Source: Chryseobacterium sp. StRB126 (GTDB lineage Bacteria; Bacteroidota; Bacteroidia; Flavobacteriales; Weeksellaceae). Taken from it: 64,000 bases of DNA. Below the pieces are notes generated by a model. That model made no database searches and was not told the origin of the DNA. It saw nothing but the letters and a program-made list of their open reading frames with translations. Position 1 is the stretch's first letter, and every line of letters begins with the position of its first letter. The stretch covers positions 248,001-312,000 of the forward strand of contig NZ_AP014624.1 of the NCBI RefSeq assembly GCF_000829375.1. Direction: 5' to 3'. Shown here one piece after another: positions 1 through 64,000 of the stretch. A program made the translations under genes and the position numbers.

Positions 1-101
1 CGGATTCTTTCGGAACTCCATTCTGGGAATTCCTTTTCCAAATCCATATTAGTAAGAACCAATTCGGGCAAATAATATTCTATTTTAGAAATTCTTATCA
101 T
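1..101 (-). CDS. 3-oxoacyl-ACP synthase III (FabH-like), 5' end only
   Basis: The first 33 codons of a minus-strand gene are visible, starting with ATG at 101-99 and running off the left edge. The peptide begins MIRISKIEYYLPE and continues to an LEKEFPEWSSER stretch. This is the usual N-terminus of ketoacyl-ACP synthase III proteins in Bacteroidota, which condense an acyl-CoA or acyl starter with malonyl-ACP. No catalytic residue lies in the visible part. It is divergent from the polysaccharide operon that starts at about 143, so the roughly 40 bases between them must hold the 5' signals of both. Whether this is the housekeeping FabH or a KAS III paralogue used in secondary lipid synthesis cannot be told from this fragment. 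Confidence 0.7.
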   Translation of the reverse strand, partial: MIRISKIEYYLPELVLTNMDLEKEFPEWSSERI

Positions 102-142
102 ATAAATTCTTTTCTTTGTATGAGAAAAACAAATTTAGAATA

Positions 143-706
143 ATGATATTTATATATCGTATCATATTAAAAATTCATACCACTTATCAGTACCTTATCA
201 AGAGAATCTATCTCAAAATTTGTATTGCTAAAGGATTAAAGGTAGGAAAAAATGTTCGTTTTGTAGAAGTTCCCGAATTAGGTACGGAACCTTTTTTAAT
301 TGAAATAGGTGACGAAACAACACTTTCTAATAATGTTAGATTCATTAATCATGACGGCGGATATAATGCCTTACATTTTTTCGAAAAATATAAGGATGTA
401 AGAGCTTTCGGGCGCATAAAAATTGGGAAACAGTGCTTTATTGGTGCAGACACCATCATCATGCTCGGCTCAGAAATAGGTGATAACTGTGTATTGGGAG
501 CAGGTTCCATTTTAACTTCCTCTATGCCAAACGGAACGGTGTATGCCGGAATTCCTGCAAAATTTATCTGCACTATTGAAGAATATGGTGACAAAGCATT
601 AAAAAACAATGTCATGTATCCAAGAGAGCTCGAAGCAGACAGACCTAAACTGGAAGCTTATGTAAGTGAGCATCTTCCTCATACTTATAAACCTATAAAA
701 AAATAA
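143..706 (+). CDS. Hexapeptide-repeat acyltransferase (LbH family), polysaccharide modification
   Basis: A 187-residue protein reading from ATG 143; an in-frame TTG at 116 would add nine residues and cannot be excluded. The N-terminal 30 residues are basic and hydrophobic. From about residue 60 there are left-handed beta-helix repeats with the [IV]G-[DN] spacing, including IGDETTLSNNV, the probable catalytic-loop sequence INHDGG, and IGADTIIMLGSEIGDNCVLGAG. The end (VYAGIPAKFI) is the typical trimeric acetyltransferase closing motif. Such enzymes transfer acetyl groups from acetyl-CoA to sugars of O-antigen or capsule. Its stop codon directly abuts the ATG of a glycosyltransferase, so the two are translationally linked. 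The acceptor sugar is unknown. Confidence 0.8.
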   Translation: MIFIYRIILKIHTTYQYLIKRIYLKICIAKGLKVGKNVRFVEVPELGTEPFLIEIGDETTLSNNVRFINHDGGYNALHFFEKYKDVRAFGRIKIGKQCFIGADTIIMLGSEIGDNCVLGAGSILTSSMPNGTVYAGIPAKFICTIEEYGDKALKNNVMYPRELEADRPKLEAYVSEHLPHTYKPIKK

Positions 707-1858
707 ATGTCTGAAAAAAAGAAAATTCTCATTAGAATCGGTTCCCTTCGCCATGGTGGTGCAGAAAAAGTTCTAGTCAACTTTCTTAAAAACCTTCCCA
801 AAGATAAATATGAAGTTGATCTTTTGATTAACCTCTATACAGGAATGTACATCCAAGAAGTTCCTTCTTGGGTAAAATTGCATTATCTCCTGAAAGGGGA
901 AATGATTACCACCAATAAACCTCATGAAATTCCTGTAAAGGCATTCAGGGTATTGTATCAGAAAATGTTCCTGATATTCCCTTCTCTTCTCTATAAGTTT
1001 ATATTAAAAAATAAAAAATACGATGTAGAAATTGCGGCTATTCATGGGATGTACAAAGAAGTATTATCCAGTCCGCAAAAGGATTCCAAAAAGATCGTAT
1101 GGGTTCAGAATGACATCTTTAATCTGAAAGAATACACTCCTGACGTAATCAGACAGTTTTTTAAATTTGACAGAATCCTGGTCATTTCCAACAAGCTTAA
1201 AGAGGAAATGCAGAAGCTGTCCCGTACTGAAAAAGAAAAACAGGCTGTTGTTAAGATCTTCAACCCTATTGACTCTCAGGATACACTCCATAAAGCAGAA
1301 GTTAAAATTGACGACTACCCTTTTTCCAAGGATCTTCCAACCTTTGTAACTATAGGCACGGTATATCCACAAAAGGGTTATGACAGGCTTTTGGATGTTC
1401 ATAAAAGATTAATGGATGAGGGCTTGAAACATCAGATTATCATTATTGGAGATGGATTTGACTTTGACAATATCCATGCAAAACTTAATCAATTGGGACT
1501 TCAGGAGACGGTAAAAATGCTTGGCTTCAGAAGCAATCCTTATCCCTATCTTAAAAAATCGGATTTTTATATAATGTCATCCCGACATGAAGGATTCCCC
1601 ACCATTATTGCAGAAGCTCTTATCCTGAATAAACCTGTAGTTTCCACAGATGTTTCGGGAATCAAAGACCTGCTTCAGGATGGAAAGCTAGGTCTCATTA
1701 CCCCTAATTCTGAGGACGGAATTTATGAAGGAATGAAACAGTTCTTAACTAACAATGAGCTTTCCAAACAATATGAAAGGGAAATAGCTCATACAGATCT
1801 TCCGTTTGTGCTTGAAAAATCAGTAGCGCATCTTCAGGAAATCATTGATAATGTATAA
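707..1858 (+). CDS. Glycosyltransferase family 4 (GT-B fold)
   Basis: A 383-residue protein starting at the base after the previous stop codon. It opens with ILIRIGSLRHGGAEKVLVN, the glycine-rich N-terminal loop of retaining GT4 enzymes. The C-terminal half has the nucleotide-sugar binding features of the family: FVTIGTVYPQKGYDRLL at about residue 213 and the EX7E motif in EGFPTIIAEAL at about 303-313, followed by KPVVSTDVSG. It probably adds a sugar to a lipid-linked surface glycan at the cytoplasmic face of the inner membrane. Two acetyltransferase-like genes on either side suggest that the glycan is O-acetylated. Donor and acceptor cannot be read from sequence. Confidence 0.9.
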   Translation: MSEKKKILIRIGSLRHGGAEKVLVNFLKNLPKDKYEVDLLINLYTGMYIQEVPSWVKLHYLLKGEMITTNKPHEIPVKAFRVLYQKMFLIFPSLLYKFILKNKKYDVEIAAIHGMYKEVLSSPQKDSKKIVWVQNDIFNLKEYTPDVIRQFFKFDRILVISNKLKEEMQKLSRTEKEKQAVVKIFNPIDSQDTLHKAEVKIDDYPFSKDLPTFVTIGTVYPQKGYDRLLDVHKRLMDEGLKHQIIIIGDGFDFDNIHAKLNQLGLQETVKMLGFRSNPYPYLKKSDFYIMSSRHEGFPTIIAEALILNKPVVSTDVSGIKDLLQDGKLGLITPNSEDGIYEGMKQFLTNNELSKQYEREIAHTDLPFVLEKSVAHLQEIIDNV

Positions 1859-1869
1859 AATATTTTGTT

Positions 1870-2427
1870 ATGCCAGAATATACAGCAATACAGAAAGATT
1901 TTTACAGGGAAAGCGGTAAATGGCTTTCTACAGTGGGGATTTGGAAAAAATTCATCAATCCTAATCTTCATTATCTCTATATCCTCAGAAAAGCTCAGAA
2001 ACATCAGAAAAAATCTGTTTCCGGCTTATTCTGGAGATTTATTTTAAGGCATTACCAGATCAAGTATGGATTCCAGATTTATCCTGAAACACAGATCGGA
2101 GAAGGTTTGTATTTGGGGCATTGGGGCACACTTGTTATCAACCCTAAAGCTAAAATCGGTAAAAACTGTAATATTGCCCAAGGTGTTACGATCGGACAGC
2201 AGAACAGAGGTAAAAATGAAGGCTATCCTGTTATTGGTGATGAAGTATGGATAGGTCCAAACGCCGTCATTGTCGGCAGTGTAAACATAGGAAACAATGT
2301 TTTGATTGCACCCAATGCATATGTAAATTTTGATGTTCCTGAAAATTCTATGGTTATGGGAAATCCCGGCAAGATTTACGCGGCAGAAAACGCCACCCAA
2401 GGATATATTAATAATAAAGTATCTTAA
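1870..2427 (+). CDS. Serine acetyltransferase-like hexapeptide acyltransferase
   Basis: A 185-residue protein, 11 nt after the glycosyltransferase stop. It has a helical N-terminus of about 70 residues, then beta-helix repeats: IGEGLYLGHWGTLVINPKA, IGKNCNIAQGVTIG, IGDEVWIGPNAVIVGSVNIG, ending in GNPGKI. The arrangement resembles CysE-type serine acetyltransferases and their capsule-locus relatives (EpsI/CapG type). The HWGTLVI and IAQGVTIG segments correspond to the acetyl-CoA/active-site face. Third gene of the polysaccharide cluster, so sugar O-acetylation is more likely than cysteine synthesis. Its stop codon overlaps the stop codon of the convergent DUF2306 gene by four bases. Confidence 0.82.
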   Translation: MPEYTAIQKDFYRESGKWLSTVGIWKKFINPNLHYLYILRKAQKHQKKSVSGLFWRFILRHYQIKYGFQIYPETQIGEGLYLGHWGTLVINPKAKIGKNCNIAQGVTIGQQNRGKNEGYPVIGDEVWIGPNAVIVGSVNIGNNVLIAPNAYVNFDVPENSMVMGNPGKIYAAENATQGYINNKVS

Positions 2428-3038
2428 TTAATTTCAAGATTCTTTTTATTAATCCAATAAGCTACCAACAAGTTGGGAAGCCAGCATAGCCATGCTACCG
2501 CAAGGTAGGATTTGTCGGGATCATGGCTGATACTCTGCAATAAAGGATACCAAAGTCTTAACGTTACCGCAGCAAAGGTACAGGCATAACTGTAAACCAT
2601 AAACTGTTGGTGTTTTATCACGTTCCTTTTTCTAATCTGAATTACTCCGGCTAGCGTTGTAATAAACCATGTAAATCCCAACATTATAAATCCTACAGAG
2701 GATATAATTCCTCCATTGGCATATATTCCCATGTAAATAGCAGAAACAGAACTTATCAATACAGAAACAACATAGGATTTCCCAATGATCCGGTGAAGTG
2801 TTAGATACTTATTTCGAAACTTGCTGCCAAACTGACGCCAGCCAATAAAAAGAGAGATTCCTCCAAAAATAATATGGACGAAGAATGCAAATTTCCAGAT
2901 TTGGTTTTGGAGAATTTCCAAAGATTTGGATCCCAGAAAAGTATTTTTATGTTCAACAAAAGCATAAATTAAAGGATAGGCACCAATCAGCAATGCTAAA
3001 ATACAGATGATAATAAATAAGGGTTTCCTCATGTCCAT
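2424..3038 (-). CDS. DUF2306 family multi-spanning membrane protein
   Basis: A 204-residue membrane protein with about five to six predicted transmembrane helices. Family marks are the histidine-bearing helices: FFVHIIFGGISLFIGWRQF, the LTLHRIIGKSY loop, and IKHQQFMVYSYACTFAAV. The regularly placed histidines suggest haem or quinone binding as in DUF2306/cytochrome b-like proteins, but no function is established. The sequence CAATTTTG, close to a -7 box, lies about 10 nt upstream of the start on the minus strand. It converges on the polysaccharide operon with a 4-nt overlap of stop codons and no terminator between them. Confidence 0.75.
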   Translation of the reverse strand: MDMRKPLFIIICILALLIGAYPLIYAFVEHKNTFLGSKSLEILQNQIWKFAFFVHIIFGGISLFIGWRQFGSKFRNKYLTLHRIIGKSYVVSVLISSVSAIYMGIYANGGIISSVGFIMLGFTWFITTLAGVIQIRKRNVIKHQQFMVYSYACTFAAVTLRLWYPLLQSISHDPDKSYLAVAWLCWLPNLLVAYWINKKNLEIN

Positions 3039-3129
3039 TGATTTTTTTTACAAAATTGGGCATAAAGAAAGGCTCAACTGTTCCAAAATGAAAGATGAAA
3101 CCAATATTATATTACTTATTATCTGATAC

Positions 3130-4239
3130 TTACGATTCCAGAGTGAGATTTTTGCTTTTTATAAAATCTCTGGGAGAACAATTCATATATTTCTTAAAAT
3201 TCCGGTTAAAAGATGTCTTTGAATTGAAACCACTTTCAAAGGCTAATGACAGAATCGTGTATTTATGATTTTCAGGAAGGCTTGCTATTCTTTTAAACTC
3301 TTCAACCCGCTGACGGTTGATATAGTCATAAAAATTTTTGTTCTCCACTGAATTAATTACCTGGGATAATATATTTGGATGAACATCCAGCAATTGCGCC
3401 ACATAATTCAGGTTAAGGTCAGGATCTTTATACAGTTTTTCTTGCGCCATTCTCGCTATCAGTTTTTCATAAACAGTCTTTATAATATTATCTCCAGGAG
3501 AGTTTTTCTGATACTTTACAAATTCATTTCCAACTGTTTTTTCAGCAATAGGCAAATCCAAAATACCAACACGGCTGATGCCAAAATAAGCAGCAACAAG
3601 AATAAACAGAACCACCATTGAAAAAATAAGAATATCATTTCTTATGATAACGGCCATCCATATCAACGCAATTCCCGTAATAAGATAGTATGACCAGTTC
3701 AGGTTAATCTTTTCGGTATTGGAATATTGATTGGAAATTTTCTGCTTGTATTTTTTGATCGCAAGAAGACTCAGCAATACATACAATACTCCTGAAAAAT
3801 TCATTAAAACTTTAATCACATCGCTCAATATTTCATATCCTTTTCCTTTGTTTTGATAAACCGTCATTCTATCTTGAGGAGACAGCATCAGAAACTGAAA
3901 CAGGATCAGATAAATGATCAGAACAGGAGCCCAATTTAATAGCCAGCCCTTTTTACCCGGATTTCTTCCCGTTACATATAAAATATACAAATACAGCATA
4001 GGCCCATGAATAAAGGGTAAAAGCAGTTCGTATCCGAGGAGATAAGGATATTTTAAATACCCTTCTGAACGTAATAATATGAAAAAAACAAGATGAACAC
4101 CGATTATCAAAAACCAGATGGCTAAAAGAAAATCCTGTGTTTTCTTTTTCTGCTTTCCTAGTATCAGTAAAGATGAAAAACAGGCGATAAAAATGCCTGC
4201 CCAATACAATATTCCCAGATCAAAATCTGCCATTACCAT
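3130..4239 (-). CDS. Membrane-anchored AraC-family transcriptional regulator
   Basis: A 369-residue protein. Residues 1 to about 225 form about seven hydrophobic helices (starting LGILYWAGIFIACFSSLLIL). After a cytoplasmic linker, the last 100 residues are an AraC/XylS DNA-binding domain with two helix-turn-helices: LNYVAQLLDVHPNILSQVIN and ILSLAFESGFNSKTSFNRNF, ending KYMNCSPRDF. This one-protein design with a 7TM sensor and an AraC output is common in Flavobacteriia. Two ATGs (4239 and 4233) are possible starts. The signal and targets are unknown; DUF2306 lies downstream on the same strand after 91 nt, so co-transcription is possible. Confidence 0.85.
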   Translation of the reverse strand: MVMADFDLGILYWAGIFIACFSSLLILGKQKKKTQDFLLAIWFLIIGVHLVFFILLRSEGYLKYPYLLGYELLLPFIHGPMLYLYILYVTGRNPGKKGWLLNWAPVLIIYLILFQFLMLSPQDRMTVYQNKGKGYEILSDVIKVLMNFSGVLYVLLSLLAIKKYKQKISNQYSNTEKINLNWSYYLITGIALIWMAVIIRNDILIFSMVVLFILVAAYFGISRVGILDLPIAEKTVGNEFVKYQKNSPGDNIIKTVYEKLIARMAQEKLYKDPDLNLNYVAQLLDVHPNILSQVINSVENKNFYDYINRQRVEEFKRIASLPENHKYTILSLAFESGFNSKTSFNRNFKKYMNCSPRDFIKSKNLTLES

Positions 4240-4620
4240 TATAGGGTTAAAATCAGAGTTTGAATTTATTCATTTTTCTACAGTAAATGACTATTTATTT
4301 TCAATAGGTATACCCAATTCCTTTGAAAAATTTAAAAATTTAAAAATATTTTAATCTTCAGATTTTATTTTATGATTTATACTTTGTAATTTTATCTTAG
4401 TTTTAAACGTTTGGATTATTGAAGAACCCTTATTCACGCTAAGGCAAAGGATATCGGAATATTAGACATGATTTTAAGCATATTTTAATATTAAACTTTG
4501 TTAAAAGTGGAGAGTTTTTCTGCAAAAAGTATATTTTTGCATAATTATTGATTCGATCTATTGATTTCGAAAATAATTTAAACGAAATAAATAATTATAA
4601 ACCTTTTAAAATTTAAAATT
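4240..4620. other. Intergenic region between divergent AraC regulator and carbonic anhydrase
   Basis: A very AT-rich stretch of 381 bp without a convincing ORF. It holds the 5' signals of the AraC regulator (minus) and of the carbon cluster (plus). Apart from the -7 box at 4532-4539 I see only short A/T runs, including a tandem AAAATTTAAA-type repeat near 4327-4350. Confidence 0.6.
4532..4539 (+). promoter_or_regulatory. Predicted -7 box TATTTTTG for carbonic anhydrase cluster
   Basis: Matches the Bacteroidota primary-sigma consensus TAnnTTTG. It would give an untranslated leader of about 75-80 nt before ATG 4621. No clear -33 TTTG at the 19-nt spacing. Confidence 0.45.
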
Positions 4621-5289
4621 ATGTCACAATCGTACGAAGTTATTTTTGAGAACAATAAGAAATGGGTAGAATCTAAGGTTTCAGCAGATCCAAATTTCTT
4701 CAAAGAGCTGGCAAAAACTCAACACCCTGACTATCTTTATATAGGATGTTCAGACAGTAGAGCTACAGCTGAAGAACTGATGGGAGCAAAACCAGGAGAA
4801 GTTTTTGTTCACAGAAACATCGCAAATGTTGTGAATACTTTAGATATGAGTTCCACCGCAGTTATTCAATATGCTGTAGAACATCTTAAGGTAAAACACA
4901 TTATCGTATGTGGACATTATAACTGTGGCGGTGTAAAAGCAGCGATGACTCCTCAGGATTTAGGATTATTGAATCCCTGGTTGAGAAATATTCGTGATGT
5001 TTACAGATTACACCAGGCAGAACTTGATTCTATCGAAGATGAAGATAAGCGTTATGATAGATTGGTTGAACTGAATGTTCAGGAACAATGTATCAACGTC
5101 ATCAAAATGGCCTGCGTACAGGAAAGGTATATTCTAGAAGAACAACCTGTTGTACATGGCTGGGTATTTGACCTTAGAACAGGTAAAATTATTGATCTGG
5201 AGATTGATTTTGAGAAAATCTTAAAAGACATCCAAAAGATCTACAACCTTACCAGCTCTGATTGGGTAATGAGCAGAAAGACTAAATAG
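4621..5289 (+). CDS. Beta-class carbonic anhydrase
   Basis: A 222-residue cytoplasmic enzyme that interconverts CO2 and bicarbonate. Zinc ligands are visible as Cys43 in GCSDSR, His99 and Cys102 in GHYNCGG; the catalytic Asp45-Arg47 dyad is intact. Length and motifs fit the classical plant/E. coli Can type. It opens a four-gene plus-strand cluster with a secreted small protein, a SulP transporter and a second beta-carbonic anhydrase, which points to bicarbonate supply for carboxylation reactions and pH control at ambient CO2. It starts at ATG 4621, the only start before the conserved block. Confidence 0.95.
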   Translation: MSQSYEVIFENNKKWVESKVSADPNFFKELAKTQHPDYLYIGCSDSRATAEELMGAKPGEVFVHRNIANVVNTLDMSSTAVIQYAVEHLKVKHIIVCGHYNCGGVKAAMTPQDLGLLNPWLRNIRDVYRLHQAELDSIEDEDKRYDRLVELNVQEQCINVIKMACVQERYILEEQPVVHGWVFDLRTGKIIDLEIDFEKILKDIQKIYNLTSSDWVMSRKTK

Positions 5290-5311
5290 TTTTTCTAAAA
5301 AAGAATGTAAA

Positions 5312-5611
5312 ATGAAATTCTGGAGTATTATTGTATTAACGTTTTTTCTGAATTTTACAGCGCTGCCAAGCATTGCTGCGGTGGCAGGCTGGGACATTCT
5401 TAGAACGAATATAATAGTAAATGAAGAAGAACCCCACTCTCATCCCTCCTCTTTTATTGTTTACGAAAAGACGCTTCCAAAGCCTTTAGATGTTTTCGAC
5501 TATCTGAAGTTTTCTGAGCCTGCACCTCAGTCTATGTCTTTCGTACTGGTAGATGATTCCTTTCATCTGTCTCCTTTACTTAGTATATTTTCTCCGCCTC
5601 CGGAAGCTTAA
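5312..5611 (+). CDS. Small secreted/periplasmic protein of unknown function
   Basis: A 99-residue protein, 22 nt after the carbonic anhydrase stop. Residues 1-22 form a signal peptide (hydrophobic FWSIIVLTFFLNF, then a small-residue cleavage region around SIAAVAG). The mature part is acidic and His/Pro-containing (EEEPHSHP) and ends in the proline-rich tail SIFSPPPEA. I recognise no domain. Its place inside the bicarbonate cluster suggests a periplasmic accessory, and the EEPHSHP cluster could bind metal, but this is inference only. Confidence 0.65.
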   Translation: MKFWSIIVLTFFLNFTALPSIAAVAGWDILRTNIIVNEEEPHSHPSSFIVYEKTLPKPLDVFDYLKFSEPAPQSMSFVLVDDSFHLSPLLSIFSPPPEA

Positions 5612-5759
5612 TTTTAAAGTAGTAGTTAGATTTTTTTATAGTTATTCATGCCTTTTCAGGTAGTGGATAAGCTGTTTATGCTTTAAAATTAATTTTCCAA
5701 TCTTTTATAATTGATTATTTAAGAATAAATCAATCGGTTATAATATTTTCAAAAATATC

Positions 5760-7352
5760 ATGAAAAAAACATCATTATTAGGAGGAATCAAGGAGAATTT
5801 CCCTTCCGGACTCGTTGTATTCTTAGTAGCACTTCCATTGTGCTTAGGAATCGCTTTAGCATCTGGAGCGCCACCATTATCCGGGGTTATTTCCGGAATT
5901 GTAGGTGGTCTTGTTGTAGGATTTCTTAGTAATTCAAACATATCGGTTTCCGGACCTGCAGCAGGTCTTACCGCTATTGTATTAACTGCAATTACGGACC
6001 TTGGAGCGTTTGAACTGTTCTTATGTGCCGGAATCATTGCTGGCTTAATTCAATTGATCTTAGGCTTTGTAAGAGCTGGTAGTATTTCCAATTATTTTCC
6101 CAATAACGTTATTGAAGGAATGCTTGCAGCCATTGGTATCATTATTATTTTAAAACAAATTCCTCACGCACTGGGGTTTGATAAGGATTATGAAGGAAAC
6201 CAATCTTTGTTCAGCAATGGCTTGAATTTCAATTATTTTACAGAACTATTCGGAGCTACTCATCCCGGAGCTATTCTTGTAACACTTGTATCCGTTGGGA
6301 TTCTCATTGCGTGGGATAAATTTCCTGCTCTTAAAAGAATGAAAATGCTTCCTGGAGCTTTAGTAGCAGTAGTTGCCGGAATATTATTAAATGAATTATT
6401 CAAATTATCAGCCAGCTCATTGGCGATTGGTACAGAGCACTTAGTATCATTACCTGTCCCGAAATCATTGGATGATTTTAAGAATCTGATTACCATGCCG
6501 GATTTTGGAGGTTTTACCAATCCTAAAGTATGGATCGTGGGAGCAACTATTGCTATTGTAGCTTCTATTGAAACATTACTTTGTATTGAGGCTTCGGACA
6601 GATTAGATAAGCAAAGAAGAATTACAGATACCAATCTTGAGCTTAAGGCACAGGGAATAGGGAACTTAATAAGTTCATTTATTGGTGGACTTCCTATGAC
6701 TTCCGTAGTAGTGAGAAGTTCTGCTAATGCCAACGCAGGAGCTACTTCTAAATCATCCGCGATGATCCACGGTGTTCTTCTATTGGTGTGTGTACTTACC
6801 ATTCCTTTTATTCTGAACCTTATCCCGTTGGCAACTCTTGCTGCTGTTTTAATCCTTGTAGGATATAAACTGGCAAAGCCTGCAACCTTCAAACATTTCT
6901 GGCATCTTGGAAAATTCCAGTTTGTACCATTTGTGGCAACGGTTGTAGCGGTTGTAGCAACAGACTTGTTAAAAGGCGTTGGAATTGGTCTTGCAATCTC
7001 TGTATTCTATATCCTTCAGGGAAATATGAAAAGAGCTTATTATCTGAGCAGAGAAAAACTGGATGATGCAGATGGCATCAAGATCAAACTGGCTGAAGAA
7101 GTATCATTCTTAAATAAGGCAGCCATCAAAAAAACATTGAAAAACATTAAATCTAACTCTACTGTAATTATTGACGCAAGAGAAACTTCATATATCGCGA
7201 CAGATGTACTGGAAATGATCCAGGATTTTGCTAACATCCGCGCAAAAGAAGAAGACATCAATGTGGAACTTCTGGGCTTCAAAACCTCATACAAAGATTA
7301 TGAAAGAAGCGAAGATTCTCACATTTTGATTACTCACAAAAGAGCGATGTAA
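5760..7352 (+). CDS. SulP-family anion transporter, probable bicarbonate importer (BicA-like)
   Basis: A 530-residue inner-membrane transporter. Residues 1 to about 420 have 10-14 hydrophobic helices with the SulP start ENFPSGLVVFLVALPLCLGIALASG and the VSGPAAGLTAIV segment that contributes to the substrate site. Residues about 430-530 form a cytoplasmic STAS domain (STVIIDARETSYIATDVLEMI). SulP proteins carry sulfate or bicarbonate, often with Na+. Flanking by two carbonic anhydrases strongly favours bicarbonate. It sits 148 nt after the small secreted protein and 53 nt before the second carbonic anhydrase, so it is probably one transcription unit. Confidence 0.88.
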   Translation: MKKTSLLGGIKENFPSGLVVFLVALPLCLGIALASGAPPLSGVISGIVGGLVVGFLSNSNISVSGPAAGLTAIVLTAITDLGAFELFLCAGIIAGLIQLILGFVRAGSISNYFPNNVIEGMLAAIGIIIILKQIPHALGFDKDYEGNQSLFSNGLNFNYFTELFGATHPGAILVTLVSVGILIAWDKFPALKRMKMLPGALVAVVAGILLNELFKLSASSLAIGTEHLVSLPVPKSLDDFKNLITMPDFGGFTNPKVWIVGATIAIVASIETLLCIEASDRLDKQRRITDTNLELKAQGIGNLISSFIGGLPMTSVVVRSSANANAGATSKSSAMIHGVLLLVCVLTIPFILNLIPLATLAAVLILVGYKLAKPATFKHFWHLGKFQFVPFVATVVAVVATDLLKGVGIGLAISVFYILQGNMKRAYYLSREKLDDADGIKIKLAEEVSFLNKAAIKKTLKNIKSNSTVIIDARETSYIATDVLEMIQDFANIRAKEEDINVELLGFKTSYKDYERSEDSHILITHKRAM

Positions 7353-7405
7353 GCTCAAACCCATTTTATTTTAAACTTAACAATTCAACAAACAACTAAA
7401 ATTAT

Positions 7406-8041
7406 ATGAAAGCACATACATACGAAACTCAGTCTACCATTACTCCTGAAAAAGCATTAGAATTTTTAAAGGAAGGAAACCAAAGGTTCGTTAATAACCT
7501 TAAAGCCAACAGAGACCTTCTGGAGCAGGTAAATGCAACCCGTGAAGGACAGTGGCCTTTTGCAGTAGTTTTGAGCTGCATAGACAGCCGTACTTCTGCA
7601 GAATTGATTTTCGACCAAGGATTGGGTGACGTTTTCAGTATCAGAATTGCTGGTAATTTTGTAAATCAGGACATTTTAGGTTCTATGGAATTTGGCTGTA
7701 ACGTTGCAGGTTCTAAACTGATAGTGGTCTTAGGACACACTAAATGTGGAGCTCTGAAAGGAGGTCTTGATGCAGCACAGATTGAAGGGATGGGCATGGA
7801 TAACCTAAACCACCTTATCAATCATTTTAACCCAATTATCAATGACATCATTGAAGAAAATGAAGAACGTTCATCAAAAAACAGTTCTCTTTTAGAAAGA
7901 CTTAATCACCAGAACGTAAAAAGTGCTATAGAAGACATCCGTAACCAAAGCTCAACACTTAAAAGGCTAGAAGAAGAAGGAAAAATTAAGATTGTTGGTG
8001 CTAACTACGATGTTGAGACCGGCGCAGTAAGCTGGTTATAG
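7406..8041 (+). CDS. Second beta-class carbonic anhydrase
   Basis: A 211-residue enzyme of a different beta-carbonic anhydrase branch from the first one. It has zinc ligands Cys58 (SCIDSR), His111 and Cys114 (GHTKCGALKGG), and Asp60/Arg62 are intact. The N-terminus (TPEKALEFLKEGNQRFVNN) is typical of the group that often travels with SulP transporters. No signal peptide, so it is cytoplasmic: it may take bicarbonate directly after import. It is the last gene of the cluster, followed after about 90 nt by a strong terminator. Confidence 0.93.
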   Translation: MKAHTYETQSTITPEKALEFLKEGNQRFVNNLKANRDLLEQVNATREGQWPFAVVLSCIDSRTSAELIFDQGLGDVFSIRIAGNFVNQDILGSMEFGCNVAGSKLIVVLGHTKCGALKGGLDAAQIEGMGMDNLNHLINHFNPIINDIIEENEERSSKNSSLLERLNHQNVKSAIEDIRNQSSTLKRLEEEGKIKIVGANYDVETGAVSWL

Positions 8042-8129
8042 AATAATCAAGAGCCTTAAGCTACTTATTAAAAAAGTATAAAACATAGCTCAGATAAATT
8101 GATTGGAAATTAATTTAAATGCATAGCAG

Positions 8130-8160
8130 AAGGCCATCGGAAATCCGATGGCCTTTATTT
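8130..8160 (+). terminator. Rho-independent terminator after the carbon cluster
   Basis: An 11-bp perfect stem (AAGGCCATCGG with CCGATGGCCTT), loop AAAT, followed by a T-rich tract. Confidence 0.9.
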
Positions 8161-8194
8161 ATTCTTATAAAAACTGAAGCAGAAAAATGGCGAA

Positions 8195-8758
8195 TTACTT
8201 TCCGTTAAATCCGGACATTGTATTGTTGATTCCTGCAAATACAAAGGAAAGACCTGCTTTTGAAAAAGTATCGATTCTTTCTGCAAGCTTTTCTGTTTCT
8301 TCTTCATTCCATGTTCCTAATACATAATCTACCTGGCGCCCTGCCGAAAAATCTGCTGAAATTCCAAAACGAAGTCTTGCGTAGTTCTGAGTCTGTAAAA
8401 CTTCATTGATATTCTTAAGCCCATTGTGACCTGCATCCGAGCCTTTACCTTTCAGTCTCAGAGTTCCGAAAGGCAGTGCCAGATCATCTGTTACAATCAG
8501 TACATTTTCCAAAGGAATATTTTCTTTCTGCATCCAGTATCTCACAGCATTTCCGGATAAATTCATATAGGTATCTGGTTTAAGAACAAAAACTTTTCTG
8601 CCCTTATATTTGCCTTCTGCCATCCAGCCGAAATTAGCAGTATTAAATGATACTTCTAGTTTTTCAGCTATTTTTTCAGCAACTTTAAAGCCTATATTAT
8701 GTCGTGTATTTTCATATTCTGAGCCTTTATTTCCCAGCCCAACGATTAAATATTTCAT
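8195..8758 (-). CDS. pth: Peptidyl-tRNA hydrolase
   Basis: A 187-residue cytoplasmic enzyme that releases tRNA from prematurely dissociated peptidyl-tRNA. It has [19 protein letters not shown] with the substrate Asn10 and catalytic His20, and the conserved DDLALPFG and GHNGLK blocks. Length is standard for bacterial Pth. ATG at 8758 is preceded by a -7 box at 8779-8772. Monocistronic: a terminator separates it from the upstream lipoprotein gene. Confidence 0.97.
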
Positions 8759-8771
8759 CAGAAATTTTTTG

Positions 8772-8779
8772 CAAAATTA
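8772..8779 (-). promoter_or_regulatory. Predicted -7 box TAATTTTG for pth
   Basis: Perfect TAnnTTTG on the minus strand, 13 nt upstream of the pth ATG; a TTG at 8803-8801 could be a loose -33 element (21-nt spacer). Confidence 0.55.
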
Positions 8780-8795
8780 AGAGATAAAAAATAAA

Positions 8796-8822
8796 AAACT
8801 CAACCTTAGGAAGATTGAGTTT
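8796..8822 (-). terminator. Terminator after the 8844-9785 lipoprotein gene
   Basis: Stem AAACTCAA/TTGAGTTT with a short inner CTT/AAG pairing. On the minus strand it is followed by a T-rich run. It overlaps the pth promoter region. Confidence 0.75.
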
Positions 8823-8843
8823 AAATATTGTTGAAAAACTTTT

Positions 8844-9785
8844 CTATTGTGGTTTATAAATATAGTTTACACCATAGCCTTTTGTCATGTAAGTCTGTAG
8901 ATCATATACATAATTTGTACTCATTACAATAGGTTGTGGAATATTTGCTGTAAGATCTGTTACCGACCATCTCTTAGGGCTATTGGGAGATAGAATTAAA
9001 CTCTCTTTAATACTATTGTTAGTAGCCAATAATCTTGAGATTTTATATACCTGAGGCAATAAAGTGAACGGGCTGATCTGCTGATCATAAGCATAATATT
9101 CATAACCATATTTTTTAGTAGGAGTACCATACACAATTGGGTTATTGGATGTTACCGGTCCAGAAACATTAAGTACTTTGGACACGTTATCTCCCACATA
9201 AGTAAAATCTGATTTTGAATATTCTTTATAATTAATAGGACCTCCTATAGTCTCTTCACCTTTTATTGTAACAATAGACTCTAATTTTGAAGTACCTGCA
9301 TTATAGGTTAAAGTATGAATGTACTTTTCTGAAGCAAATAAGGTTTGAGGTCCAGGTTTAGTGGAAGGTGGAACCGGCGGTGGTCTTCTGAAAACCGAAC
9401 GGGTTTCAGAAATTGACTGCAGTCGGCTGTTATTTCCATAATTAAACTGTCTATCATAAGATATACTGTCTTTATCCAGTTTTCCGTCCCCATTAAGATC
9501 AAGAAAACCTCTGAAATTAATTTGACTGATTCGGTCTCCGCTGTACATAATATCTGTAATAGAAGCGCTGTCTGTGATAACTCTGTTCACAAGTAATCCG
9601 CTGTACTGATATTCTGCCAAAGTAGTTTTATCCGTAATTTCTTTATATAAAGCTCTTGGGCCACTCAGTCCGCCTGTATTATTCAGATCCAAAAGAGGAT
9701 TCCCGTCTTCATCCAATAAATCTTTGCAGGAATGTATTGAAGAAAAGCCTGCAATTAATAAGATAAAATAGAAAATTTGTTTCAT
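8844..9785 (-). CDS. Lipoprotein of unknown function with an EF-hand-like loop
   Basis: A 313-residue protein. Residues 1-20 form a lipoprotein signal ending in the lipobox IHSC (Cys20), followed by acidic residues KDLLDEDG that could act as a surface-export signal for lipoproteins in Flavobacteriia. At residues 96-106 the sequence DLNGDGKLDKD has the Asp-x-Asn-x-Asp spacing of a calcium-binding EF-hand/dockerin loop. The rest is rich in Tyr, Ser and beta-strand-like repeats (YEYYAYDQQ, TNYVYDL). There is a proline-rich patch RRPPPVPPS at about residue 133. No known family recognised. It stands alone between terminators. Confidence 0.7.
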   Translation of the reverse strand: MKQIFYFILLIAGFSSIHSCKDLLDEDGNPLLDLNNTGGLSGPRALYKEITDKTTLAEYQYSGLLVNRVITDSASITDIMYSGDRISQINFRGFLDLNGDGKLDKDSISYDRQFNYGNNSRLQSISETRSVFRRPPPVPPSTKPGPQTLFASEKYIHTLTYNAGTSKLESIVTIKGEETIGGPINYKEYSKSDFTYVGDNVSKVLNVSGPVTSNNPIVYGTPTKKYGYEYYAYDQQISPFTLLPQVYKISRLLATNNSIKESLILSPNSPKRWSVTDLTANIPQPIVMSTNYVYDLQTYMTKGYGVNYIYKPQ

Positions 9786-9810
9786 TTCCTGGTAATTGAT
9801 TATTTTTTCA

Positions 9811-9818
9811 CAAATATA
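9811..9818 (-). promoter_or_regulatory. Predicted -7 box TATATTTG for the lipoprotein gene
   Basis: Perfect TAnnTTTG on the minus strand, 25 nt before the ATG at 9785. Confidence 0.55.
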
Positions 9819-9906
9819 ATTTTTTTTTGCATAAAAATTATATGATTATTTATATTCTGATAAGATTAACAATAATAGTTCACCTATAATTTTTAATAGA
9901 TAAAAT

Positions 9907-10032
9907 TCAGATTCTGAGGGTTGCCATCATAATTGAATGTGGATTTCGATATTCTCGTATTGTATGAAGTGAAGCCAGCAAACCAAACGGAACAATACCG
10001 GCAATCACATTAAGAAAATAGTTTTTTACCAT
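9907..10032 (-). CDS. Possible 41-residue small membrane protein
   Basis: A short ORF from ATG 10032 to TGA 9907. The peptide starts MVKNYFLNVIAGIVPFGLL, one hydrophobic helix of about 18 residues, and then has a basic/polar tail with HTIREYRNPHS. A perfect -7 box (TATATTTG, 10056-10049) lies 16 nt upstream. The length, single helix and promoter suggest a real small protein, but it could equally be chance. No family recognised; neighbours give no functional hint. Confidence 0.4.
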   Translation of the reverse strand: MVKNYFLNVIAGIVPFGLLASLHTIREYRNPHSIMMATLRI

Positions 10033-10048
10033 ATATTTTTAATTTGTT

Positions 10049-10056
10049 CAAATATA
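10049..10056 (-). promoter_or_regulatory. Predicted -7 box TATATTTG before the small ORF
   Basis: Perfect TAnnTTTG on the minus strand, 16 nt before ATG 10032. -33 element not clear. Confidence 0.4.
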
Positions 10057-10125
10057 ATTCAATTTTGTACAATACAGACTATTCCAATCAACAAATTCAC
10101 AAAGAATAGAGTCAATAAATAAAAA

Positions 10126-10152
10126 AATCTAAAAACATAACGTTTTTAGATT
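10126..10152 (-). terminator. Terminator of the three-paralogue operon
   Basis: An 11-bp perfect stem (AATCTAAAAAC with GTTTTTAGATT), 5-nt loop, followed on the minus strand by a run of Ts. Confidence 0.85.
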
Positions 10153-10177
10153 CCTATTTATTATATGAGCCTGACAA

Positions 10178-10918
10178 TTAATAAGGCTGCAATACTGATG
10201 TTGTTAAAACAGATTGTGACATATCAGAATTAAGGGCTCCAGTATCTACAGCAGTTCCTATTCCCAGTACATTATTATTTAACGTTCTGTTTGTACAGGC
10301 TACTTTAACTGAATACTTGTTTTTTTGAATAAGATTCTCAAGTGTTGCATTAAGATTAAAAATCTTATAAGCCCCACTCTCTCCCTGCAATACATCCGCT
10401 CTCACTGCTTTAAGTTTATTATCTACAAAAACGCCACAGGCAAAACCTGCAGATGATGTACCGTTGTTTGCTTTTTGCGCAGTAGTCTGAAATGAAAATG
10501 TTACTTTATTGGAACCATTTGTTACAGAGAATGTATCAACAGCCTGAGGGATCACCGTCCAGCTACTTGTCAAATCATCATCTAAATTATATGGTATCGG
10601 GTTCCCGTTACTATTAAATACAACCCCTGTTTGATCCGACACTGTATTAATAGAATACAGAGACATACTTCCCTGTCCATCTGCTATTTTTATACTTTTC
10701 CAATCATTAGCAGTCATTGTAGAATTATTATGAAAGATATCTCCGCTATTCCCTGCTGATCCCTTTAATATATCTGTACCATTAGTTCTTAGTTCCCGTC
10801 TAACATTAATATCTCCATTTACATCTAACTTATTAACAGGATTGGGAGTATCAATACCGACCTGAGCCTCCATGAGCCCTACAATCAATAAAAATTGAAC
10901 AAAAAATATTTTTTTCAT
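10178..10918 (-). CDS. Secreted protein with VGI-T-LDVNG head, paralogue 3
   Basis: A 246-residue protein and the last gene of a three-gene operon of paralogues. Signal peptide at residues 1-18 (FVQFLLIVGLMEAQ), then the head motif VGIDTPNPVNKLDVNGDI as in Bacteroidota tail-fibre-like and surface proteins. The shared C-terminal half is probably a beta-sandwich, with the family motif FACGVFVDNKLKAVR at about residue 160 and VKVACTNRTL near the end. Compared with its two neighbours it lacks the VSQGEG linker (here GDIFHNN) and is about 27 residues shorter. No T9SS sorting domain or lipobox, so it is periplasmic or released by another route. Function unknown. Confidence 0.75.
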   Translation of the reverse strand: MKKIFFVQFLLIVGLMEAQVGIDTPNPVNKLDVNGDINVRRELRTNGTDILKGSAGNSGDIFHNNSTMTANDWKSIKIADGQGSMSLYSINTVSDQTGVVFNSNGNPIPYNLDDDLTSSWTVIPQAVDTFSVTNGSNKVTFSFQTTAQKANNGTSSAGFACGVFVDNKLKAVRADVLQGESGAYKIFNLNATLENLIQKNKYSVKVACTNRTLNNNVLGIGTAVDTGALNSDMSQSVLTTSVLQPY

Positions 10919-10926
10919 AATTGGTC

Positions 10927-11748
10927 TTACTTTATAATCGGATTAAACACTTGTGGAATTTCATATACATCTACTTTCAGCGATGATTGAGTAATAAATT
11001 TATTAAGATTGCTACTTGTATTGACTCCTATAGCCAGTTTTCTGTTTTGAGCATCTCCATAGGATGAAATTCTTGAGCATGCTACACTCACATCATGCTC
11101 CCCTTTAGTAAGGTTTGTCACCATTCCGATTTGATTATGAGTAAGGAAAGTAAACTGTGCACTACTTGCCTTCAGATTATTCTGTCTCAAGCTGATTAGT
11201 TTATCATCTACAAAAATCCCACAGGCATAATCTATTGCGGTATCAGGAGTTCCATTGGCCGTGAAATTGGCCTGAACTACAGTTTCAAACTGAAAATACG
11301 TCTTGTTCTCATCGCTGAAAACCTGAATTTTATTAGATAGATCAACAATTTTTTTAAATGTAGGAAGAGTAGAAAAATTAGCTCCTTTTACAAAAGCTGC
11401 TGCTTTACCAGTACTTGTTGCTGGAGGTTGTTCACCAAATGTAAAGTCAACCCCAACTTTATCTGAAAAAGAGTTATTAAAGATCAAATAAAATTTATTT
11501 GGTTCATATTCAGGAATACGAAGAGTTTTCCAAATAGGAGCATATCCTTCTCCCTGAGAAACCAATAACTGGTCATTGTTTCCTAAAGAAAGACTATTAT
11601 CTGTAGCATCTAGTACAGCAATTTTATCCCTTAGGTTCAAATCTCCGTTTACATCTAATTTCGATTTTGGAGATTCTGTATTAATACCCACCTGGGCAGA
11701 AAGCATTAATCCCGAGGCAAGAAATAAAGTCGATAATATATTTTTCAT
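10927..11748 (-). CDS. Secreted protein with VGI-T-LDVNG head, paralogue 2
   Basis: A 273-residue middle member of the operon, 8 nt before paralogue 3 and 9 nt after paralogue 1. Signal peptide (NILSTLFLASGLMLSAQ), head VGINTESPKSKLDVNGDLNLR, linker LLVSQGEGYAPIWKTLRIP, then a C-terminal domain with YACGIFVDDKLISLR and VSVACSRISSYGD. Its conserved cysteines match those of the other two. The central region (KAAAFVKGANFSTLPTF) is unlike its paralogues and so has diverged or been replaced. No function recognised. Confidence 0.75.
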   Translation of the reverse strand: MKNILSTLFLASGLMLSAQVGINTESPKSKLDVNGDLNLRDKIAVLDATDNSLSLGNNDQLLVSQGEGYAPIWKTLRIPEYEPNKFYLIFNNSFSDKVGVDFTFGEQPPATSTGKAAAFVKGANFSTLPTFKKIVDLSNKIQVFSDENKTYFQFETVVQANFTANGTPDTAIDYACGIFVDDKLISLRQNNLKASSAQFTFLTHNQIGMVTNLTKGEHDVSVACSRISSYGDAQNRKLAIGVNTSSNLNKFITQSSLKVDVYEIPQVFNPIIK

Positions 11749-11757
11749 CAGTTCGTT

Positions 11758-12579
11758 TTAATTAGATTTATAGGTTACATACTCAATCACATCAATCTTC
11801 ATGTTAGACTCTAATGTAAATGCATTGGATGCTCCATTAGAACTTTGAACGTCACGACCTATAGCAAACTGAGAATTCACATTTGAAGTACTGATTTTTC
11901 TGCATGCAATTTCAAGATTCTGTACTCCAACCGGAACATTAAGTTCAGTATAATTAAGAGTAAAAATATAATCCTGAATCCCTGCTTTTCCGCTATTATT
12001 AGTGGAAGCAACTCTATCAGGACGCACTGCTACCAGCTTATTATTTCTAAAAACAGCACAAGCAAAGCGTACATTCTCTGAAGTAGTAGATTGTGGAGCT
12101 TTCATTTCAATTCCGGTTTGAAATTGATACGTAAGTCTGTTTTTACCATTTTTAATGGTAAAGGTATTTTTAAGGCCATCAATTTTCACCCATTTACCTT
12201 TAGAAGCGTCATTGATGTCATCTCCGACACTATTTCTAGAAACACCATCTCCCTGCACAGTATTGGAAAGAACTGTTATTCCTACCTGATCCGATGATAA
12301 ATAGGAATTGATCAGTTTATACTGACCTTCTTCCATAAAAGTAAGCGTTAATGATTTCCAAACTGGAGATTTACCTTCTCCCTGGGATACTAATACCTGT
12401 CCGTTAAGACCTGCATCCCCAACTGTAGTAGAAGTTCCACCTACTCTAAGTTCTTTTCTTAAAGTAGTTTTTCCATTCACATCGAGCGTTGATTTTGGCT
12501 TTGTGGTCCCGATTCCCACCTGTGCGTTGGCGTTGAAAGACAAAAGTCCAACTACATAACTAAAAATAATTTTTTTCAT
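11758..12579 (-). CDS. Secreted protein with VGI-T-LDVNG head, paralogue 1
   Basis: A 273-residue first gene of the operon, with a -7 box only 11 nt upstream (12598-12591). Signal peptide (IFSYVVGLLSFNANAQ), head VGIGTTKPKSTLDVNGKTTLR, linker QVLVSQGEGKSPVWKSL, and C-terminal domain with FACAVFRNNKLVAVR and LEIACRKIST. The GIGTT-P-LDVNG head is the same as found at the N-terminal side of peptidase S74-type tail-fibre proteins in this phylum, but no S74 chaperone domain follows. The three tandem genes arose by duplication and are probably co-expressed surface or periplasmic proteins. Confidence 0.77.
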   Translation of the reverse strand: MKKIIFSYVVGLLSFNANAQVGIGTTKPKSTLDVNGKTTLRKELRVGGTSTTVGDAGLNGQVLVSQGEGKSPVWKSLTLTFMEEGQYKLINSYLSSDQVGITVLSNTVQGDGVSRNSVGDDINDASKGKWVKIDGLKNTFTIKNGKNRLTYQFQTGIEMKAPQSTTSENVRFACAVFRNNKLVAVRPDRVASTNNSGKAGIQDYIFTLNYTELNVPVGVQNLEIACRKISTSNVNSQFAIGRDVQSSNGASNAFTLESNMKIDVIEYVTYKSN

Positions 12580-12590
12580 AATAAGGACTG

Positions 12591-12598
12591 CAAATGTA
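12591..12598 (-). promoter_or_regulatory. Predicted -7 box TACATTTG for the paralogue operon
   Basis: Perfect TAnnTTTG, 11 nt before the ATG at 12579 on the minus strand. Confidence 0.55.
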
Positions 12599-12862
12599 CA
12601 AATTACGAATCGAAAAAATCCCAGTTATATTAGTTAAACCTATAGAAATAAACATATTACGCAATAGAATTATTTGTAATAAAAAGTAGAATTATTTCTA
12701 CATTTCTAATTATTTCAGAAGAGAATAAAATATTAAAAACGCTTAAACAGCTTCTGTAAAGCAATTTAATCAATAGCGTTTTCTCATTTAAAAGTGACTT
12801 TAATGAGGTATTTCTCTTAAGGATGAATATTATGAAAATAAAAATATGATAACAATCATAAA
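12599..12862. other. AT-rich intergenic stretch without gene
   Basis: Upstream region of the paralogue operon. Only very short ORFs and A/T runs; no repeat, RNA gene or -33 box that I can support. Confidence 0.5.
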
Positions 12863-12899
12863 AAAACCATATAAAAAAAATAAATTCTTATATGGTTTT
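12863..12899 (-). terminator. Terminator downstream of mfd
   Basis: A 12-bp stem AAAACCATATAA/TTATATGGTTTT around a 13-nt loop, with a short T-run on the minus-strand 3' side; about 43 nt after the mfd stop. Confidence 0.7.
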
Positions 12900-12941
12900 A
12901 TGCAATTTACCGGAAACTTAATAATTTTTTAAATCTAAATC

Positions 12942-15900
12942 TTAATTATGTTCAATGATAGCTTTTAGTAAGATATTAACCTCATCTACATTTTTCACCC
13001 TTTCTTTTCTCATCATCAGCTGATTCCCTTCCTTACCGGCTTTCTCCTTGAGCTGAGCTTCAGCAGGATTTTTTGTCAGATAATTAATGATATGCCTAAA
13101 TCTGTCTGTCTGATAGAATTTATCCTGAGGATTGCTCGGGAAGTATCCTAAGAATACACCATTTTTCATTACAATCTTTTCAAAACCTATATCTGCAGCC
13201 AGCCATTTTAAGGAAACACTTTTCAACAGATTCACAGCTTCTTTTGGCAATGCCCCAAATCTATCAATCAGTTCAAGTTCAAACTGATGAATATCTTTTT
13301 CATTATTAATCTCTGCGATTTTCTGATACAGCAGCAATCTCTCTTCTGTATTAGAAATATAGAAATCTGGCAGCATCAATTCCAAATCTGTATCAATATT
13401 AACATCTTTTACAGATTTGAAAAGTTTTTGTCTGTCTTCTTCGTTTTCAAATAAATTTTCAAAATCAGCATCATCTTTCAATTCTTCAAGAGCTTCCTGC
13501 ATTAGTTTCTGATAGGTTTCAAAACCCATCTCATTGATAAACCCACTCTGCTCTGCACCTAATAAATCTCCGGCACCACGAATCTCTAGATCTTTCATTG
13601 CAATCTGGAAACCACTTCCAAGATCAGAAAACTGTTCAATAGCTTCCAAACGTTTTCTGGCATCTGCTGTCATCATATCATAAGGCGGAGTAATCAGATA
13701 ACAGAAAGCTTTCCTGTTGCTTCGTCCTACCCTTCCTCTCATCTGATGAAGATCTGCCATTCCGAATCGTTGAGCATCGTTGATAAAGATTGTATTGGCA
13801 TTTGGAACATCTACCCCACTTTCGACAATGGTAGTAGAAACAAGTACATCATACTTTCCTTCCATGAAATCCAGAACATTTTTCTCCAACTGTTTACCAT
13901 CCATCTGGCCATGCCCGGTAATCACCCTTGCATCAGGAACCAGGCGCTGGATAAGTCCGGCAATATCTTTAAGGTTTTCAATCCTGTTGTTAATAAAATA
14001 CACCTGCCCGTCTCTCTGAATTTCATAAGAAATAGCATCCCGAAGTATCTCTTCATTGAAACCTATCAGTTGGGTATCTACCGGCTGCCTGTTGGGTGGC
14101 GGCGTTTTAATGACAGATAAATCTCTTGCCGCCATTAGAGAGAACTGCAATGTTCTTGGAATTGGGGTTGCGGTTAATGTAAGCGTATCTACATTATTTT
14201 TAAGCGTCTTCAGCTTATCTTTTACAGAAACACCGAACTTGTGTTCCTCATCAATAATCAATAATCCAAGATCTTTAAATTTAACCGAACTGCTCACCAA
14301 CTGATGCGTTCCAATAATAATATCTACTTTTCCGTTTTTCAATGCATCCAGAGTTTCAGACTTCTGCTTAGCCGTTCTGAACCTGTTAACATAGGCAACA
14401 TTGACCGGAAAATCTTTAAGCCTTTCCTTAAAGCTTCTGTAATGCTGGAATGCCAGAATAGTAGTAGGAACCAATACCGCCACCTGTTTACCATCTGTAG
14501 CGGCCTTAAATGCAGCGCGAATTGCGACCTCCGTTTTACCGAATCCTACATCACCACAAACCAGCCGGTCCATCACCGTATCCGCTTCCATATCTTTTTT
14601 CACATCTACAGTAGCTTTTTCCTGATCCGGAGTATCTTCGTAAATAAAACTTGCTTCCAGCTCATTCTGCAGGTAAGAATCTGGTGTGTAAGCAAATCCT
14701 TTTGCCGTTTTTCTTTGGGCGTATAGCTGTATAAGGTCAAATGCAATCTGTTTTACCTTAGCTTTCGTTTTTTGCTTTAACGACTTCCATGCTGGAGAAC
14801 CAAGTTTGCTTAACACAATCTCTCTTCCATCAGGTCCGTTATATTTGGAGATCTTATGTAATGAATGAATGCTTACATATAGTAAATCTCCGTTTTTATA
14901 GGTCAGTTTAAAACATTCCTGAATCTTTCCGTCATTATTTACCTTCACCAATCCCATAAATTTCCCGATTCCATGATCAATATGGGCAATATAGTCTCCA
15001 ATCTTCAAGCTCATCAGGTCTTTCAGGGTAAGCTGTTCTGATTTTGCAAAGGTATTTTTAGCTTTATATCTCTGATAACGGTCAAAGATCTGGTGATCGG
15101 TATATACCAAAAGTTTATGTCCATTGTCTACAAACCCTTCATGCAATTCAGACTTAAAGCTTTTAAAAGGAAGTTCATGTTCAAGCTCTTCAAAGATAGA
15201 TTCAAGCCTTTCTTTCTGTTTTTCCGTTGAAAATGAAATCCAGGTATCAAATCCGTCTTTCTGCTTTTCTTCCATATCTTCAATCAAAAGCTCAAAGTTT
15301 TTATGGAAAGAAGGTTGTGGAAGCTGCTCCATTTTAATTTCAGCAATATCCTTTAATCCTTCAATAACCGCATTTCCAAAGTCAATGGTTTTGAATTTTT
15401 TATAATCAAATAAAAACTCCTGATCAGAAATAAAGAGTTCCTGTGGAGCTCTATGAGCAATATCTTTACTTAATGTTTCAAACTTTTCCAGGGACTTTTC
15501 ATAGAATATTTTAATCTTCTGCATTCCTACCATTCCGTTTTTGGAAATCACATAACTTTCCTTAGGCAGCAGCTGCAGCAATGAAACCCTGCTTCCCGTA
15601 ACCGAGAAATTCATATTGGATACCAACTGAAAATCTTTCACTTTATCTACCGAAAGCTGAGTTTCTATATCAAACGTTTTAATATTTTCAACCTCATTAC
15701 CAAAGAACGTAATTCTGTAGGGCTTTTCGTAGGAATAAGAGAATACATCTACAATTCCACCTCTTACAGAAAATTCTCCTGGTTCTGAAACAAAATCTGT
15801 TTGCTGAAAATGATAATGATTAAGCAGCTCATCCACAAAATCAAAATCAAGCTGATCCCCTACTTTTATATGATGAGAAATAGCTTTAAAGTCTTCTTTC

Positions 15901-16310
15901 TTTAATACCTTTTCTGATAAAGCTCCAGCATAGGCAACAATTACTTTTGGAGATCTTCCGGAGTTTATTTTATTCAGCACTTCAGTTCTCAACACAAGAT
16001 TAGCATTCTGTGTCTTTTCTACCTGGTAAGGCTCAAGGTGGGTAGCCGGAAAATACAGTACTTTTTCTTTCCCCAGCAAATCTTCCATTTCAGTATTGGC
16101 ATACAATGCATCCTCTTTATCATCTACCAGATAAAGAATATTTTTTTTCTGAACCAAAAAAAGCTCAGCCACAAAAACAGAAACTGAAGATCCCGCACTT
16201 CCCCTCACGGAAACATGTTCACTATTTTCTAATTGGGTAAAAATTTCTTTCCCGAATTCTTTTTGCATAAGATCCGGCAGGAACTTTTCATTGATGGATT
16301 TTAACTGCAT
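12942..16310 (-). CDS. mfd: Transcription-repair coupling factor Mfd
   Basis: A 1122-residue ATP-dependent translocase that removes RNA polymerase stalled at DNA lesions and recruits UvrA. The chosen start is ATG 16310 (MQLKSINEKF); a longer reading from TTG 16334 adds eight hydrophobic residues and has no support. Order: UvrB-like N-terminal module (GSAGSSVSVFVAELFL, EPGEFSVRGGIVDVFSY), the RNA polymerase-interacting domain with GDYIAHIDHGIGKFMGL, then the RecG-like helicase with Walker A GDVGFGKTEVA and DEEH box, TATPIPRTLQ, and the GRVGRSNRKAFCYL motif VI, and a C-terminal TRCF domain. Slightly shorter than E. coli Mfd (about 1148). A -7 box lies 65 nt upstream. Confidence 0.97.
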   Translation of the reverse strand: MQLKSINEKFLPDLMQKEFGKEIFTQLENSEHVSVRGSAGSSVSVFVAELFLVQKKNILYLVDDKEDALYANTEMEDLLGKEKVLYFPATHLEPYQVEKTQNANLVLRTEVLNKINSGRSPKVIVAYAGALSEKVLKKEDFKAISHHIKVGDQLDFDFVDELLNHYHFQQTDFVSEPGEFSVRGGIVDVFSYSYEKPYRITFFGNEVENIKTFDIETQLSVDKVKDFQLVSNMNFSVTGSRVSLLQLLPKESYVISKNGMVGMQKIKIFYEKSLEKFETLSKDIAHRAPQELFISDQEFLFDYKKFKTIDFGNAVIEGLKDIAEIKMEQLPQPSFHKNFELLIEDMEEKQKDGFDTWISFSTEKQKERLESIFEELEHELPFKSFKSELHEGFVDNGHKLLVYTDHQIFDRYQRYKAKNTFAKSEQLTLKDLMSLKIGDYIAHIDHGIGKFMGLVKVNNDGKIQECFKLTYKNGDLLYVSIHSLHKISKYNGPDGREIVLSKLGSPAWKSLKQKTKAKVKQIAFDLIQLYAQRKTAKGFAYTPDSYLQNELEASFIYEDTPDQEKATVDVKKDMEADTVMDRLVCGDVGFGKTEVAIRAAFKAATDGKQVAVLVPTTILAFQHYRSFKERLKDFPVNVAYVNRFRTAKQKSETLDALKNGKVDIIIGTHQLVSSSVKFKDLGLLIIDEEHKFGVSVKDKLKTLKNNVDTLTLTATPIPRTLQFSLMAARDLSVIKTPPPNRQPVDTQLIGFNEEILRDAISYEIQRDGQVYFINNRIENLKDIAGLIQRLVPDARVITGHGQMDGKQLEKNVLDFMEGKYDVLVSTTIVESGVDVPNANTIFINDAQRFGMADLHQMRGRVGRSNRKAFCYLITPPYDMMTADARKRLEAIEQFSDLGSGFQIAMKDLEIRGAGDLLGAEQSGFINEMGFETYQKLMQEALEELKDDADFENLFENEEDRQKLFKSVKDVNIDTDLELMLPDFYISNTEERLLLYQKIAEINNEKDIHQFELELIDRFGALPKEAVNLLKSVSLKWLAADIGFEKIVMKNGVFLGYFPSNPQDKFYQTDRFRHIINYLTKNPAEAQLKEKAGKEGNQLMMRKERVKNVDEVNILLKAIIEHN

Positions 16311-16375
16311 AAATAGTAATGGTATAAACGACAAAAACGATTTCGGGAGTTTTCCGAAACCGCATTAATACAATA

Positions 16376-16383
16376 CAAAGGTA
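16376..16383 (-). promoter_or_regulatory. Predicted -7 box TACCTTTG for mfd
   Basis: Perfect TAnnTTTG on the minus strand, 65 nt before the mfd ATG. Confidence 0.5.
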
Positions 16384-16559
16384 ATGATATTTTTTTCTTC
16401 GAATCGCAACCTTTAGACTTTCAGATTTAAAATGAATTACTTAGCCATTTAAATCTTAATTTTTATTAATTTAATTAATTACCTGTTAAAAAAAATCGAA
16501 TATTTTCTCATGGCATAGTGTTTGGGACTTTAAATAAACCAAACATTAAAAGTAGTATT

Positions 16560-16955
16560 ATGAAAAAAGCAATGAAAATTCTAGGAGTGTTGATGCTGTT
16601 TATTTTTACAGCAGTATCTTTTTCGTCGTGCAGCAAGGATGATGACCCTGCAGACAACGACTTCTTTGCAGGAACCTACAAAGGAAGTGTATCTTATAAG
16701 GATGGAGGATCTACCAACATCAGCACTGATGCCGGAAGCGTATTTGTAACAAAGATTGCAAGTGGTACAAAATACAACTTCTCCTTCTCAAACAGCATTC
16801 CGAGTCTAAACGGAATAGAATTCAATAAACAAGGAGATAACACTTTGGTAATGGTAGGATCTACCGCAACATCTTATATTAGAATTGACAATAATACATT
16901 GAAGATTTTATACATCCAGGATGGTAAAACATGGACAGCCAACTGTACACGCTAA
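16560..16955 (+). CDS. Small lipoprotein, probably surface-exposed
   Basis: A 131-residue protein from ATG 16560 (MKKAMKILGV); an upstream TTG would only add untypical residues before the signal. The lipobox is FSSC with Cys24, followed at once by SKDDDP. Acidic stretches just after the lipid-bearing Cys act as a lipoprotein export signal in Flavobacteriia, so outer-leaflet exposure is likely. The mature part (GTYKGSVSYKDGG ... YIRIDNNTLKILYIQDGKTW) looks like a small beta-barrel/lipocalin-like fold. Function not recognised. Stands alone with its own terminator. Confidence 0.75.
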   Translation: MKKAMKILGVLMLFIFTAVSFSSCSKDDDPADNDFFAGTYKGSVSYKDGGSTNISTDAGSVFVTKIASGTKYNFSFSNSIPSLNGIEFNKQGDNTLVMVGSTATSYIRIDNNTLKILYIQDGKTWTANCTR

Positions 16956-16973
16956 GCCATCTTCTATCTGTGC

Positions 16974-17010
16974 AAAAGCCTGTTCTCCTAATCGAAAACA
17001 GGCTTTTTTT
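16974..17010 (+). terminator. Terminator after the small lipoprotein
   Basis: Stem AAAAGCCTGTT/AACAGGCTTTT, 12-nt loop, T7 tract. Confidence 0.88.
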
Positions 17011-17134
17011 ATTCTACATAAAACTGCTTTAATTTTTTTTTAAGCTGTAATAAACTTTAGTTAAGTTTAAAAAACCAAAATTTTTAGCCTGCTTTTTGTA
17101 TATCTTTATTCAACAAAAAATAAACAGTATTCCT

Positions 17135-17437
17135 ATGAAAAAATTATTATCAGCAATGTCATTAGTTTTAGGACTAGGCCTTGCTACTGCTCAGCAGACT
17201 GCTCCCGCCACCCATACCACTCCTGCCCCTGTAAAAACTACAGCCACTAAACCAGCAGAAGTAAAAGCTGCAAAACCAATGGTTGCGAAAACAGCAAAAC
17301 CGGCAGAGGCGAAACCAGCTCAGCCTGCCCCTGCTGCTAAAATGAAAAAAGACGGCACTCCGGACAAGAGATACAAAGAAAACAAACATCTGAAAAAAGA
17401 TGGTACTCCTGACAAAAGGTACAAAGCAAACAAATAA
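17135..17437 (+). CDS. Secreted Ala/Pro/Lys-rich protein with C-terminal KKDGTPDKRYK repeats
   Basis: A 100-residue protein from ATG 17135, which is the start that gives a clean signal peptide (MKKLLSAMSLVLGLGLATAQ). The middle is low-complexity (PAPVKTTATKPAEVKAAKP ... KPAEAKPAQPAPAAK), a likely disordered, positively charged linker. The end has two near-perfect copies of KKDGTPDKRYK(E/A)NK separated by HL. This terminal repeat recurs in small secreted proteins of Flavobacteriia, but I know no function. It resembles a wall- or polyanion-binding tail. Followed by a terminator. Confidence 0.75.
   Translation: MKKLLSAMSLVLGLGLATAQQTAPATHTTPAPVKTTATKPAEVKAAKPMVAKTAKPAEAKPAQPAPAAKMKKDGTPDKRYKENKHLKKDGTPDKRYKANK
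17343..17437 (+). repeat. Tandem repeat coding KKDGTPDKRYK twice
   Basis: Two 15-codon units inside the small secreted protein. Differences are mostly at third codon positions, so the repeat is kept at protein level. Confidence 0.8.
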
Positions 17438-17483
17438 GCATAACATCAACATATAGTTGTTATTTTCATAATCAAATTTCGAG

Positions 17484-17517
17484 AAAAGCCGATGGGATTT
17501 ATTTCATCGGTTTTTTT
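17484..17517 (+). terminator. Terminator after the KKDGTPDKRYK protein
   Basis: Stem around CCGATG/CATCGG (extended by A-T and G-T pairs), followed by T7. Confidence 0.8.
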
Positions 17518-17562
17518 ATACTTTCCTCTCTAAAAATGATTCCATAGTTGTCTACTTATTTA

Positions 17563-17570
17563 TAAATTTG
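17563..17570 (+). promoter_or_regulatory. Predicted -7 box TAAATTTG, 4 nt before the GH3 ATG
   Basis: Perfect TAnnTTTG ending at 17570; ATG is at 17575. Transcription would start at or next to the initiation codon, so the mRNA is probably leaderless. Confidence 0.6.
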
Positions 17571-17574
17571 AACC

Positions 17575-19074
17575 ATGTTAAACTTCTTCAAGAAAAACGC
17601 TGCGCTTATCTGGGCAAAAAAACATGTTCAAAAGGCGGAGGAATTCAAAAAAAATGCAGAAAAAAACCAAGAGGATCTATTGATTTCCCTTGTCACCACA
17701 GCTCAAAAAACACTTTTCGGGCGGGAACATGACTTTGAAAACATCCGTTCTGTAAAAGATTTTCAGGAAAGAGTTCCTGTGTCCGACTACGAAGATTTAA
17801 AACCTTACATTGAAAGAGTAAAAAGAGGACAGGGAAATATTCTTTGGACGGATACTCCTGAATATTTCGCGAAAACTTCAGGAACAACCTCTGGATCAAA
17901 ATACATTCCTATATCTAAAGAAGGAATGCCTTATCAGATTGCAGGAGCTCAAAGTGCTTTATTCCATTATATAAGCAAAAAGAACAGTGCGGATTTTGTT
18001 ACCGGAAAAATGATTTTTCTGCAGGGAAGTCCGGAACTGGAAGAAGTTTTTGGGATTAAAACCGGAAGATTATCCGGAATTGTAGCACATCATATTCCTA
18101 ATTATCTTCAGAAAAACAGATTGCCAAGCTGGGAAACCAACATCATGGAAGACTGGGAGGCGAAAGTAGACAAGATTGTTGAAGAAACAGAACATCAGGA
18201 CATGACCTTGATTTCAGGGATACCGCCTTGGCTTATTATGTATTTTGAGAAACTGACTGAGAAAAACGGAAAAAAAATAAAACAACTTTTCCCTAACCTG
18301 CAGCTTATCGTTACAGGTGGAGTAAATTATGAACCCTACCGTGATAAAATGGAAGATTTACTGGGTGGAAAAGTAGATATTATTCAAACCTTTCCTGCAT
18401 CTGAAGGATTCTTTGCATTTCAGGACGACTATACGAAGGAAGGACTTTTACTGCTAACCAACCATGGGATTTTCTATGAATTTATTCCATTGGAGGAATA
18501 TGGAAAACCCAATGCAAGAAGATTAACCCTAAAAGAAATTGAACTTAACAAAGATTATGCCCTGATTTTAACTACCAATTCAGGGCTATGGGCCTACTCC
18601 ATTGGTGATGTTGTGAGATTTATTGATAAAAATCCTTACAGGGTTCTGGTTAGCGGAAGAACCAAACATTTCACATCCGCATTCGGAGAACATGTAATTG
18701 CTTTTGAGGTAGAGGAAGCTCTGAAAACAACTCTAGAAAAATACCCGGCACAGATTACTGAATTCCATTTGGCACCGCAGGTTAATCCGAGTGAAGGTCT
18801 TCCTTATCATGAATGGCTGATTGAATTTGAAAAAGATCCTGCAAATGAGGAAGCATTCAGAAATGAGCTGGATCAGCAGCTTCGAAACAGAAACACCTAT
18901 TATGATGATCTGATTTCCGGAAATATTCTTCAAAAGCTTCATATTACAAAACTGAAGAAAAATGCCTTCCATGAATATGCAAAGTCTCAGGGTAAGCTGG
19001 GTGGACAGAATAAGACTCCACGATTAGCCAACGACAGAAATATCGCTGATTTATTAGAAATTTACAAATTTTAG
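17575..19074 (+). CDS. GH3-family (auxin-responsive promoter type) acyl-adenylating protein
   Basis: A 499-residue member of the GH3 family within the ANL adenylate-forming superfamily. Motifs: the ATP-binding P-loop AKTSGTTSGSKYIPIS at about residue 100-115, the acyl-site TFPASEGFFAFQ at about 280, YSIGDVVRF at about 343, and SGRTKHFTSAFGEH hinge. In plants GH3 enzymes join hormones to amino acids; bacterial members are widespread in Bacteroidota and their substrate is not known. Cytoplasmic, monocistronic, and with a -7 box 4 nt before its ATG. Confidence 0.88.
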   Translation: MLNFFKKNAALIWAKKHVQKAEEFKKNAEKNQEDLLISLVTTAQKTLFGREHDFENIRSVKDFQERVPVSDYEDLKPYIERVKRGQGNILWTDTPEYFAKTSGTTSGSKYIPISKEGMPYQIAGAQSALFHYISKKNSADFVTGKMIFLQGSPELEEVFGIKTGRLSGIVAHHIPNYLQKNRLPSWETNIMEDWEAKVDKIVEETEHQDMTLISGIPPWLIMYFEKLTEKNGKKIKQLFPNLQLIVTGGVNYEPYRDKMEDLLGGKVDIIQTFPASEGFFAFQDDYTKEGLLLLTNHGIFYEFIPLEEYGKPNARRLTLKEIELNKDYALILTTNSGLWAYSIGDVVRFIDKNPYRVLVSGRTKHFTSAFGEHVIAFEVEEALKTTLEKYPAQITEFHLAPQVNPSEGLPYHEWLIEFEKDPANEEAFRNELDQQLRNRNTYYDDLISGNILQKLHITKLKKNAFHEYAKSQGKLGGQNKTPRLANDRNIADLLEIYKF

Positions 19075-19117
19075 AGATATTTTTTCAATTCCAAAAACGT
19101 ATATTCGAAAAAAATTA

Positions 19118-19125
19118 TAAATTTG
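19118..19125 (+). promoter_or_regulatory. Predicted -7 box TAAATTTG for the 19144 lipoprotein
   Basis: Perfect TAnnTTTG, 18 nt before ATG 19144. Confidence 0.55.
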
Positions 19126-19143
19126 AAAAACTAAACGAAAATA

Positions 19144-19506
19144 ATGAAAGCATCTGTACTGTTGAAATCGTCTTTATTAACGTCTTTATTTGTGATTACA
19201 TCTTGCGCTACTACAAAATACAGCGAAGATATTTCAAAAAACAACTATTCCAATCTGGAAGCCGGAAAAGTTTACAAAGTTACCATGAGAGACGGGTCTC
19301 CGAAACAAAAAATATTATTCAGAAACATTGTTGGAGATAATCTTGTAGGCACAGCTGGAAAAAAAGACAGTACAGAGGTAATTATTCCTAAGTCTAATGT
19401 TGCAGCTGTGAAAGACAGAAGGAAGGCAAGAATTGCGGCAGGTGCCACGATTATCGGAGCGGCAGGAGTTGCTGCTATTGTACTTAGTTCTTCAAGAGCA
19501 GACTAA
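19144..19506 (+). CDS. Small lipoprotein with C-terminal hydrophobic segment
   Basis: A 120-residue protein. Lipobox VITSC with Cys21, then ATTKYSEDISKN. The centre (GKVYKVTMRDGSPKQKILFRNIVGDNLVG) looks like a small SH3/Sm-like beta fold and resembles short flavobacterial lipoproteins. The C-terminus has a 19-residue Ala/Gly/Ile-rich segment (AAGATIIGAAGVAAIVLSS) that could cross a membrane. Function unknown. Followed by a terminator that runs directly into the MFS gene. Confidence 0.7.
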   Translation: MKASVLLKSSLLTSLFVITSCATTKYSEDISKNNYSNLEAGKVYKVTMRDGSPKQKILFRNIVGDNLVGTAGKKDSTEVIIPKSNVAAVKDRRKARIAAGATIIGAAGVAAIVLSSSRAD

Positions 19507-19562
19507 AATAGATTTTATCTTTTGATATATATTCAATATATCTGTTAAAAAATGATATACAG

Positions 19563-19594
19563 ATAGCCTTAAATAAATTTTTAGGGCTATTTTT
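19563..19594 (+). terminator. Terminator after the lipoprotein, overlapping the MFS promoter
   Basis: Stem ATAGCCTTAA/TTAGGGCTAT (one G-T pair), 8-nt loop, T5 tract. Its T-tract is also part of the TATTTTTG box of the next gene. Confidence 0.75.
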
Positions 19595-19595
19595 G
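19588..19595 (+). promoter_or_regulatory. Predicted -7 box TATTTTTG inside a terminator, 3 nt before the MFS ATG
   Basis: Perfect TAnnTTTG at 19588-19595; ATG at 19599. It uses the last stem bases and the T-run of the terminator at 19563-19594. Confidence 0.45.
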
Positions 19596-19598
19596 TTC

Positions 19599-20834
19599 AT
19601 GATTTCCTTTATCCCCTTACAAACTTTACAAAATATTGAGTTCAGAAATCTTCTTACCGGGAGATTTTTTATTGTTTTAGCCTTCAGAATGCTTGCCACT
19701 TTATTAGGATGGTGGGTATATCAATTAACCAAAGATCCTTTTTCAATTGGTCTTATCGGACTTTCGGAGGTTATTCCTGCCGTAAGCTGTGCCCTGTATG
19801 CAGGACATGTTATTGATATGAATGAAAAAAAGAGGCTGTTGCTCATCTGCAATTACGCTTATATTTTTCTGATCGGGCTTCTTTTAATTCCGGCTTTCTT
19901 CAACGTACAAATGCATTTTACAGGGCACGAGGTCACTTACTATATTTATGGAGTTATATTCTTTACAGGAATCGCAAGAGCCTTTATCGGTCCTATTGTT
20001 CCTTCTATGATTCCTAAAATTGTAAAGAAAGAGAACCTTCCGAATGCAGTCACCCTTAATCAGGCTACATTCCTTATCTCTTCTGTATGTGGGCACGCCA
20101 TAGGCGGACTTCTTATCGGATATATTGGAGTACCATGGACACTGGTTGCAATTTTATCACTGATATTTATTGCCTCTCTGTTTTTCTGGCAGCTCAATAA
20201 ACAATATTCAGAATATAAAAAAGAGACTGTAAATGTTGTGGAGAGCATGCGTGAAGGGATCTCCTATATCTTTAAGACAAAGGAAATTCTGGGAGCCTTA
20301 TGCTTAGACATGTTTGCTGTACTTTTTGGAGGTGCCGTAGCAATGATCCCTGTATTTGCAACAGACATCCTGAATTCAGGAGCAGAAGGTTTCGGGTTAC
20401 TGAATGCTGCTTCTGATATTGGTTCTATGTGCATCATTACTCTTTTATCTATTGTTCCTTTACGAAAAAACCAAGGAAAAATACTTCTTGCAGTTGTTAC
20501 AGGGTTTGGAATCTGTATTATTGGATTTGGGTTATCCAAACTTTACTGGCTTTCATTTATGTTCCTGGTCTTAAGCGGAATGCTTGACGGTATTTCTGTA
20601 GTGATCCGAGGAACGATTGTACAACTTAAAACACCTGACCATATAAGAGGACGTGTATTGAGTGTGAATTCCATATTCATCATGTCCAGCAATGAAATGG
20701 GACAATTTGAAAGTGGATTAATGGCTAAAGTATTGGGGGTGGTTCGTTCTGTAGTATTTGGTGGATGCATGACCGTTCTGATTGCTCTAATTGTTGGAAG
20801 CACTAACTCAAAGCTAAGAAAGATGCAATATTAA
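19599..20834 (+). CDS. MFS transporter, EntS-like exporter family
   Basis: A 411-residue inner-membrane protein with about 12 hydrophobic helices. ATG 19599 is preferred to the TTG six bases earlier. It has the family start NIEFRNLLTGRFFIVLAFRM, YQLTKDPFSIGLIG, the loop GHVIDMNEKKRLLLI (motif A-like between TM2 and TM3), and DHIRGRVLSVNSIFIMSSNEMGQFESG near the end, as in MFS_3 / transmembrane secretion effector proteins such as the enterobactin exporter EntS. Substrate unknown; no siderophore synthesis genes are in the window. Alone between two terminators. Confidence 0.85.
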   Translation: MISFIPLQTLQNIEFRNLLTGRFFIVLAFRMLATLLGWWVYQLTKDPFSIGLIGLSEVIPAVSCALYAGHVIDMNEKKRLLLICNYAYIFLIGLLLIPAFFNVQMHFTGHEVTYYIYGVIFFTGIARAFIGPIVPSMIPKIVKKENLPNAVTLNQATFLISSVCGHAIGGLLIGYIGVPWTLVAILSLIFIASLFFWQLNKQYSEYKKETVNVVESMREGISYIFKTKEILGALCLDMFAVLFGGAVAMIPVFATDILNSGAEGFGLLNAASDIGSMCIITLLSIVPLRKNQGKILLAVVTGFGICIIGFGLSKLYWLSFMFLVLSGMLDGISVVIRGTIVQLKTPDHIRGRVLSVNSIFIMSSNEMGQFESGLMAKVLGVVRSVVFGGCMTVLIALIVGSTNSKLRKMQY

Positions 20835-20891
20835 TAAACTTATTACCAATTGATTTAAAAACACCTAAATCAATTAAAATTAAATATATAC

Positions 20892-20930
20892 AAAATAAGG
20901 ATAGAAGATTTTTTATCCTTATTTTCATTT
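20892..20930 (+). terminator. Terminator after the MFS gene
   Basis: A 12-bp stem AAAATAAGGATA/TATCCTTATTTT, 10-nt loop, followed by a T-rich stretch. Confidence 0.8.
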
Positions 20931-21108
20931 TATACCTTATTTATTGTAAAACAACCCACCATTCCTATTTCAAATCAAAAACCCCAAACACTCTTCTATT
21001 GCAATCTTCACATATTACAACTTAACAACAGAAATACAGTATTATAAAACAAGAATACATATTATTTAAATATATATCAAAATACATCATCAAACATTAA
21101 TAATTTCA

Positions 21109-21116
21109 TATATTTG
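21109..21116 (+). promoter_or_regulatory. Predicted -7 box TATATTTG for the 21134 gene
   Basis: Perfect TAnnTTTG, 17 nt before ATG 21134. The upstream 170 bp are A/T-rich and hold no other feature. Confidence 0.55.
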
Positions 21117-21133
21117 CTACAAATATCCTCTTT

Positions 21134-21730
21134 ATGAATAAAATTTTATTTATTTTAAGCTTTTTCGTGACCGGTTTCTGGGCAAGCGCTCAAACTTTCA
21201 CCGACAAAGCATTACAACAAAGCGCTTCACAGCTCAACACCACCAACACCGAAGGTGATTACGACAAACTATTTAAGAAATTCACAGAAACTAACACTTC
21301 TGAAAAATGGCATGCTTTTTATTATGCCGCTGTTTCTATGTATCTTAAAGCGGAACTTTTATCAAAAAAATCCACTGCTTCAGCTATTCCTGCAAGTGTT
21401 ACAGCAGAAAAATTTGCTCTTGGGGGGTCACTTTCCCAACCTGACAATCTGGAAAACAACATTCTTCTAGGGCTCATTACATTACAGAGCATACAATTAG
21501 GAGTGTACAATGATCCGGCAAAAGCAACACAAGAGGTTTCAAAATATATTGCGAAAGCAGAAAGTTCTGATCCGAACAATCCAAGATTAGCGATCCTAAA
21601 AGCAAAATCAGCTGAAAAATCTGGTAACACGACCGAAGCTGAAGCTCAATATCAAAAAGCTGCAACAGGATTCACAACCTTGAGCTCTGTACCTGGATGG
21701 GGTAAGCAACTTATCCCTGGAAATAAATAA
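21134..21730 (+). CDS. Secreted TPR-like protein of unknown function
   Basis: A 198-residue protein with signal peptide (ILFILSFFVTGFWASAQ). The mature part is alpha-helical: KWHAFYYAAVSMYLKAELL and DPNNPRLAILKAKSAEKSGNTTEAEAQYQKA look like TPR helices with typical small/aromatic spacing. Probably periplasmic. It lies 37 nt before the first T9SS type B gene and may be expressed with it. No specific family recognised. Confidence 0.7.
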   Translation: MNKILFILSFFVTGFWASAQTFTDKALQQSASQLNTTNTEGDYDKLFKKFTETNTSEKWHAFYYAAVSMYLKAELLSKKSTASAIPASVTAEKFALGGSLSQPDNLENNILLGLITLQSIQLGVYNDPAKATQEVSKYIAKAESSDPNNPRLAILKAKSAEKSGNTTEAEAQYQKAATGFTTLSSVPGWGKQLIPGNK

Positions 21731-21767
21731 TTTACTTTAAGTATTCAATTTTAAATCGGTCAAAAAA

Positions 21768-23867
21768 ATGAAAAAATATCTACTGATTTTTCTAATTTTC
21801 ATCACCCAAATGGTTTTTGCACAACAGGACTGTATCACTGCTATCCCTATATGCAGCGACGCAGAAATCTCATTAAAACCTAATGGAAGCGGAAGTGTAA
21901 AAGAAGGAAGCGGTTGTTTAAGCAGCGAAAGTAACTCTATCTGGTTTACCTTCAGCATACAAACAGCAGGAACATTAACCTTCCTTATTACCCCTATGGG
22001 ACCCAACGCTTACGACATTGATTATGATTTCGCATTATATGGACCCAATCACGACTGTAACAACATCAGAGAGCTCCCTTTAAGATGCTCCTATGCCGGA
22101 ATGAGCAACTTAATAAGCAGACCTCTTACCGGTCTTAGTATGACCGCCACAGACACCACAGAAGACGGCGGTGGAATTGGCTTTGTAAAATATATTGATG
22201 TACTTCCGGGACAAGTATATCATTTGCTTTTAAACAACTATTCCGCTGAAATTGCACCTTTTAAATTAAGCTTTGGCGGAACAGCAACATTGCTTACCCC
22301 ATTCGATAATAATTCATTAAAAATTTACCAACCCTTCCCATTCTTAAAACCTGGTGCAAAAAATGATGGAGATATTGACATTTGTGGCAATCCTGTAACT
22401 TTTGATTTTGCGACCCTATCAAATCACATCAGAAATAACAATCCAAATTTTATTATAAAATATTATCGCAGTGCAGCTGATGCAGCAAGTGATTATGATC
22501 CTATAACAACCCCTATTCCCGTTAATACGACTACTAAATACACCTATTCTATTTCTTATGCTGACCCTACTAAGCCTGTTACCTTTTTAAATCAATGTAG
22601 GGAATTTGGAGATATCAGGTTTTTTGACAGATCATTCAAACTGACTCCTGGAGAACTCACTTCATGTAGTAACAATAACTCCGGAACAGCTTTATATGAC
22701 TTATCATCAGCTGATATAGGACTAACTCCTAACCTTAATGTAAAGTACTATCCTTCAATGTATGATCTCGATCATGTCATCAATGAAATAACCAATCCTT
22801 ATCAATATGTTTCTGCAGAGGGATCAGTCTTTGTAAAAGCAACCAATGAATATGGATGTATTACGATTACTGAAATTAAATTAAAATTCCACCCACTGGT
22901 AAAAGCTCTTCCTGACCCTACAATAACCGAGTGCCACCTGGAAACAAATCCTTCTATGGGGATGTTCAATCTTGACAACGCTCCCATTACCGTACCAGCT
23001 GACGGCACGAAGAAAAAATACTACCCTTCAATGGCTGATGCAGTAGATGCTACCAATGAAATAACTAATTATAAAACCTATATGGCACCTAATGGCGTAG
23101 TATATGTAAGAGTATATGATGACCTTGGATGCTTCACTGTTGCTAAAATAACACTTCAGGTACTTCCTCCGGTAAAATCCAGCGTACTTAAAGATAAAAT
23201 CATCTGTATGGAAGATAAAACCACACTGGATGCAGGGCCTGGATTCAAAAAATACGAATGGAGCACCGGAGCAACTACTCAAAGCATCAGTGATGTAGGG
23301 GTAGGAACATACTGGGTAAAACTAACATCTAAAGTTCAAGAATGTACTACCACTCAAACTGTAAAAGTATATCCTGCTGAACAGCCGGTTATCTCCAGTA
23401 TTGATGTATCTACTACAAACATCACTGTAAATGTAATAGGCGGAACTCCTGACTATAAATACTCCATAGACAATGTTGTATGGCAGGATTCTAATGTATT
23501 TAACGATGTCCCAAGAGGTAATTATAAGATATATGTAAAAGACGCCTACGATTGTGATCCTATCATCATTGAAGCAATAGTTCCTAATATTGTAAATGTT
23601 ATTACACCTAACGGAGACGGTATCAATGATGTTCTTGATTATTCTGCAATTGCAGGTAAGCAAAACCTTACATTGAATATTTTCGACAGATATGGCGTAA
23701 AAATCCACCAGGCTGATAAATCTAACGGATACAAATGGGACGGAACCATTGCAGGTAAGAAAATACCTACGGGCACTTACTGGTATTCTTTAACATGGAA
23801 CGAGAATAACAGCAAGAAAACTCCATTCAAATTCTCAGGATGGATCATTGTGAAAAACAGAGAGTAA
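21768..23867 (+). CDS. T9SS type B sorting domain protein (surface adhesin-like)
   Basis: A 699-residue secreted protein. Signal peptide 1-18 (LLIFLIFITQMVFAQ). Residues about 20-175 form a beta-rich domain with ESNSIWFTFSIQTAGTLTF. Two repeats follow with the pattern C-N/T-GxxxxDL-KYYPSxxDxxxxxNEIT-VYVR-GC, at about residues 300-385 and 386-465. Next come an Ig-like unit (DKIICMEDKTTLDAGPGF, YEWSTGATTQSI), a further Ig-like unit, and the C-terminal sorting domain beginning ITPNGDGINDVLDYS with FDRYGVKIHQADK and GTYWYSLTWN. Type B domains direct export by T9SS and surface attachment or release. Paralogous to the two lectin proteins 2.4 kb downstream. Confidence 0.88.
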   Translation: MKKYLLIFLIFITQMVFAQQDCITAIPICSDAEISLKPNGSGSVKEGSGCLSSESNSIWFTFSIQTAGTLTFLITPMGPNAYDIDYDFALYGPNHDCNNIRELPLRCSYAGMSNLISRPLTGLSMTATDTTEDGGGIGFVKYIDVLPGQVYHLLLNNYSAEIAPFKLSFGGTATLLTPFDNNSLKIYQPFPFLKPGAKNDGDIDICGNPVTFDFATLSNHIRNNNPNFIIKYYRSAADAASDYDPITTPIPVNTTTKYTYSISYADPTKPVTFLNQCREFGDIRFFDRSFKLTPGELTSCSNNNSGTALYDLSSADIGLTPNLNVKYYPSMYDLDHVINEITNPYQYVSAEGSVFVKATNEYGCITITEIKLKFHPLVKALPDPTITECHLETNPSMGMFNLDNAPITVPADGTKKKYYPSMADAVDATNEITNYKTYMAPNGVVYVRVYDDLGCFTVAKITLQVLPPVKSSVLKDKIICMEDKTTLDAGPGFKKYEWSTGATTQSISDVGVGTYWVKLTSKVQECTTTQTVKVYPAEQPVISSIDVSTTNITVNVIGGTPDYKYSIDNVVWQDSNVFNDVPRGNYKIYVKDAYDCDPIIIEAIVPNIVNVITPNGDGINDVLDYSAIAGKQNLTLNIFDRYGVKIHQADKSNGYKWDGTIAGKKIPTGTYWYSLTWNENNSKKTPFKFSGWIIVKNRE

Positions 23868-23886
23868 CCTCTCAATCATATCATAG

Positions 23887-23918
23887 AAAATCACCTCAAT
23901 TGAGGTGATTTTTTTTAT
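23887..23918 (+). terminator. Terminator after the first T9SS type B gene
   Basis: A 13-bp perfect palindrome AAAATCACCTCAA/TTGAGGTGATTTT with T-run extending to 23916. Confidence 0.85.
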
Positions 23919-24007
23919 CAACATACCCAATCCCCTATTAACCGCATTTTCACAAAGACTGCTAATAATTTGTTGAATACTATTTTTTAAATATTTTTTA
24001 AATAAGC

Positions 24008-24015
24008 TATCTTTG
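24008..24015 (+). promoter_or_regulatory. Predicted -7 box TATCTTTG, 4 nt before the dnaB ATG
   Basis: Perfect TAnnTTTG; ATG begins at 24020, so the dnaB mRNA is predicted to be leaderless. Confidence 0.6.
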
Positions 24016-24019
24016 CACC

Positions 24020-25609
24020 ATGGCGCAGAAAGAAACATTATCATCCCTTACCCACGGAAACTTTGCAAAAGAGCTGTCTATTGCGGATGGGAAAATGCCT
24101 CCTAATGCAGTGGACTTCGAAAGACTTGTTATCGGAACTTTTTTGATTGACAAAAAAGGTCTTGACCATTCCATTGACCTCCTTACTCCGGAAGTATTTT
24201 ACGATCCCAGACACCAGGTTATTTTTTCTACTATCTTAAAACTTTATGAAGGTAATCATCCGGTAGATTTAATGACCATTATCCAAGATCTTAAAAAAGA
24301 GGACAAATTAAGCCAGGCAGGGGGAGATCATTATATCATTGACCTTACCATGGGAGTAAGTTCATCTGCCCATATTGAATATCACGTTCGTGTTATTCTT
24401 GAAAAATATATTTTAAGAAGTCTTATTAATGTTTCAGCGAATGTAATTGATTCTTCCTATAAAGAATCAACCGATGTATTTGAACTTCTGGATAAAGCGG
24501 AACAGTCTTTCTTTGAGATTACCAACGGAACGATAAAAAAAGGGTTTGATACTGCCAACTCATTGGTAAAACAAGCGATTGACACCATTAAATCTTTAAA
24601 GGACAAACAAGGACTTTCAGGGGTTCCTTCAGGATTCCGGGATGTAGATAAAGAAACCGGAGGCTGGCAAAATTCTGACCTTATTATCATTGCAGCACGT
24701 CCCGCGATGGGAAAAACCGCATTCCTTCTTTCGATGGCAAGAAATATTGCCGTAGGTCACAAAATCCCAATGGCTTTATTCTCTCTCGAGATGGCTTCGG
24801 TACAGCTTATCACCAGGATGATTGCTTCTGAAACAAGAATTTCATCCGAAAAATTAAGAAAAGGAACGCTTGACGACGAAGAATGGCAAAGATTATTCTC
24901 CAACGTATCCGAACTGGAAAATGCTCCTTTATATATTGACGAAACTCCATCACTTTCCATTTTCGACTTCCGTGCAAAATGCCGAAGACTGGTAATGCAA
25001 CACGGAGTAAGACTGATAATGGTTGACTACCTTCAGCTGATGACCGCTGGCAGCAGTGGAAAAGGAGTTGGAAACCGTGAACAGGAAATTTCCATGATCT
25101 CCCGTTCATTAAAAGCAATTGCAAAAGAATTGAATGTTCCCGTAATTGCTCTTTCCCAGCTTTCCCGTAGTGTGGAAACACGTCCCGGAAAAAGACCTCA
25201 GCTTTCAGATCTAAGGGAATCCGGAGCAATTGAGCAGGATGCGGATATTGTATCTTTCATTTTCAGACCGGAGTATTATAAAATCACCGTTTGGGATAAT
25301 GATGAGGAAGGACAGGAAACTTCTACAGAAAACCAAGCCGAATTAATTATTGCAAAACACAGAAATGGCGCTACAGCTGATGTGAGATTATCTTTCTTAA
25401 AACATTTTGCAAAATTCGGTGATATTGAAGCTGCCCTTGACGGCGGTATGGGAGGCGGCTATCCATCGAACTTTGGTGAGCCTAGTGGTTTTGACAAAAT
25501 CAAAACAACGATTCAACCTGGAGCAGCATTTGATCTTCCGGACAGTTCTAAACTTTCAGGATCTTCTATGAATGATTTTGATGATGATGATGATGATTTC
25601 CCGTTTTAA
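24020..25609 (+). CDS. dnaB: Replicative DNA helicase DnaB
   Basis: A 529-residue hexameric helicase of the replication fork. The N-terminal primase-interacting domain begins at MPPNAVDFERLVIGTFLID (about residue 26). The RecA-like domain has Walker A AARPAMGKTAFLLS at about 228-241, Walker B in LIMVDYLQLM, and the QLSRSVETRPGKRPQLSDLRESGAIEQDAD block. The C-terminus ends with a glycine-rich linker and an acidic tail of consecutive Asp residues (NDFDDDDDDFPF), a feature like the acidic tails that contact partners in replication proteins. No intein. 24 nt before rnhA, so probably co-transcribed. Confidence 0.97.
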   Translation: MAQKETLSSLTHGNFAKELSIADGKMPPNAVDFERLVIGTFLIDKKGLDHSIDLLTPEVFYDPRHQVIFSTILKLYEGNHPVDLMTIIQDLKKEDKLSQAGGDHYIIDLTMGVSSSAHIEYHVRVILEKYILRSLINVSANVIDSSYKESTDVFELLDKAEQSFFEITNGTIKKGFDTANSLVKQAIDTIKSLKDKQGLSGVPSGFRDVDKETGGWQNSDLIIIAARPAMGKTAFLLSMARNIAVGHKIPMALFSLEMASVQLITRMIASETRISSEKLRKGTLDDEEWQRLFSNVSELENAPLYIDETPSLSIFDFRAKCRRLVMQHGVRLIMVDYLQLMTAGSSGKGVGNREQEISMISRSLKAIAKELNVPVIALSQLSRSVETRPGKRPQLSDLRESGAIEQDADIVSFIFRPEYYKITVWDNDEEGQETSTENQAELIIAKHRNGATADVRLSFLKHFAKFGDIEAALDGGMGGGYPSNFGEPSGFDKIKTTIQPGAAFDLPDSSKLSGSSMNDFDDDDDDFPF

Positions 25610-25633
25610 ATAATTCAATTTTATAAAACAGAT

Positions 25634-26110
25634 TTGAAAATCGAAATTTATACAGACGGTGCATGCAGTGGAAATCCCGGAAAAGGGGGATATGGAATTC
25701 TTATGCGCGTTCCTGAAAAAAATTATCAGAAAACTTTTTCTAAAGGCTTCCGAAAAACCACCAACAACAGAATGGAACTCCTTGCTGTAATTTCTGCTCT
25801 GGAAAAACTAAAATCTACAGAAAACGACATTCATGTTTATACAGACAGTAAATATGTAGCGGATGCTGTTAATCAGAATTGGATTACCGGATGGATTAAA
25901 CGAGGCTGGAAAAATGTAAAAAACCCTGATCTCTGGAAAAAATTCATTGAGTTGTACAACCAACACAAACCTACTATGCACTGGGTAAAGGGACACGCAG
26001 GCCATTTCGAAAATGAACTTTGCGACAAACTAGCAGTAGCAGCTGCCAGCTCTCCCAATCTTGAAATTGATACTTATTTTGAAGGATTGGATAGCAATTC
26101 TCTCTTTTAA
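25634..26110 (+). CDS. rnhA: Ribonuclease HI, TTG start
   Basis: A 158-residue enzyme that cuts RNA in RNA:DNA hybrids. The reading begins at TTG 25634 (MKIEIYTDGACSGNPGKGG); there is no ATG or GTG between the dnaB stop and the conserved first strand, so TTG is the only possible start. Catalytic acids: Asp8 in YTDGAC, Glu in NNRMELLAV (about residue 48), Asp in YTDSKYVADA (about 71), and the C-terminal GHAGHFENELCD with His and Asp. Closely follows dnaB, which fits a replication pair removing Okazaki primers and R-loops. Confidence 0.96.
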   Translation: MKIEIYTDGACSGNPGKGGYGILMRVPEKNYQKTFSKGFRKTTNNRMELLAVISALEKLKSTENDIHVYTDSKYVADAVNQNWITGWIKRGWKNVKNPDLWKKFIELYNQHKPTMHWVKGHAGHFENELCDKLAVAAASSPNLEIDTYFEGLDSNSLF

Positions 26111-26273
26111 TTTAATTAATACAAATCCGAAATAACGCGTACATCTTTCACTACTTTATCATAATAAATATTATTTTTTGAATAATAATTAATTTTTTTA
26201 ACAAAATTAACACAAAATAACCATTTATTACTTAGGATTTAATATATTTACCATGAATTAAATTCTCAGTGAA

Positions 26274-28538
26274 ATGAATAAAACTTTATTATTTTACTTC
26301 TCAATTCTTTTACTATCCCTATCTGGAACATCTTTCGCCCAGACCTATCAACTCACCGGAAATCCCATCAACACTACAGGATGGACTGTGGTTCCCAGCG
26401 CCACTACAAGCGGTGATTTTATTATGCTTACTGATGATGTAGGAAACAAATCCGGAGCAATAAAACTTAATGATCCCATTAATCTGAAATACTGCGATAA
26501 ATGGAAAGTAGAATTCGATTTCAGAATTAATGGAAACGGAATACCAGGATTTGGAAAAGGGGATGGATTTGCCTTTTGGTATCTTGCCAATCCGCCTGTA
26601 ACAAGCCAACAAGGGTCAGGATTAGGAATTCCACAGAATGCAATTGGTTTCATGGTTGGTTTTGATATTTACAACAATACAACCAGTGCTCAAATGAGCA
26701 AAGTACACATTGCCTACGGGGTAGTTCCCAACACTACGGACACTAACAATATTGAATTTTTTAACACTCCCGGAAGTTCATTTCACTCCGCAGACCTCAA
26801 CTCAACCCAACCTTTCGTAGGAGACACCTATAAACACGTTGAAGTAACTGGTGAAACAGATCCTTCTAACCCTACAAGCTGGATCATTACCGTAAAAATG
26901 GATGGAACAACAATTACCTCACAATCGTTCGCTCCTTCAGGCGGAGCTGCTACAATGACACAGGGATATTTTGGTTTCTCAGCATCTACAGGTGGAGCTT
27001 CAGCAAGAAATTCCATTAAAAATGTAAAAATATACACAGATAAAGTATCGATTCTAAAAAACTTAGTAACCCAGTCTTTCTGCCCCAATCCTACTACCGG
27101 ATATAGCAGTGTAAATTTAACTGATTTCAATGCTCAGTTTGTTGCCAATCCCGGCAATTACACATTCAAATATTATCCTCCAGGCAGCTCTACTCCTATT
27201 TCCAATCCCTCCAATTATGAATTTAACGCCAACACCACAGTAACTGTAGTTATTAAGGATAACGCCGGAGTGCTTTGCGATAATCCTGATGGAAAAATCC
27301 AGTTGGACCTGGCTCCTTTTAAAGCTAATGACAAAACACTTACCGAGTGTAATAACAATAAAACAGGAACAGCCATTTTCAACTTAAATTCCGCCAACGT
27401 AACTGATGTACTTGGAGTTACAAAGAAATACTACAAAACACTCAACGACTTAAATTCAGGAACGAATGAAATTTTATATCCGGACACATACCAATCTTCA
27501 CCTGGAACAGTTTATGTAAAAGTAACTACTCCACTGGGATGTACAGGTACTGCAAAGATTAATCTTACTTTTTATCCCGAAACCGAAGTAAAAGACGCCA
27601 CGATCCAATCCTGCTTTATTGAAAATAATATACTTAATGGTGTATTTAATTTAACAACAGCTAATGTGACTTCACTTACCGGAGCTGTTAAAAAATATTA
27701 CACTACCGTAGCCAACGCCCTTAATAATACCAACGAGATTACTGACATTTATCTGTACACCTCAACAAGTACACCTGTATATGCAAAGGTAACAGACACC
27801 AACGGATGTTTTGCTATTGCTAAAATTAACCTTGTGGTGCTTCCACCTATTAAATCTTCAATTCTTAAAGATAAAACCATCTGTATAGAAAATAAAACCG
27901 ATTTAGACGCAGGTCCTGGTTTTGATGAATACCTATGGAGCACCGGGGCTAAAACTCCCGCTATTGAAGATGTAAGTGTAGGAACTTATTGGGTTAAACT
28001 CAGAACAGGGAACTGTACCACTACACAAACTGTCAACGTACAACCATCTCCTAATCCTGTAATTGCCAGCATTGATATCCATAACAATACAATTGTAGCT
28101 AACGTGATAGGTGGAAAACCTCCTTATCAATATTCATTGGACGGAACTCATTGGCAGACGTCAAATATTTTCACAGGTCTGGCCAGAGGAGAAGTAAAGG
28201 TTTTTGTAAAAGACTTCTACAACTGCTCCCCTATTGAAGTTCAGATTACTGTTCCTAACCTCATCAATGCTATTACACCTAATGGGGACAACAAAAATGA
28301 CTTCATTGATTATTCTGCTTTGGCATACAAGAAAAACCTAATCTTCACGGTGTATGACCGATATGGAAACAAACTGTATGAAGCTAACAAAATAAGAAAT
28401 TACACCTGGGATGGAAGAGCTTACGGTAAAAAAATTCCTTCCGCTACTTATTGGTATACAATCTCATGGAATGAAAACAATAAAAACAACACTGAAACAA
28501 AATACTCAGGTTGGGTATTGGTAAAAAATATGGAATAA
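26274..28538 (+). CDS. T9SS type B protein with L-type lectin-like domain, paralogue A
   Basis: A 754-residue protein with signal peptide (LLFYFSILLLSLSGTSFAQ). Residues about 23-255 form a lectin-like beta-sandwich: YQLTGNPINTTGW, KWKVEFDFRINGNG, GDGFAFWYLANPP, FMVGFDIYNNT, YKHVEVTGETD, MTQGYFGFSASTGGASARNS. Such L-type lectin folds bind glycans; GDGFAFW and GFDIYNN are the usual metal/sugar-loop positions. Then come two C-rich repeat units (TECNNNKTGTAIFNLN ..., SCFIENNILNGVFNL ...), Ig-like units (DKTICIENKTDLDAGPGF) and the type B sorting domain ITPNGDNKNDFIDYS. An upstream TATATTTA resembles a -7 box. 37 nt before its tandem copy. Confidence 0.87.
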   Translation: MNKTLLFYFSILLLSLSGTSFAQTYQLTGNPINTTGWTVVPSATTSGDFIMLTDDVGNKSGAIKLNDPINLKYCDKWKVEFDFRINGNGIPGFGKGDGFAFWYLANPPVTSQQGSGLGIPQNAIGFMVGFDIYNNTTSAQMSKVHIAYGVVPNTTDTNNIEFFNTPGSSFHSADLNSTQPFVGDTYKHVEVTGETDPSNPTSWIITVKMDGTTITSQSFAPSGGAATMTQGYFGFSASTGGASARNSIKNVKIYTDKVSILKNLVTQSFCPNPTTGYSSVNLTDFNAQFVANPGNYTFKYYPPGSSTPISNPSNYEFNANTTVTVVIKDNAGVLCDNPDGKIQLDLAPFKANDKTLTECNNNKTGTAIFNLNSANVTDVLGVTKKYYKTLNDLNSGTNEILYPDTYQSSPGTVYVKVTTPLGCTGTAKINLTFYPETEVKDATIQSCFIENNILNGVFNLTTANVTSLTGAVKKYYTTVANALNNTNEITDIYLYTSTSTPVYAKVTDTNGCFAIAKINLVVLPPIKSSILKDKTICIENKTDLDAGPGFDEYLWSTGAKTPAIEDVSVGTYWVKLRTGNCTTTQTVNVQPSPNPVIASIDIHNNTIVANVIGGKPPYQYSLDGTHWQTSNIFTGLARGEVKVFVKDFYNCSPIEVQITVPNLINAITPNGDNKNDFIDYSALAYKKNLIFTVYDRYGNKLYEANKIRNYTWDGRAYGKKIPSATYWYTISWNENNKNNTETKYSGWVLVKNME

Positions 28539-28575
28539 ACATTAATACAAATAACAACATCACAATCCTTCCACT

Positions 28576-30843
28576 ATGAAAAAAAATCTACTCTTTTTTC
28601 TTCTGGGTATTTTATTATGTCTGTCAGGAAAAATGCACTCCCAAACCTATCAACTTACTGGAAACCCTGTAAATACTACAGGTTGGGATCTTGTTTCAGA
28701 TGCTATCGTAAGCGGAGATTTCATAAGACTTACTACTGACCAAACAAGCAAGTATGGGGCTATAAAATTATCCACTCCAATTACCTTAAGCTATTGTGAT
28801 AAATGGAAGGTAGAATTTGATTTCAGAATTGACGGAAACGGAACAACCCAATTTGGACGTGGAGATGGTTTTACATTCTGGTATCTGGCCAACCCACCCA
28901 CAGGATTTGTATCAGGTGGTGGTCTTGGAATTCCGGCCAATGCATCAGGACTAATGGTTGGTTTTGATATCTTTAACAATACCACTGAAGGCCAGATGAG
29001 TAAAGTACATGTTTTATATGGCACAAACAATACCGCCGGCAACAATATAGAATTCAACAATACTCCCGGCAGTACCTTTCACTCCCCAGATCTGAATGCC
29101 ACTCAGCCATTTGTAGGCAACAACTACAAACACGTTGAAGTAAATGGAGAAACAGATCTTACTAATCCAACCAACTGGATTATTAAAATTAAAATAGACG
29201 GAGTACTTATTACTGATCAATCATTTGCTCCTTCCGGGAATGCAGTAGGAATGACACAAGGATATTTTGGTTTTTCTGCAGCAACAGGAGGGGCCAGCGC
29301 CCGACATTCCATCCAGAATGCCAAAGTTTTTGTAGATAAAGTTCCTATTTTAAATAATACCATAAAACCTTTCGTTTGCACCAACCCTGCAACCGGAAGT
29401 GGAACTGTAGACCTTACTTCATACAATACCCAATTTGTAAATAATCCCGGAAATTATGTTTTCACCTATTACCTATTGGGAGTTGCTACTCCTATAGCCA
29501 ACCCTACTAGTTTTCAATATACGGGAAACACCACCATTAAAGTAGTTGTTAAAGACCCTACATCAACACTTTGTGATAATGGAGACGGCATTATAGAACT
29601 GAACCCCACTCCATTTGCAGCAACCGATGCAAGCCTTACAGAATGTAACAATAATAATGGAGGAGTCGGTATCTTTGATCTCAATACCGCAGCAGTAACC
29701 ACATTAACCGGCGTTACTAAAGAGTTCTATCCAAGTATACACGATCTGAACGCCAGCACCAATCAGATCACAACGCCCTCTGCCTATGTTTCTCCTCCAG
29801 GGATTATATACGTAAGGGTTATTACAGCACAGGGATGTGTAAGCACTGCAAAAATCACACTGAATACCCATCCTGTTATAACCGTTTATGATGTTCCGAT
29901 AGAATCATGCTTTATAGAGAGCAACCCATTAACAGCCTCTTTTAATCTTATTAATGCCGGCGTTGTTCCAAATCCGGCAGGATTTACAAAAAAATACTAC
30001 CCATCCATAACAGACGCTCTTAACGGAACCAATGAAATAACCACTCCGGGCGCTTATATTGCTCCCAATGGGGTAGCCTATGTTAAAGTTTTCAATGCTA
30101 CCGGATGCTTTTCAATCGCTAAAGTTACTCTAACAGTCAAGGCTCCGGCTCCGTCCAGAGTTTTAAAAGACAAAATTATTTGTGTAGAAAGCAAAACAAC
30201 GCTGGATGCCGGCCCAGGATTCAAAAGTTATGAATGGAGTACCGGAGCCACAACACAATCTATCAAAGATGTGGGCGTTGGTATTTATTGGGTGAAACTA
30301 AAAACCGGAGAATGCTTCACTACTCAGACTGTAACGGTATTCCCATCAGAAATCCCTGTCATCTCCAGTGTAGATGTTTCAGGAGAAACTGTTACTGTTC
30401 ACGTAAATGGCGGAATGCCTCCTTATCAATATTCTACAGACAATATCACCTGGCAGGATTCTAACGTGTTCACCAATGTTACGAGAGGCGTTGCCAAAAT
30501 ATATGTAAAAGACAGTTACAATTGTGAGCCCATTATGATTAATGTCACTATACCTAACCTCATTAATATTATTACCCCTAACGATGACGGCATCAATGAT
30601 TTCATTGATTACTCAGCACTGGCTATCAAACCTAATTTTGAAGTTAATATTTTCGACAGGTACGGCGTACAGGTTTTCAGGGCAGACAAAAGCAACGGAT
30701 ACAGATGGAATGGGACAGCCAACGGCAGAAGGGTTCCTACAGGAAGTTATTGGTATTCCGTTTCATGGAATGAAAAAAACAACATGAACAGAACAACACC
30801 TATCAACTTTGCAGGCTGGATTATTGTTAAAAACAGAAATTAA
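28576..30843 (+). CDS. T9SS type B protein with L-type lectin-like domain, paralogue B
   Basis: A 755-residue tandem duplicate of the preceding gene with the same order: signal peptide, lectin-like domain (YQLTGNPVNTTGW, KWKVEFDFRIDGNG, GDGFTFWYLANPP, VGFDIFNNTTEG), two repeats of about 85 residues (TECNNNNGGVGIFDLN and SCFIESNPLTASFNL), Ig-like unit (DKIICVESKTTLDAGPGF, SYEWSTGATTQSI) and type B sorting domain ITPNDDGINDFIDYS. In its C-terminal part it is closer to the 21768 protein than to its tandem neighbour (both have EWSTGATTQSI and DRYGV), which suggests recombination or gene conversion among the three. Confidence 0.87.
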   Translation: MKKNLLFFLLGILLCLSGKMHSQTYQLTGNPVNTTGWDLVSDAIVSGDFIRLTTDQTSKYGAIKLSTPITLSYCDKWKVEFDFRIDGNGTTQFGRGDGFTFWYLANPPTGFVSGGGLGIPANASGLMVGFDIFNNTTEGQMSKVHVLYGTNNTAGNNIEFNNTPGSTFHSPDLNATQPFVGNNYKHVEVNGETDLTNPTNWIIKIKIDGVLITDQSFAPSGNAVGMTQGYFGFSAATGGASARHSIQNAKVFVDKVPILNNTIKPFVCTNPATGSGTVDLTSYNTQFVNNPGNYVFTYYLLGVATPIANPTSFQYTGNTTIKVVVKDPTSTLCDNGDGIIELNPTPFAATDASLTECNNNNGGVGIFDLNTAAVTTLTGVTKEFYPSIHDLNASTNQITTPSAYVSPPGIIYVRVITAQGCVSTAKITLNTHPVITVYDVPIESCFIESNPLTASFNLINAGVVPNPAGFTKKYYPSITDALNGTNEITTPGAYIAPNGVAYVKVFNATGCFSIAKVTLTVKAPAPSRVLKDKIICVESKTTLDAGPGFKSYEWSTGATTQSIKDVGVGIYWVKLKTGECFTTQTVTVFPSEIPVISSVDVSGETVTVHVNGGMPPYQYSTDNITWQDSNVFTNVTRGVAKIYVKDSYNCEPIMINVTIPNLINIITPNDDGINDFIDYSALAIKPNFEVNIFDRYGVQVFRADKSNGYRWNGTANGRRVPTGSYWYSVSWNEKNNMNRTTPINFAGWIIVKNRN

Positions 30844-30867
30844 TCACGTTTATCATTCATATTAGAA

Positions 30868-30898
30868 GAGTCACTCCGTTATGCGGGGTGATTTTTTT
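30868..30898 (+). terminator. Terminator after the lectin pair
   Basis: Stem TCACTCCG/CGGGGTGA (one T-G pair), 5-nt loop, T7. Confidence 0.85.
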
Positions 30899-30955
30899 GT
30901 ATTAATTTAAAAGGATATATTTCATTTTAAAGACCCTTTATTCATATTCAATTCT

Positions 30956-30963
30956 TAAATTTG
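30956..30963 (+). promoter_or_regulatory. Predicted -7 box TAAATTTG, 4 nt before the nitroreductase ATG
   Basis: Perfect TAnnTTTG; ATG at 30968. A leaderless transcript is predicted. Confidence 0.6.
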
Positions 30964-30967
30964 TGCT

Positions 30968-31594
30968 ATGAATTATTTGGAAGCTTTAAGCAGAAGATAT
31001 TCTGTGAAAAAATTTAATAATCAAATTATTCCTCAGGAGACCCTTCACAACATTCTTGAGTCAGGAAAACTGTCTGCAAGCTCTCTGGGACTTCAACCTT
31101 ATAAGATTATTATTGTTGAAAGCGAGGATATGAAACAGAAACTGATTCCCGCTTTCTATAATCCATCCCAAATTTCCACATGCTCCCATCTTGTTGTGAT
31201 TATTTCAAAGAAAAACATTGAGGAAAATTATATCCAAGGATATTTCAAACACATTTCTGAGGTAAGAGAAACTCCTCTTGAGAAACTTGGTCCATTCAAG
31301 AACAGCATCAATCAGCATATTAATCAAAAAACACAGGATGAAATTTTCAACTGGGCAGAAAAGCAGTCATATATCGTATTAGCCAATCTGATGTACGCCG
31401 CTGCTATAGAAAACATAGACTCATGCCCTATGGAAGGCTTCAGACAGGATGTAATAGAAGAAATTCTGAATATTAATCCAGAAACAGAAAAAGTAACCGT
31501 TACCCTCGCTTTAGGCTACCGTTCTGAGGAAGATCACTTCCAGTACATGAAAAAAGTAAGAAAACCAAACGAAAAATTGTTTAAATTTATTTAA
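30968..31594 (+). CDS. Nitroreductase-family NAD(P)H-dependent FMN oxidoreductase
   Basis: A 208-residue protein of the NfsB/FRase type. RRYSVKKF at residues 9-16 is the FMN phosphate-binding motif; LSASSLGLQPYKIIIV is the usual second block (SSxNxQPW-like); near the end CPMEGFRQDVIEEIL and VTLALGYRSEEDHF match the family. Dimeric, FMN-bound, cytoplasmic; reduces nitro compounds, quinones or flavins. True substrate unknown. Located 31 nt upstream of nadB, so it may be part of the same transcript. Confidence 0.9.
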   Translation: MNYLEALSRRYSVKKFNNQIIPQETLHNILESGKLSASSLGLQPYKIIIVESEDMKQKLIPAFYNPSQISTCSHLVVIISKKNIEENYIQGYFKHISEVRETPLEKLGPFKNSINQHINQKTQDEIFNWAEKQSYIVLANLMYAAAIENIDSCPMEGFRQDVIEEILNINPETEKVTVTLALGYRSEEDHFQYMKKVRKPNEKLFKFI

Positions 31595-31624
31595 TATTTA
31601 AATGATTGTACCTAAAGCAAGCAC

Positions 31625-33196
31625 ATGATAAAAGCGGATGTATTAGTAATCGGTTCCGGCATTTCCGGACTTTCTTATGCCATTAAAGTTTCTGAACAAC
31701 TCCCTGATGCCAAAATCATCATTGTAACAAAGTCTGATGAAGACGAAAGCAATACCAAATACGCACAGGGCGGTCTTGCTGTAGTGACTGACTTTCAGAA
31801 CGATAATTTTGAAAAACATATAGAAGATACCATGCGTGCCGGAGACGGTGAAAACAAACGTGATGTTGTAGAAATGGTGGTAAAGGAAGCCCCTGCAAGA
31901 TTCAATGAAATTGTAGAATGGGGTGCCCAATTCGATATGAAAAATGGCAAATTTGCACTGGGAAGAGAAGGAGGCCATACCGAAAACAGAATCGTCCATC
32001 ATAAAGACATTACAGGTTTTGAAATTGAAAGAGCATTATTGGAAACGGCCAACAACAGCCCGAATATTGAAATTCTAGACCACCACTATGTAATTGATAT
32101 CATTACTCAGCACCATGTTCCGGGGAAAGAACTTAATGAAGGAGATATCCACTGCTATGGTGCTTATATATTGGATGAAAAATCCAAAACCATCAAAAAA
32201 ATCACATCCAAAATTACACTGGCTGCTACAGGCGGGGCCGGGCATGTTTATAAAAACACCACCAATCCTTCTATTGCAACAGGAGACGGAATTGCTTTCG
32301 TAGCCCGTGCAAAAGGAAAGGTTTCCAATATGCAGTATTACCAGTTTCATCCTACCGCTCTTTATAGTAAGATTGACGGAATGCTTTTCCTTATTTCTGA
32401 AGCAGTAAGAGGAGACGGCGCAAAACTAAGAACCAAAAGAGGTGAAAAGTTCATGCAGAAATATGATGAACGTGAAGAATTAGCCTCCAGAGATATTGTC
32501 GCCCGAGCCATTGATAATGAAATGAAAATTTCAGGAGATGAATATGTAGGCCTGGATTGCCGAGAAATGAATCAGGAAAGATTCCTTGAACACTTCCCCA
32601 ATATCTATAAAAAATGTAAAGACGAAGGTATTGATCCCTTCACTCAATTAATCCCTGTTGTTCCAGCCTGCCATTATCTGATGGGAGGCATAGAAGTAGA
32701 CAGAGACGGACAATCTTCCATCAGAAATCTTTTTGCGGTAGGAGAATGTACAAATTCCGGATTGCACGGAGCCAACAGATTAGCTTCAAACTCCTTACTT
32801 GAAGGATTGGTTTTCGGACATAATGCTGCGATGAAAACAGTAGCTCTTCTTAATGAAAATTTATTCAATTTTGATGATTTAAAAGCAGTTCCGGAGTGGA
32901 ATGAAGAGGGAATGAAAATCATGGATGAAATGGTCATTGTCAGCTACCTGAGAAAACAGCTTCAGGAAATGATGAGCGATCTGGTAGGGATTGTAAGAAG
33001 CAACAGACGTCTGAACATGGCTTTACAAAAACACCAGGAAATTGCGGCAGCCGTTGATGAAATTTACCACTACTCTATTCTTTCTCCTCAATTATCCGAA
33101 CTAAGAAACCTTACCACTGTTGCTCATCTCATCATTACCCAATCTATGGAAATGACAGAAAATAAAGGAGCATTTTACAATAAAGATTTGGTTTAA
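31625..33196 (+). CDS. nadB: L-aspartate oxidase
   Basis: A 523-residue flavoenzyme that oxidises aspartate to iminoaspartate in NAD synthesis. FAD-binding GxGxxG is at residues 10-15 (IGSGISGL). Other marks: the TKYAQGGLAVV loop, EGGHTENRIVHHKD, QFHPTAL, the catalytic REAVRGDGA-like segment (SEAVRGDGAKLR), LDCREM and PACHYLMGGIEVD, GANRLASNSLLEGLVFG. Length is typical. With nadC downstream it forms the de novo NAD unit; nadA, which makes quinolinate from iminoaspartate, is not in the window. Confidence 0.96.
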   Translation: MIKADVLVIGSGISGLSYAIKVSEQLPDAKIIIVTKSDEDESNTKYAQGGLAVVTDFQNDNFEKHIEDTMRAGDGENKRDVVEMVVKEAPARFNEIVEWGAQFDMKNGKFALGREGGHTENRIVHHKDITGFEIERALLETANNSPNIEILDHHYVIDIITQHHVPGKELNEGDIHCYGAYILDEKSKTIKKITSKITLAATGGAGHVYKNTTNPSIATGDGIAFVARAKGKVSNMQYYQFHPTALYSKIDGMLFLISEAVRGDGAKLRTKRGEKFMQKYDEREELASRDIVARAIDNEMKISGDEYVGLDCREMNQERFLEHFPNIYKKCKDEGIDPFTQLIPVVPACHYLMGGIEVDRDGQSSIRNLFAVGECTNSGLHGANRLASNSLLEGLVFGHNAAMKTVALLNENLFNFDDLKAVPEWNEEGMKIMDEMVIVSYLRKQLQEMMSDLVGIVRSNRRLNMALQKHQEIAAAVDEIYHYSILSPQLSELRNLTTVAHLIITQSMEMTENKGAFYNKDLV

Positions 33197-33210
33197 TTTT
33201 AATCAAACAA

Positions 33211-33843
33211 ATGAAGGCCCTGAATTTAAATATTCTTACAACAGTCAATATTTTATTCTATTCAAGAATGATTCTTTCATTGATTTGTGGTTTTGCATTA
33301 TTAAGTTTTTGGGTGAAAGTTGGAAAAAATGATAACTTTTCAAATATAGTCATCCTTGCAGTGATAATACTTTTAGGAGCTATTTTGGGATTATATGGAA
33401 TAACATTATTAAAAAAAATTATTGTTCCCACATCTAAATATCCTTTAGTTTTAAACCTGTTATGTAATATGAAAGGGTTAGGAAAACCGGATTATTATGG
33501 AAGTTTAAAATTCAATTTAAATAATATAATTAAAGACAATAAGCTAAACTTAACTCTATATTATGTCAATAATCCTCAATATCCAATTCTAACATTCAAT
33601 AGAGAGAAAATCATTTATTATACTCAAGAATACAATTGGAATAATTTTAAATGGAGTTATAAAGTCATCCCCCAAGGACGAAATGAAAAACAAATATTAG
33701 AATTTCAAGGTACTAATCAAAACAATATAAAAATAAAAGATAGTATAGATTTTGAAAAAATAGATGCAAAGGAAAATGAAGTTCTTTTGCTCTTCATCAT
33801 TCATGATTTATTATTCGGAAAAAGATCTTCCTTTTATTACTAA
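33211..33843 (+). CDS. Unknown two-helix membrane protein within the nad operon
   Basis: A 210-residue protein of no recognised family, 14 nt after nadB and 10 nt before nadC. Two hydrophobic helices: about residues 17-35 (SRMILSLICGFALLSFWV) and 47-68 (IVILAVIILLGAILGLYGI). The remaining 140 residues are probably a cytoplasmic beta-rich domain, rich in Asn, Lys and Tyr (LYYVNNPQYPILTFNREKIIYY). Its codon use is clearly more A/T-rich than nadB and nadC, which suggests a later insertion. A role in NAD metabolism is not implied by sequence. Confidence 0.65.
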   Translation: MKALNLNILTTVNILFYSRMILSLICGFALLSFWVKVGKNDNFSNIVILAVIILLGAILGLYGITLLKKIIVPTSKYPLVLNLLCNMKGLGKPDYYGSLKFNLNNIIKDNKLNLTLYYVNNPQYPILTFNREKIIYYTQEYNWNNFKWSYKVIPQGRNEKQILEFQGTNQNNIKIKDSIDFEKIDAKENEVLLLFIIHDLLFGKRSSFYY

Positions 33844-33853
33844 AATCAAAAAT

Positions 33854-34714
33854 ATGAAAAGACCAGTATACGTTACAGATAAAGCATTAAAAACATTTAT
33901 AAAAAATGCCCTTGAAGAAGACATCCAGGATGGAGATCACTCTACCCTTTCCACGATTCCTGAAGACCTTCAGCAAAGTGCGAAATTGTTGGTAAAGCAG
34001 GATTGCATCCTTGCAGGTGTAGAATTGGCAGAAATTATTTTTAAAGCTTTCGATAAAAAGCTTAAGATTGAAACTTTCATTAAAGATGGTACCCCTTGTA
34101 AAGTAGGAGATATTGCCCTTATTGTAACTGGAAGTGCCAGATCAATTCTTTCTACTGAGAGATTTGTTCTTAACTGTATGCAAAGAATGAGTGGAATTGC
34201 AACGCTTACTCATGACTGGGATTCAAGGTTGATAGGAACAAAAACTAAGCTTTTAGATACCAGAAAAACAACCCCAAATTTCAGAATGTGTGAAAAATGG
34301 GCAGTGGCTATTGGCGGTGGAACCAACCACAGATATGGTCTTTATGACATGATTATGCTTAAAGATAATCATATCGACTACAACGGAAGCATCACCAATG
34401 CTGTAAAAATGGCTAAAGACTACGTTAAAAAAACTAAGAAAAAGTTAAAAATTGAAGTGGAAACCAGAAATCTAGAAGAAGTTCAGGAAGCCATTAATGC
34501 CAAAGTTGACAGAATTATGCTTGATAACATGGATGTTAAGACCATGAAGAAAGCTGTAAAAATGATCAACGGCTCATGTGAGTCTGAAGCATCAGGAGGA
34601 ATTACCCGTGATATGCTTAAAGAAATTGCATCTACAGGAGTAACCTATATCTCTGTGGGAGCTTTAACACACTCGGCTGAGAATATAGATTTGAGTCTCA
34701 AAGCTGTGAAATAG
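33854..34714 (+). CDS. nadC: Nicotinate-nucleotide diphosphorylase (carboxylating)
   Basis: A 286-residue enzyme that converts quinolinate and PRPP to nicotinate mononucleotide. Start chosen at ATG 33854 (MKRPVYVTDKALKTF); the longer reading from 33764 overlaps the preceding gene in another frame and is not homologous. Marks: EDIQDGDHSTLSTIP, the active-site RKTTPNFRMCEKWAVAIGGG with GGTNHRYGLYDMIMLKDNH, IEVETRN, DRIMLDNMD, EASGGI and YISVGALTHS. Second enzyme of the nad unit, with an unknown gene between it and nadB. Confidence 0.96.
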   Translation: MKRPVYVTDKALKTFIKNALEEDIQDGDHSTLSTIPEDLQQSAKLLVKQDCILAGVELAEIIFKAFDKKLKIETFIKDGTPCKVGDIALIVTGSARSILSTERFVLNCMQRMSGIATLTHDWDSRLIGTKTKLLDTRKTTPNFRMCEKWAVAIGGGTNHRYGLYDMIMLKDNHIDYNGSITNAVKMAKDYVKKTKKKLKIEVETRNLEEVQEAINAKVDRIMLDNMDVKTMKKAVKMINGSCESEASGGITRDMLKEIASTGVTYISVGALTHSAENIDLSLKAVK

Positions 34715-34922
34715 CGTTGAATTTTTAACAAAAACATCCCCCCTTTATTAAAAACTCAATAACATGACTTTTTTCATATAAAAAACCGTTTTTTATTGAT
34801 AAACCTGACTATCAAACACTTAACACTATTAAGACTGATTAAAAATTAACATTGAGTTAATAATAGTTAAAATATATTTTGCGAATTTTGCAGAAAATTA
34901 AATCTAATTATTACTAACGATT

Positions 34923-37496
34923 ATGAAATTAATCAACAAATCGATTCTAACTGCTGTAATTACATTATCAACAGCTAGCGTCTATTACGCTCAAGAAGTT
35001 CAGGATTCAGCGAAAGCTAAATCTAAAGACATTGAGGAGGTAATCCTAAGAGGTGTTACAGATATCGCTAAAGATAGAAAGACACCGGTAGCAGTTTCTA
35101 CTATTAAAGCTGCACAGATTCTTGAAAGACAAGGTAACCAGGAGCTTGTAGAATTATTGAACACAACACCATCAATATATGCAACAAAAGGTGGTGGTGG
35201 TTTTGGGGATTCACAACTTACTATTCGTGGTTTTGAAACCAGAAACATTGCCGTAATGGTAAACGGTATGCCAGTAAATGATATGGAAACAGGTGCTGTG
35301 TACATGTCAAACTGGACAGGTTTATCAGATGTAACAAGTACTATGCAGGTACAAAGAGGACTTGGTTCTTCCAAATTAGCAATTGCTTCTGTAGGAGGAA
35401 CAATGAACTTCCTTACCCGTTCTGCAGATATGAAACAAGGTGGAGCTATAAGATTAGGTATTGGTAATAATGATTTCTTAAAAACATCTTTCGCTTATAA
35501 CACAGGTAAATCTGAAAACGGATGGGCTGCTTCATTCTTAATGGCAAGACAGGCAGGAGGTACATACGTACAAAATACAGATTACGAATCATATACTTAT
35601 TTCTTTGCATTAGGATATCAGCCAAACAAGAAGCATAACGTACAGTTTATGATCACTTCTTCTCCACAATGGCATGACCAAAGATCTTTCGCTCCAACAA
35701 TTGGTAATTATATCAAATATAATCCTGATCATGATGGTTCACCATATAGACCATACAATGCCGACTATGGTTACCGTACAATAGACGGGCAAAGAACTCC
35801 AATAGCAAATGCTATGAACTATTATGCCAAGCCTGTAATAATGGTAAACTGGGACTGGACAATGAGTGAAAAATCTACTTTAAGTACAGTAGCTTACATG
35901 TCTAACGGACGTGGTGGTGGAGCAAGAAACCTTGGTGCTGTTGGTGGACAGGGAATGAGTGGCTTTGTTGATAATACAGACGGACATTATAACTATGATG
36001 CAATCTTTGCTGCTAACGGAGCTGTAACCCCTACTCTTGGTGCTGCAAGAAATACACTAGTACGTACTTCAAGTGTGAACTCTCACAACTGGTATGGTAT
36101 CTTGATGAACTTCCAACACAAAATCAACGATAACTGGAATTTCTCTGTAGGAACAGATGATAGATATTACTATGGATATCACTATCAGGTGCTTTCTGAT
36201 CTATACGGAGCAAAAGGATATACAGATGACACCAACAAGAACTTACCAACAAACAATATTGTTAGTAATACATATGACTACAAAAAACTAACATGGAATC
36301 CTTTCGGTGGATCAAATGCACCACTACAAGATAGAGTTTCATTCAGTAATGATGGTGAGGTTCTTTGGTACAGTGGTTTCGGACAGGTAGAATATTCTAC
36401 TGAAAAGTTAACGGCTTATGTACAAGGATCAGTATCTAACCAGGCTTACCAGAGAATTGATGACTTTATAAAACCGGGATCAACTCAACAAGGTCAAACT
36501 GTTGACAGAAAGACAGGATTTAAAAACCTTTTCGGATTTAATATTAAAGGGGGGGCCAACTATAACATCAACAACAATCATAACGTGTTTGCTAATGTTG
36601 GATATTATAGTAAGCAACCTTTAATGAGCTCTGTATATCCAAGTAACCAGCAAGTAGTAAACCCTACTTTAACTAATGAGAAAATTTTCTCTGTGGAACT
36701 AGGTTATGGATTCAAAACATCTAACTTCAACGCTAAAGTTAACTTATATAGAACTGAGTGGAAAGACAGATGGTTCAGAAGAAGCAATGTAATTTTCGAC
36801 AACAATGTTAGAGGATACTCGGAAATCAGTGGAATTACCCAACTTCACCAAGGAGCAGAATTTGAAGCGAACTACAGACTAAACAAATTCATAGAATTCC
36901 AAGGTATGTTCTCTTGGGGAGATTATCAATTCAAAGGAAATGCTACAGGTGCTAACTTCCAGGATGACAATACCCCAATTGCAACAAATGGGAAAAATAC
37001 ATCTACACTTTATCTAGATAAAGTAAAAGTGGGAGGTACAAACAACAACAGTATCCCACAAACTACGGCTTCATTAGGCTTTACAGCAACTCCTGTTACA
37101 GACCTTAAAATATATGGTAACTGGCAATATGTAGGAAAACTTTACTCTACTGTTAATATGACAGATTTCCTTACTCCTGATAAAACAGCTTTACAATTAC
37201 CTGATTTCAATTTATTTAACGTAGGGGCATCTTACAAACTTAAATTGAAAAACCCAAATCAATATTTTACTCTTGGTGTTAACGTAAACAACCTGTTTGA
37301 TATTACTTATATCCAGGATGGTGTAACAAATATCAAAACAACGGATCTAGTAAATCCAACAGCTAAGCCGGGAGCAGCTGATTATGGTGTTACTTATGAA
37401 CAAGCTGGAAGAGTTTATAAAGGTATTGCAGATGGAAACAGAGTATTCTTCGGATTCGGAAGAACTTGGTCTACAACCTTATCTTTCAACTTCTAA
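34923..37496 (+). CDS. TonB-dependent outer-membrane receptor
   Basis: An 857-residue receptor with signal peptide to about residue 22 (LTAVITLSTASVYYAQ), no carboxypeptidase-like N-terminal domain, a TonB-box-like region (DIEEVILRG), plug domain (TPSIYATKGGGGFGDSQLTIRGFE, NGMPVNDMETGAVY, QRGLGSSKLAIASVGGTMNF) and a 22-strand barrel ending in Phe (RTWSTTLSFNF). The C-terminal GVNVNNLFDITYIQDG is usual for the family. No SusD partner beside it, so it is not a SusCD glycan system; a metal-chelate or small-molecule substrate is more likely. A strong terminator follows. Confidence 0.92.
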   Translation: MKLINKSILTAVITLSTASVYYAQEVQDSAKAKSKDIEEVILRGVTDIAKDRKTPVAVSTIKAAQILERQGNQELVELLNTTPSIYATKGGGGFGDSQLTIRGFETRNIAVMVNGMPVNDMETGAVYMSNWTGLSDVTSTMQVQRGLGSSKLAIASVGGTMNFLTRSADMKQGGAIRLGIGNNDFLKTSFAYNTGKSENGWAASFLMARQAGGTYVQNTDYESYTYFFALGYQPNKKHNVQFMITSSPQWHDQRSFAPTIGNYIKYNPDHDGSPYRPYNADYGYRTIDGQRTPIANAMNYYAKPVIMVNWDWTMSEKSTLSTVAYMSNGRGGGARNLGAVGGQGMSGFVDNTDGHYNYDAIFAANGAVTPTLGAARNTLVRTSSVNSHNWYGILMNFQHKINDNWNFSVGTDDRYYYGYHYQVLSDLYGAKGYTDDTNKNLPTNNIVSNTYDYKKLTWNPFGGSNAPLQDRVSFSNDGEVLWYSGFGQVEYSTEKLTAYVQGSVSNQAYQRIDDFIKPGSTQQGQTVDRKTGFKNLFGFNIKGGANYNINNNHNVFANVGYYSKQPLMSSVYPSNQQVVNPTLTNEKIFSVELGYGFKTSNFNAKVNLYRTEWKDRWFRRSNVIFDNNVRGYSEISGITQLHQGAEFEANYRLNKFIEFQGMFSWGDYQFKGNATGANFQDDNTPIATNGKNTSTLYLDKVKVGGTNNNSIPQTTASLGFTATPVTDLKIYGNWQYVGKLYSTVNMTDFLTPDKTALQLPDFNLFNVGASYKLKLKNPNQYFTLGVNVNNLFDITYIQDGVTNIKTTDLVNPTAKPGAADYGVTYEQAGRVYKGIADGNRVFFGFGRTWSTTLSFNF

Positions 37497-37525
37497 TTAT
37501 CACAATATTAGATTTTATAAATATG

Positions 37526-37551
37526 AATCCCGGCTTTGAGCCGGGATTTTT
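37526..37551 (+). terminator. Terminator after the TonB receptor
   Basis: A 10-bp stem AATCCCGGCT/AGCCGGGATT, 3-nt loop, T5. It ends three bases before the next gene's -7 box. Confidence 0.9.
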
Positions 37552-37553
37552 GT

Positions 37554-37561
37554 TATCTTTG
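37554..37561 (+). promoter_or_regulatory. Predicted -7 box TATCTTTG for the small membrane protein
   Basis: Perfect TAnnTTTG, 20 nt before ATG 37582. The space for a -33 element is taken by the terminator hairpin above. Confidence 0.55.
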
Positions 37562-37581
37562 TGTACAAAAAAAATAGGATT

Positions 37582-38022
37582 ATGGATTTTTACAAGATTT
37601 TTCTTAGTGCACACAAAGGATTCGGATATTTAGAACTACTTTTAGTGGCATTATTTACTATTGCACTTTTAGCTACAATGTTCGGTTACAGTGGAAAAGT
37701 GAACAAATTTTTAAAGAAGACCACTCTCTTCACAATGATTTTCTTCCACGTTCAGTTTCTATTAGGAATATGCTTGTTATTCATATTTTCACCAGGTTTC
37801 AAAGCTGCATTAGATTCAGGAACATTAATGAAGGATGCCTACAGCAGACAGACATTTGTTGAACATCCGTTCTCTATGTTAATTGCAGCAATATTAATGA
37901 CCATCATCAACAAAAAAGTAAAATCAAACGATACAATTTCTCTGGGTATTACCATTATGGGATTAATTGCAGTAGGTTTATTTGCATTCGCTTTCCCTTG
38001 GACAAGAGTCTTTGGGGCTTAA
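37582..38022 (+). CDS. Four-helix membrane protein (cytochrome b-like annotation in relatives)
   Basis: A 146-residue protein from ATG 37582; the in-frame GTG at 37561 overlaps the promoter box and is rejected. Four hydrophobic helices: LELLLVALFTIALLATMF, LFTMIFFHVQFLLGICLLFIF, PFSMLIAAILMTIIN, GITIMGLIAVGLFAFAF. Conserved-looking histidines lie in helix 1 (SAHKGFGY), helix 2 (FFHVQF) and before helix 3 (VEHPF), which fits a small haem protein, but this is not proven. 67 nt before asd. Confidence 0.7.
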   Translation: MDFYKIFLSAHKGFGYLELLLVALFTIALLATMFGYSGKVNKFLKKTTLFTMIFFHVQFLLGICLLFIFSPGFKAALDSGTLMKDAYSRQTFVEHPFSMLIAAILMTIINKKVKSNDTISLGITIMGLIAVGLFAFAFPWTRVFGA

Positions 38023-38089
38023 AAAAGATAAAGAAATTATATGCGTTATAATTTATAAATAGTTTAATCTTAAATTTTTAATTAAATCA

Positions 38090-39082
38090 ATGAAAGTAGC
38101 TGTAGTAGGTTCAACAGGAATGGTTGGAGAAGTTATGCTGAAAGTTTTGGAAGAAAGGAACTTCCCTGTAACAGAATTAATTCCGGTAGCTTCCGAAAAA
38201 TCTGTAGGTAAAAAGGTGAAGTATAAACAGAAGGAATTTACGATTGTAAGCATGAAAGACGCTATAGCTGCCAAACCGGACATTGCTATCTTTTCTGCCG
38301 GAGGTTCTACTTCTCTGGAATTTGCCCCCTTATTTGCAGAAGCTGGAGTAACAGTTATTGACAACTCTTCAGCATGGAGAATGGATCCTGATAAAAAATT
38401 AGTCGTTCCTGAAATTAATGCAGATGTACTGACTAAAGAAGACAAGATCATTGCAAATCCGAACTGTTCTACCATTCAGTTGGTAATGGTTTTAGGACCT
38501 TTGAACAAAAAATATGATTTAAAAAGAGTAGTTGTTTCTACTTACCAATCTGTAACAGGTACAGGGAAAGCTGCTGTTGACCAATTAAACGGAGAAATCA
38601 ACGGGGATGATTCTGCTGCTAAAGTATATCCATATCAGATCTTCAAGAACGCATTGCCTCATTGTGATGTATTTGCTGATGATGATTATACTAAAGAAGA
38701 AATTAAATTAATGAAAGAGCCTAAGAAAATTCTGGGTGACGATACATTCAATTTAACAGCTACTGCAGTAAGAGTTCCGGTTCAGGGAGGTCACTCAGAA
38801 AGTGTAAACATCGAATTTGAAAACGAATTTGAGTTAGATGAAGTAAGAAAAATTTTATCTGAAACTCCTGGCGTAGTCGTAATGGATGATGTAAAAAACA
38901 ACCACTACCCGATGCCGCTGTATTCAGAAGGAAAAGATGAAGTCTTTGTAGGAAGAATAAGACGAGACCTGTCTCAGCCGAAAACGCTCAACCTTTGGAT
39001 TGTAGCAGACAATCTGAGGAAAGGAGCAGCAACAAACGCTGTACAAATTGCAGAATACCTTGTAGCAAATAACTTAGTATAA
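38090..39082 (+). CDS. asd: Aspartate-semialdehyde dehydrogenase
   Basis: A 330-residue enzyme that reduces aspartyl phosphate with NADPH, the branch point to lysine/diaminopimelate, threonine and methionine. Marks: NADP-binding VVGSTGMVGEVML at residues 4-16, SAGGSTSLEFAP, DNSSAWRMD, catalytic Cys126 in NPNCSTIQLV, TYQSVTGTGKAAVDQL and the active-site RVPVQGGHSESVN. Length and motifs are complete. Followed by its own terminator. Confidence 0.96.
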   Translation: MKVAVVGSTGMVGEVMLKVLEERNFPVTELIPVASEKSVGKKVKYKQKEFTIVSMKDAIAAKPDIAIFSAGGSTSLEFAPLFAEAGVTVIDNSSAWRMDPDKKLVVPEINADVLTKEDKIIANPNCSTIQLVMVLGPLNKKYDLKRVVVSTYQSVTGTGKAAVDQLNGEINGDDSAAKVYPYQIFKNALPHCDVFADDDYTKEEIKLMKEPKKILGDDTFNLTATAVRVPVQGGHSESVNIEFENEFELDEVRKILSETPGVVVMDDVKNNHYPMPLYSEGKDEVFVGRIRRDLSQPKTLNLWIVADNLRKGAATNAVQIAEYLVANNLV

Positions 39083-39098
39083 ACTAACAAAATAAAAA

Positions 39099-39128
39099 AG
39101 AGTCTCAGAATTGAGATTCTTTTTTTTA
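39099..39128 (+). terminator. Terminator after asd
   Basis: Stem AGAGTCTCA/TGAGATTCT (one G-T pair), 4-nt loop, followed by T8. Confidence 0.85.
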
Positions 39129-39140
39129 TCAAACACATTT

Positions 39141-40127
39141 ATGAGTACCCACAAAGAAAAAATAGGATTCCAGAAAATCATTGCAGCATTTGGAGTTATT
39201 CTTTTTGTAGGAAAGATTATTGCATGGAAGCTTACCAATTCCGATGCTGTGTTCTCCGATGCCATGGAAAGCATTGTGAATGTCATCAGTGCATTTATGG
39301 GATTGTATTCACTTCATCTCGCAGCAAAACCAAAGGATGAAGACCATCCTTACGGTCATGGAAAGGTTGAATTTGTTACTTCCGGTATTGAAGGTGCTTT
39401 AATTTCCATTGCCGGGTTAATGATTATTTATGAAGGTATAAACAGTCTTATTATAGGAAAAACCCTAAGCAAAATTGATTTAGGAATCTGGATCATTCTG
39501 GCCACGGCTATTATCAATTATCTGTTGGGCTATATTTCCATAAAGAAAGGGGAAAGAGAGAACTCCCTTGTTCTTATTTCCTCCGGAAAGCACCTTCAGT
39601 CTGATACCATCACAACCCTTGGAGTAGTCGCCAGTTTAGTGATTGTTTATTTCACCAAAATTTATTGGCTGGATTCTGTTGTTGCCTTGATATTTGGGCT
39701 TTATATCATATTCGTAGGCTATAAAATTGTAAGAAAATCATTAAGCGGTATCATGGACGAACAGGATCCGGAAATACTGCATCAGGTCATCAGAATCCTT
39801 GAAGCAAACAGGCATACAGAGTGGATTGATGTTCACAATATGAAAATTCAACAGTTTGGAGCATCTCTGCATATTGATGCCCACATCACCCTACCCTGGT
39901 ATTATGATCTTCGGGATGCCCATAACGAAATGGAAAAAGTTATCATCCTTTTGGCTAACAATATCAAAAGAAGCATTGAATTCAATTTTCATATGGATGA
40001 CTGCAAACCCATTTCATGTCCGGTATGTCAGATAGAAAACTGCCCTGTTCGTCAAAAGAACTTCATAAAAAGAGTGGAATGGACCGCAGAAAATGTAACA
40101 AGGGTGGATAAACATTCTCTAGAATAG
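39141..40127 (+). CDS. Cation diffusion facilitator (CDF) metal exporter
   Basis: A 328-residue membrane protein from ATG 39141, which gives the normal CDF N-terminus. About six helices: metal site in SDAMESIVNVIS (helix 2) and HLQSD (helix 5, the HxxxD motif), with the cytoplasmic loop DEDHPYGHGKVEFV. The C-terminal cytoplasmic domain ends with a Cys-rich segment DDCKPISCPVCQIENCPVRQKNF, five cysteines within about 20 residues that may sense or chaperone metal; this is unusual compared with standard CDF proteins. Probably exports Zn2+, Fe2+ or Co2+ in exchange for protons. Confidence 0.9.
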   Translation: MSTHKEKIGFQKIIAAFGVILFVGKIIAWKLTNSDAVFSDAMESIVNVISAFMGLYSLHLAAKPKDEDHPYGHGKVEFVTSGIEGALISIAGLMIIYEGINSLIIGKTLSKIDLGIWIILATAIINYLLGYISIKKGERENSLVLISSGKHLQSDTITTLGVVASLVIVYFTKIYWLDSVVALIFGLYIIFVGYKIVRKSLSGIMDEQDPEILHQVIRILEANRHTEWIDVHNMKIQQFGASLHIDAHITLPWYYDLRDAHNEMEKVIILLANNIKRSIEFNFHMDDCKPISCPVCQIENCPVRQKNFIKRVEWTAENVTRVDKHSLE

Positions 40128-40145
40128 AAGGCATACTATAAAAAA

Positions 40146-40209
40146 AAGGCTGAGAAAGCAAAAAATACAGGCACATTACAGCCCTAATAGCTTTCTCAGC
40201 CTTCTTTTT
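40146..40209. terminator. Bidirectional terminator between CDF and XrtF operon
   Basis: A 14-bp perfect stem AAGGCTGAGAAAGC/GCTTTCTCAGCCTT with a 30-nt loop, A-run on the left and T-run on the right, so it can serve both convergent units. Confidence 0.88.
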
Positions 40210-40640
40210 TATCTTCTTTCCATCTGTTTCCTGTAATAAAACATCGGAACGATCAGAAGTATGATTAAAGGCTGAATCACAAACCTTCGCATATAAAAAG
40301 AAAAGAGATACCCTATTTCGAATTTATTTTGAATACAAAACAGATAAATAGGAAACGCAATCGCGAAAACGATAACCATCATTAAAGCCCCTTGCATCGT
40401 CCACCGTTTATTTTTAAATAATCCCTGAATAATCAGACAGGAAAAAAAGAGGTTAAGGACAAATCTAAGCACATGCCCACCCATTAATTTTCCCCACTCA
40501 AACGCAGGAAAACTAATGTTTTTATTACCCTCATGAAAATAATCCAGAAAAGGATCATAAAACATCTTATTTTCCACCATTCTGACTCCTATCAGACCGC
40601 AGATTCCTAAAATAACAAGAAGCCAGCTAAGAATTTTCAT
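40209..40640 (-). CDS. Exosortase F system-associated membrane protein
   Basis: A 143-residue protein with about four helices (ILSWLLVILGICGLIGVRMVE, HVLRFVLNLFFSCLIIQGLF, MMVIVFAIAFPIYLFCI, FVIQPLIILLIVPMFYY). It has the family features ENKMFYDPFLDYFH after helix 1 and RF/RR residues before the last helix. It overlaps the 3' end of xrtF by 14 nt, so translation is coupled. In Flavobacteriia this partner is always next to XrtF; role unknown, perhaps assembly of or substrate hand-over to the transpeptidase. Confidence 0.85.
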   Translation of the reverse strand: MKILSWLLVILGICGLIGVRMVENKMFYDPFLDYFHEGNKNISFPAFEWGKLMGGHVLRFVLNLFFSCLIIQGLFKNKRWTMQGALMMVIVFAIAFPIYLFCIQNKFEIGYLFSFYMRRFVIQPLIILLIVPMFYYRKQMERR

Positions 40641-41157
40641 GTTTTAAAGCAAAGAATTTAATCCAGATTAACCAAAGTAAAACAACGCTGCCGTAAATAG
40701 CTGCCGGGAAAACAAAATCATGGAACATTTTACCATATTCTTTGTGCTCTGCCATTACAATATTCAATCCTACAATCCGTAAAAGATTCATAATATACAA
40801 TAAAACCAGTCCTGCCAAAACAAAAACAAAGGTCTTGGAACCTTTATAAAAAGCAAAAATAAAGGACACAAACAAGATCATGACAGAAATAGCATTACAC
40901 CCTTCCACCATTCTTGTTACATATTGCTTCTTTACATAAAACCACACCTGTTCGTTACTCACATCGTTGTAAAGTTGAGAGGGATAGCCTAAAACATTTT
41001 GTACCGCATTTACCTGGTTGGCAATAATTGTAGAAAAAGGATCCAAACCGGAATCCTTATTCGAATTCAGGTAAAATTGATACGCAAAAAGCAACACCAG
41101 ATAGATCATGATGAAGCGCAGTAAAATTCCTAACACCGGCTTAAAGTCCTTTAACAT
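40627..41157 (-). CDS. xrtF: Exosortase family protein XrtF
   Basis: A 176-residue multi-spanning cysteine protease/transpeptidase of the exosortase/archaeosortase family. The catalytic Cys87 sits in EGCNAISV, Arg127 in NLLRIVGLN, and His146 in FHDFVFPA, giving the Cys-Arg-His set of the family. Known exosortases process C-terminal PEP-CTERM-type signals of envelope proteins. No protein with an evident short LPXTG/PEP-like tripartite tail (motif, helix, Arg-rich end) is in the window. First gene of a two-gene operon; its -7 box is just 4 nt upstream of the ATG. Confidence 0.9.
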   Translation of the reverse strand: MLKDFKPVLGILLRFIMIYLVLLFAYQFYLNSNKDSGLDPFSTIIANQVNAVQNVLGYPSQLYNDVSNEQVWFYVKKQYVTRMVEGCNAISVMILFVSFIFAFYKGSKTFVFVLAGLVLLYIMNLLRIVGLNIVMAEHKEYGKMFHDFVFPAAIYGSVVLLWLIWIKFFALKHENS

Positions 41158-41161
41158 ACTA

Positions 41162-41169
41162 CAAAGATA
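41162..41169 (-). promoter_or_regulatory. Predicted -7 box TATCTTTG, 4 nt before the xrtF ATG
   Basis: Perfect TAnnTTTG on the minus strand; ATG at 41157. A leaderless transcript is predicted. Confidence 0.6.
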
Positions 41170-41386
41170 AAAATTAGGTTGTAATAACCTGAAGCAGAAG
41201 TAAGAAAGTTAAAATATAAAGCAGAATACCGGACACAGAGAACCTACATTACACTCTTAAGTGATAAATCGGTCAAAAAACATCAAATAAAGCCTATAAA
41301 ATATATACTACCCGTTATTTAAGCCTCCAGTCCTTCCCTCTCCCAGCTTCCAGTTTTCCTCTTAAAAACTATTCATGTTAAATTAG

Positions 41387-41394
41387 TATATTTG
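41387..41394 (+). promoter_or_regulatory. Predicted -7 box TATATTTG for the cell-wall recycling operon
   Basis: Perfect TAnnTTTG, 14 nt before ATG 41409. The rest of the 251-bp gap to xrtF shows nothing else clear. Confidence 0.55.
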
Positions 41395-41408
41395 TTTCCA
41401 TATTAATT

Positions 41409-42434
41409 ATGACTTCTGAAAACGCAAATCGATTTTTTGAAAGCCAATTAGGCAAAAAATCCACTGAATTCATCACATTAGCTCAAAGCGGTTCTGCTAG
41501 GGTCAACTTTCTGGCCATAACCGATACTGAAAAATACATCATCACCTACAATGAGAACCTTCCGGAAAATGAAAGTTTTCTTTATTATTCCGAGCTATTT
41601 TCTGCACTTAACCTGAATACACCTGCCATTCTTGCGATCTCAGAAGACAGGAAAATGTATGTACAGGAATTTTTAGGGGCAAAAACTTTATCGGAGGTAA
41701 TTACAAAAGAACATGTATCACCTCACGTAAAATCTTTGGTAAAGCAAACCCTTGAAAAACTTTTCAGATTACAGATCCAGACACAGGATAAAATTGATTT
41801 TTCCAAAACATTTGAATACGAAATTTATGATGAACTTCCGGTGATTCATGATCTGTATTATTTTAAAAACTTTGTGGCTGATGTTCTGGAGCTGGAATAT
41901 AATAAATCTACCTTACTGAAAGAATTTAAAAAAATTGCAGCATTGGTAGAGAACCTTGAACCTAAAGGTATCATGATTCGGGATTTTCAGGCCAGAAACA
42001 TCATGGTTAATGAAAAAGATGAAGTTTCATTTATTGATTATCAATCGGCAATGAAAGGCCCTTTGATGTACGATGTCATTTCATTTCTGTTTCAAGCCAA
42101 AGCCAATTTCCCTGAAAGCTTTAAAAATGAAATGCTGGATTTTTACATCCAACTCTTTGAAGATCAAAAAACTCAGCTTCAACTAAAAGATTCAGTTAAG
42201 CCAATACAGATGATGAGATTCCTTCAAGTCTTAGGAGCATACGGCTTTAGGGGATTAATTCAAAGGAAGCAACATTTTATAGCAAGCCTTGAAAAGGGAA
42301 TCCAAAATATCACAGAATTTGCCTCATCCTGGGAGAATATGAAAAACTATCCGGAGCTTAGCAAAGTCATAGAACAGTTGTCTTCTTCTAAAACAGAACA
42401 GAAGATTAAAGAAATATTAAATTTGAACCATTAA
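41409..42434 (+). CDS. AmgK-like amino-sugar kinase (aminoglycoside phosphotransferase fold)
   Basis: A 341-residue protein-kinase-like phosphotransferase. N-lobe with SGSARVNFLAITDTEKYIITYN; hinge and P-loop equivalents at the start; catalytic loop IRDFQARNIMV with Asp192 and Asn197, and metal-binding Asp210 in FIDYQSAMKGPLMYDVISFLF. This is the form of AmgK, the anomeric MurNAc/GlcNAc kinase of peptidoglycan recycling. The MurU-like gene 1 kb downstream supports this reading. Its final codons (LNLNH-stop) fall inside a repeat that flanks the GxxExxY gene, so its C-terminus may have been changed by an insertion. It is the first gene of the operon. Confidence 0.82.
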   Translation: MTSENANRFFESQLGKKSTEFITLAQSGSARVNFLAITDTEKYIITYNENLPENESFLYYSELFSALNLNTPAILAISEDRKMYVQEFLGAKTLSEVITKEHVSPHVKSLVKQTLEKLFRLQIQTQDKIDFSKTFEYEIYDELPVIHDLYYFKNFVADVLELEYNKSTLLKEFKKIAALVENLEPKGIMIRDFQARNIMVNEKDEVSFIDYQSAMKGPLMYDVISFLFQAKANFPESFKNEMLDFYIQLFEDQKTQLQLKDSVKPIQMMRFLQVLGAYGFRGLIQRKQHFIASLEKGIQNITEFASSWENMKNYPELSKVIEQLSSSKTEQKIKEILNLNH

Positions 42435-42464
42435 GCTGCTTTAAGGTTTTAAGAATATTAAGAG
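42426..42464 (+). repeat. Left imperfect inverted repeat of the GxxExxY cassette
   Basis: Begins AACCATTAAG and goes on with TTTAAGG/TTTTAAG words at about 9-10-nt spacing. The first 9 bases cover the last codons and stop of the AmgK-like gene. Pairs in inverted orientation with 42884-42926. Confidence 0.7.
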
Positions 42465-42465
42465 A

Positions 42466-42870
42466 ATGACCAAAAAAGAAATTACACAGCTATCATCTGA
42501 AATTACTGGCTTTGCTATTAAAGTCCATAAAATTCTTGGTCCGGGTCTTCTTGAAAGCGTTTATGAAGAATGTTTAAAAATTGAGCTCCTTAAAAATGGT
42601 TATAATGTTCAACAACAATTAGTAACCTCTATTAATTATGAAGGAGTTGAAATTGAAACAAACCTTATTGTAGATTTGCTTGTTAATGATACTCTTATTA
42701 TAGAATTAAAAGCTGTAGAAGAGTTACTACCGATTCATGAAGCCCAACTACTCACTTATATGAAAGTTCTTAAAAAGCCACAAGGATTATTAATTAACTT
42801 TTTCACCAACAACATTACAAAGTCATTAAAACCATTTATCAATGAATATTTCAGGGAACTTCCTGACTAA
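42466..42870 (+). CDS. GxxExxY family protein
   Basis: A 134-residue protein. The family name motif is visible as GPGLLESVYEE (G-P-G-L-x-E-x-x-Y), followed by LKIELLKNGY, the central VDLLVNDTLIIELKAVEEL (acidic-Lys pattern of PD-(D/E)XK-like nucleases, Asp-x(n)-Glu-x-Lys) and HEAQLLTYMKVLKKPQGLLINF. The fold is nuclease-like but no activity is established. It is bounded by imperfect inverted repeats and lies inside an operon where it has no obvious job, so it looks like an inserted cassette. A short palindrome at 42871-42888 directly follows the stop. Confidence 0.88.
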   Translation: MTKKEITQLSSEITGFAIKVHKILGPGLLESVYEECLKIELLKNGYNVQQQLVTSINYEGVEIETNLIVDLLVNDTLIIELKAVEELLPIHEAQLLTYMKVLKKPQGLLINFFTNNITKSLKPFINEYFRELPD

Positions 42871-42888
42871 ATTTTGATTTATCAAAAT
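42871..42888 (+). repeat. Palindrome after the GxxExxY stop codon
   Basis: ATTTTGAT-TT-ATCAAAAT, an 8-bp perfect stem. No T-run follows, so it is not a convincing terminator; it could be part of the repeat element. Confidence 0.55.
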
Positions 42889-42926
42889 CTTAACTTACCT
42901 TAAAAACTTAAAATACCTTAATGGTT
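42884..42926 (-). repeat. Right imperfect inverted repeat of the GxxExxY cassette
   Basis: On the minus strand it begins AACCATTAAG, identical to the first ten bases of the left copy, then continues with TTTTAAG and TTTTTAAG words. It ends 21 nt before the next ATG. Confidence 0.7.
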
Positions 42927-42947
42927 TAAAATAAAATAAAGAAGAAA

Positions 42948-43355
42948 ATGCTACACATAGACATACACAGTTTTTCGTATAAAAAAGGAGGAATCCCTAA
43001 AGACAATTCAGGAAACGGAGGAGGTTTTGCTTTTGACTGCAGAGGAATTTTAAATCCCGGAAGAGTTGAAGAATATAAAACTCAAACCGGAAATGACATC
43101 GGCGTTCAGGAATATCTAGAAACCCAAACTGAAATGCCAAAGTTCTTAGAGCTCATAAAATCTCTTGTATCTATCAATATTGACAATTACCTGGAAAGAG
43201 GATTTGAAAACCTTCAGATCAATTTCGGATGTACTGGCGGGCAGCACAGATCTGTTTATTCTGCGATAAAAATCGCTGAATTCATCAGAGAAAAATACCC
43301 TAACGGAACTCTGATAACGATTCATCACGACGAACAACCACAACTGAATCAATAA
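42948..43355 (+). CDS. Stand-alone RapZ C-terminal domain protein
   Basis: A 135-residue protein equal to the C-terminal domain of RapZ, without the N-terminal P-loop kinase-like domain. Conserved: FAFDCRGILNPGR (Asp30, Cys31, Arg32) and FGCTGGQHRSVYSA (residues 93-105). In E. coli this domain binds glucosamine-6-phosphate and the sRNAs GlmY/GlmZ, controlling amino-sugar synthesis. Between an AmgK-like kinase and a MurU-like uridylyltransferase it probably senses or handles a phosphorylated amino sugar. Without the cassette the gene would start about 20 nt after the kinase, a normal operon spacing. Confidence 0.87.
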   Translation: MLHIDIHSFSYKKGGIPKDNSGNGGGFAFDCRGILNPGRVEEYKTQTGNDIGVQEYLETQTEMPKFLELIKSLVSINIDNYLERGFENLQINFGCTGGQHRSVYSAIKIAEFIREKYPNGTLITIHHDEQPQLNQ

Positions 43356-43367
43356 AGGATAAGCGAT

Positions 43368-43418
43368 CATTGATAAATGATAGCGTAATCCTTTAATTTT
43401 AACGCTCATTTATTAATG
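43368..43418 (+). repeat. Long imperfect hairpin between the RapZ-like and MurU-like genes
   Basis: Arms 43368-43388 and 43399-43418 pair over about 18 positions (CATTGATAAATGA...GCGTAA with TTAACGCTCATTTATTAATG) around a 10-nt loop. A third, inverted copy of the ATTG-ATAAATGATA word is at 43440-43458, ending at the MurU-like ATG. No T-run, so not a terminator: it may be a regulatory RNA structure or a remnant of a repeat element. Confidence 0.6.
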
Positions 43419-43458
43419 TACAGAAACATTATCATTCATCTATTATCATTTATACAAT

Positions 43459-44172
43459 ATGAAGGCTCTTATTTTCGCTGCCGGAAAAGGCACCAGGCTT
43501 AAACCATTTACAAACCATCACCCTAAAGCCTTGGCTAAGGTAAATGATATTCCCCTTCTGGAGAGAAATATCAATTATCTTAAAAGCTACGGAATAAAGG
43601 ATTTTGTGATTAATATTCATCATTTTGGGGATCAGATTGTTGATTTTTTAAATAAAAATGATAACTTCGGCTGTAAGATTGAAATCTCTGATGAGACCAA
43701 CGAACTATTGGAAACCGGAGGCGGCTTGATTTTTGCCAGAAGATTTCTTGATCATGGAGAAGATTTTTTAATTTTAAATGCTGATATTTTAACTGATCTC
43801 AATATTAATGAATTGGTAGAATATCACAAAAAAATAAAAGATTTTGCTACTTTAGCGGTATCGGACCGTGAAAGTTCGAGAAAGCTTCTTTTCAATGATG
43901 ATATGGTGTTAAGAGGTTGGCTGAATGTACAAACAGGTGAACAGAGGCTTGCTGAATTCAATAAAGGCTTTAAAGCTTTTGCTTTCAGTGGGGTTCACTG
44001 TATTAACCCTGTCATCTTTGGAAAAATAAAAAGAAAAGGCAAATTCTCTGTTATGGAAGAATATCTGGATCTGATGCAGACCGAACATATACATGGTTTT
44101 CTGCATGACAGCATTCTTATAGATGTTGGAAGACCTGAATCTGTAATAGAAGCCGAAAAACATTTTAAATAA
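43459..44172 (+). CDS. MurU-like nucleotidyltransferase
   Basis: A 237-residue NTP transferase with the signature FAAGKGTRLKPFTNHHPKAL at residues 6-25 (GxGTRxxPxT...PKxL), the LETGGGLIFARRF base-binding block, and Mg-binding LNADILTDLN. Of the short MurNAc-1-phosphate uridylyltransferase type rather than the longer glucose-1-phosphate enzymes. With the AmgK-like kinase it would convert MurNAc to UDP-MurNAc, a recycling route that bypasses fosfomycin-sensitive MurA. An alternative is mannose- or glucose-phosphate activation, less likely in this context. The LOG gene follows after 3 nt. Confidence 0.83.
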   Translation: MKALIFAAGKGTRLKPFTNHHPKALAKVNDIPLLERNINYLKSYGIKDFVINIHHFGDQIVDFLNKNDNFGCKIEISDETNELLETGGGLIFARRFLDHGEDFLILNADILTDLNINELVEYHKKIKDFATLAVSDRESSRKLLFNDDMVLRGWLNVQTGEQRLAEFNKGFKAFAFSGVHCINPVIFGKIKRKGKFSVMEEYLDLMQTEHIHGFLHDSILIDVGRPESVIEAEKHFK

Positions 44173-44175
44173 TTT

Positions 44176-44934
44176 ATGCAAATGGAAATGGATGGAATTA
44201 GGGATGAAAGCCTGGTAAACCCGGAATTAGATATCAACGAAACAAAGCTACACAACAGTTTCAGACAAAAGACATGGGATGAAACACTTACCAAAGACAG
44301 CTGGATGGTCTTCAAAATCATGGCTGAATTTGTAGATGGCTACGAAAAATTGGCCAAAATAGGACCATGTGTATCTATATTCGGTTCAGCACGTCTGAAG
44401 CCGGAAAATAAATACTATGAAATGGCGGTGGAAATTGCTGAGAAAATCACCAAACTAGGTTTCGGAATTATTACCGGTGGAGGCCCTGGAGTTATGGAAG
44501 CCGGAAATAAAGGAGCTTTCAATGCTAAAGGAAAATCGATAGGACTTAATATTGACCTTCCTTTTGAGCAGCATTTCAATCCTTATATCAACAGGTCCTA
44601 TTCCATGAACTTCGATTACTTTTTCGTGAGAAAAGTAATGTTTGTAAAATATTCTCAGGGTTTTATTGTAATGCCCGGAGGTTTTGGAACTTTGGATGAA
44701 CTGACTGAGGCTATGACTTTAATTCAAACCAATAAAATTGGTAAATTCCCGATCGTTTTGGTAGGAAGTGAATTCTGGGGTGGATTATTAGACTGGTTCA
44801 AAGCTACCCTACTGAAAGAAGGTATGATTGCAGAAGATGATCTTGAACTTTACAGAGTCGTAGACAGTGCTGATGAAGCGGTAGCACACATTAAGGCTTT
44901 CTATGATAAATATTCTGTGAACGTAAACTTTTAA
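44176..44934 (+). CDS. LOG family (TIGR00730) Rossmann-fold protein
   Basis: A 252-residue protein of the lysine decarboxylase-like/LONELY GUY family. GGGPGVMEAGNKGA at about residues 101-114 and PGGFGTLDELTEA at about 167-179 are the nucleotide-binding and active-site motifs. Characterised members are nucleoside 5'-monophosphate phosphoribohydrolases. The start is ATG 44176, three nt after the MurU-like stop; a second ATG at 44182 is possible. Context suggests nucleotide salvage attached to the recycling operon, but LOG genes occur in many contexts. Confidence 0.88.
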   Translation: MQMEMDGIRDESLVNPELDINETKLHNSFRQKTWDETLTKDSWMVFKIMAEFVDGYEKLAKIGPCVSIFGSARLKPENKYYEMAVEIAEKITKLGFGIITGGGPGVMEAGNKGAFNAKGKSIGLNIDLPFEQHFNPYINRSYSMNFDYFFVRKVMFVKYSQGFIVMPGGFGTLDELTEAMTLIQTNKIGKFPIVLVGSEFWGGLLDWFKATLLKEGMIAEDDLELYRVVDSADEAVAHIKAFYDKYSVNVNF

Positions 44935-44992
44935 TTGGCATATTATTTGTGAACTATAACTAGCAAGAATGATTGTAAATCTATTAATTAAG

Positions 44993-45463
44993 ATGAAAAA
45001 ACTTTTATATATATCAGGAATTTTAACATTTTTTGTGTTAATGAGTTTTATGTATGTAGACTTTTTCTCTTCAATGACCAAAGTGGATTATATTGATGGA
45101 AGCAAGACATTGAAGTTTACCACAAAAATGAATACAAGCCATATCTCGGACGCTATTAAGATTAATCCTAACACAGCAGGATTTGAAGCTGAAGTGAAAA
45201 AATATGTGAACAATAATTTTGATGTATTTGTCAATGGTGCTCCCAAAACAATTACCTTCACGGGAAGTCAGATCAGCGGAGAAACTGTATGGGTATATTT
45301 TGAGACCGGAGGGGTTTCGGATATCAGTACCTTAAAAATTAAAAATACAATCCTTTTAAGCGCTTTTCCGAAGCAAATCAACCTGGTGAGTATCGCCTAC
45401 AAAGGCAGCCAGAAAATGATGAACTTCCAAAGAGGAAAAGAAGTGAATGAGGTTTCTTTTTAA
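44993..45463 (+). CDS. DUF6702-like hypothetical envelope protein
   Basis: A 156-residue protein from ATG 44993 (MKKLLYISGILTFFVLMSF), which starts with a clean hydrophobic anchor or signal; an earlier ATG at 44969 would place seven unlikely residues before it. The mature part has SKTLKFTTKMNTSHISDAIKINPNTAGFEAEVKKYVNNNFDVFVNG and WVYFETGGVSDISTLKIKNTILL. This looks like the flavobacterial DUF6702 fold, but my memory of that family is not strong. Periplasmic. Ends just before a terminator, so it may close the recycling operon. Confidence 0.6.
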   Translation: MKKLLYISGILTFFVLMSFMYVDFFSSMTKVDYIDGSKTLKFTTKMNTSHISDAIKINPNTAGFEAEVKKYVNNNFDVFVNGAPKTITFTGSQISGETVWVYFETGGVSDISTLKIKNTILLSAFPKQINLVSIAYKGSQKMMNFQRGKEVNEVSF

Positions 45464-45483
45464 ATAAATAATTTTGTAATATA

Positions 45484-45510
45484 AAAACCACTGCTTTGCA
45501 GTGGTTTTTT
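45484..45510 (+). terminator. Terminator closing the cell-wall recycling region
   Basis: An 11-bp stem AAAACCACTGC/GCAGTGGTTTT, 3-nt loop, T6. The A-run on the left lets it work for the minus strand too. Confidence 0.9.
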
Positions 45511-45519
45511 GTTCTAGAC

Positions 45520-45977
45520 TTATTGTTTACTCAATACATACATTCTTACCTCATATTCAATATCACTTTTATCATACTGAAAAGGTATTTTTTCTAAAGA
45601 CCAGCTTTGTGGATAATCTCCATACTTTTCTTCAATATGATATTTTGCTAGAGAATCTGTTATATCAAATTTGTCTAGTATTACATAACCATTCTTAATA
45701 GTAGTAGAATCATAGGCTATATAAGATATCGCCCTCCTAATTTAAATTCCCCATTGCGATGGCCTTTCCTTACTTCTGATTGATACTTAAATCTGTAATC
45801 ATATCCGTATCCGTTTGGTTTTGCATTATAATATTCAGACGTTACTTTTCCTATGGTATACTTTGTATTTTTAAGCATGTCTTCTTTGGGAGGACCTATA
45901 TAGACAAATTTATAGATGTAAAAAATCCATCCTATAAAACATACAAATGTGATGATCATTTTGGCTTTATTAGTCAT
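45520..45977 (-). pseudogene. Hypothetical membrane-anchored protein broken by a frameshift
   Basis: Reading from ATG 45977, 86 codons end at a TAG (45717-45719). The reading continues without interruption in another frame from about 45732 to TAA at 45520, giving AISYIAYDSTTIKNGYVILD ... YEVRMYVLSKQ. Adding one G to the GGG run near 45731-45733 would restore a single protein of about 152 residues. N-terminus: one TM helix (MIITFVCFIGWIFYIYKFV), then a short domain YTIGKVTSEYYNAKPNGYGYDYRFKY as in small flavobacterial proteins. Either a true frameshift or a sequencing error in the G-run. Confidence 0.65.
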
Positions 45978-46082
45978 ATTTATTTAAGAATACGTGGTTA
46001 TAACAATAAGCTGGTAACCAATACTAAAATACAAGAAATATAAATTAATGAAACAACAGAATGTTCAAAATTATAACATCAA

Positions 46083-46106
46083 AAAGCCGGCTCTTCCGAG
46101 CCGGCT
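46083..46106 (-). terminator. Terminator after the DUF5689 gene
   Basis: A 10-bp stem AAGCCGGCTC/GAGCCGGCTT, loop TTCC; on the minus strand it is followed by a T-rich stretch. Confidence 0.88.
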
Positions 46107-46128
46107 TCATATTTTATAGCAACAATAA

Positions 46129-48345
46129 TTATTGTCCTTTGATTTTGAAATCATCTACTTCCCATGTTGCAGCAGCAGCTGTTGTAGATGTATATTTGAA
46201 TGCAATTCTTACATTCTTACCTAAGAAAGCACTTAAGTCTACATTTCCAGAACTGATCCAATCTCCAAATGCATTGGAATTCGTATCAAGTACTGCCGGA
46301 AGCTTAGTCCAGTTAGTAGTTGCAACATCTCCAGTGTAGTTATCAGTAGCATATACTTCTAAAGGATTTCCTGCATATCTTACATCTGTAGTAAACGTTA
46401 CTATAGCTTTAGATTTTCCAGCTAAACTTACCGCTTTAGAAATTAACCAGTCTTCGTTAGCAAAATTATTACCTGCACCTCCTGCATTCCCATTCATCAT
46501 GGCATAATAATTTGTTCCGTTTCCTTGGTTGGATGTATTCCAGAATTGGTTTGGTCCTATTTTATTAACGGCTGTCCACTCGGTATTATTAAATCCTCCT
46601 GAAGCAAAATCATCCTTATAAAGAACTGGAAGTGGTGTGTAAATGCTTCCATCGCATCTAGGATTAGTTAATTGAAGATCCGGAAGTTTTGTGAACCATA
46701 ATTGATATGTACCATTGAATACACTTAAAATAGCATATACATCACCTTTTCCACCTGCTACTTCAATAGTACTTGCCGCTTTTCCTGCAAATACAGCTCT
46801 TCCGCTGGTTCTCAGAATGATTGTCTTTCCTGAACAATCTTCTAATGTTCTGTTTGAAACAGCTGTACCGTCTGCATATGTTTTACCTAGGTCTCCATTA
46901 ATGAATTCAATATCTTTTATTTTAATCCATCTTCCTACATCTGCTGTTGTTAACTGAGAAATTGCTCTCTCGGAAGCTACAACTGCTCTAGCGGGTTCAT
47001 TGGAGTCATATAAATATTTATAAACATCTTCTTCTTTAATTCTATATGCAATAGCAGAGGCAGCATCATTAGATCCTAATTGCAATTCACCAGCAACATT
47101 TCTAATATACAATCCATTCAATTTAATATTCAGATCTTTTCCTACTTTAAATCTTGCATCCTGGAATAAGTCTGTTTTATTGATATTTACTTTAATCCCT
47201 CCGGTTGCATCTTCTACATAAAAATATTTAAATAAGTTTCCTGCTTCATCATTGGCAGTAACCTGAGCTTTCAAGTAGAAATCTCCTGTAATCTGTACCA
47301 ATCCGTTTGGAGCTAATCCAGCGGCAAGTTGCTTAATATCTGCAACAGTTTTAGCTGTAAGATTGGCATTAGTGAATTTACAAGGATTTTCTTTAATTTC
47401 GTCCTGACGTGGAAAATGCGGATCTTTTCCTTCAGCATTCAGTGGGCCACCTTCCATATCAAGATCAGTTACTTTATTGATATAGAATTGATACGTTGTA
47501 TTGGATCCTGACTGGAACTTACTGAATATTCCTTTAAAAGTTCCTTGTCCAGCTGGAATATATTGATTCGCAAAAGAAGAATATCCACTGTTTCTTACTA
47601 CCGCAGTATTTTTATAAGCTTTTTTATCCTTATCCCATTCCTGACCGATTACTTTATCTACGGTCTGACCATTAGGTGCATAGTTTGAGCATAATGCTCT
47701 TGCATCAAATTCTACCTTATCCAATTGAACTAAACAACCGATTAGATCTTCATTAGCTTTAAGATCTGCTATAGAGATTACTCTTGGGGTGATTTCCCCT
47801 CTTGTAGTACAAGATCTTGAAATTACACTTGGAGCTAATTTCTCAGGAATTCTGGATACTCCATTTGCAGCAGATTCAGCACCTGTCTTTACACCAAGCT
47901 GAACTACACCTCCATAAGTACCTACTGCAAGCCCGTTAAGCTTTACATATATTTTAGATCCCTGAGGAAATCTTGTATAAGAACTTACCATATCTACACT
48001 AATGGTAAAACCATGAGTAGGATTTTTCAATGCATCCTGAATATAGATTGTTTTATAGATGTTCCCAGTTTCGTCTGTGGAAGAAACATATCCTTCGATA
48101 AACAAATCATCACTTGGGTCATTAGGTTTATCTGCCGGGAACACATACGCAGCTCCTGAAGGATTATTTTCAGTAAACTTCTTTTTTAACTCACTTAGGG
48201 TTACATTAGCCTTAAAATCGGCAACACACGCATACCCGTCAAGATTGGGTTCATCATATTTATCATCATGTACACATCCTACGGTGATCCATAGAGAAGC
48301 TGCCGTGATAAAAATATATTTTAAAATTGAATTATATTTTTTCAT
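46129..48345 (-). CDS. DUF5689 and choice-of-anchor J domain lipoprotein
   Basis: A 738-residue surface lipoprotein. Lipobox TVGC with Cys24, then acidic VHDDKYDEP, a possible surface-export signal. Residues about 40-280 and 320-560 are two DUF5689 modules (OB-fold-like: LFIEGYVSSTDETGNIYKTIYIQDA, ENLKVQL-type QLDKVEF; and VQITGDFYLKAQVTANDEAGN). The C-terminal 165 residues form a choice-of-anchor J jelly-roll (DDFASGGFNNTEWTAVN, NEDWLISKAVSL, WEVDDFKIKGQ). It follows the TonB receptor by 11 nt. DUF5689 is often found with secreted endonuclease/exonuclease/phosphatase proteins, one of which is encoded divergently here. Confidence 0.85.
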   Translation of the reverse strand: MKKYNSILKYIFITAASLWITVGCVHDDKYDEPNLDGYACVADFKANVTLSELKKKFTENNPSGAAYVFPADKPNDPSDDLFIEGYVSSTDETGNIYKTIYIQDALKNPTHGFTISVDMVSSYTRFPQGSKIYVKLNGLAVGTYGGVVQLGVKTGAESAANGVSRIPEKLAPSVISRSCTTRGEITPRVISIADLKANEDLIGCLVQLDKVEFDARALCSNYAPNGQTVDKVIGQEWDKDKKAYKNTAVVRNSGYSSFANQYIPAGQGTFKGIFSKFQSGSNTTYQFYINKVTDLDMEGGPLNAEGKDPHFPRQDEIKENPCKFTNANLTAKTVADIKQLAAGLAPNGLVQITGDFYLKAQVTANDEAGNLFKYFYVEDATGGIKVNINKTDLFQDARFKVGKDLNIKLNGLYIRNVAGELQLGSNDAASAIAYRIKEEDVYKYLYDSNEPARAVVASERAISQLTTADVGRWIKIKDIEFINGDLGKTYADGTAVSNRTLEDCSGKTIILRTSGRAVFAGKAASTIEVAGGKGDVYAILSVFNGTYQLWFTKLPDLQLTNPRCDGSIYTPLPVLYKDDFASGGFNNTEWTAVNKIGPNQFWNTSNQGNGTNYYAMMNGNAGGAGNNFANEDWLISKAVSLAGKSKAIVTFTTDVRYAGNPLEVYATDNYTGDVATTNWTKLPAVLDTNSNAFGDWISSGNVDLSAFLGKNVRIAFKYTSTTAAAATWEVDDFKIKGQ

Positions 48346-48356
48346 TGTAGTCTTTG

Positions 48357-51089
48357 TTAGAATCTTAAATAAACATTAGTAAAGAAAGTTCTTCCTCTGT
48401 CATACCAAAGCTTTGGTCCGAAATAGGGAATTGCTCTTTGGGATTCTGCAAGTGCATCCGTGAAGTTAGCAGCTCTTCCCTGTTCAAAACCACCTGTTAC
48501 ATAATTTCTATTATTTAAGATGTTATTCACAGAAATACTTACCCCAATTCTATATTTTCCAAATTGGAAAGATTTACCGGCATTAGCGTTCAGCATAAAC
48601 TGATCATCAAACTTCTTCTGAGCAGTAAGTTGCTGAATAACTTCCGGTGTAGCGCCATCATAAATAAGACCGCCTGAATCAGGGATTGTATACATTGCAG
48701 CTGTCTTGTTCAATGCAGAAAAATCAAGATACTGATCCATCAGATAATTAGCGGAAGCTCCTACCCACCAGTATTTAGGTGAATTATATTTTAATCCTAA
48801 AGAGAATGCTTTTTGAGGGGTACCAGCCACTTTATAATCTTTTACATTGGCAGCACCATAGCTTCTGAAACCATTAAGATCATCAACTGAATATACCTGC
48901 GGAGTGTTTGTAAATTTGTATTCCCCAACACTTGCTACCCCTACAGCATTAATAGTAGGTGTGATTTTTACATCAAAGCCTAATTCAGCACCGATATATC
49001 TCTTATCAGCACCACTCATTGCCTCATTAATCAGTGTATTGTATGATCCTGAGTCTGTAGAAACTGCTGCGTAATATCTTGCTAATTCGGTAGAGTTACT
49101 GATTGTAGTATAGTATCCTGATAATCTTAATTTTAAGATCTGGCCTCTCATGATATAACTGATATCATTAGAGTTGATAATTTGATTTTTAACACCCGGG
49201 GTTAAGAAATCCGAAACCCTAGGGTTGATATAAATTTCATTAAGTGTTGGTGCCAGGCTAAAGAAAGCTCCATTATATACAATAAAGTTTTTACCATTGA
49301 TCTTATAGGTGATTTTTCCTTTAATACCAGCATCTAAAGCATTATATACTGCACTTTTCCCTTTGGAATTGTCTGTAAACTGTGCAATTCCACTTCTGTA
49401 ATCTCCATTTCTATAAGACTCAGATTGTGATGCAAATACGGAAGCTACGACATTCCATTTATTGAAATCAATTTCAGTAGAAACATTTAATGAATAATGA
49501 TTTCTGGTCAACTGATAAGAATATTGAGTTCTGTCTCCTACTCTTACTTTAGTATTCTCATCATCAAGGTTATATCTTACATCATTATTAAAAGGATTAA
49601 GATTATTAGCATAGTTTGCTCCTAATAAATCATTAATTCTTCTGAAATTGTCTGATTTTAAATTCTGATAGTTAAAGTTAACGTTCAACTTCCAGTTATC
49701 TTTTAGCTTTGTATCAAAGTGTGATGAAAAATTGAAAGTTTTATCTTTATTCACATCATCAATCAATGTATAAGATGCTCCTCTCTCAGAACCATCCATA
49801 TTAGTTTTATTAATACGGTTGGTGTTATATAGATAATTCCAGTCGATCTGAGACTGTTGTCTGAACTCGTCAGCTGTCAGAAGGCCGTAACTTGGTAATT
49901 TTCTGTAATATGTTGGGTTTGGATCAGCAGCGTGGAACCAGTCTAATCTACTTCTCGCATCGCTACCAAACTGATAGGAAACCGTATTGATCCAGTTAGA
50001 GTTTTTACCTATTTTTAGATAATCCGTTAACATGAATACCGGTTCATACACATTCCTGATTCTGGAGTTTCTTTTTTCTCCATCCTGCCATCCCCAGTAT
50101 GAATTATAATTTTTACCCATAAGGTCGTAAACCTCCTGAGTATTTGGCGCATTGGAAGCTCTGTAAGTAGGAGATCCAAAGGCTGTTAGATTAAGAGAGT
50201 GTCTGTCACTGAATTTTTTCTCAATAGATGCAAAGTAAGCATAAGCATCTTGATATACACCATCCAGGATCGCTCTGTCTCCCCATCTTCTACTTGCAGA
50301 GAACGTGAATGCCCAACCATTTTTAGAAAGGCCAGAAGAATAAGTAGCAATTGCTCTGTGTAAATAACTTCTGTTTGTAAATGAATAAGCTAATGAAGTT
50401 TGCTTTCTATAGCTGGATGCTCTAGTATTATAATAAACAGCACCACCTAAATTACCAAATGTATATTCTGAAGGAGTGATATTATCAACGTTTTCATAAG
50501 GATATCTTGTTACATCGTTAAGCCCTCCCCAATTGTTAAAATCTACTTTTCCGTCATCATTTTTAGACATGGATACCCCATTAAAAAGTACATCCTCAAA
50601 TCTGTTGTCTACTCCTCTTGGTCTGAACCAGTAAGCACCTAATTCAAAAGCGGAAACGTTTTGGAAAGCATCTCTTCCTGAGCTTAAAAGTCCTACAGTA
50701 GGCTGCATGGATGAGCCTCCATCTTCAGTATCATTTGCCGAGTCGTCAATAACTATTACTCCTGCATCTGATCCTAAGTTGTAATTAAGTGTAATAACAC
50801 CTAAATCTTTTTTCTTCTCATCTGCAGTAACATCAAACTCTAAGATTTTAGACTCAAAATTTGGTTTTGTCACTGTGATAAGATAGTGGCCAGGTTTTAA
50901 ATCCACAAACTGGAAGTATCCAATTTTATCCACAGATGTATCATCGGTGGACTGTGCTAGATCTACTTCTGCTTTCTCTAAAGGCTTACCATCCTGATCT
51001 TTAACATACGCAAAAACAGTAGTTTGCGCAAAATAAAAAGAGGCAGGCATTAAAGTAAACAAAGAGATTAGGGATAGTTTTTTAATCAT
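48357..51089 (-). CDS. TonB-dependent receptor with carboxypeptidase-like N-terminal domain
   Basis: A 910-residue receptor. Signal peptide to about residue 21 (LFTLMPASFYFAQ), then a CarboxypepD_reg-like beta-sandwich (FAYVKDQDGKPLEKAEVDL, LKPGHYLITVTKPNF), a plug domain with GVDNRFEDVLFNGVSMSKNDDG and NLGGAVYYNTRAS, and a barrel ending in FFTNVYLRF. Encoded before a DUF5689 lipoprotein in a two-gene operon, an analogue of SusC with an unrelated lipoprotein in the SusD position. The divergent secreted nuclease suggests uptake of a product of extracellular nucleic acid or phosphoester breakdown. Confidence 0.9.
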   Translation of the reverse strand: MIKKLSLISLFTLMPASFYFAQTTVFAYVKDQDGKPLEKAEVDLAQSTDDTSVDKIGYFQFVDLKPGHYLITVTKPNFESKILEFDVTADEKKKDLGVITLNYNLGSDAGVIVIDDSANDTEDGGSSMQPTVGLLSSGRDAFQNVSAFELGAYWFRPRGVDNRFEDVLFNGVSMSKNDDGKVDFNNWGGLNDVTRYPYENVDNITPSEYTFGNLGGAVYYNTRASSYRKQTSLAYSFTNRSYLHRAIATYSSGLSKNGWAFTFSASRRWGDRAILDGVYQDAYAYFASIEKKFSDRHSLNLTAFGSPTYRASNAPNTQEVYDLMGKNYNSYWGWQDGEKRNSRIRNVYEPVFMLTDYLKIGKNSNWINTVSYQFGSDARSRLDWFHAADPNPTYYRKLPSYGLLTADEFRQQSQIDWNYLYNTNRINKTNMDGSERGASYTLIDDVNKDKTFNFSSHFDTKLKDNWKLNVNFNYQNLKSDNFRRINDLLGANYANNLNPFNNDVRYNLDDENTKVRVGDRTQYSYQLTRNHYSLNVSTEIDFNKWNVVASVFASQSESYRNGDYRSGIAQFTDNSKGKSAVYNALDAGIKGKITYKINGKNFIVYNGAFFSLAPTLNEIYINPRVSDFLTPGVKNQIINSNDISYIMRGQILKLRLSGYYTTISNSTELARYYAAVSTDSGSYNTLINEAMSGADKRYIGAELGFDVKITPTINAVGVASVGEYKFTNTPQVYSVDDLNGFRSYGAANVKDYKVAGTPQKAFSLGLKYNSPKYWWVGASANYLMDQYLDFSALNKTAAMYTIPDSGGLIYDGATPEVIQQLTAQKKFDDQFMLNANAGKSFQFGKYRIGVSISVNNILNNRNYVTGGFEQGRAANFTDALAESQRAIPYFGPKLWYDRGRTFFTNVYLRF

Positions 51090-51128
51090 AATAAACTTAT
51101 TTTTAACTCCTTCTTTATTTAAGGGGCA

Positions 51129-51136
51129 ACAAATTT
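51129..51136 (-). promoter_or_regulatory. Predicted promoter of the TonB receptor operon
   Basis: -7 box TAAATTTG on the minus strand with a TTTG -33 element at 51158-51155 (18-nt spacer), 39 nt before the ATG. Confidence 0.65.
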
Positions 51137-51501
51137 AGGACTATTTTCATTAACTCAAACATTTTTAGCTATTTATTCTATTAATTTTTCTTAACCTGCA
51201 TTCATTATCCTAAAAAAATGGGGCAATTTTAATCAATCACAAAAAAGGATAATAGATTTTAGGAAAAGTATTCAACAATCATGATAGAATATTTTTAATC
51301 CCAAACAAACAGCCTATTTTTTAGCATTATATAAATAATAAATAACACTTCGCAATATCAAAATAATGAATGATACTACATTTGTTTCACACTTTCCATC
51401 TCAACCTTAACCTTTTATTAAATTAAACTCAGATTATTTTAATCTTTATTCTTATATAAAATTAGTAATTTTACCCCTCAATTTTTGAATATACTAAGAA
51501 T
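51137..51501. other. Divergent intergenic region, TonB receptor / nuclease
   Basis: About 365 bp of A/T-rich DNA, no ORF of note. A TAATTTTA at about 51465-51472 is a near -7 box for the nuclease gene. Nothing else supported. Confidence 0.5.
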
Positions 51502-52701
51502 ATGAAAAAATATTTAATCATCGCCGCCCTATTTTGCGTTGGTTCTGCTTTCTCACAACAGAGGCAGGTAAAGAGAGCAGCTGTCGCATTCCTGAACGTT
51601 GAAAACCTTTGGGACACAATCCCTTCTGCAGATTATATTGATGGGACCCTACCGCGTTCCAACCCTAAATTCCACAGAAGTGTACCCGTAGATTCTCTTA
51701 AATATCTTGAAACTACAGAAGATTATAAAGGGGAATGGAGTGATGATCTTTTAATTGGAAAAAAAGTTATCAGAAAACAGTTTTTATCTGAAGATTTTAC
51801 TGCGAACAGCCCTAAAAGATGGGGTACCAAATATTATAACCAAAAACTAGCTAATGAAGCTAAGGTTATTTCCGAACTTGGAAGACAATACACCAACGAT
51901 AACCCAGCCATCTGTGGATTGATTGAGGTGGAAAACAGACAGGTCATTGAAGACCTTATCAAACAGCCGGCTCTAGCAAAAAGCAACTATGGAATTGTAC
52001 ATTTCAACTCTTATGATGCCAGAGGAATTGATGTAGCCATTATTTATCAGAAAGGAAGATTCTCTGTTTTAGATTCTTATAAAAAAGAAATTAAGATTTA
52101 TGACGAAAACGGAAAAAGAGAATACACCAGAGATATTGTGATAGCTATCGGATTATTAGACGGAGAAAAAGTAGGGATCTTTATGAACCACTGGCCGTCC
52201 AGAAGAGGCGGAGAAGCTATTTCTCTTGCTAAAAGAAATACAGCCGCTACTGTATTGAAAGAAGAAATGGACAAAGTAACAGCTGAAAATCCAGGTATTA
52301 AATTATTCTCAATGGGTGACTATAATGATGACCCAGTAAGCCCAAGTTTGAAAAAACATCTAGCAGCCGTAGGTGACCCAAGTGAATTATCTGATAAAAC
52401 GCCTTATTATAACTTAATGTATAAATTATATAAGGCGGGTGTTGCTTCTCTTGCTTATAGAGATGCTCCGAACTTGTTTGACCAGATTATTGTTTCAAGA
52501 AACCTTTATTCTCCTGAAAAAATTACTCCTACTTATACTATTTTCAAAGCTGAGATCTATGCTCCGGCTTATCTGGTAAACAAAGAAGGACAATGGAAAG
52601 GATATCCTTTACGCTCTTGGGATGGTGATCGATTCACCGGTGGGTACAGTGACCACTTCCCTGCGGTTTCCGTAGTTCAGAAAGAATATATTAAAAAATA
52701 A
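51502..52701 (+). CDS. Secreted endonuclease/exonuclease/phosphatase (EEP) family enzyme
   Basis: A 399-residue protein with signal peptide 1-18 (YLIIAALFCVGSAFSQ). EEP-fold catalytic blocks are in order: NVENLWD at about residue 33, GLIEVENRQVI (metal-binding Glu) at about 145, SYDARGIDVAIIYQ, NHWPSRRGGE with the catalytic His, SMGDYNDDPVSPSL (Asp/Asn) at about 271, and YSDHFPAV with the final Asp-His pair. The RR-GGE form is common in flavobacterial secreted nuclease-like EEPs. Substrate could be DNA, RNA or a phospholipid. Divergent from the TonB receptor/DUF5689 operon, so it probably acts with it. Confidence 0.87.
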   Translation: MKKYLIIAALFCVGSAFSQQRQVKRAAVAFLNVENLWDTIPSADYIDGTLPRSNPKFHRSVPVDSLKYLETTEDYKGEWSDDLLIGKKVIRKQFLSEDFTANSPKRWGTKYYNQKLANEAKVISELGRQYTNDNPAICGLIEVENRQVIEDLIKQPALAKSNYGIVHFNSYDARGIDVAIIYQKGRFSVLDSYKKEIKIYDENGKREYTRDIVIAIGLLDGEKVGIFMNHWPSRRGGEAISLAKRNTAATVLKEEMDKVTAENPGIKLFSMGDYNDDPVSPSLKKHLAAVGDPSELSDKTPYYNLMYKLYKAGVASLAYRDAPNLFDQIIVSRNLYSPEKITPTYTIFKAEIYAPAYLVNKEGQWKGYPLRSWDGDRFTGGYSDHFPAVSVVQKEYIKK

Positions 52702-52708
52702 CACAGAA

Positions 52709-52736
52709 AGGCACTCTTATTGGAGTGCTTTTTTAA
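52709..52736 (+). terminator. Terminator after the EEP gene
   Basis: Stem GCACTC/GAGTGC with 6-nt loop, followed by T6. Confidence 0.8.
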
Positions 52737-52750
52737 TAAATAATTGAGTC

Positions 52751-53170
52751 ATGAGAAATTTTATTCTACTACTGTTTATTGCTCTTATTCCTTTCAGTTG
52801 CCTTTCACAGCAAAACAATTCTAAAAAGGATAAAGAACAGCATGAGATGAAACCGTCTAAAAATGACGACGGAGAATGGGATCTTACCGTTATGGATACC
52901 CAATTTGATTATTTTCTCAATGCCATAGCTAAACCTATCAGCCAATATTCAGAATCTTTTCTGAAAACAAAAAACACCTTCCTGGTGAATGAATGGAACA
53001 GCTATTATAACACCGGAAAATATAGAAATATCATAGAATCCGGAATAGATTATAATCCCAGAGAAAATTATGGGATAAAATTTGAGTACAAGCTTTACCA
53101 AGTATTTTCTTACGTAAGCTGGAAATATGGATTAAAAATGAATGGATTGTCTGGAAGTGAGGTAAGATGA
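52751..53170 (+). CDS. DUF6146 family lipoprotein
   Basis: A 139-residue protein with lipobox IPFSC (Cys17), followed by a short polar linker QQNNSKKDKEQHEMKP. The conserved domain starts at EWDLTVMDTQFDYFL and has SQYSESFLKTKNTFLVNEWNSYYNTGKYRNIIES and YGIKFEYKLYQVFSYVSWKYG. This pattern of WN, YN and Y-KL-Y is what I know as DUF6146, found only in Flavobacteriia/Cytophagia. Function unknown. It stands after the EEP terminator, thus probably has its own expression. Confidence 0.75.
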   Translation: MRNFILLLFIALIPFSCLSQQNNSKKDKEQHEMKPSKNDDGEWDLTVMDTQFDYFLNAIAKPISQYSESFLKTKNTFLVNEWNSYYNTGKYRNIIESGIDYNPRENYGIKFEYKLYQVFSYVSWKYGLKMNGLSGSEVR

Positions 53171-53367
53171 TCAACCAATCCTTTTCATACAGAAAAAAAT
53201 CAAAACATATTAACAAAAAATATTATTTCAAAAGAAAAACAAAAATAAATTCTATAATTATTTAATTTTTAAAAATATTTTTAACATTTTATTCAGGTTT
53301 TAATATATTTGTATCTCACTGAATTTTTATATTTCAGTGTCTACTAACCATAACAAAAGTTAAAACC
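53171..53367. other. Intergenic A/T-rich stretch before the vWA locus
   Basis: Holds the -7 box at 53304-53311 and a small hairpin (CACTGAA/TTCAGTG at 53317-53339) at the presumed start of the transcript. Nothing else seen. Confidence 0.5.
53304..53311 (+). promoter_or_regulatory. Predicted -7 box TATATTTG for the vWA locus
   Basis: Perfect TAnnTTTG; first ATG downstream is the small ORF at 53368, the vWA gene begins 196 nt further on from the box. Confidence 0.55.
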
Positions 53368-53484
53368 ATGAAAAAAACATCTTGTACAGCATGCTTTTCA
53401 GCCATGCCATGTTCTACCCTACAGACATTTTCCTCTGTCAACATCCAAATATCGGATAAGCGATTTAATCAATTCTCAAATTAA
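53368..53484 (+). CDS. Possible 38-residue Cys-containing leader peptide
   Basis: A short ORF from ATG 53368 to TAA 53484, 23 nt before the vWA ATG. The peptide begins MKKTSCTACFSAMPCSTLQ, with three Cys in the first 15 residues, and ends in a polar stretch. No signal peptide and no double-glycine site. The good promoter and typical MKK start support translation; it may be a leader ORF controlling the vWA gene, or just part of its long 5' UTR. Confidence 0.35.
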   Translation: MKKTSCTACFSAMPCSTLQTFSSVNIQISDKRFNQFSN

Positions 53485-53507
53485 CAATGCTTGAAAATCA
53501 ATGAAAT

Positions 53508-55007
53508 ATGAGAAATACAATTAAACTTATTCTGTTTTCAATTCTATTATCCTGGAAACCTCTCTACTCACAAACAGGAAGTGATATCATTTTCTGCCTG
53601 GACAACAGTGGTTCCATAAGTGATGTAGCTTTCAATCAAATGACTGTTTCTACGATGAAACTTATGGAGCAGGTTTTAAAGTGCAATCGTGATAATCGGG
53701 TTTCTGTTGTTCATTATGGAACAGACTATAAGGACATGAGCCCTTCTCTTCCACGGATCTATATAGAATCTAATTTCACCAGTGATCTGGCAACAGCTCA
53801 AACGTTCTCAAGAAGATTAAAAAACGGTGATCATTTTCATGATGCAGTTAACTTAATAGGAGCAGCTCTTGATCATAATCCTCATCCTGATATTGTAAGT
53901 CCACAAAAAACCTTAGATAAGCATCGTGAGAGACCATTAGTGATTGTCTTGTTCTCTGATGCTGAAAGGGCTAATGGTAACTTAAGCAGTGGTTCTTATC
54001 TTGTTAATTTCAATCCTCCAAACGGATTACATGAGGACAATGCTTTTGCTACTTTTACAAAGTTTAAAACGGACAGAAATGCAAAATTTATTGTAGTACA
54101 TGTAAGCGATTATTCGCCATACATAGAAGCTGCAGCCAACATTGCAAGCCGTGGAGGTTCATACAACGGACCTATTGAACAGTATAATGATGACCCGGAT
54201 CACAATCTGCTCCCTAGATTCTATCTGAACAAGACAAATTTTACGTTAACGAATTCTGAAATATCTTCATTAAGTAATGACATTTGCAAAATGAACACTG
54301 CTTATGTTGATTTCACCTATCAGACCCGCTCGTGTAAAGATCCTATAGGCTTTCCGTTACATATAAATGGGAATTACGCCATTCCACAAGGCGCAAGCAT
54401 CGTAAACTTTCAGCTATTGCTTTTAGATATTGCAACAAGTACAGTTTATCCAACATCTGCAGCGGTTAATTTCCCTAACCCTAATGAATTTGATTTTACC
54501 GTAAATCAGGCAGATCTCACCAATCCACCTTCTGGACAATACAAATTCCTTATTGAATTGGTTTACTCTCTAGGTGGTAATAATGACGGCATTCATGCTG
54601 AAAACAGCATCAACTCGCCATATGATTTCATGTACTGTGAGACTCTTCGTACTAACACAAATATTTCCAATCCTGCGGCCAAATTTGCAAAACCAAAAGA
54701 TAAAGAGTATCATATTGATCTTAATGCAGATCCTAACAACACGAAATCGATGCTTAAAGAAAAAGTTCAGCAGAAAAATATTCAGGTTTCACCAAACCCT
54801 AACAATGGGGTATTTATAGTGTCGCTTGACAAAGTACGTTCAGGATCATTACACATTAATGATATTAATGGTAAGGTAGTCTTTGAAAAGACTTTTAGCA
54901 ATGAAAGAGAAATAGCTGTTGATATTCATTCATTACCATCTAATACATACATTATAAAAGTAAATTCAGGGAACGAAGTGTTCACACAGAAAATGATAAA
55001 AAGATAA
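53508..55007 (+). CDS. Secreted vWA-domain protein with T9SS type A sorting domain
   Basis: A 499-residue protein. Signal peptide 1-22 (LILFSILLSWKPLYSQ). Residues about 25-245 form a von Willebrand factor A domain with an intact MIDAS start DNSGS (Asp32, Ser34, Ser36) and VIVLFSDAERANG; the loop has a His-rich NGDHFHDAVN. A linker with beta-strands follows (to about 420), then the type A sorting domain: VSPNPNNGVFIVSL, LHINDINGKVVFEK, LPSNTYIIKVNSGN, QKMIKR. Export through T9SS and attachment to the surface as an adhesin or matrix-binding protein is likely. Confidence 0.88.
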   Translation: MRNTIKLILFSILLSWKPLYSQTGSDIIFCLDNSGSISDVAFNQMTVSTMKLMEQVLKCNRDNRVSVVHYGTDYKDMSPSLPRIYIESNFTSDLATAQTFSRRLKNGDHFHDAVNLIGAALDHNPHPDIVSPQKTLDKHRERPLVIVLFSDAERANGNLSSGSYLVNFNPPNGLHEDNAFATFTKFKTDRNAKFIVVHVSDYSPYIEAAANIASRGGSYNGPIEQYNDDPDHNLLPRFYLNKTNFTLTNSEISSLSNDICKMNTAYVDFTYQTRSCKDPIGFPLHINGNYAIPQGASIVNFQLLLLDIATSTVYPTSAAVNFPNPNEFDFTVNQADLTNPPSGQYKFLIELVYSLGGNNDGIHAENSINSPYDFMYCETLRTNTNISNPAAKFAKPKDKEYHIDLNADPNNTKSMLKEKVQQKNIQVSPNPNNGVFIVSLDKVRSGSLHINDINGKVVFEKTFSNEREIAVDIHSLPSNTYIIKVNSGNEVFTQKMIKR

Positions 55008-55028
55008 ATTTTTAAAATATAAAACTAA

Positions 55029-55060
55029 AAAAGGTTCAGAAAATTCTGAACCTTTTATTT
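55029..55060. terminator. Bidirectional terminator between vWA and sod genes
   Basis: A 13-bp perfect stem AAAAGGTTCAGAA/TTCTGAACCTTTT, 2-nt gap, T-rich on the right and A-rich on the left; serves both convergent genes. Confidence 0.88.
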
Positions 55061-55076
55061 TTATAATAGCTGAAAA

Positions 55077-55673
55077 TTATTTATTGAATAATTCTTCTAC
55101 TTTATCCCAGTTTACTACCTCAAAGAATGCAGAAATATAATCAGGTCTTCTGTTTTGATAGTTTAGGTAGTAAGCGTGCTCCCAAACGTCAAGCCCTAAA
55201 ACAGGAGTTCCTTTAACGTCTGCTACAGGCATTAATGGGTTATCCTGATTGGGAGTTGAAGAAATAGAAACAGACCCGTCAGCATTTTTTACCAACCAAG
55301 CCCATCCTGAACCAAATCTTGTTTTAGCAGCCTCAGAGAAATCAGTTTTGAATTTTTCAAGACCGCCATAGTTTTCGATAGCAGCTTTCACGTTTCCTAC
55401 CGGTTCTTTGCTTCCACCAGGAGTTAAAATTTCCCAGAACAAAGAGTGGTTAAAGTGTCCACCTCCATTGTTTCTTACAGCTGGTTTATCAGTTCCTGTC
55501 TTGCAGATTTCTTCAATAGATTTTCCTGCTAGATCAGTTCCTTCGATTGCTTTATTTAAATTGTCAATATACGCTTGGTGGTGCTTCGTATAGTGGATTT
55601 CCATAGTTCTTGCATCGATCGTAGGCTCTAATGCATCGTATGCATATCCTAATTTTGGTAATTCAAATGACAT
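55077..55673 (-). CDS. Superoxide dismutase (Fe/Mn type)
   Basis: A 198-residue cytoplasmic enzyme. Metal ligands: His27 in [13 protein letters not shown], His in [10 protein letters not shown], Asp and His in [19 protein letters not shown]-terminal [15 protein letters not shown] is standard. The [18 protein letters not shown] and AGxQDNP-type TPNQDNPLM positions lean to a Mn or cambialistic enzyme, but metal choice cannot be fixed from sequence. Own promoter (-7 TAATTTTG with -33 TTTG). Confidence 0.95.
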
Positions 55674-55698
55674 AATTTTTATTTTTAATGTTATACTT

Positions 55699-55706
55699 CA
55701 AAATTA
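55699..55706 (-). promoter_or_regulatory. Predicted promoter of sod
   Basis: -7 box TAATTTTG on the minus strand with TTTG at 55730-55727 (20-nt spacer), 25 nt before the ATG. Confidence 0.65.
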
Positions 55707-55830
55707 GCCAATATTTAAGGTATTATCAAAGATTGGGGATTACTTTAATAAATCTTTAACATTGATATATTGATTTAGAATGAATTAAATTCTAAAATAT
55801 TTTTTTCACCATGTAAATTATTAAAACTAA

Positions 55831-55858
55831 AAAGCACGAATCCTGAGACCCGTGCTTT
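55831..55858 (-). terminator. Terminator after rho
   Basis: Stem AAAGCACG/CGTGCTTT around a 12-nt loop; T-rich on the minus-strand 3' side. It lies 20 nt after the rho stop. Confidence 0.78.
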
Positions 55859-55877
55859 CTATTTAACAATATTAAAT

Positions 55878-57701
55878 TTATTTATTCATAGACATCAGGA
55901 ATTCTTCATTGTTAAGAGTTCCTTTGATATTTTTATTTACAAATTCCATTGCTTCTACAGGATTCATTTCAGAAAGATATTTTCTAAAAATCCACATTCT
56001 CTGAGAAGTTACTTCATCCAGAAGAAGATCATCTCTACGAGTACTTGAAGAAATTAAGTCGATTGCAGGATAGATTCTTCTGTTGGCAATTTTTCTGTCT
56101 AACTGAAGTTCCATGTTACCTGTACCTTTGAATTCTTCAAAGATCACTTCATCCATTTTAGAACCTGTATCAATAAGTGCAGTTGCAATAATCGTTAAAG
56201 AACCACCTCCTTCAATCTTTCTTGCTGCCCCGAAGAATCTCTTCGGCTTGTGAAGCGCATTAGCATCCACCCCTCCGGAAAGAACCTTACCTGATGCAGG
56301 AGTTACCGTGTTGTATGCTCTTGCCAATCTGGTGATAGAGTCTAACAAAATAACAACATCATGACCACATTCTACCATTCTTTGAGCTTTTGCTAAAACA
56401 AGGTTAGCCACTTTTACGTGTTTTTCAGCTGCTTCGTCAAACGTAGAAGCAATTACTTCTGCATTTACGCTTCTTTCCATATCGGTAACCTCTTCCGGAC
56501 GCTCATCGATAAGAAGAACCATCATGTATACTTCCGGGTGGTTAGCTGCAATAGAATTAGCAATATCTTTAAGCAACATCGTCTTACCCGTTTTAGGCTG
56601 AGCAACAATCATTGCTCTTTGTCCTTTTCCAATAGGTGCAAATAAATCAACAATTCTAGTAGAAATTGTAGAATCACTTCCCGCCAGATTAAATTTCTCT
56701 TCAGGGAAAAGCGGAGTAAGATATTCAAAAGCTACACGGTCCTTGATGAATGCAAGGTCACGTCCGTTTACTTCTGTAGGTTTTAATAATGAAAAATATT
56801 TCTCACCTTCTTTTGGAAGCCTTACAATACCTTTTACGGTATCTCCGGTTTTTAATCCATAATTTCTAATCTGTGCTGTAGATACATACACATCATCAGG
56901 AGAAGAAATATAACTGAAATCTGACGAACGTAAAAATCCGTAGTTATCAGGTAAAATTTCCAAAACACCTTCAATGCTTACCATTCCGTCGAAATTAAAT
57001 TCCTTCTTATGGTCTTGCTGTTCCTCTACTCTTTCAGAATGTCTGTTTTGATTCTGATTTTGGTTAGGATTCTGATGCTGGTTTTGATTTTTATGTTGGT
57101 TTCCACTGTTCTGTGGATGGTTGTGTCCCTTCTGAGGTCTGTTAGCCTGTGGTTGTTGTTGAGGGTTGTGAGGCTTTTCTTCTGCCTGTGCAGGCTCTTG
57201 AGGTTCTGTGTTTTTAGGAGCTTCAGGTTTTTCCTGAGAAGTTTCTATATTTCCTGTATTGGGAGAAACTCTTTTTCTTTTCTTCTTAGCTGCGTTAACT
57301 GCAGATGCTTCTTCATTTGTTGTTGCTATTACTGCTTCAGTTTTAGGCTCTTCAGCTTTTACTTCTTCAGCAACCGGCATTGTTTCTTCTGCTTTTTCCT
57401 CTACTTTCTGTTCTTCCGGAACTTTAGCAGTTACCTTAGGCTTTGCTGGGGTTTTCTTTGGAGCAGCTTTTTTTACAGGAGCCTTTGCCGTTTTTTCTGC
57501 TGGGGCTTCTTCAGTATTGGAGCTGGTTTCCGTGGCGTTGAAATAATCTTTCGCAACTTTAGGATTGGAAGCCTGAAAGTCAAGAATTGCAAAGATTTTG
57601 TCATTATCATTGCTATTTCTTGCAACTTTAACGCCCAAATCCTTCAAGATTTTAGTCAGTTCCGTTACGGATTTTGACCTTAACGTTTCTATGTTAAACA
57701 T
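55878..57701 (-). CDS. rho: Transcription termination factor Rho with long disordered insert
   Basis: A 607-residue hexameric RNA helicase; E. coli Rho has 419. Order: Rho_N/SAP-like domain, residues 1-45 ([20 protein letters not shown]); an insert of about 175 residues (58-232), first rich in Lys/Ala/Pro/Glu, then in Asn/Gln/His (e.g. [20 protein letters not shown]); cold-shock RNA-binding domain from about 235 ([38 protein letters not shown]); ATPase with Walker [28 protein letters not shown]-loop ([28 protein letters not shown]) and R-loop. Such inserts are known in Bacteroidota Rho and can drive condensate formation. Divergent promoter with DUF4293. Confidence 0.97.
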
Positions 57702-57780
57702 ATTTAATGTAAAAATGTAATTAATTGTGAGTAAGAAAAGTAAGTCCGGTGACTTTGGTTTTCAAGTACATTGTATAATG

Positions 57781-57788
57781 CAAATCTA
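57781..57788 (-). promoter_or_regulatory. Predicted promoter of rho
   Basis: -7 box TAGATTTG on the minus strand with TTTG at 57811-57808, exact 19-nt spacer. Leader about 75 nt, long enough for autoregulation by Rho. Confidence 0.72.
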
Positions 57789-57819
57789 CACTTATTTTTG
57801 AATTGTGCAAAATTTATGT

Positions 57820-57827
57820 TATTTTTG
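57820..57827 (+). promoter_or_regulatory. Predicted promoter of the DUF4293 gene
   Basis: -7 box TATTTTTG with TTTG at 57797-57800, exact 19-nt spacer, 18 nt before ATG 57846. It overlaps the divergent rho promoter. Confidence 0.72.
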
Positions 57828-57845
57828 CCAAGAATTTAATATTCA

Positions 57846-58235
57846 ATGCTACAGAGAATACAAACTATATGGACCTTATTAGCAGTTATAGCTGCTGTTT
57901 TCCTTTTTATAACAGGACAGGATGTTGTGATTTCCGACAGTATTCCTGTACTTAATATAGGATGCATTATCCTTGTCATTATTGGATCATTAAGTATCTT
58001 CAGTTTTAAAAACAGAAAAAGACAAATTTTGCTGAATACCATCAGCATCATTATAAACGCTTTGTTGATTGGTGTATTGGCGTACTGGCTGCTAAGCTTA
58101 TCCGGAGGAATTCAGTTTCCTGAGAAGGGTATTGAGCCGATTTTCCCATTAATCGCGATGATATGTCTGCTGATAGCAAATGTATACATCCGTAAAGATG
58201 AGAGGCTCGTGAAATCTGTAGACAGACTTCGATAA
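57846..58235 (+). CDS. DUF4293 family membrane protein
   Basis: A 129-residue protein with four helices: LQRIQTIWTLLAVIAAVFLF, VLNIGCIILVIIGSLSIFSF, ISIIINALLIGVLAYWLL, PLIAMICLLIANVYI. The start MLQRIQTIWTLLA and the end RKDERLVKSVDRLR are the conserved ends of DUF4293, where the D-x-LV-S-DRLR tail is cytoplasmic. Function unknown; the gene is commonly divergent from rho in Flavobacteriia. Confidence 0.9.
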   Translation: MLQRIQTIWTLLAVIAAVFLFITGQDVVISDSIPVLNIGCIILVIIGSLSIFSFKNRKRQILLNTISIIINALLIGVLAYWLLSLSGGIQFPEKGIEPIFPLIAMICLLIANVYIRKDERLVKSVDRLR

Positions 58236-58259
58236 CCTTACAACGATTTTTTGAGTAAG

Positions 58260-58290
58260 AACAGTTCCTTTTAGGAGCTGTTTTTTATTT
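58260..58290 (+). terminator. Terminator after DUF4293
   Basis: Stem AACAGTTCC/GGAGCTGTT (one mismatch), 5-nt loop, T6. Confidence 0.78.
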
Positions 58291-58409
58291 GCCCTATCTG
58301 TATTCCGTTATTCCAAACAGTAATCTATACTGATCAATTAATTTATGTACCTTTCCTGCAACATTTTAATATAAAAGACGACAGATCCTATAACTTTTAA
58401 TTAAAGACT

Positions 58410-59333
58410 ATGAAAAAGCTAACGTATCTTACTTTATCACTATTCTCTATATCTGTTTTTGCACAGGAAATTTCAAAAGAAAGGGTAAAAACCGTTATTT
58501 CCACTTTGGCCTCTGATGAAATGAAAGGCCGTGAAATCGGAACTCCTGAAAATGAAAATGCAGCTAATTATATTGCCATTCTTTTCAAAGAAAATAATCT
58601 TAAATACTGTACAGGAAATTCGTATCTGATTCCCTTTGATTATAATGGTAAAACAGCTTATAATGTTTGTGGCATAAAAAAAGGTAAATCTGATAAAACT
58701 CTCGGCTTTTCAGGACATTTTGACCATATCGGAACCAACAAAAAAAGTGGTGACAATATTTATAATGGCGCTGATGATGATGCCAGCGGAATTACCACAT
58801 TGGTAGGGATCGCAGATTATTTCAAAGATAAGGAACCTGATTTTTCTATGGCTTTCATGGCTTTTAATGGAGAAGAAAAAGGAATGCTTGGGTCAAAAGC
58901 TATCTCTGAGGACAAAAACCTTGAGAAAATATACAAAAACATGACGGCTCTTTTCAATTTTGAAATGGTTGCCACAGAATCACAATGGGGGAAAAATGCA
59001 TTATATATGACTGGAGACGGCTTTTCAGATCTTGATGAACTCTTCAATACATATGCTGTCAATGGTTTAAAAATCAATGCTGATCCGTATGCAAAGCAGC
59101 AACTCTTCTATCGTTCAGATAATGTCAGCTTTGTAAAAAAGAAAATCATCGCTCATTCATTTTCAACAGTTGACATGACTAAAGCGACTCACTATCACCA
59201 CGTAAATGATGATATCAACATTGTGGATGTAGATAATATGACCCAAATCATCAATAATTTTGGCAAGACATTGGAGAAGCTAAATCCTAAAAATTTTACA
59301 CCTCAGTATAACGATCAGGTAAAATTCAATTAA
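58410..59333 (+). CDS. Secreted M28-family metallopeptidase
   Basis: A 307-residue protein with signal peptide 1-18 (LTYLTLSLFSISVFAQ). Two-zinc exopeptidase motifs: SGHFDHIG (zinc His and catalytic Asp) at about residue 98, GADDDASGITTL (bridging Asp) at about 118, FNGEEKGMLGS (catalytic/zinc Glu pair) at about 151, FNFEMV and the C-terminal THYHHVNDD with the last His ligand. Acts in the periplasm or outside as an aminopeptidase on N-terminal residues. Alone, with own terminator. Confidence 0.92.
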   Translation: MKKLTYLTLSLFSISVFAQEISKERVKTVISTLASDEMKGREIGTPENENAANYIAILFKENNLKYCTGNSYLIPFDYNGKTAYNVCGIKKGKSDKTLGFSGHFDHIGTNKKSGDNIYNGADDDASGITTLVGIADYFKDKEPDFSMAFMAFNGEEKGMLGSKAISEDKNLEKIYKNMTALFNFEMVATESQWGKNALYMTGDGFSDLDELFNTYAVNGLKINADPYAKQQLFYRSDNVSFVKKKIIAHSFSTVDMTKATHYHHVNDDINIVDVDNMTQIINNFGKTLEKLNPKNFTPQYNDQVKFN

Positions 59334-59352
59334 TTTTTGACCTTCATGCAAC

Positions 59353-59380
59353 AACCGCCTATTGGGCGGTTTTATTTTGA
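59353..59380 (+). terminator. Terminator after the M28 peptidase
   Basis: Stem AACCGCC/GGCGGTT, 5-nt loop, then T-rich sequence. Confidence 0.78.
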
Positions 59381-59543
59381 CTTTGACTTTATCTGAGAAC
59401 CTGATGTCTTTATTCTTCAGATTTTGTAGTGTTTTTCACTTCTTTTCCACTTTATTTCAGCATGTTGTAACAAAAAACTTCATTTTGAAACTTATCAATT
59501 AAAGTAAAACAGGATTAAGAACGTCTTATCTTCTAATTTTACG

Positions 59544-59551
59544 TAATTTTG
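59544..59551 (+). promoter_or_regulatory. Predicted -7 box TAATTTTG for the ABC exporter
   Basis: Perfect TAnnTTTG, 20 nt before ATG 59572. Confidence 0.55.
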
Positions 59552-59571
59552 CTATCCAAATTTTTCATTGA

Positions 59572-61410
59572 ATGAATGAGTATAAAAAAATTCTGAGGTT
59601 CGCAAGGCCCCATCAAAAATATATCTACGGAAGTTTATTTTTCAACATTCTGTATTCTTTATTTCAGATTGCTTCCTTAGGGACTATTTTACCGGTTTTA
59701 GGAATGCTTTTCGGTACTATCGCATCAGAAAAACAAGAAACAGAACCTGTTTATTCCGGTGAGATCATAGATTTATTCTCCTATGCAAAAGAATATTCCA
59801 CTTACTATATACAATCTTTAGTTGTTGAACATGGTTCTCTGAAAGTTCTTGCCTGGTTGTGTATCATTACAGCCTTTATGTTCCTTTTAAGAAATGTTTT
59901 CAGATATTTAGGAGCATTACTTTTGATTAATTACCGTGTAGGTGTTACCAAAGATCTACGTGGTGCAATGTATAGAAAAATACTATCATTACCTGTTTCA
60001 TTTTTTACAGAAAGCAGAAAAGGAGATATGATGTCCCGTATGTCTAATGATGTGGGAGAAGTTGAAGGAAACATTCTAGGTAGCTTAGTTGAGCTAATCA
60101 ATGCTCCTTTTATGTTGATCAGTACTTTGATCTCTTTATTTATTGTAAGCCCAGAAATGACTCTTTTCTCTTTACTGGTACTTCCTGTAATGGGAACAAT
60201 GATCGCCCTGATCGGGAAAAGTCTTAAAAAAGACTCTCATGAAGCACAGCACGAATTGGGAACTATTTTCTCTATTGTAGATGAAACACTGAAATCTTCA
60301 AAAGTTATTAAGATATTCAATGCTGAGAAGATCATGGATACCCGTTTTATGCAATCTATGGGAAGATGGATTTCAAGCTCAATGAGTTTGGGAAGAAAGA
60401 AAGAATTAGCATCGCCAATGAGTGAATTTCTAGGTTCTATTACCTTCTTGATTATTGCATGGTATGGAGGAAAACAAATTATTGTTGACCAAAGTTTATC
60501 CCCTGCAGGTTTTCTGGTTTTCTTAGGAATGTTCTTCCAGATCTTACCTCCGGCAAAAACCTTATCAACATCCATTTCCAATGTACAGAAAGGAGAAGCT
60601 TCTTTAAAAAGAGTATTGGAAATTCTTGACGCAGATGTAAAAATTGAAGAGATAGCTGAGCCGGTTTCTATTTCAACCCTTAACAGAAATATTGAATTCA
60701 AAAATATTGGATTCTATTATGATAAAGCCAATCTGATTCTTAAAAATTTTGATTTAACAATTCCGAAAGGAAAAACCGTTGCTTTGGTAGGGCAAAGTGG
60801 AAGTGGAAAAACAACCATTGCCAACCTTTTAGCAAGATTCTATGATGTTTCTGAAGGACAAATTCTTATTGATGGTGTAGATATCAAACATTTGAAATTA
60901 CAGGAATACCGCCAGCTTCTGGGAATGGTAACTCAGGAATCTGTATTGTTTAACGACTCTGTTTACAATAATATCCTGATGGGTAAACCTGATGCTACCA
61001 GGGAAGAAGTGGTTGCAGCAGCGAAAATCGCTAATGCGGATGCATTCATTACGGGGCTTTCTGAAGGTTATGACACCAATATCGGAGATGACGGAAATAA
61101 ACTTTCCGGAGGTCAGAAACAAAGGGTTTCCATTGCAAGAGCTGTATTGAAAAATCCACCGATTATGATTCTGGATGAAGCCACTTCAGCGTTAGATACA
61201 GAGTCTGAAAGATTTGTACAGGACGCTTTGGAAAAAATGATGGAAAACAGAACTTCCCTTGTGATTGCCCATAGACTTTCAACGATCCAAAAAGCAGACT
61301 GGATTGTAGTCATGGAAAAAGGAACTATTGTAGAACAAGGAACCCATCATGACCTTATTGCTAAAAAAGGTATGTACAACAAACTGGTTGAACTTCAAAA
61401 CTTTGACTAA
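59572..61410 (+). CDS. MsbA-like ABC exporter, fused permease and ATPase
   Basis: A 612-residue half-transporter that works as a homodimer. Residues about 15-330 hold six helices (type IV/exporter ABC fold) with an extra extracytoplasmic insert between helices 1 and 2 (ASEKQETEPVYSGEIIDLFSYAKEY). The nucleotide-binding domain from about 365 has Walker A VGQSGSGKTT, Q-loop VTQES, signature LSGGQKQR, Walker B IMILDEATSALD, and H-loop IAHRLS. The family flips lipids, including lipid A core in MsbA. Position near psd/cdsA fits a lipid role, but the lipid is not certain. DUF1801 follows after 21 nt. Confidence 0.92.
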   Translation: MNEYKKILRFARPHQKYIYGSLFFNILYSLFQIASLGTILPVLGMLFGTIASEKQETEPVYSGEIIDLFSYAKEYSTYYIQSLVVEHGSLKVLAWLCIITAFMFLLRNVFRYLGALLLINYRVGVTKDLRGAMYRKILSLPVSFFTESRKGDMMSRMSNDVGEVEGNILGSLVELINAPFMLISTLISLFIVSPEMTLFSLLVLPVMGTMIALIGKSLKKDSHEAQHELGTIFSIVDETLKSSKVIKIFNAEKIMDTRFMQSMGRWISSSMSLGRKKELASPMSEFLGSITFLIIAWYGGKQIIVDQSLSPAGFLVFLGMFFQILPPAKTLSTSISNVQKGEASLKRVLEILDADVKIEEIAEPVSISTLNRNIEFKNIGFYYDKANLILKNFDLTIPKGKTVALVGQSGSGKTTIANLLARFYDVSEGQILIDGVDIKHLKLQEYRQLLGMVTQESVLFNDSVYNNILMGKPDATREEVVAAAKIANADAFITGLSEGYDTNIGDDGNKLSGGQKQRVSIARAVLKNPPIMILDEATSALDTESERFVQDALEKMMENRTSLVIAHRLSTIQKADWIVVMEKGTIVEQGTHHDLIAKKGMYNKLVELQNFD

Positions 61411-61431
61411 TATTTTTAAATCAAAATAAAA

Positions 61432-61782
61432 ATGAATCCTATACAAGAGTATTTCTACAGAATCGAAGAGCCTGAAAGAAGTACTCTTCTTTTTTTACGG
61501 GAAACCATTCTGGCTTCCGACCCTGAAAATATTACAGAAACTTTCAGTTTCGGGCTTCCGTTCATCAAATACAAAAAGAAAATGCTGTGCTATTTTTATT
61601 ACAGCAAAAAATATAAAAAACACTACCTCAGTTTTTATCATGGCGATAAACTGGATTATCCGGAACTGACACAGGATGGAAGGAAAAAGTTTAAGATTCT
61701 TTTAATTGATGTGGAAGAAGATTTGCCAATAGAATTCATATTGAGCTTACTGGATGAGATAAAACAATATATTAAGGCCTAA
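61432..61782 (+). CDS. DUF1801 (YdhG-like) domain protein
   Basis: A 116-residue cytoplasmic protein. The pattern is MNPIQEYFYRIEEPERSTLLFLRETIL, ENITETFSFGLPFIKYKKKMLCYFYY, YLSFYHGDKLDYPELTQDGRKKFKILLIDVEEDLP, and a C-terminal helix. This matches the DUF1801 fold, with the central F-G-P-x-Y segment. Function unknown. Probably in one transcript with the ABC exporter. Confidence 0.82.
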   Translation: MNPIQEYFYRIEEPERSTLLFLRETILASDPENITETFSFGLPFIKYKKKMLCYFYYSKKYKKHYLSFYHGDKLDYPELTQDGRKKFKILLIDVEEDLPIEFILSLLDEIKQYIKA

Positions 61783-61824
61783 GTGATAAGGAAATAACCT
61801 TCAATTAAAACAGGATAAAAGATG

Positions 61825-61855
61825 AAACCCGGGGATTTATCCTCGGGTTTTTATT
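61825..61855 (+). terminator. Terminator after the ABC/DUF1801 operon
   Basis: Stem AACCCGGGGA/TCCTCGGGTT (one mismatch), 4-nt loop, T5. Confidence 0.85.
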
Positions 61856-61905
61856 TGTGGTATTCGTGTAAATGTATTTGTGCATGTTGTGCTTAAAAAC
61901 AAAAA

Positions 61906-61931
61906 AAGACCATTCTTTTCAGAACAGTCTT
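61906..61931 (-). terminator. Probable terminator after psd
   Basis: Interrupted stem AAGAC..TTCT/AGAA..GTCTT; strong T-run on the minus strand to its left. Confidence 0.6.
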
Positions 61932-61950
61932 ATATATGATGATAAAAATC

Positions 61951-62604
61951 TTAATCTTTCAATTTAGCGATGACATCTAAACCTCCTTTGGTGATGTCTC
62001 CGATCTTACAGATGATTTCAGTATCTAAAGGCAGGAATACATCCATTCTTGACCCAAATTTGATAAACCCGAACTCATGCCCGGCTTTCGCCTGATCTCC
62101 TTCATTACAGTAGAATACGATCCTTCTGGCTACGTATCCTGCAATCTGTCTGAAAACTACTTTATGATTGGTTTCCGTTTCAACAGCTACCGTTGTTCTT
62201 TCATTCTCTGTAGAAGACTTTTCATGCCATGCTACCAGATATTTTCCCGGATGGTATTTTTTATAGATCACTTTTCCGGTTACCGGATATCTACAGATGT
62301 GTACGTTCAATGGAGACATGAAGATAGAAACCTGAATGGCCTTCCCTTTAATGAATTCATTTTCTTCCACTTCTTTGATCATTACCACTTTTCCGTCAAC
62401 CGGAGCTATCACATTCTCTCTGTGGTCAAGAATACTACGGTTTGGAACTCTGAAAAACCAGAATATAAGACCGTAAATTACCAACAAAGGTACGATGATC
62501 AACAAAGACCATATTTTAAGGAAATAGATGGCTAAAGCTCCCAATACAAAAAAAAGTACTGTTGCTACCGTAATCGTTCCTTTTGATTCTCTATGCAATT
62601 TCAT
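61951..62604 (-). CDS. psd: Phosphatidylserine decarboxylase (short, PSD-A-like form)
   Basis: A 217-residue enzyme that makes phosphatidylethanolamine. One or two N-terminal helices (VATVLFFVLGALAIYFLKIW, LLIIVPLLVIYGLIFWFF), then FFRVPNRSILDHRENVIAPVDGKVV, IFMSPLNVHICRYPVTG, KNERTTV-like ENERTTVAVET, and the self-cleavage motif FGSRMDVF, where cleavage at Gly-Ser yields the pyruvoyl group on the Ser. The short length is the form common in Bacteroidota. Four nt after cdsA: a two-step phospholipid operon. Confidence 0.93.
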   Translation of the reverse strand: MKLHRESKGTITVATVLFFVLGALAIYFLKIWSLLIIVPLLVIYGLIFWFFRVPNRSILDHRENVIAPVDGKVVMIKEVEENEFIKGKAIQVSIFMSPLNVHICRYPVTGKVIYKKYHPGKYLVAWHEKSSTENERTTVAVETETNHKVVFRQIAGYVARRIVFYCNEGDQAKAGHEFGFIKFGSRMDVFLPLDTEIICKIGDITKGGLDVIAKLKD

Positions 62605-62608
62605 GAGA

Positions 62609-63481
62609 CTAAATAAATTTTTCTAAAATAAAGTACAAATATACGACAGGAACGCAGATAATAAAACTATCCAACCTATCTAATACTCCGCCATGCCCTG
62701 GAATGATGTTTCCACTGTCCTTCACACCGAAGTTTCTCTTCAGCTGGCTTTCTACCAAATCTCCCAGTGGAGCAAAAGCTGCCACTAAAAATCCTACAAC
62801 CATCCAGTTTCCTCTGAGCTCAGGTTGATAGTGCTCTACAAAATAAGACAACACCAATGTAAGAACAACTCCTCCTATATAACCTTCCCATGTTTTTTTA
62901 GGAGAAATCTTAGGAGCCATCTTATGTTTTCCGAAGAACTTTCCAACAAGGTAAGCAAAAGTGTCACTACTCCATATCAGAATAAAAAGGAAAAGAACTT
63001 CCAGAGAAAAACTATCGCTATAACTGGAATACTTTGGTAATCCTAATGCAAAACTGAACGGTAGAGCCACGTAAATGACAGTAAAAATCAATTTTCCGCT
63101 GTCAAAGTATAATTCGTTAGGAAACTTAAATAAGGTGACTACAGCAATGCCAATTAAGGCAAGAGCTAATATCTCACTCAATCTGAAATCAAAAAAGAAA
63201 TCATGATGGAAGTATCTTTTGGAAAAAATATAAAATATAAAAATGACCAATGGATATACCACCCATTTTTCATACCCTTTTCCAAACTTCATTATTTTCA
63301 CACACTCCCATGTACCAACAATCAATAAAAGACTTATCAAACCATGATAAAGATATTGTTGCTGAATAAGGCCAGGAAGAATGCTGTTGATAAGTTGCGC
63401 CCCTAACGGAGTCGAACAAAGAATGATAATGGCTACATAAACGAGACCTGAAACGGTTCTTTGAATGAGGTTTTTGTCCAA
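62609..63481 (-). CDS. cdsA: Phosphatidate cytidylyltransferase
   Basis: A 290-residue membrane enzyme that makes CDP-diacylglycerol. About seven to eight helices; the CDS signature lies at about residues 245-271: SQLKRNFGVKDSGNIIPGHGG then VLDRLDS. WSSDTFAYLVGKFFGKHKMAPKISPKKTWEG is the second conserved block. Upstream of psd on the same strand, and downstream of a LUD-domain gene after 24 nt, so this is probably a three-gene operon; pssA is not in the window. Confidence 0.95.
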   Translation of the reverse strand: MDKNLIQRTVSGLVYVAIIILCSTPLGAQLINSILPGLIQQQYLYHGLISLLLIVGTWECVKIMKFGKGYEKWVVYPLVIFIFYIFSKRYFHHDFFFDFRLSEILALALIGIAVVTLFKFPNELYFDSGKLIFTVIYVALPFSFALGLPKYSSYSDSFSLEVLFLFILIWSSDTFAYLVGKFFGKHKMAPKISPKKTWEGYIGGVVLTLVLSYFVEHYQPELRGNWMVVGFLVAAFAPLGDLVESQLKRNFGVKDSGNIIPGHGGVLDRLDSFIICVPVVYLYFILEKFI

Positions 63482-63505
63482 AATTTAAAATTTAATAGTG
63501 GGTGC

Positions 63506-64000
63506 TTAATCTTCAAGCAGCAATAAAAACAGTTTTGTATTGGAATTCGAAGAACTGTCCATTTTATTCTGGCTTCCACTGATGGAAGTAAGGTTCTTGA
63601 TATTTCCGTTTCTTTTTATCTTCCCCATGGCATCATTCAGGTTGTTTACAATCTGTGAAACATTGGCAATGATGATAATTCTATCCGGCAGCCTTGAAGA
63701 ATGATAATGAAGAATATTATTGTGTGAAAGCATAATTCTGCCATCATATGCAATCAGATATTCACAAGTAATAAATGCAGCATCATTGGATGACTGTAAT
63801 TCTGAAGTATAAGGAGATTTCACAACGTTTAAGAAGTTCTGAAGTTCCTTATCCCAACAGAAAAGATTGTTAATACCTTCTATTTTAATAATTTGATTTA
63901 AAGTTTGTAGAGCCTCCGCTTCATCTGCACAATAATTAAAAAATCCCCCCGAATGCGTAAATAATTGCGCAAACTTATAGTCGAGATCCGCATTTTTTAG
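63506..64000 (-). CDS. LUD-domain (LutC-like) protein, C-terminal 164 residues
   Basis: The open frame runs without stop from the right edge (codons from 64000) to TAA at 63506; the gene continues outside the window. Visible blocks: FTHSGGFFNYCADEAEALQTL, INNLFCWDKELQNFL, DAAFITCEYLIAYDGRIMLS, LPDRIIIIANVSQIVNNLNDAMGKIK. These fit the LUD domain (DUF162) of LutC/YkgG-type proteins linked to lactate utilisation; in Bacteroidota a LUD protein commonly sits beside cdsA. An internal GTG at 63823 is only an apparent start. The N-terminus is not visible. Confidence 0.8.
   Translation of the reverse strand, partial: LKNADLDYKFAQLFTHSGGFFNYCADEAEALQTLNQIIKIEGINNLFCWDKELQNFLNVVKSPYTSELQSSNDAAFITCEYLIAYDGRIMLSHNNILHYHSSRLPDRIIIIANVSQIVNNLNDAMGKIKRNGNIKNLTSISGSQNKMDSSSNSNTKLFLLLLED

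Follow-up and report, generated by a model that had tools for sequence, protein, structure and literature searches.

What is a small gene of the GxxExxY family doing between a kinase gene and a RapZ-like gene, enclosed by inverted repeats, one of which runs into the kinase reading frame? The locus lies in a 64,000-nucleotide stretch (the window, to which all coordinates below refer) of the genome of Chryseobacterium sp. StRB126, a single contig of 5.5 Mb. A preliminary description of the window had seen here a small mobile element, which is non-autonomous or moves itself and supplies a stop codon to its host gene. We compared the locus with its relatives in the genus and in the phylum.

The element and its protein

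The features of the locus are as follows.

41409..42434 (+), upstream kinase-like gene, APH fold, AmgK-like (PF01636); its last two codons and stop lie inside the left arm
42426..42926 (no strand), entire element, 501 bp, AACC...GGTT, from a repeat search and comparison with the arm-less locus L055 and decayed junctions
42426..42462 (+), left arm: AACC, then TTAAG words at 42431, 42441, 42449 and 42458
42432..42434 (+), kinase stop codon TAA, from the first word of the left arm; hemE shows the same theme
42466..42870 (+), GxxExxY gene, 134 aa, predicted PD-(D/E)XK nuclease fold with E30, D70, E80-x-K82 and Q94xxxY98
42871..42888 (no strand), small perfect palindrome ATTTTGAT-TT-ATCAAAAT within the element, from sequence comparison
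42889..42926 (-), right arm, inverted, TTAAG words at the mirrored offsets 5, 15, 23 and 33
42927..42929 (+), TAA immediately 3' of the right arm, from the sequence; compare L055
42948..43355 (+), downstream gene with a RapZ C-terminal-like domain, from a domain search

The inverted ends read AACCATTAAG...CTTAATGGTT, AACC starting at 42426 and GGTT ending at 42926, exactly where the preliminary description had placed them. A repeat finder returned arms of 37 nt at 42417-42453 and 42899-42935, which are 81% complementary. The reported continuation of the repeats in TTTAAG-type words was also found: in either arm TTAAG words stand at offsets 5, 15, 23 and 32/33, with spacings of 10, 8 and 9/10. 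The words agree between the two arms, whereas the letters of the spacers between them differ. In nine further intact copies (L084 was left out of this comparison) the words start at 5, 15/16, 23/24 and 32-34 in both arms, some of them reading TTTAG or TTAGG. Of 10 intact copies, 8 retain the palindrome between the stop codon of the GxxExxY gene and the right arm; in L076 and L077 it is changed. In L084 the reading frame of the kinase is broken.

The kinase gene ends with ...AAT TTG AAC CAT TAA, thus its last two codons and its stop belong to the left arm, and the element does supply a stop codon to its host gene. Given the TAA at 42927 and the RapZ start at 42948, a kinase gene lacking the segment would stop 18 nt before the RapZ-like gene, close to the 20 nt estimated earlier; the TAA at 42927-42929 is probably the displaced original kinase stop. 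It must be noted that the name AmgK expresses likeness only, because the score of the kinase against the AmgK model (53.9) is far below the cut-off (550).

The word AACCATTAAG occurs 47 times in the StRB126 genome. Within 700 bp these occurrences form four convergent pairs, against 0.066 expected, and there is no divergent pair among the 47, so the pairing of the ends is above chance. A chance origin of the inverted ends is ruled out by these pair counts, by the comparisons with mismatched pairs and with a control family, and by the counts of dispersed words, all described below.

The protein belongs to the GxxExxY family, matching TIGR04256 with 1.8e-39 (134.7 bits, cut-off 35) and PF13366 with 2.2e-37 (128.4 bits, cut-off 22). 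Its nuclease-like motifs, which had been recognized earlier, are conserved: E30, D70, E80, K82 and Q94 are invariant both in 14 diverse sequences and in a set of 59, and Y98 is near-invariant in the former and invariant in the latter. We take these residues to be the E, D, ExK and QxxxY motifs of the QxxxY-type PD-(D/E)XK enzymes. A structure model was obtained; from fold and motif residues the protein is predicted to have a Cas4-like PD-(D/E)XK nuclease fold and is a putative nuclease. In motif residues and fold it resembles Cas4, the RecB-type PD-(D/E)XK nucleases and the Hjc resolvases, but unlike Cas4 it is a free protein of 134 aa in a repeat cassette. A Cas4-type Fe-S site needs four cysteines and is impossible here, since the protein has a single one.

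The domain search matched the window protein to PF13366 only, not to any HUH/Y1 transposase, and a sequence search of the PDB found no relative (one match, E 0.49). An identity as a known defence gene was rejected, the matches to Cas4 being weak (5.6e-4). Plasmid and phage genes were also rejected: the protein had matches in just 8 of 72,556 plasmid records and in 0 of 50,697 phage records. One scan of IMG/VR with one pattern yielded 21 stretches, among which no relative was confirmed, and matches in PHROG were weak (best 0.029). The family is common in the phylum. It was found in 39 of 80 sampled phylum genomes and in 54 of 59 genomes of the genus, and StRB126 itself has six GxxExxY genes. 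In many Bacteroidota the annotation says only "GxxExxY protein", and in the open-access literature, preprints being outside the scope, we found no description of a role for these proteins or their elements.

Arms and arm words across the family

Inverted flanks are a property of the family. A phylum sample of 115 GxxExxY loci was assembled (16 fragmentary matches and 4 others were left out), and 111 remained after removal of four with too little flank; L100 and L150 are one place counted twice. By local alignment of the 300 nt upstream with the reverse complement of the 300 nt downstream, 70 of the 111 loci reached a score of at least 18, compared with 7.7% of 2220 mismatched pairs and 5.5% of 218 displaced windows, and 40 reached at least 25, compared with 0.5% in either control. 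The other 41 loci scored under 18. For PF01042, a comparably sized family used as control (30 loci, 2 dropped), the two thresholds were reached by 3/28 and 0/28 (Fisher 4e-7 and 3e-5).

The arm sequences are periodic, with a repeat of about 9 nt (match rate 0.365 vs 0.276). Their words, e.g. CCACAGAG, CGCAAAG, CACAGATT or CATTAAG, are usually unlike between elements and alike at the two ends of one element. Four plasmid-borne loci outside Bacteroidota were also examined: the one from Gemmatimonadota has clear word arrays, those from Sphingomonas and Treponema have short or one-sided traces of words, and in the one from Fusobacteriota no clear array was seen. In L226 (Gemmatirosa) a pair of word arrays near the GxxExxY gene is arranged like a hairpin, GAACCGCAGAGGACGCAGAGG...CCTCTGCGTCCTCTGCGGTTC. 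At L001 (genus site 0) the clear inverted repeat, AAACGCAAAGTTTT...AAAACTTTGCGTTT, does not enclose the gene but stands entirely on its upstream side.

Most cassettes stand between genes of one orientation, and many at the point where the upstream gene stops, a position at which the arm can provide a new stop codon. The GxxExxY gene was co-directional with both neighbours in 76 of the 99 phylum loci having both neighbours assigned, and in 84 of 100 placed genus loci among the matches listed. The corresponding value for PF01042, 4/26, carries little weight, as it comes from crude ORF calls, in which opposite-strand neighbours were strangely frequent. An automatic rule placed the stop of the upstream gene at the left arm or within it in 26 of 58 loci, which is a rough figure because arm edges taken from local alignments are approximate.

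The gene and its arms recur together, as one unit, at sites unrelated to each other, and between such sites the similarity of the arms grows with the identity of the proteins (Mantel r 0.295; null sd 0.014, maximum 0.05 of 999), homology of the flanks having been checked for pairs of at least 55% protein identity only. Related proteins with unlike flanks are encoded by L180/L191 (79%), L105/L126 (79%), L101/L119 (74%) and L087/L088 (71%); in the second pair L105, which is also L381, stands at the hemE-hemN junction and L126, also L380, elsewhere. Within the genus, the elements of sites 6 and 7 (80% identity) share CTCGCAGATT arms and have different neighbours.

Filled, decayed and gene-less forms

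At least 100 GxxExxY loci of the genus could be placed, among the matches listed, in at most 13 sites, one of which is probably the same as another (87% protein identity). These sites are old, mostly vertically inherited and often decaying, and many of the placed gene copies are broken. All placed genus copies of the window element are at the amgK-rapZ junction. The preliminary description had named a gene kept at one place by all related genomes as an observation against mobility; within the genus this is partly the case, and we give more weight to the other sites, the empty junctions and the gene-less copies.

Relatives of the kinase gene have a RapZ neighbour in 46 of 50 loci, which makes 47 junctions counting the window. 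Read from the sequence, the element is intact in 11 of these and internally deleted in 4; 7 junctions retain just the arms, 17 just the right arm and 4 a remnant of the left one, and the other 4 are without any arm; in L055, one of the last, the gap is 13 nt and the kinase has its own stop. The proposed comparison of this junction thus yielded filled, decayed and arm-less forms. It did not yield the looked-for target duplication: by the classical criterion for IS elements and transposons the ends are ambiguous by 1-3 nt, and no duplication is defined beyond that.

A recent insertion at amgK-rapZ was ruled out. Between the window and L061 the divergence at four-fold sites is 0.48 in the nuclease gene and 0.51 and 0.52 in its neighbours, and the identity of the GxxExxY proteins is 0.96, which indicates that the gene is old at this place and under purifying selection. 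The cassette with ends of its own, the related elements at unrelated sites and the gene-less forms support the suggested small mobile element; a recent arrival of the window copy is not supported. On an evolutionary time scale, "mobile" is therefore a fitting word for the class, and that the nuclease mobilises its own cassette is what we infer.

On the host tree, intact elements have a scattered distribution (8 changes). Alleles with the element alternate there with an element-less allele whose bearers have a derived sequence in common (5 changes), and a single clade for the latter was rejected (AU p 4e-5). This allele (L052, L053, L054, L057, L059, L060 and L062) carries a GTCTTCGGCTCCGCTCAGACTGACAG-like repeat and occurs among element-bearing relatives. 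The interleaving points to allele exchange or to an old polymorphism and does not tell homing from ordinary recombination. It is conceivable that the protein is a free-standing homing endonuclease, which cuts empty junctions so that the cassette is copied in by recombination, the arms being remnants of the target or selected around it. The patchy occupation, the reuse of the same junctions and the interspersed allele would agree with this. We nevertheless consider it improbable, as related elements with the same arms are found at unrelated junctions, the divergence of the element is not clearly below that of its neighbours, and the interspersed allele may reflect ordinary recombination or an old polymorphism.

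Three other junctions, with neighbours named by Pfam and reading frames checked, were each read in 30 loci. Between the genes for FAH and a flavin reductase, 12 loci have an element of the CCACAAAAG type (gene whole in 8, in two pieces in 3, start missing in 1), 11 have none, and 7 have another GxxExxY element with other arms and 52-60% identity (5 whole, 1 split, 1 fragment). L331, L332, L334, L342, L344 and L349 differ in element and arms from L320, L321 and others, the two elements being carried by different species, and in further species this junction has a palindromic repeat, GCTTCGAC...GTCGAAGC. The thioesterase-dehydrogenase junction has the gene in 11 loci (2 split) and lacks it in 19, several of which keep the right arm only and two of which have gaps of 33-34 nt. 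At hemE-hemN there are five GxxExxY elements (whole in L410, L431 and L436, split in L423, end missing in L419) and a decayed one (L422), six elements with a four-helix-bundle gene and a decayed one, two loci without hemE in reach, and 15 loci with neither gene, some with arm-like remnants and one (L425) with a gap of 12 nt. Five of the six four-helix-bundle elements were read as ORFs (one confirmed as PF05635) and the sixth by eye. Genus g34 has, at this junction, GxxExxY in G035 (broken gene) and G194, a four-helix-bundle gene in G196 and nothing in G197. Here, too, an arm replaces the stop of the upstream gene: hemE ends with CAC CGC TAA in L423 and L431 and with CAC CAC TGA in L419, and in L410 it has a short read-through tail. 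Decay of the cassette can leave nothing but its arms.

The genomes of the genus also contain scattered elements that lack the gene and have the arms of a different GxxExxY element found in the genus. The 18-nt arm word CCACAAAAGTCACAAAAG bounds the GxxExxY element of the FAH-flavin reductase junction, with 478-482 bp between the ends in 12/12 cases. It occurs 399 times in 51 of the 59 genus genomes, up to 30 times per genome and 14 times in StRB126, and the reversed control word was found 0 times in all 59. When 20 of the CCACAAAAGTCACAAAAG places listed were fetched, convergent pairs first, 13 were convergent pairs bounding elements of 132-201 bp, too short for the gene and with mostly related interiors, and 7 were single or same-strand words. 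The flanks of the gene-less copies are TTAA-like, which could be repeat or duplication. In L505, L507, L508 and L509, which are gene-less elements of the CCACAAAAG type, the interior looks like arm sequence of the second element of the FAH site (AACACTTTAG, joined by CTAAAGTGT in two of the four), which gives the impression of one element lying inside another.

The window's own AACCATTAAG arms have just one good gene-less copy in StRB126. Of the four convergent pairs, one is the element itself; L440 has all four word positions in both arms, with a single changed word in each, and the remaining two agree with the element chiefly in the outer word. The expectation that L440, at a HAD junction, is a decayed GxxExxY element was not confirmed, as the gene was found there in 0 of 30 loci, StRB126 included. 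Terminator-like hairpins, AGCCATTAAG...CTTAATGGCTTTT or AACCATTAAG...CTTAATGGTTTTT, are also present in the genus (L446, L447, L449 and L456), so the outer word belongs to probable terminators as well.

These copies raise a further alternative, namely that the arms are REP- or terminator-like sequences moved by another enzyme, and that the GxxExxY gene is a passenger with some other function, often trapped between two of them. Copies of the CCACAAAAG word are weakly tied to the cognate gene (mean 8.8 in 16 verified genomes and 6.0 in 43 others, p 0.042, or 0.0024 when seven unverified genomes are added), and G095 has 27 of them without it. Such dispersed gene-less elements in genomes lacking the cognate gene, the AGCCATTAAG/CTTAATGGCT hairpins, and another gene family with similar flanks suit a passenger. 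The arm word, however, tracks the protein sequence at unrelated sites, the two gene families have different word periods (9 vs 7 nt), and we regard a passenger role as distinctly unlikely.

A parallel family, known systems and a possible mechanism

The other gene family codes for PF05635 four-helix-bundle (S23) proteins, which are those of the 23S rRNA intervening sequences (IVS). Inverted flanks were found for 12/29 of its genes at a score of at least 18 and for 7/29 at 25 or more (control 3/28 and 0/28; Fisher 0.015 and 0.010), and the arms have a period of 7 nt (match rates 0.426 at 7 and 0.451 at 14 vs 0.276 and 0.256). Two unrelated proteins with one architecture, each with its own word period, fit recognition of the arms by the encoded protein.

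The main rival is a role of the arms in RNA processing, as in the IVS: the arms would pair in the mRNA and be cut by RNase III, the cassette would leave the transcript and be harmless to the operon, and the protein would be cargo or helper. In a predicted RNA fold the two arms do pair with each other and enclose the gene, and four-helix-bundle genes are present at the same hemE-hemN junction. The IVS of Coxiella has a similar size, terminal inverted repeats and excision by RNase III (PMC4990558). Against this, the overall fold is not exceptional (z -1.48; 8 of 100 shuffles are as good), in the amgK element the words match and the spacers do not, and the dispersed gene-less copies and word arrays are left unexplained. 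We judge this explanation unlikely.

We think it probable that the GxxExxY cassette is a minimal single-gene mobile cassette, whose nuclease would act on the arms. The nuclease may be expressed from the transcript of the host operon, attach to the words of both arms and cut the DNA either there or at a target, with the result that the cassette is copied to new places rarely and gene-less elements more often. The arm word would then be a recognition code evolving with the protein. Since, in one genus, the same ends are also found without the gene, there may be a hitherto undescribed type of bacterial repeat element that is driven by a Cas4-like nuclease. No insertion event in progress was caught, and the four-helix-bundle genes, with a like architecture and no nuclease, count against a nuclease-driven reading. 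The confinement of the genus loci to at most 13 sites, the 41 phylum loci scoring under 18, the weak tie of the CCACAAAAG word to its cognate gene, the absence of the gene from the L440 site and the many broken copies also count against it.

RAYT transposases are thought to copy REPINs to new places; repeat and protein evolve jointly in that system, and RAYTs are inherited mainly vertically. The anatomy is similar, with a GxxExxY gene flanked by two inverted repeats of one kind and CCACAAAAG repeats dispersed without the gene. In contrast to the HUH/Y1 RAYTs the protein is Cas4-like, the ends are arrays of 8-11-nt words rather than GC-rich palindromes, and StRB126 has diverse copies, six in number, mostly at operon-like junctions. 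As the proteins are unrelated, the GxxExxY cassette is not a member of the RAYT/REPIN family, despite the like anatomy. For RAYTs, PMC2817692 describes a small gene between two inverted repeats, which are also dispersed without the gene, and trees built of both repeats and RAYTs. The gene-less elements of 132-201 bp, with inverted ends and many per genome, resemble MITEs; the difference is that no transposase was seen with these ends, the sole gene met between them being GxxExxY. With the 23S IVS, as described in PMC4990558, the cassette shares a length of about 430-500 bp, one ORF, terminal inverted repeats and a scattered distribution. It differs in lying between protein genes (kinase and RapZ-like) and not in 23S rRNA, in coding for a nuclease fold instead of a four-helix bundle, and in having word arrays instead of a near-perfect stem.

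More tentatively, and with slightly less than even confidence, we propose a new class of mobile elements, in which a lone Cas4-like PD-(D/E)XK nuclease would recognise inverted arrays of 8-11-nt words, coevolve with them, spread the cassette into stop codons at operon junctions and sustain gene-less elements; a parallel four-helix-bundle class with 7-nt words would link both to the 23S rRNA IVS. If GxxExxY proteins do drive their cassettes, many hypothetical genes and intergenic repeats would have one explanation, and a mobile element would have as its sole protein one with a nuclease fold that is mostly associated with defence and repair. For the IVS, an ORF needed for mobility was proposed long ago, according to PMC4990558, and the old question of how IVS-like elements move would become testable on ordinary operons. 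PF05635 cassettes are present in protein operons (L290-L319), and L411, L412, L417, L421 and L424 share with GxxExxY the hemE-hemN junction.
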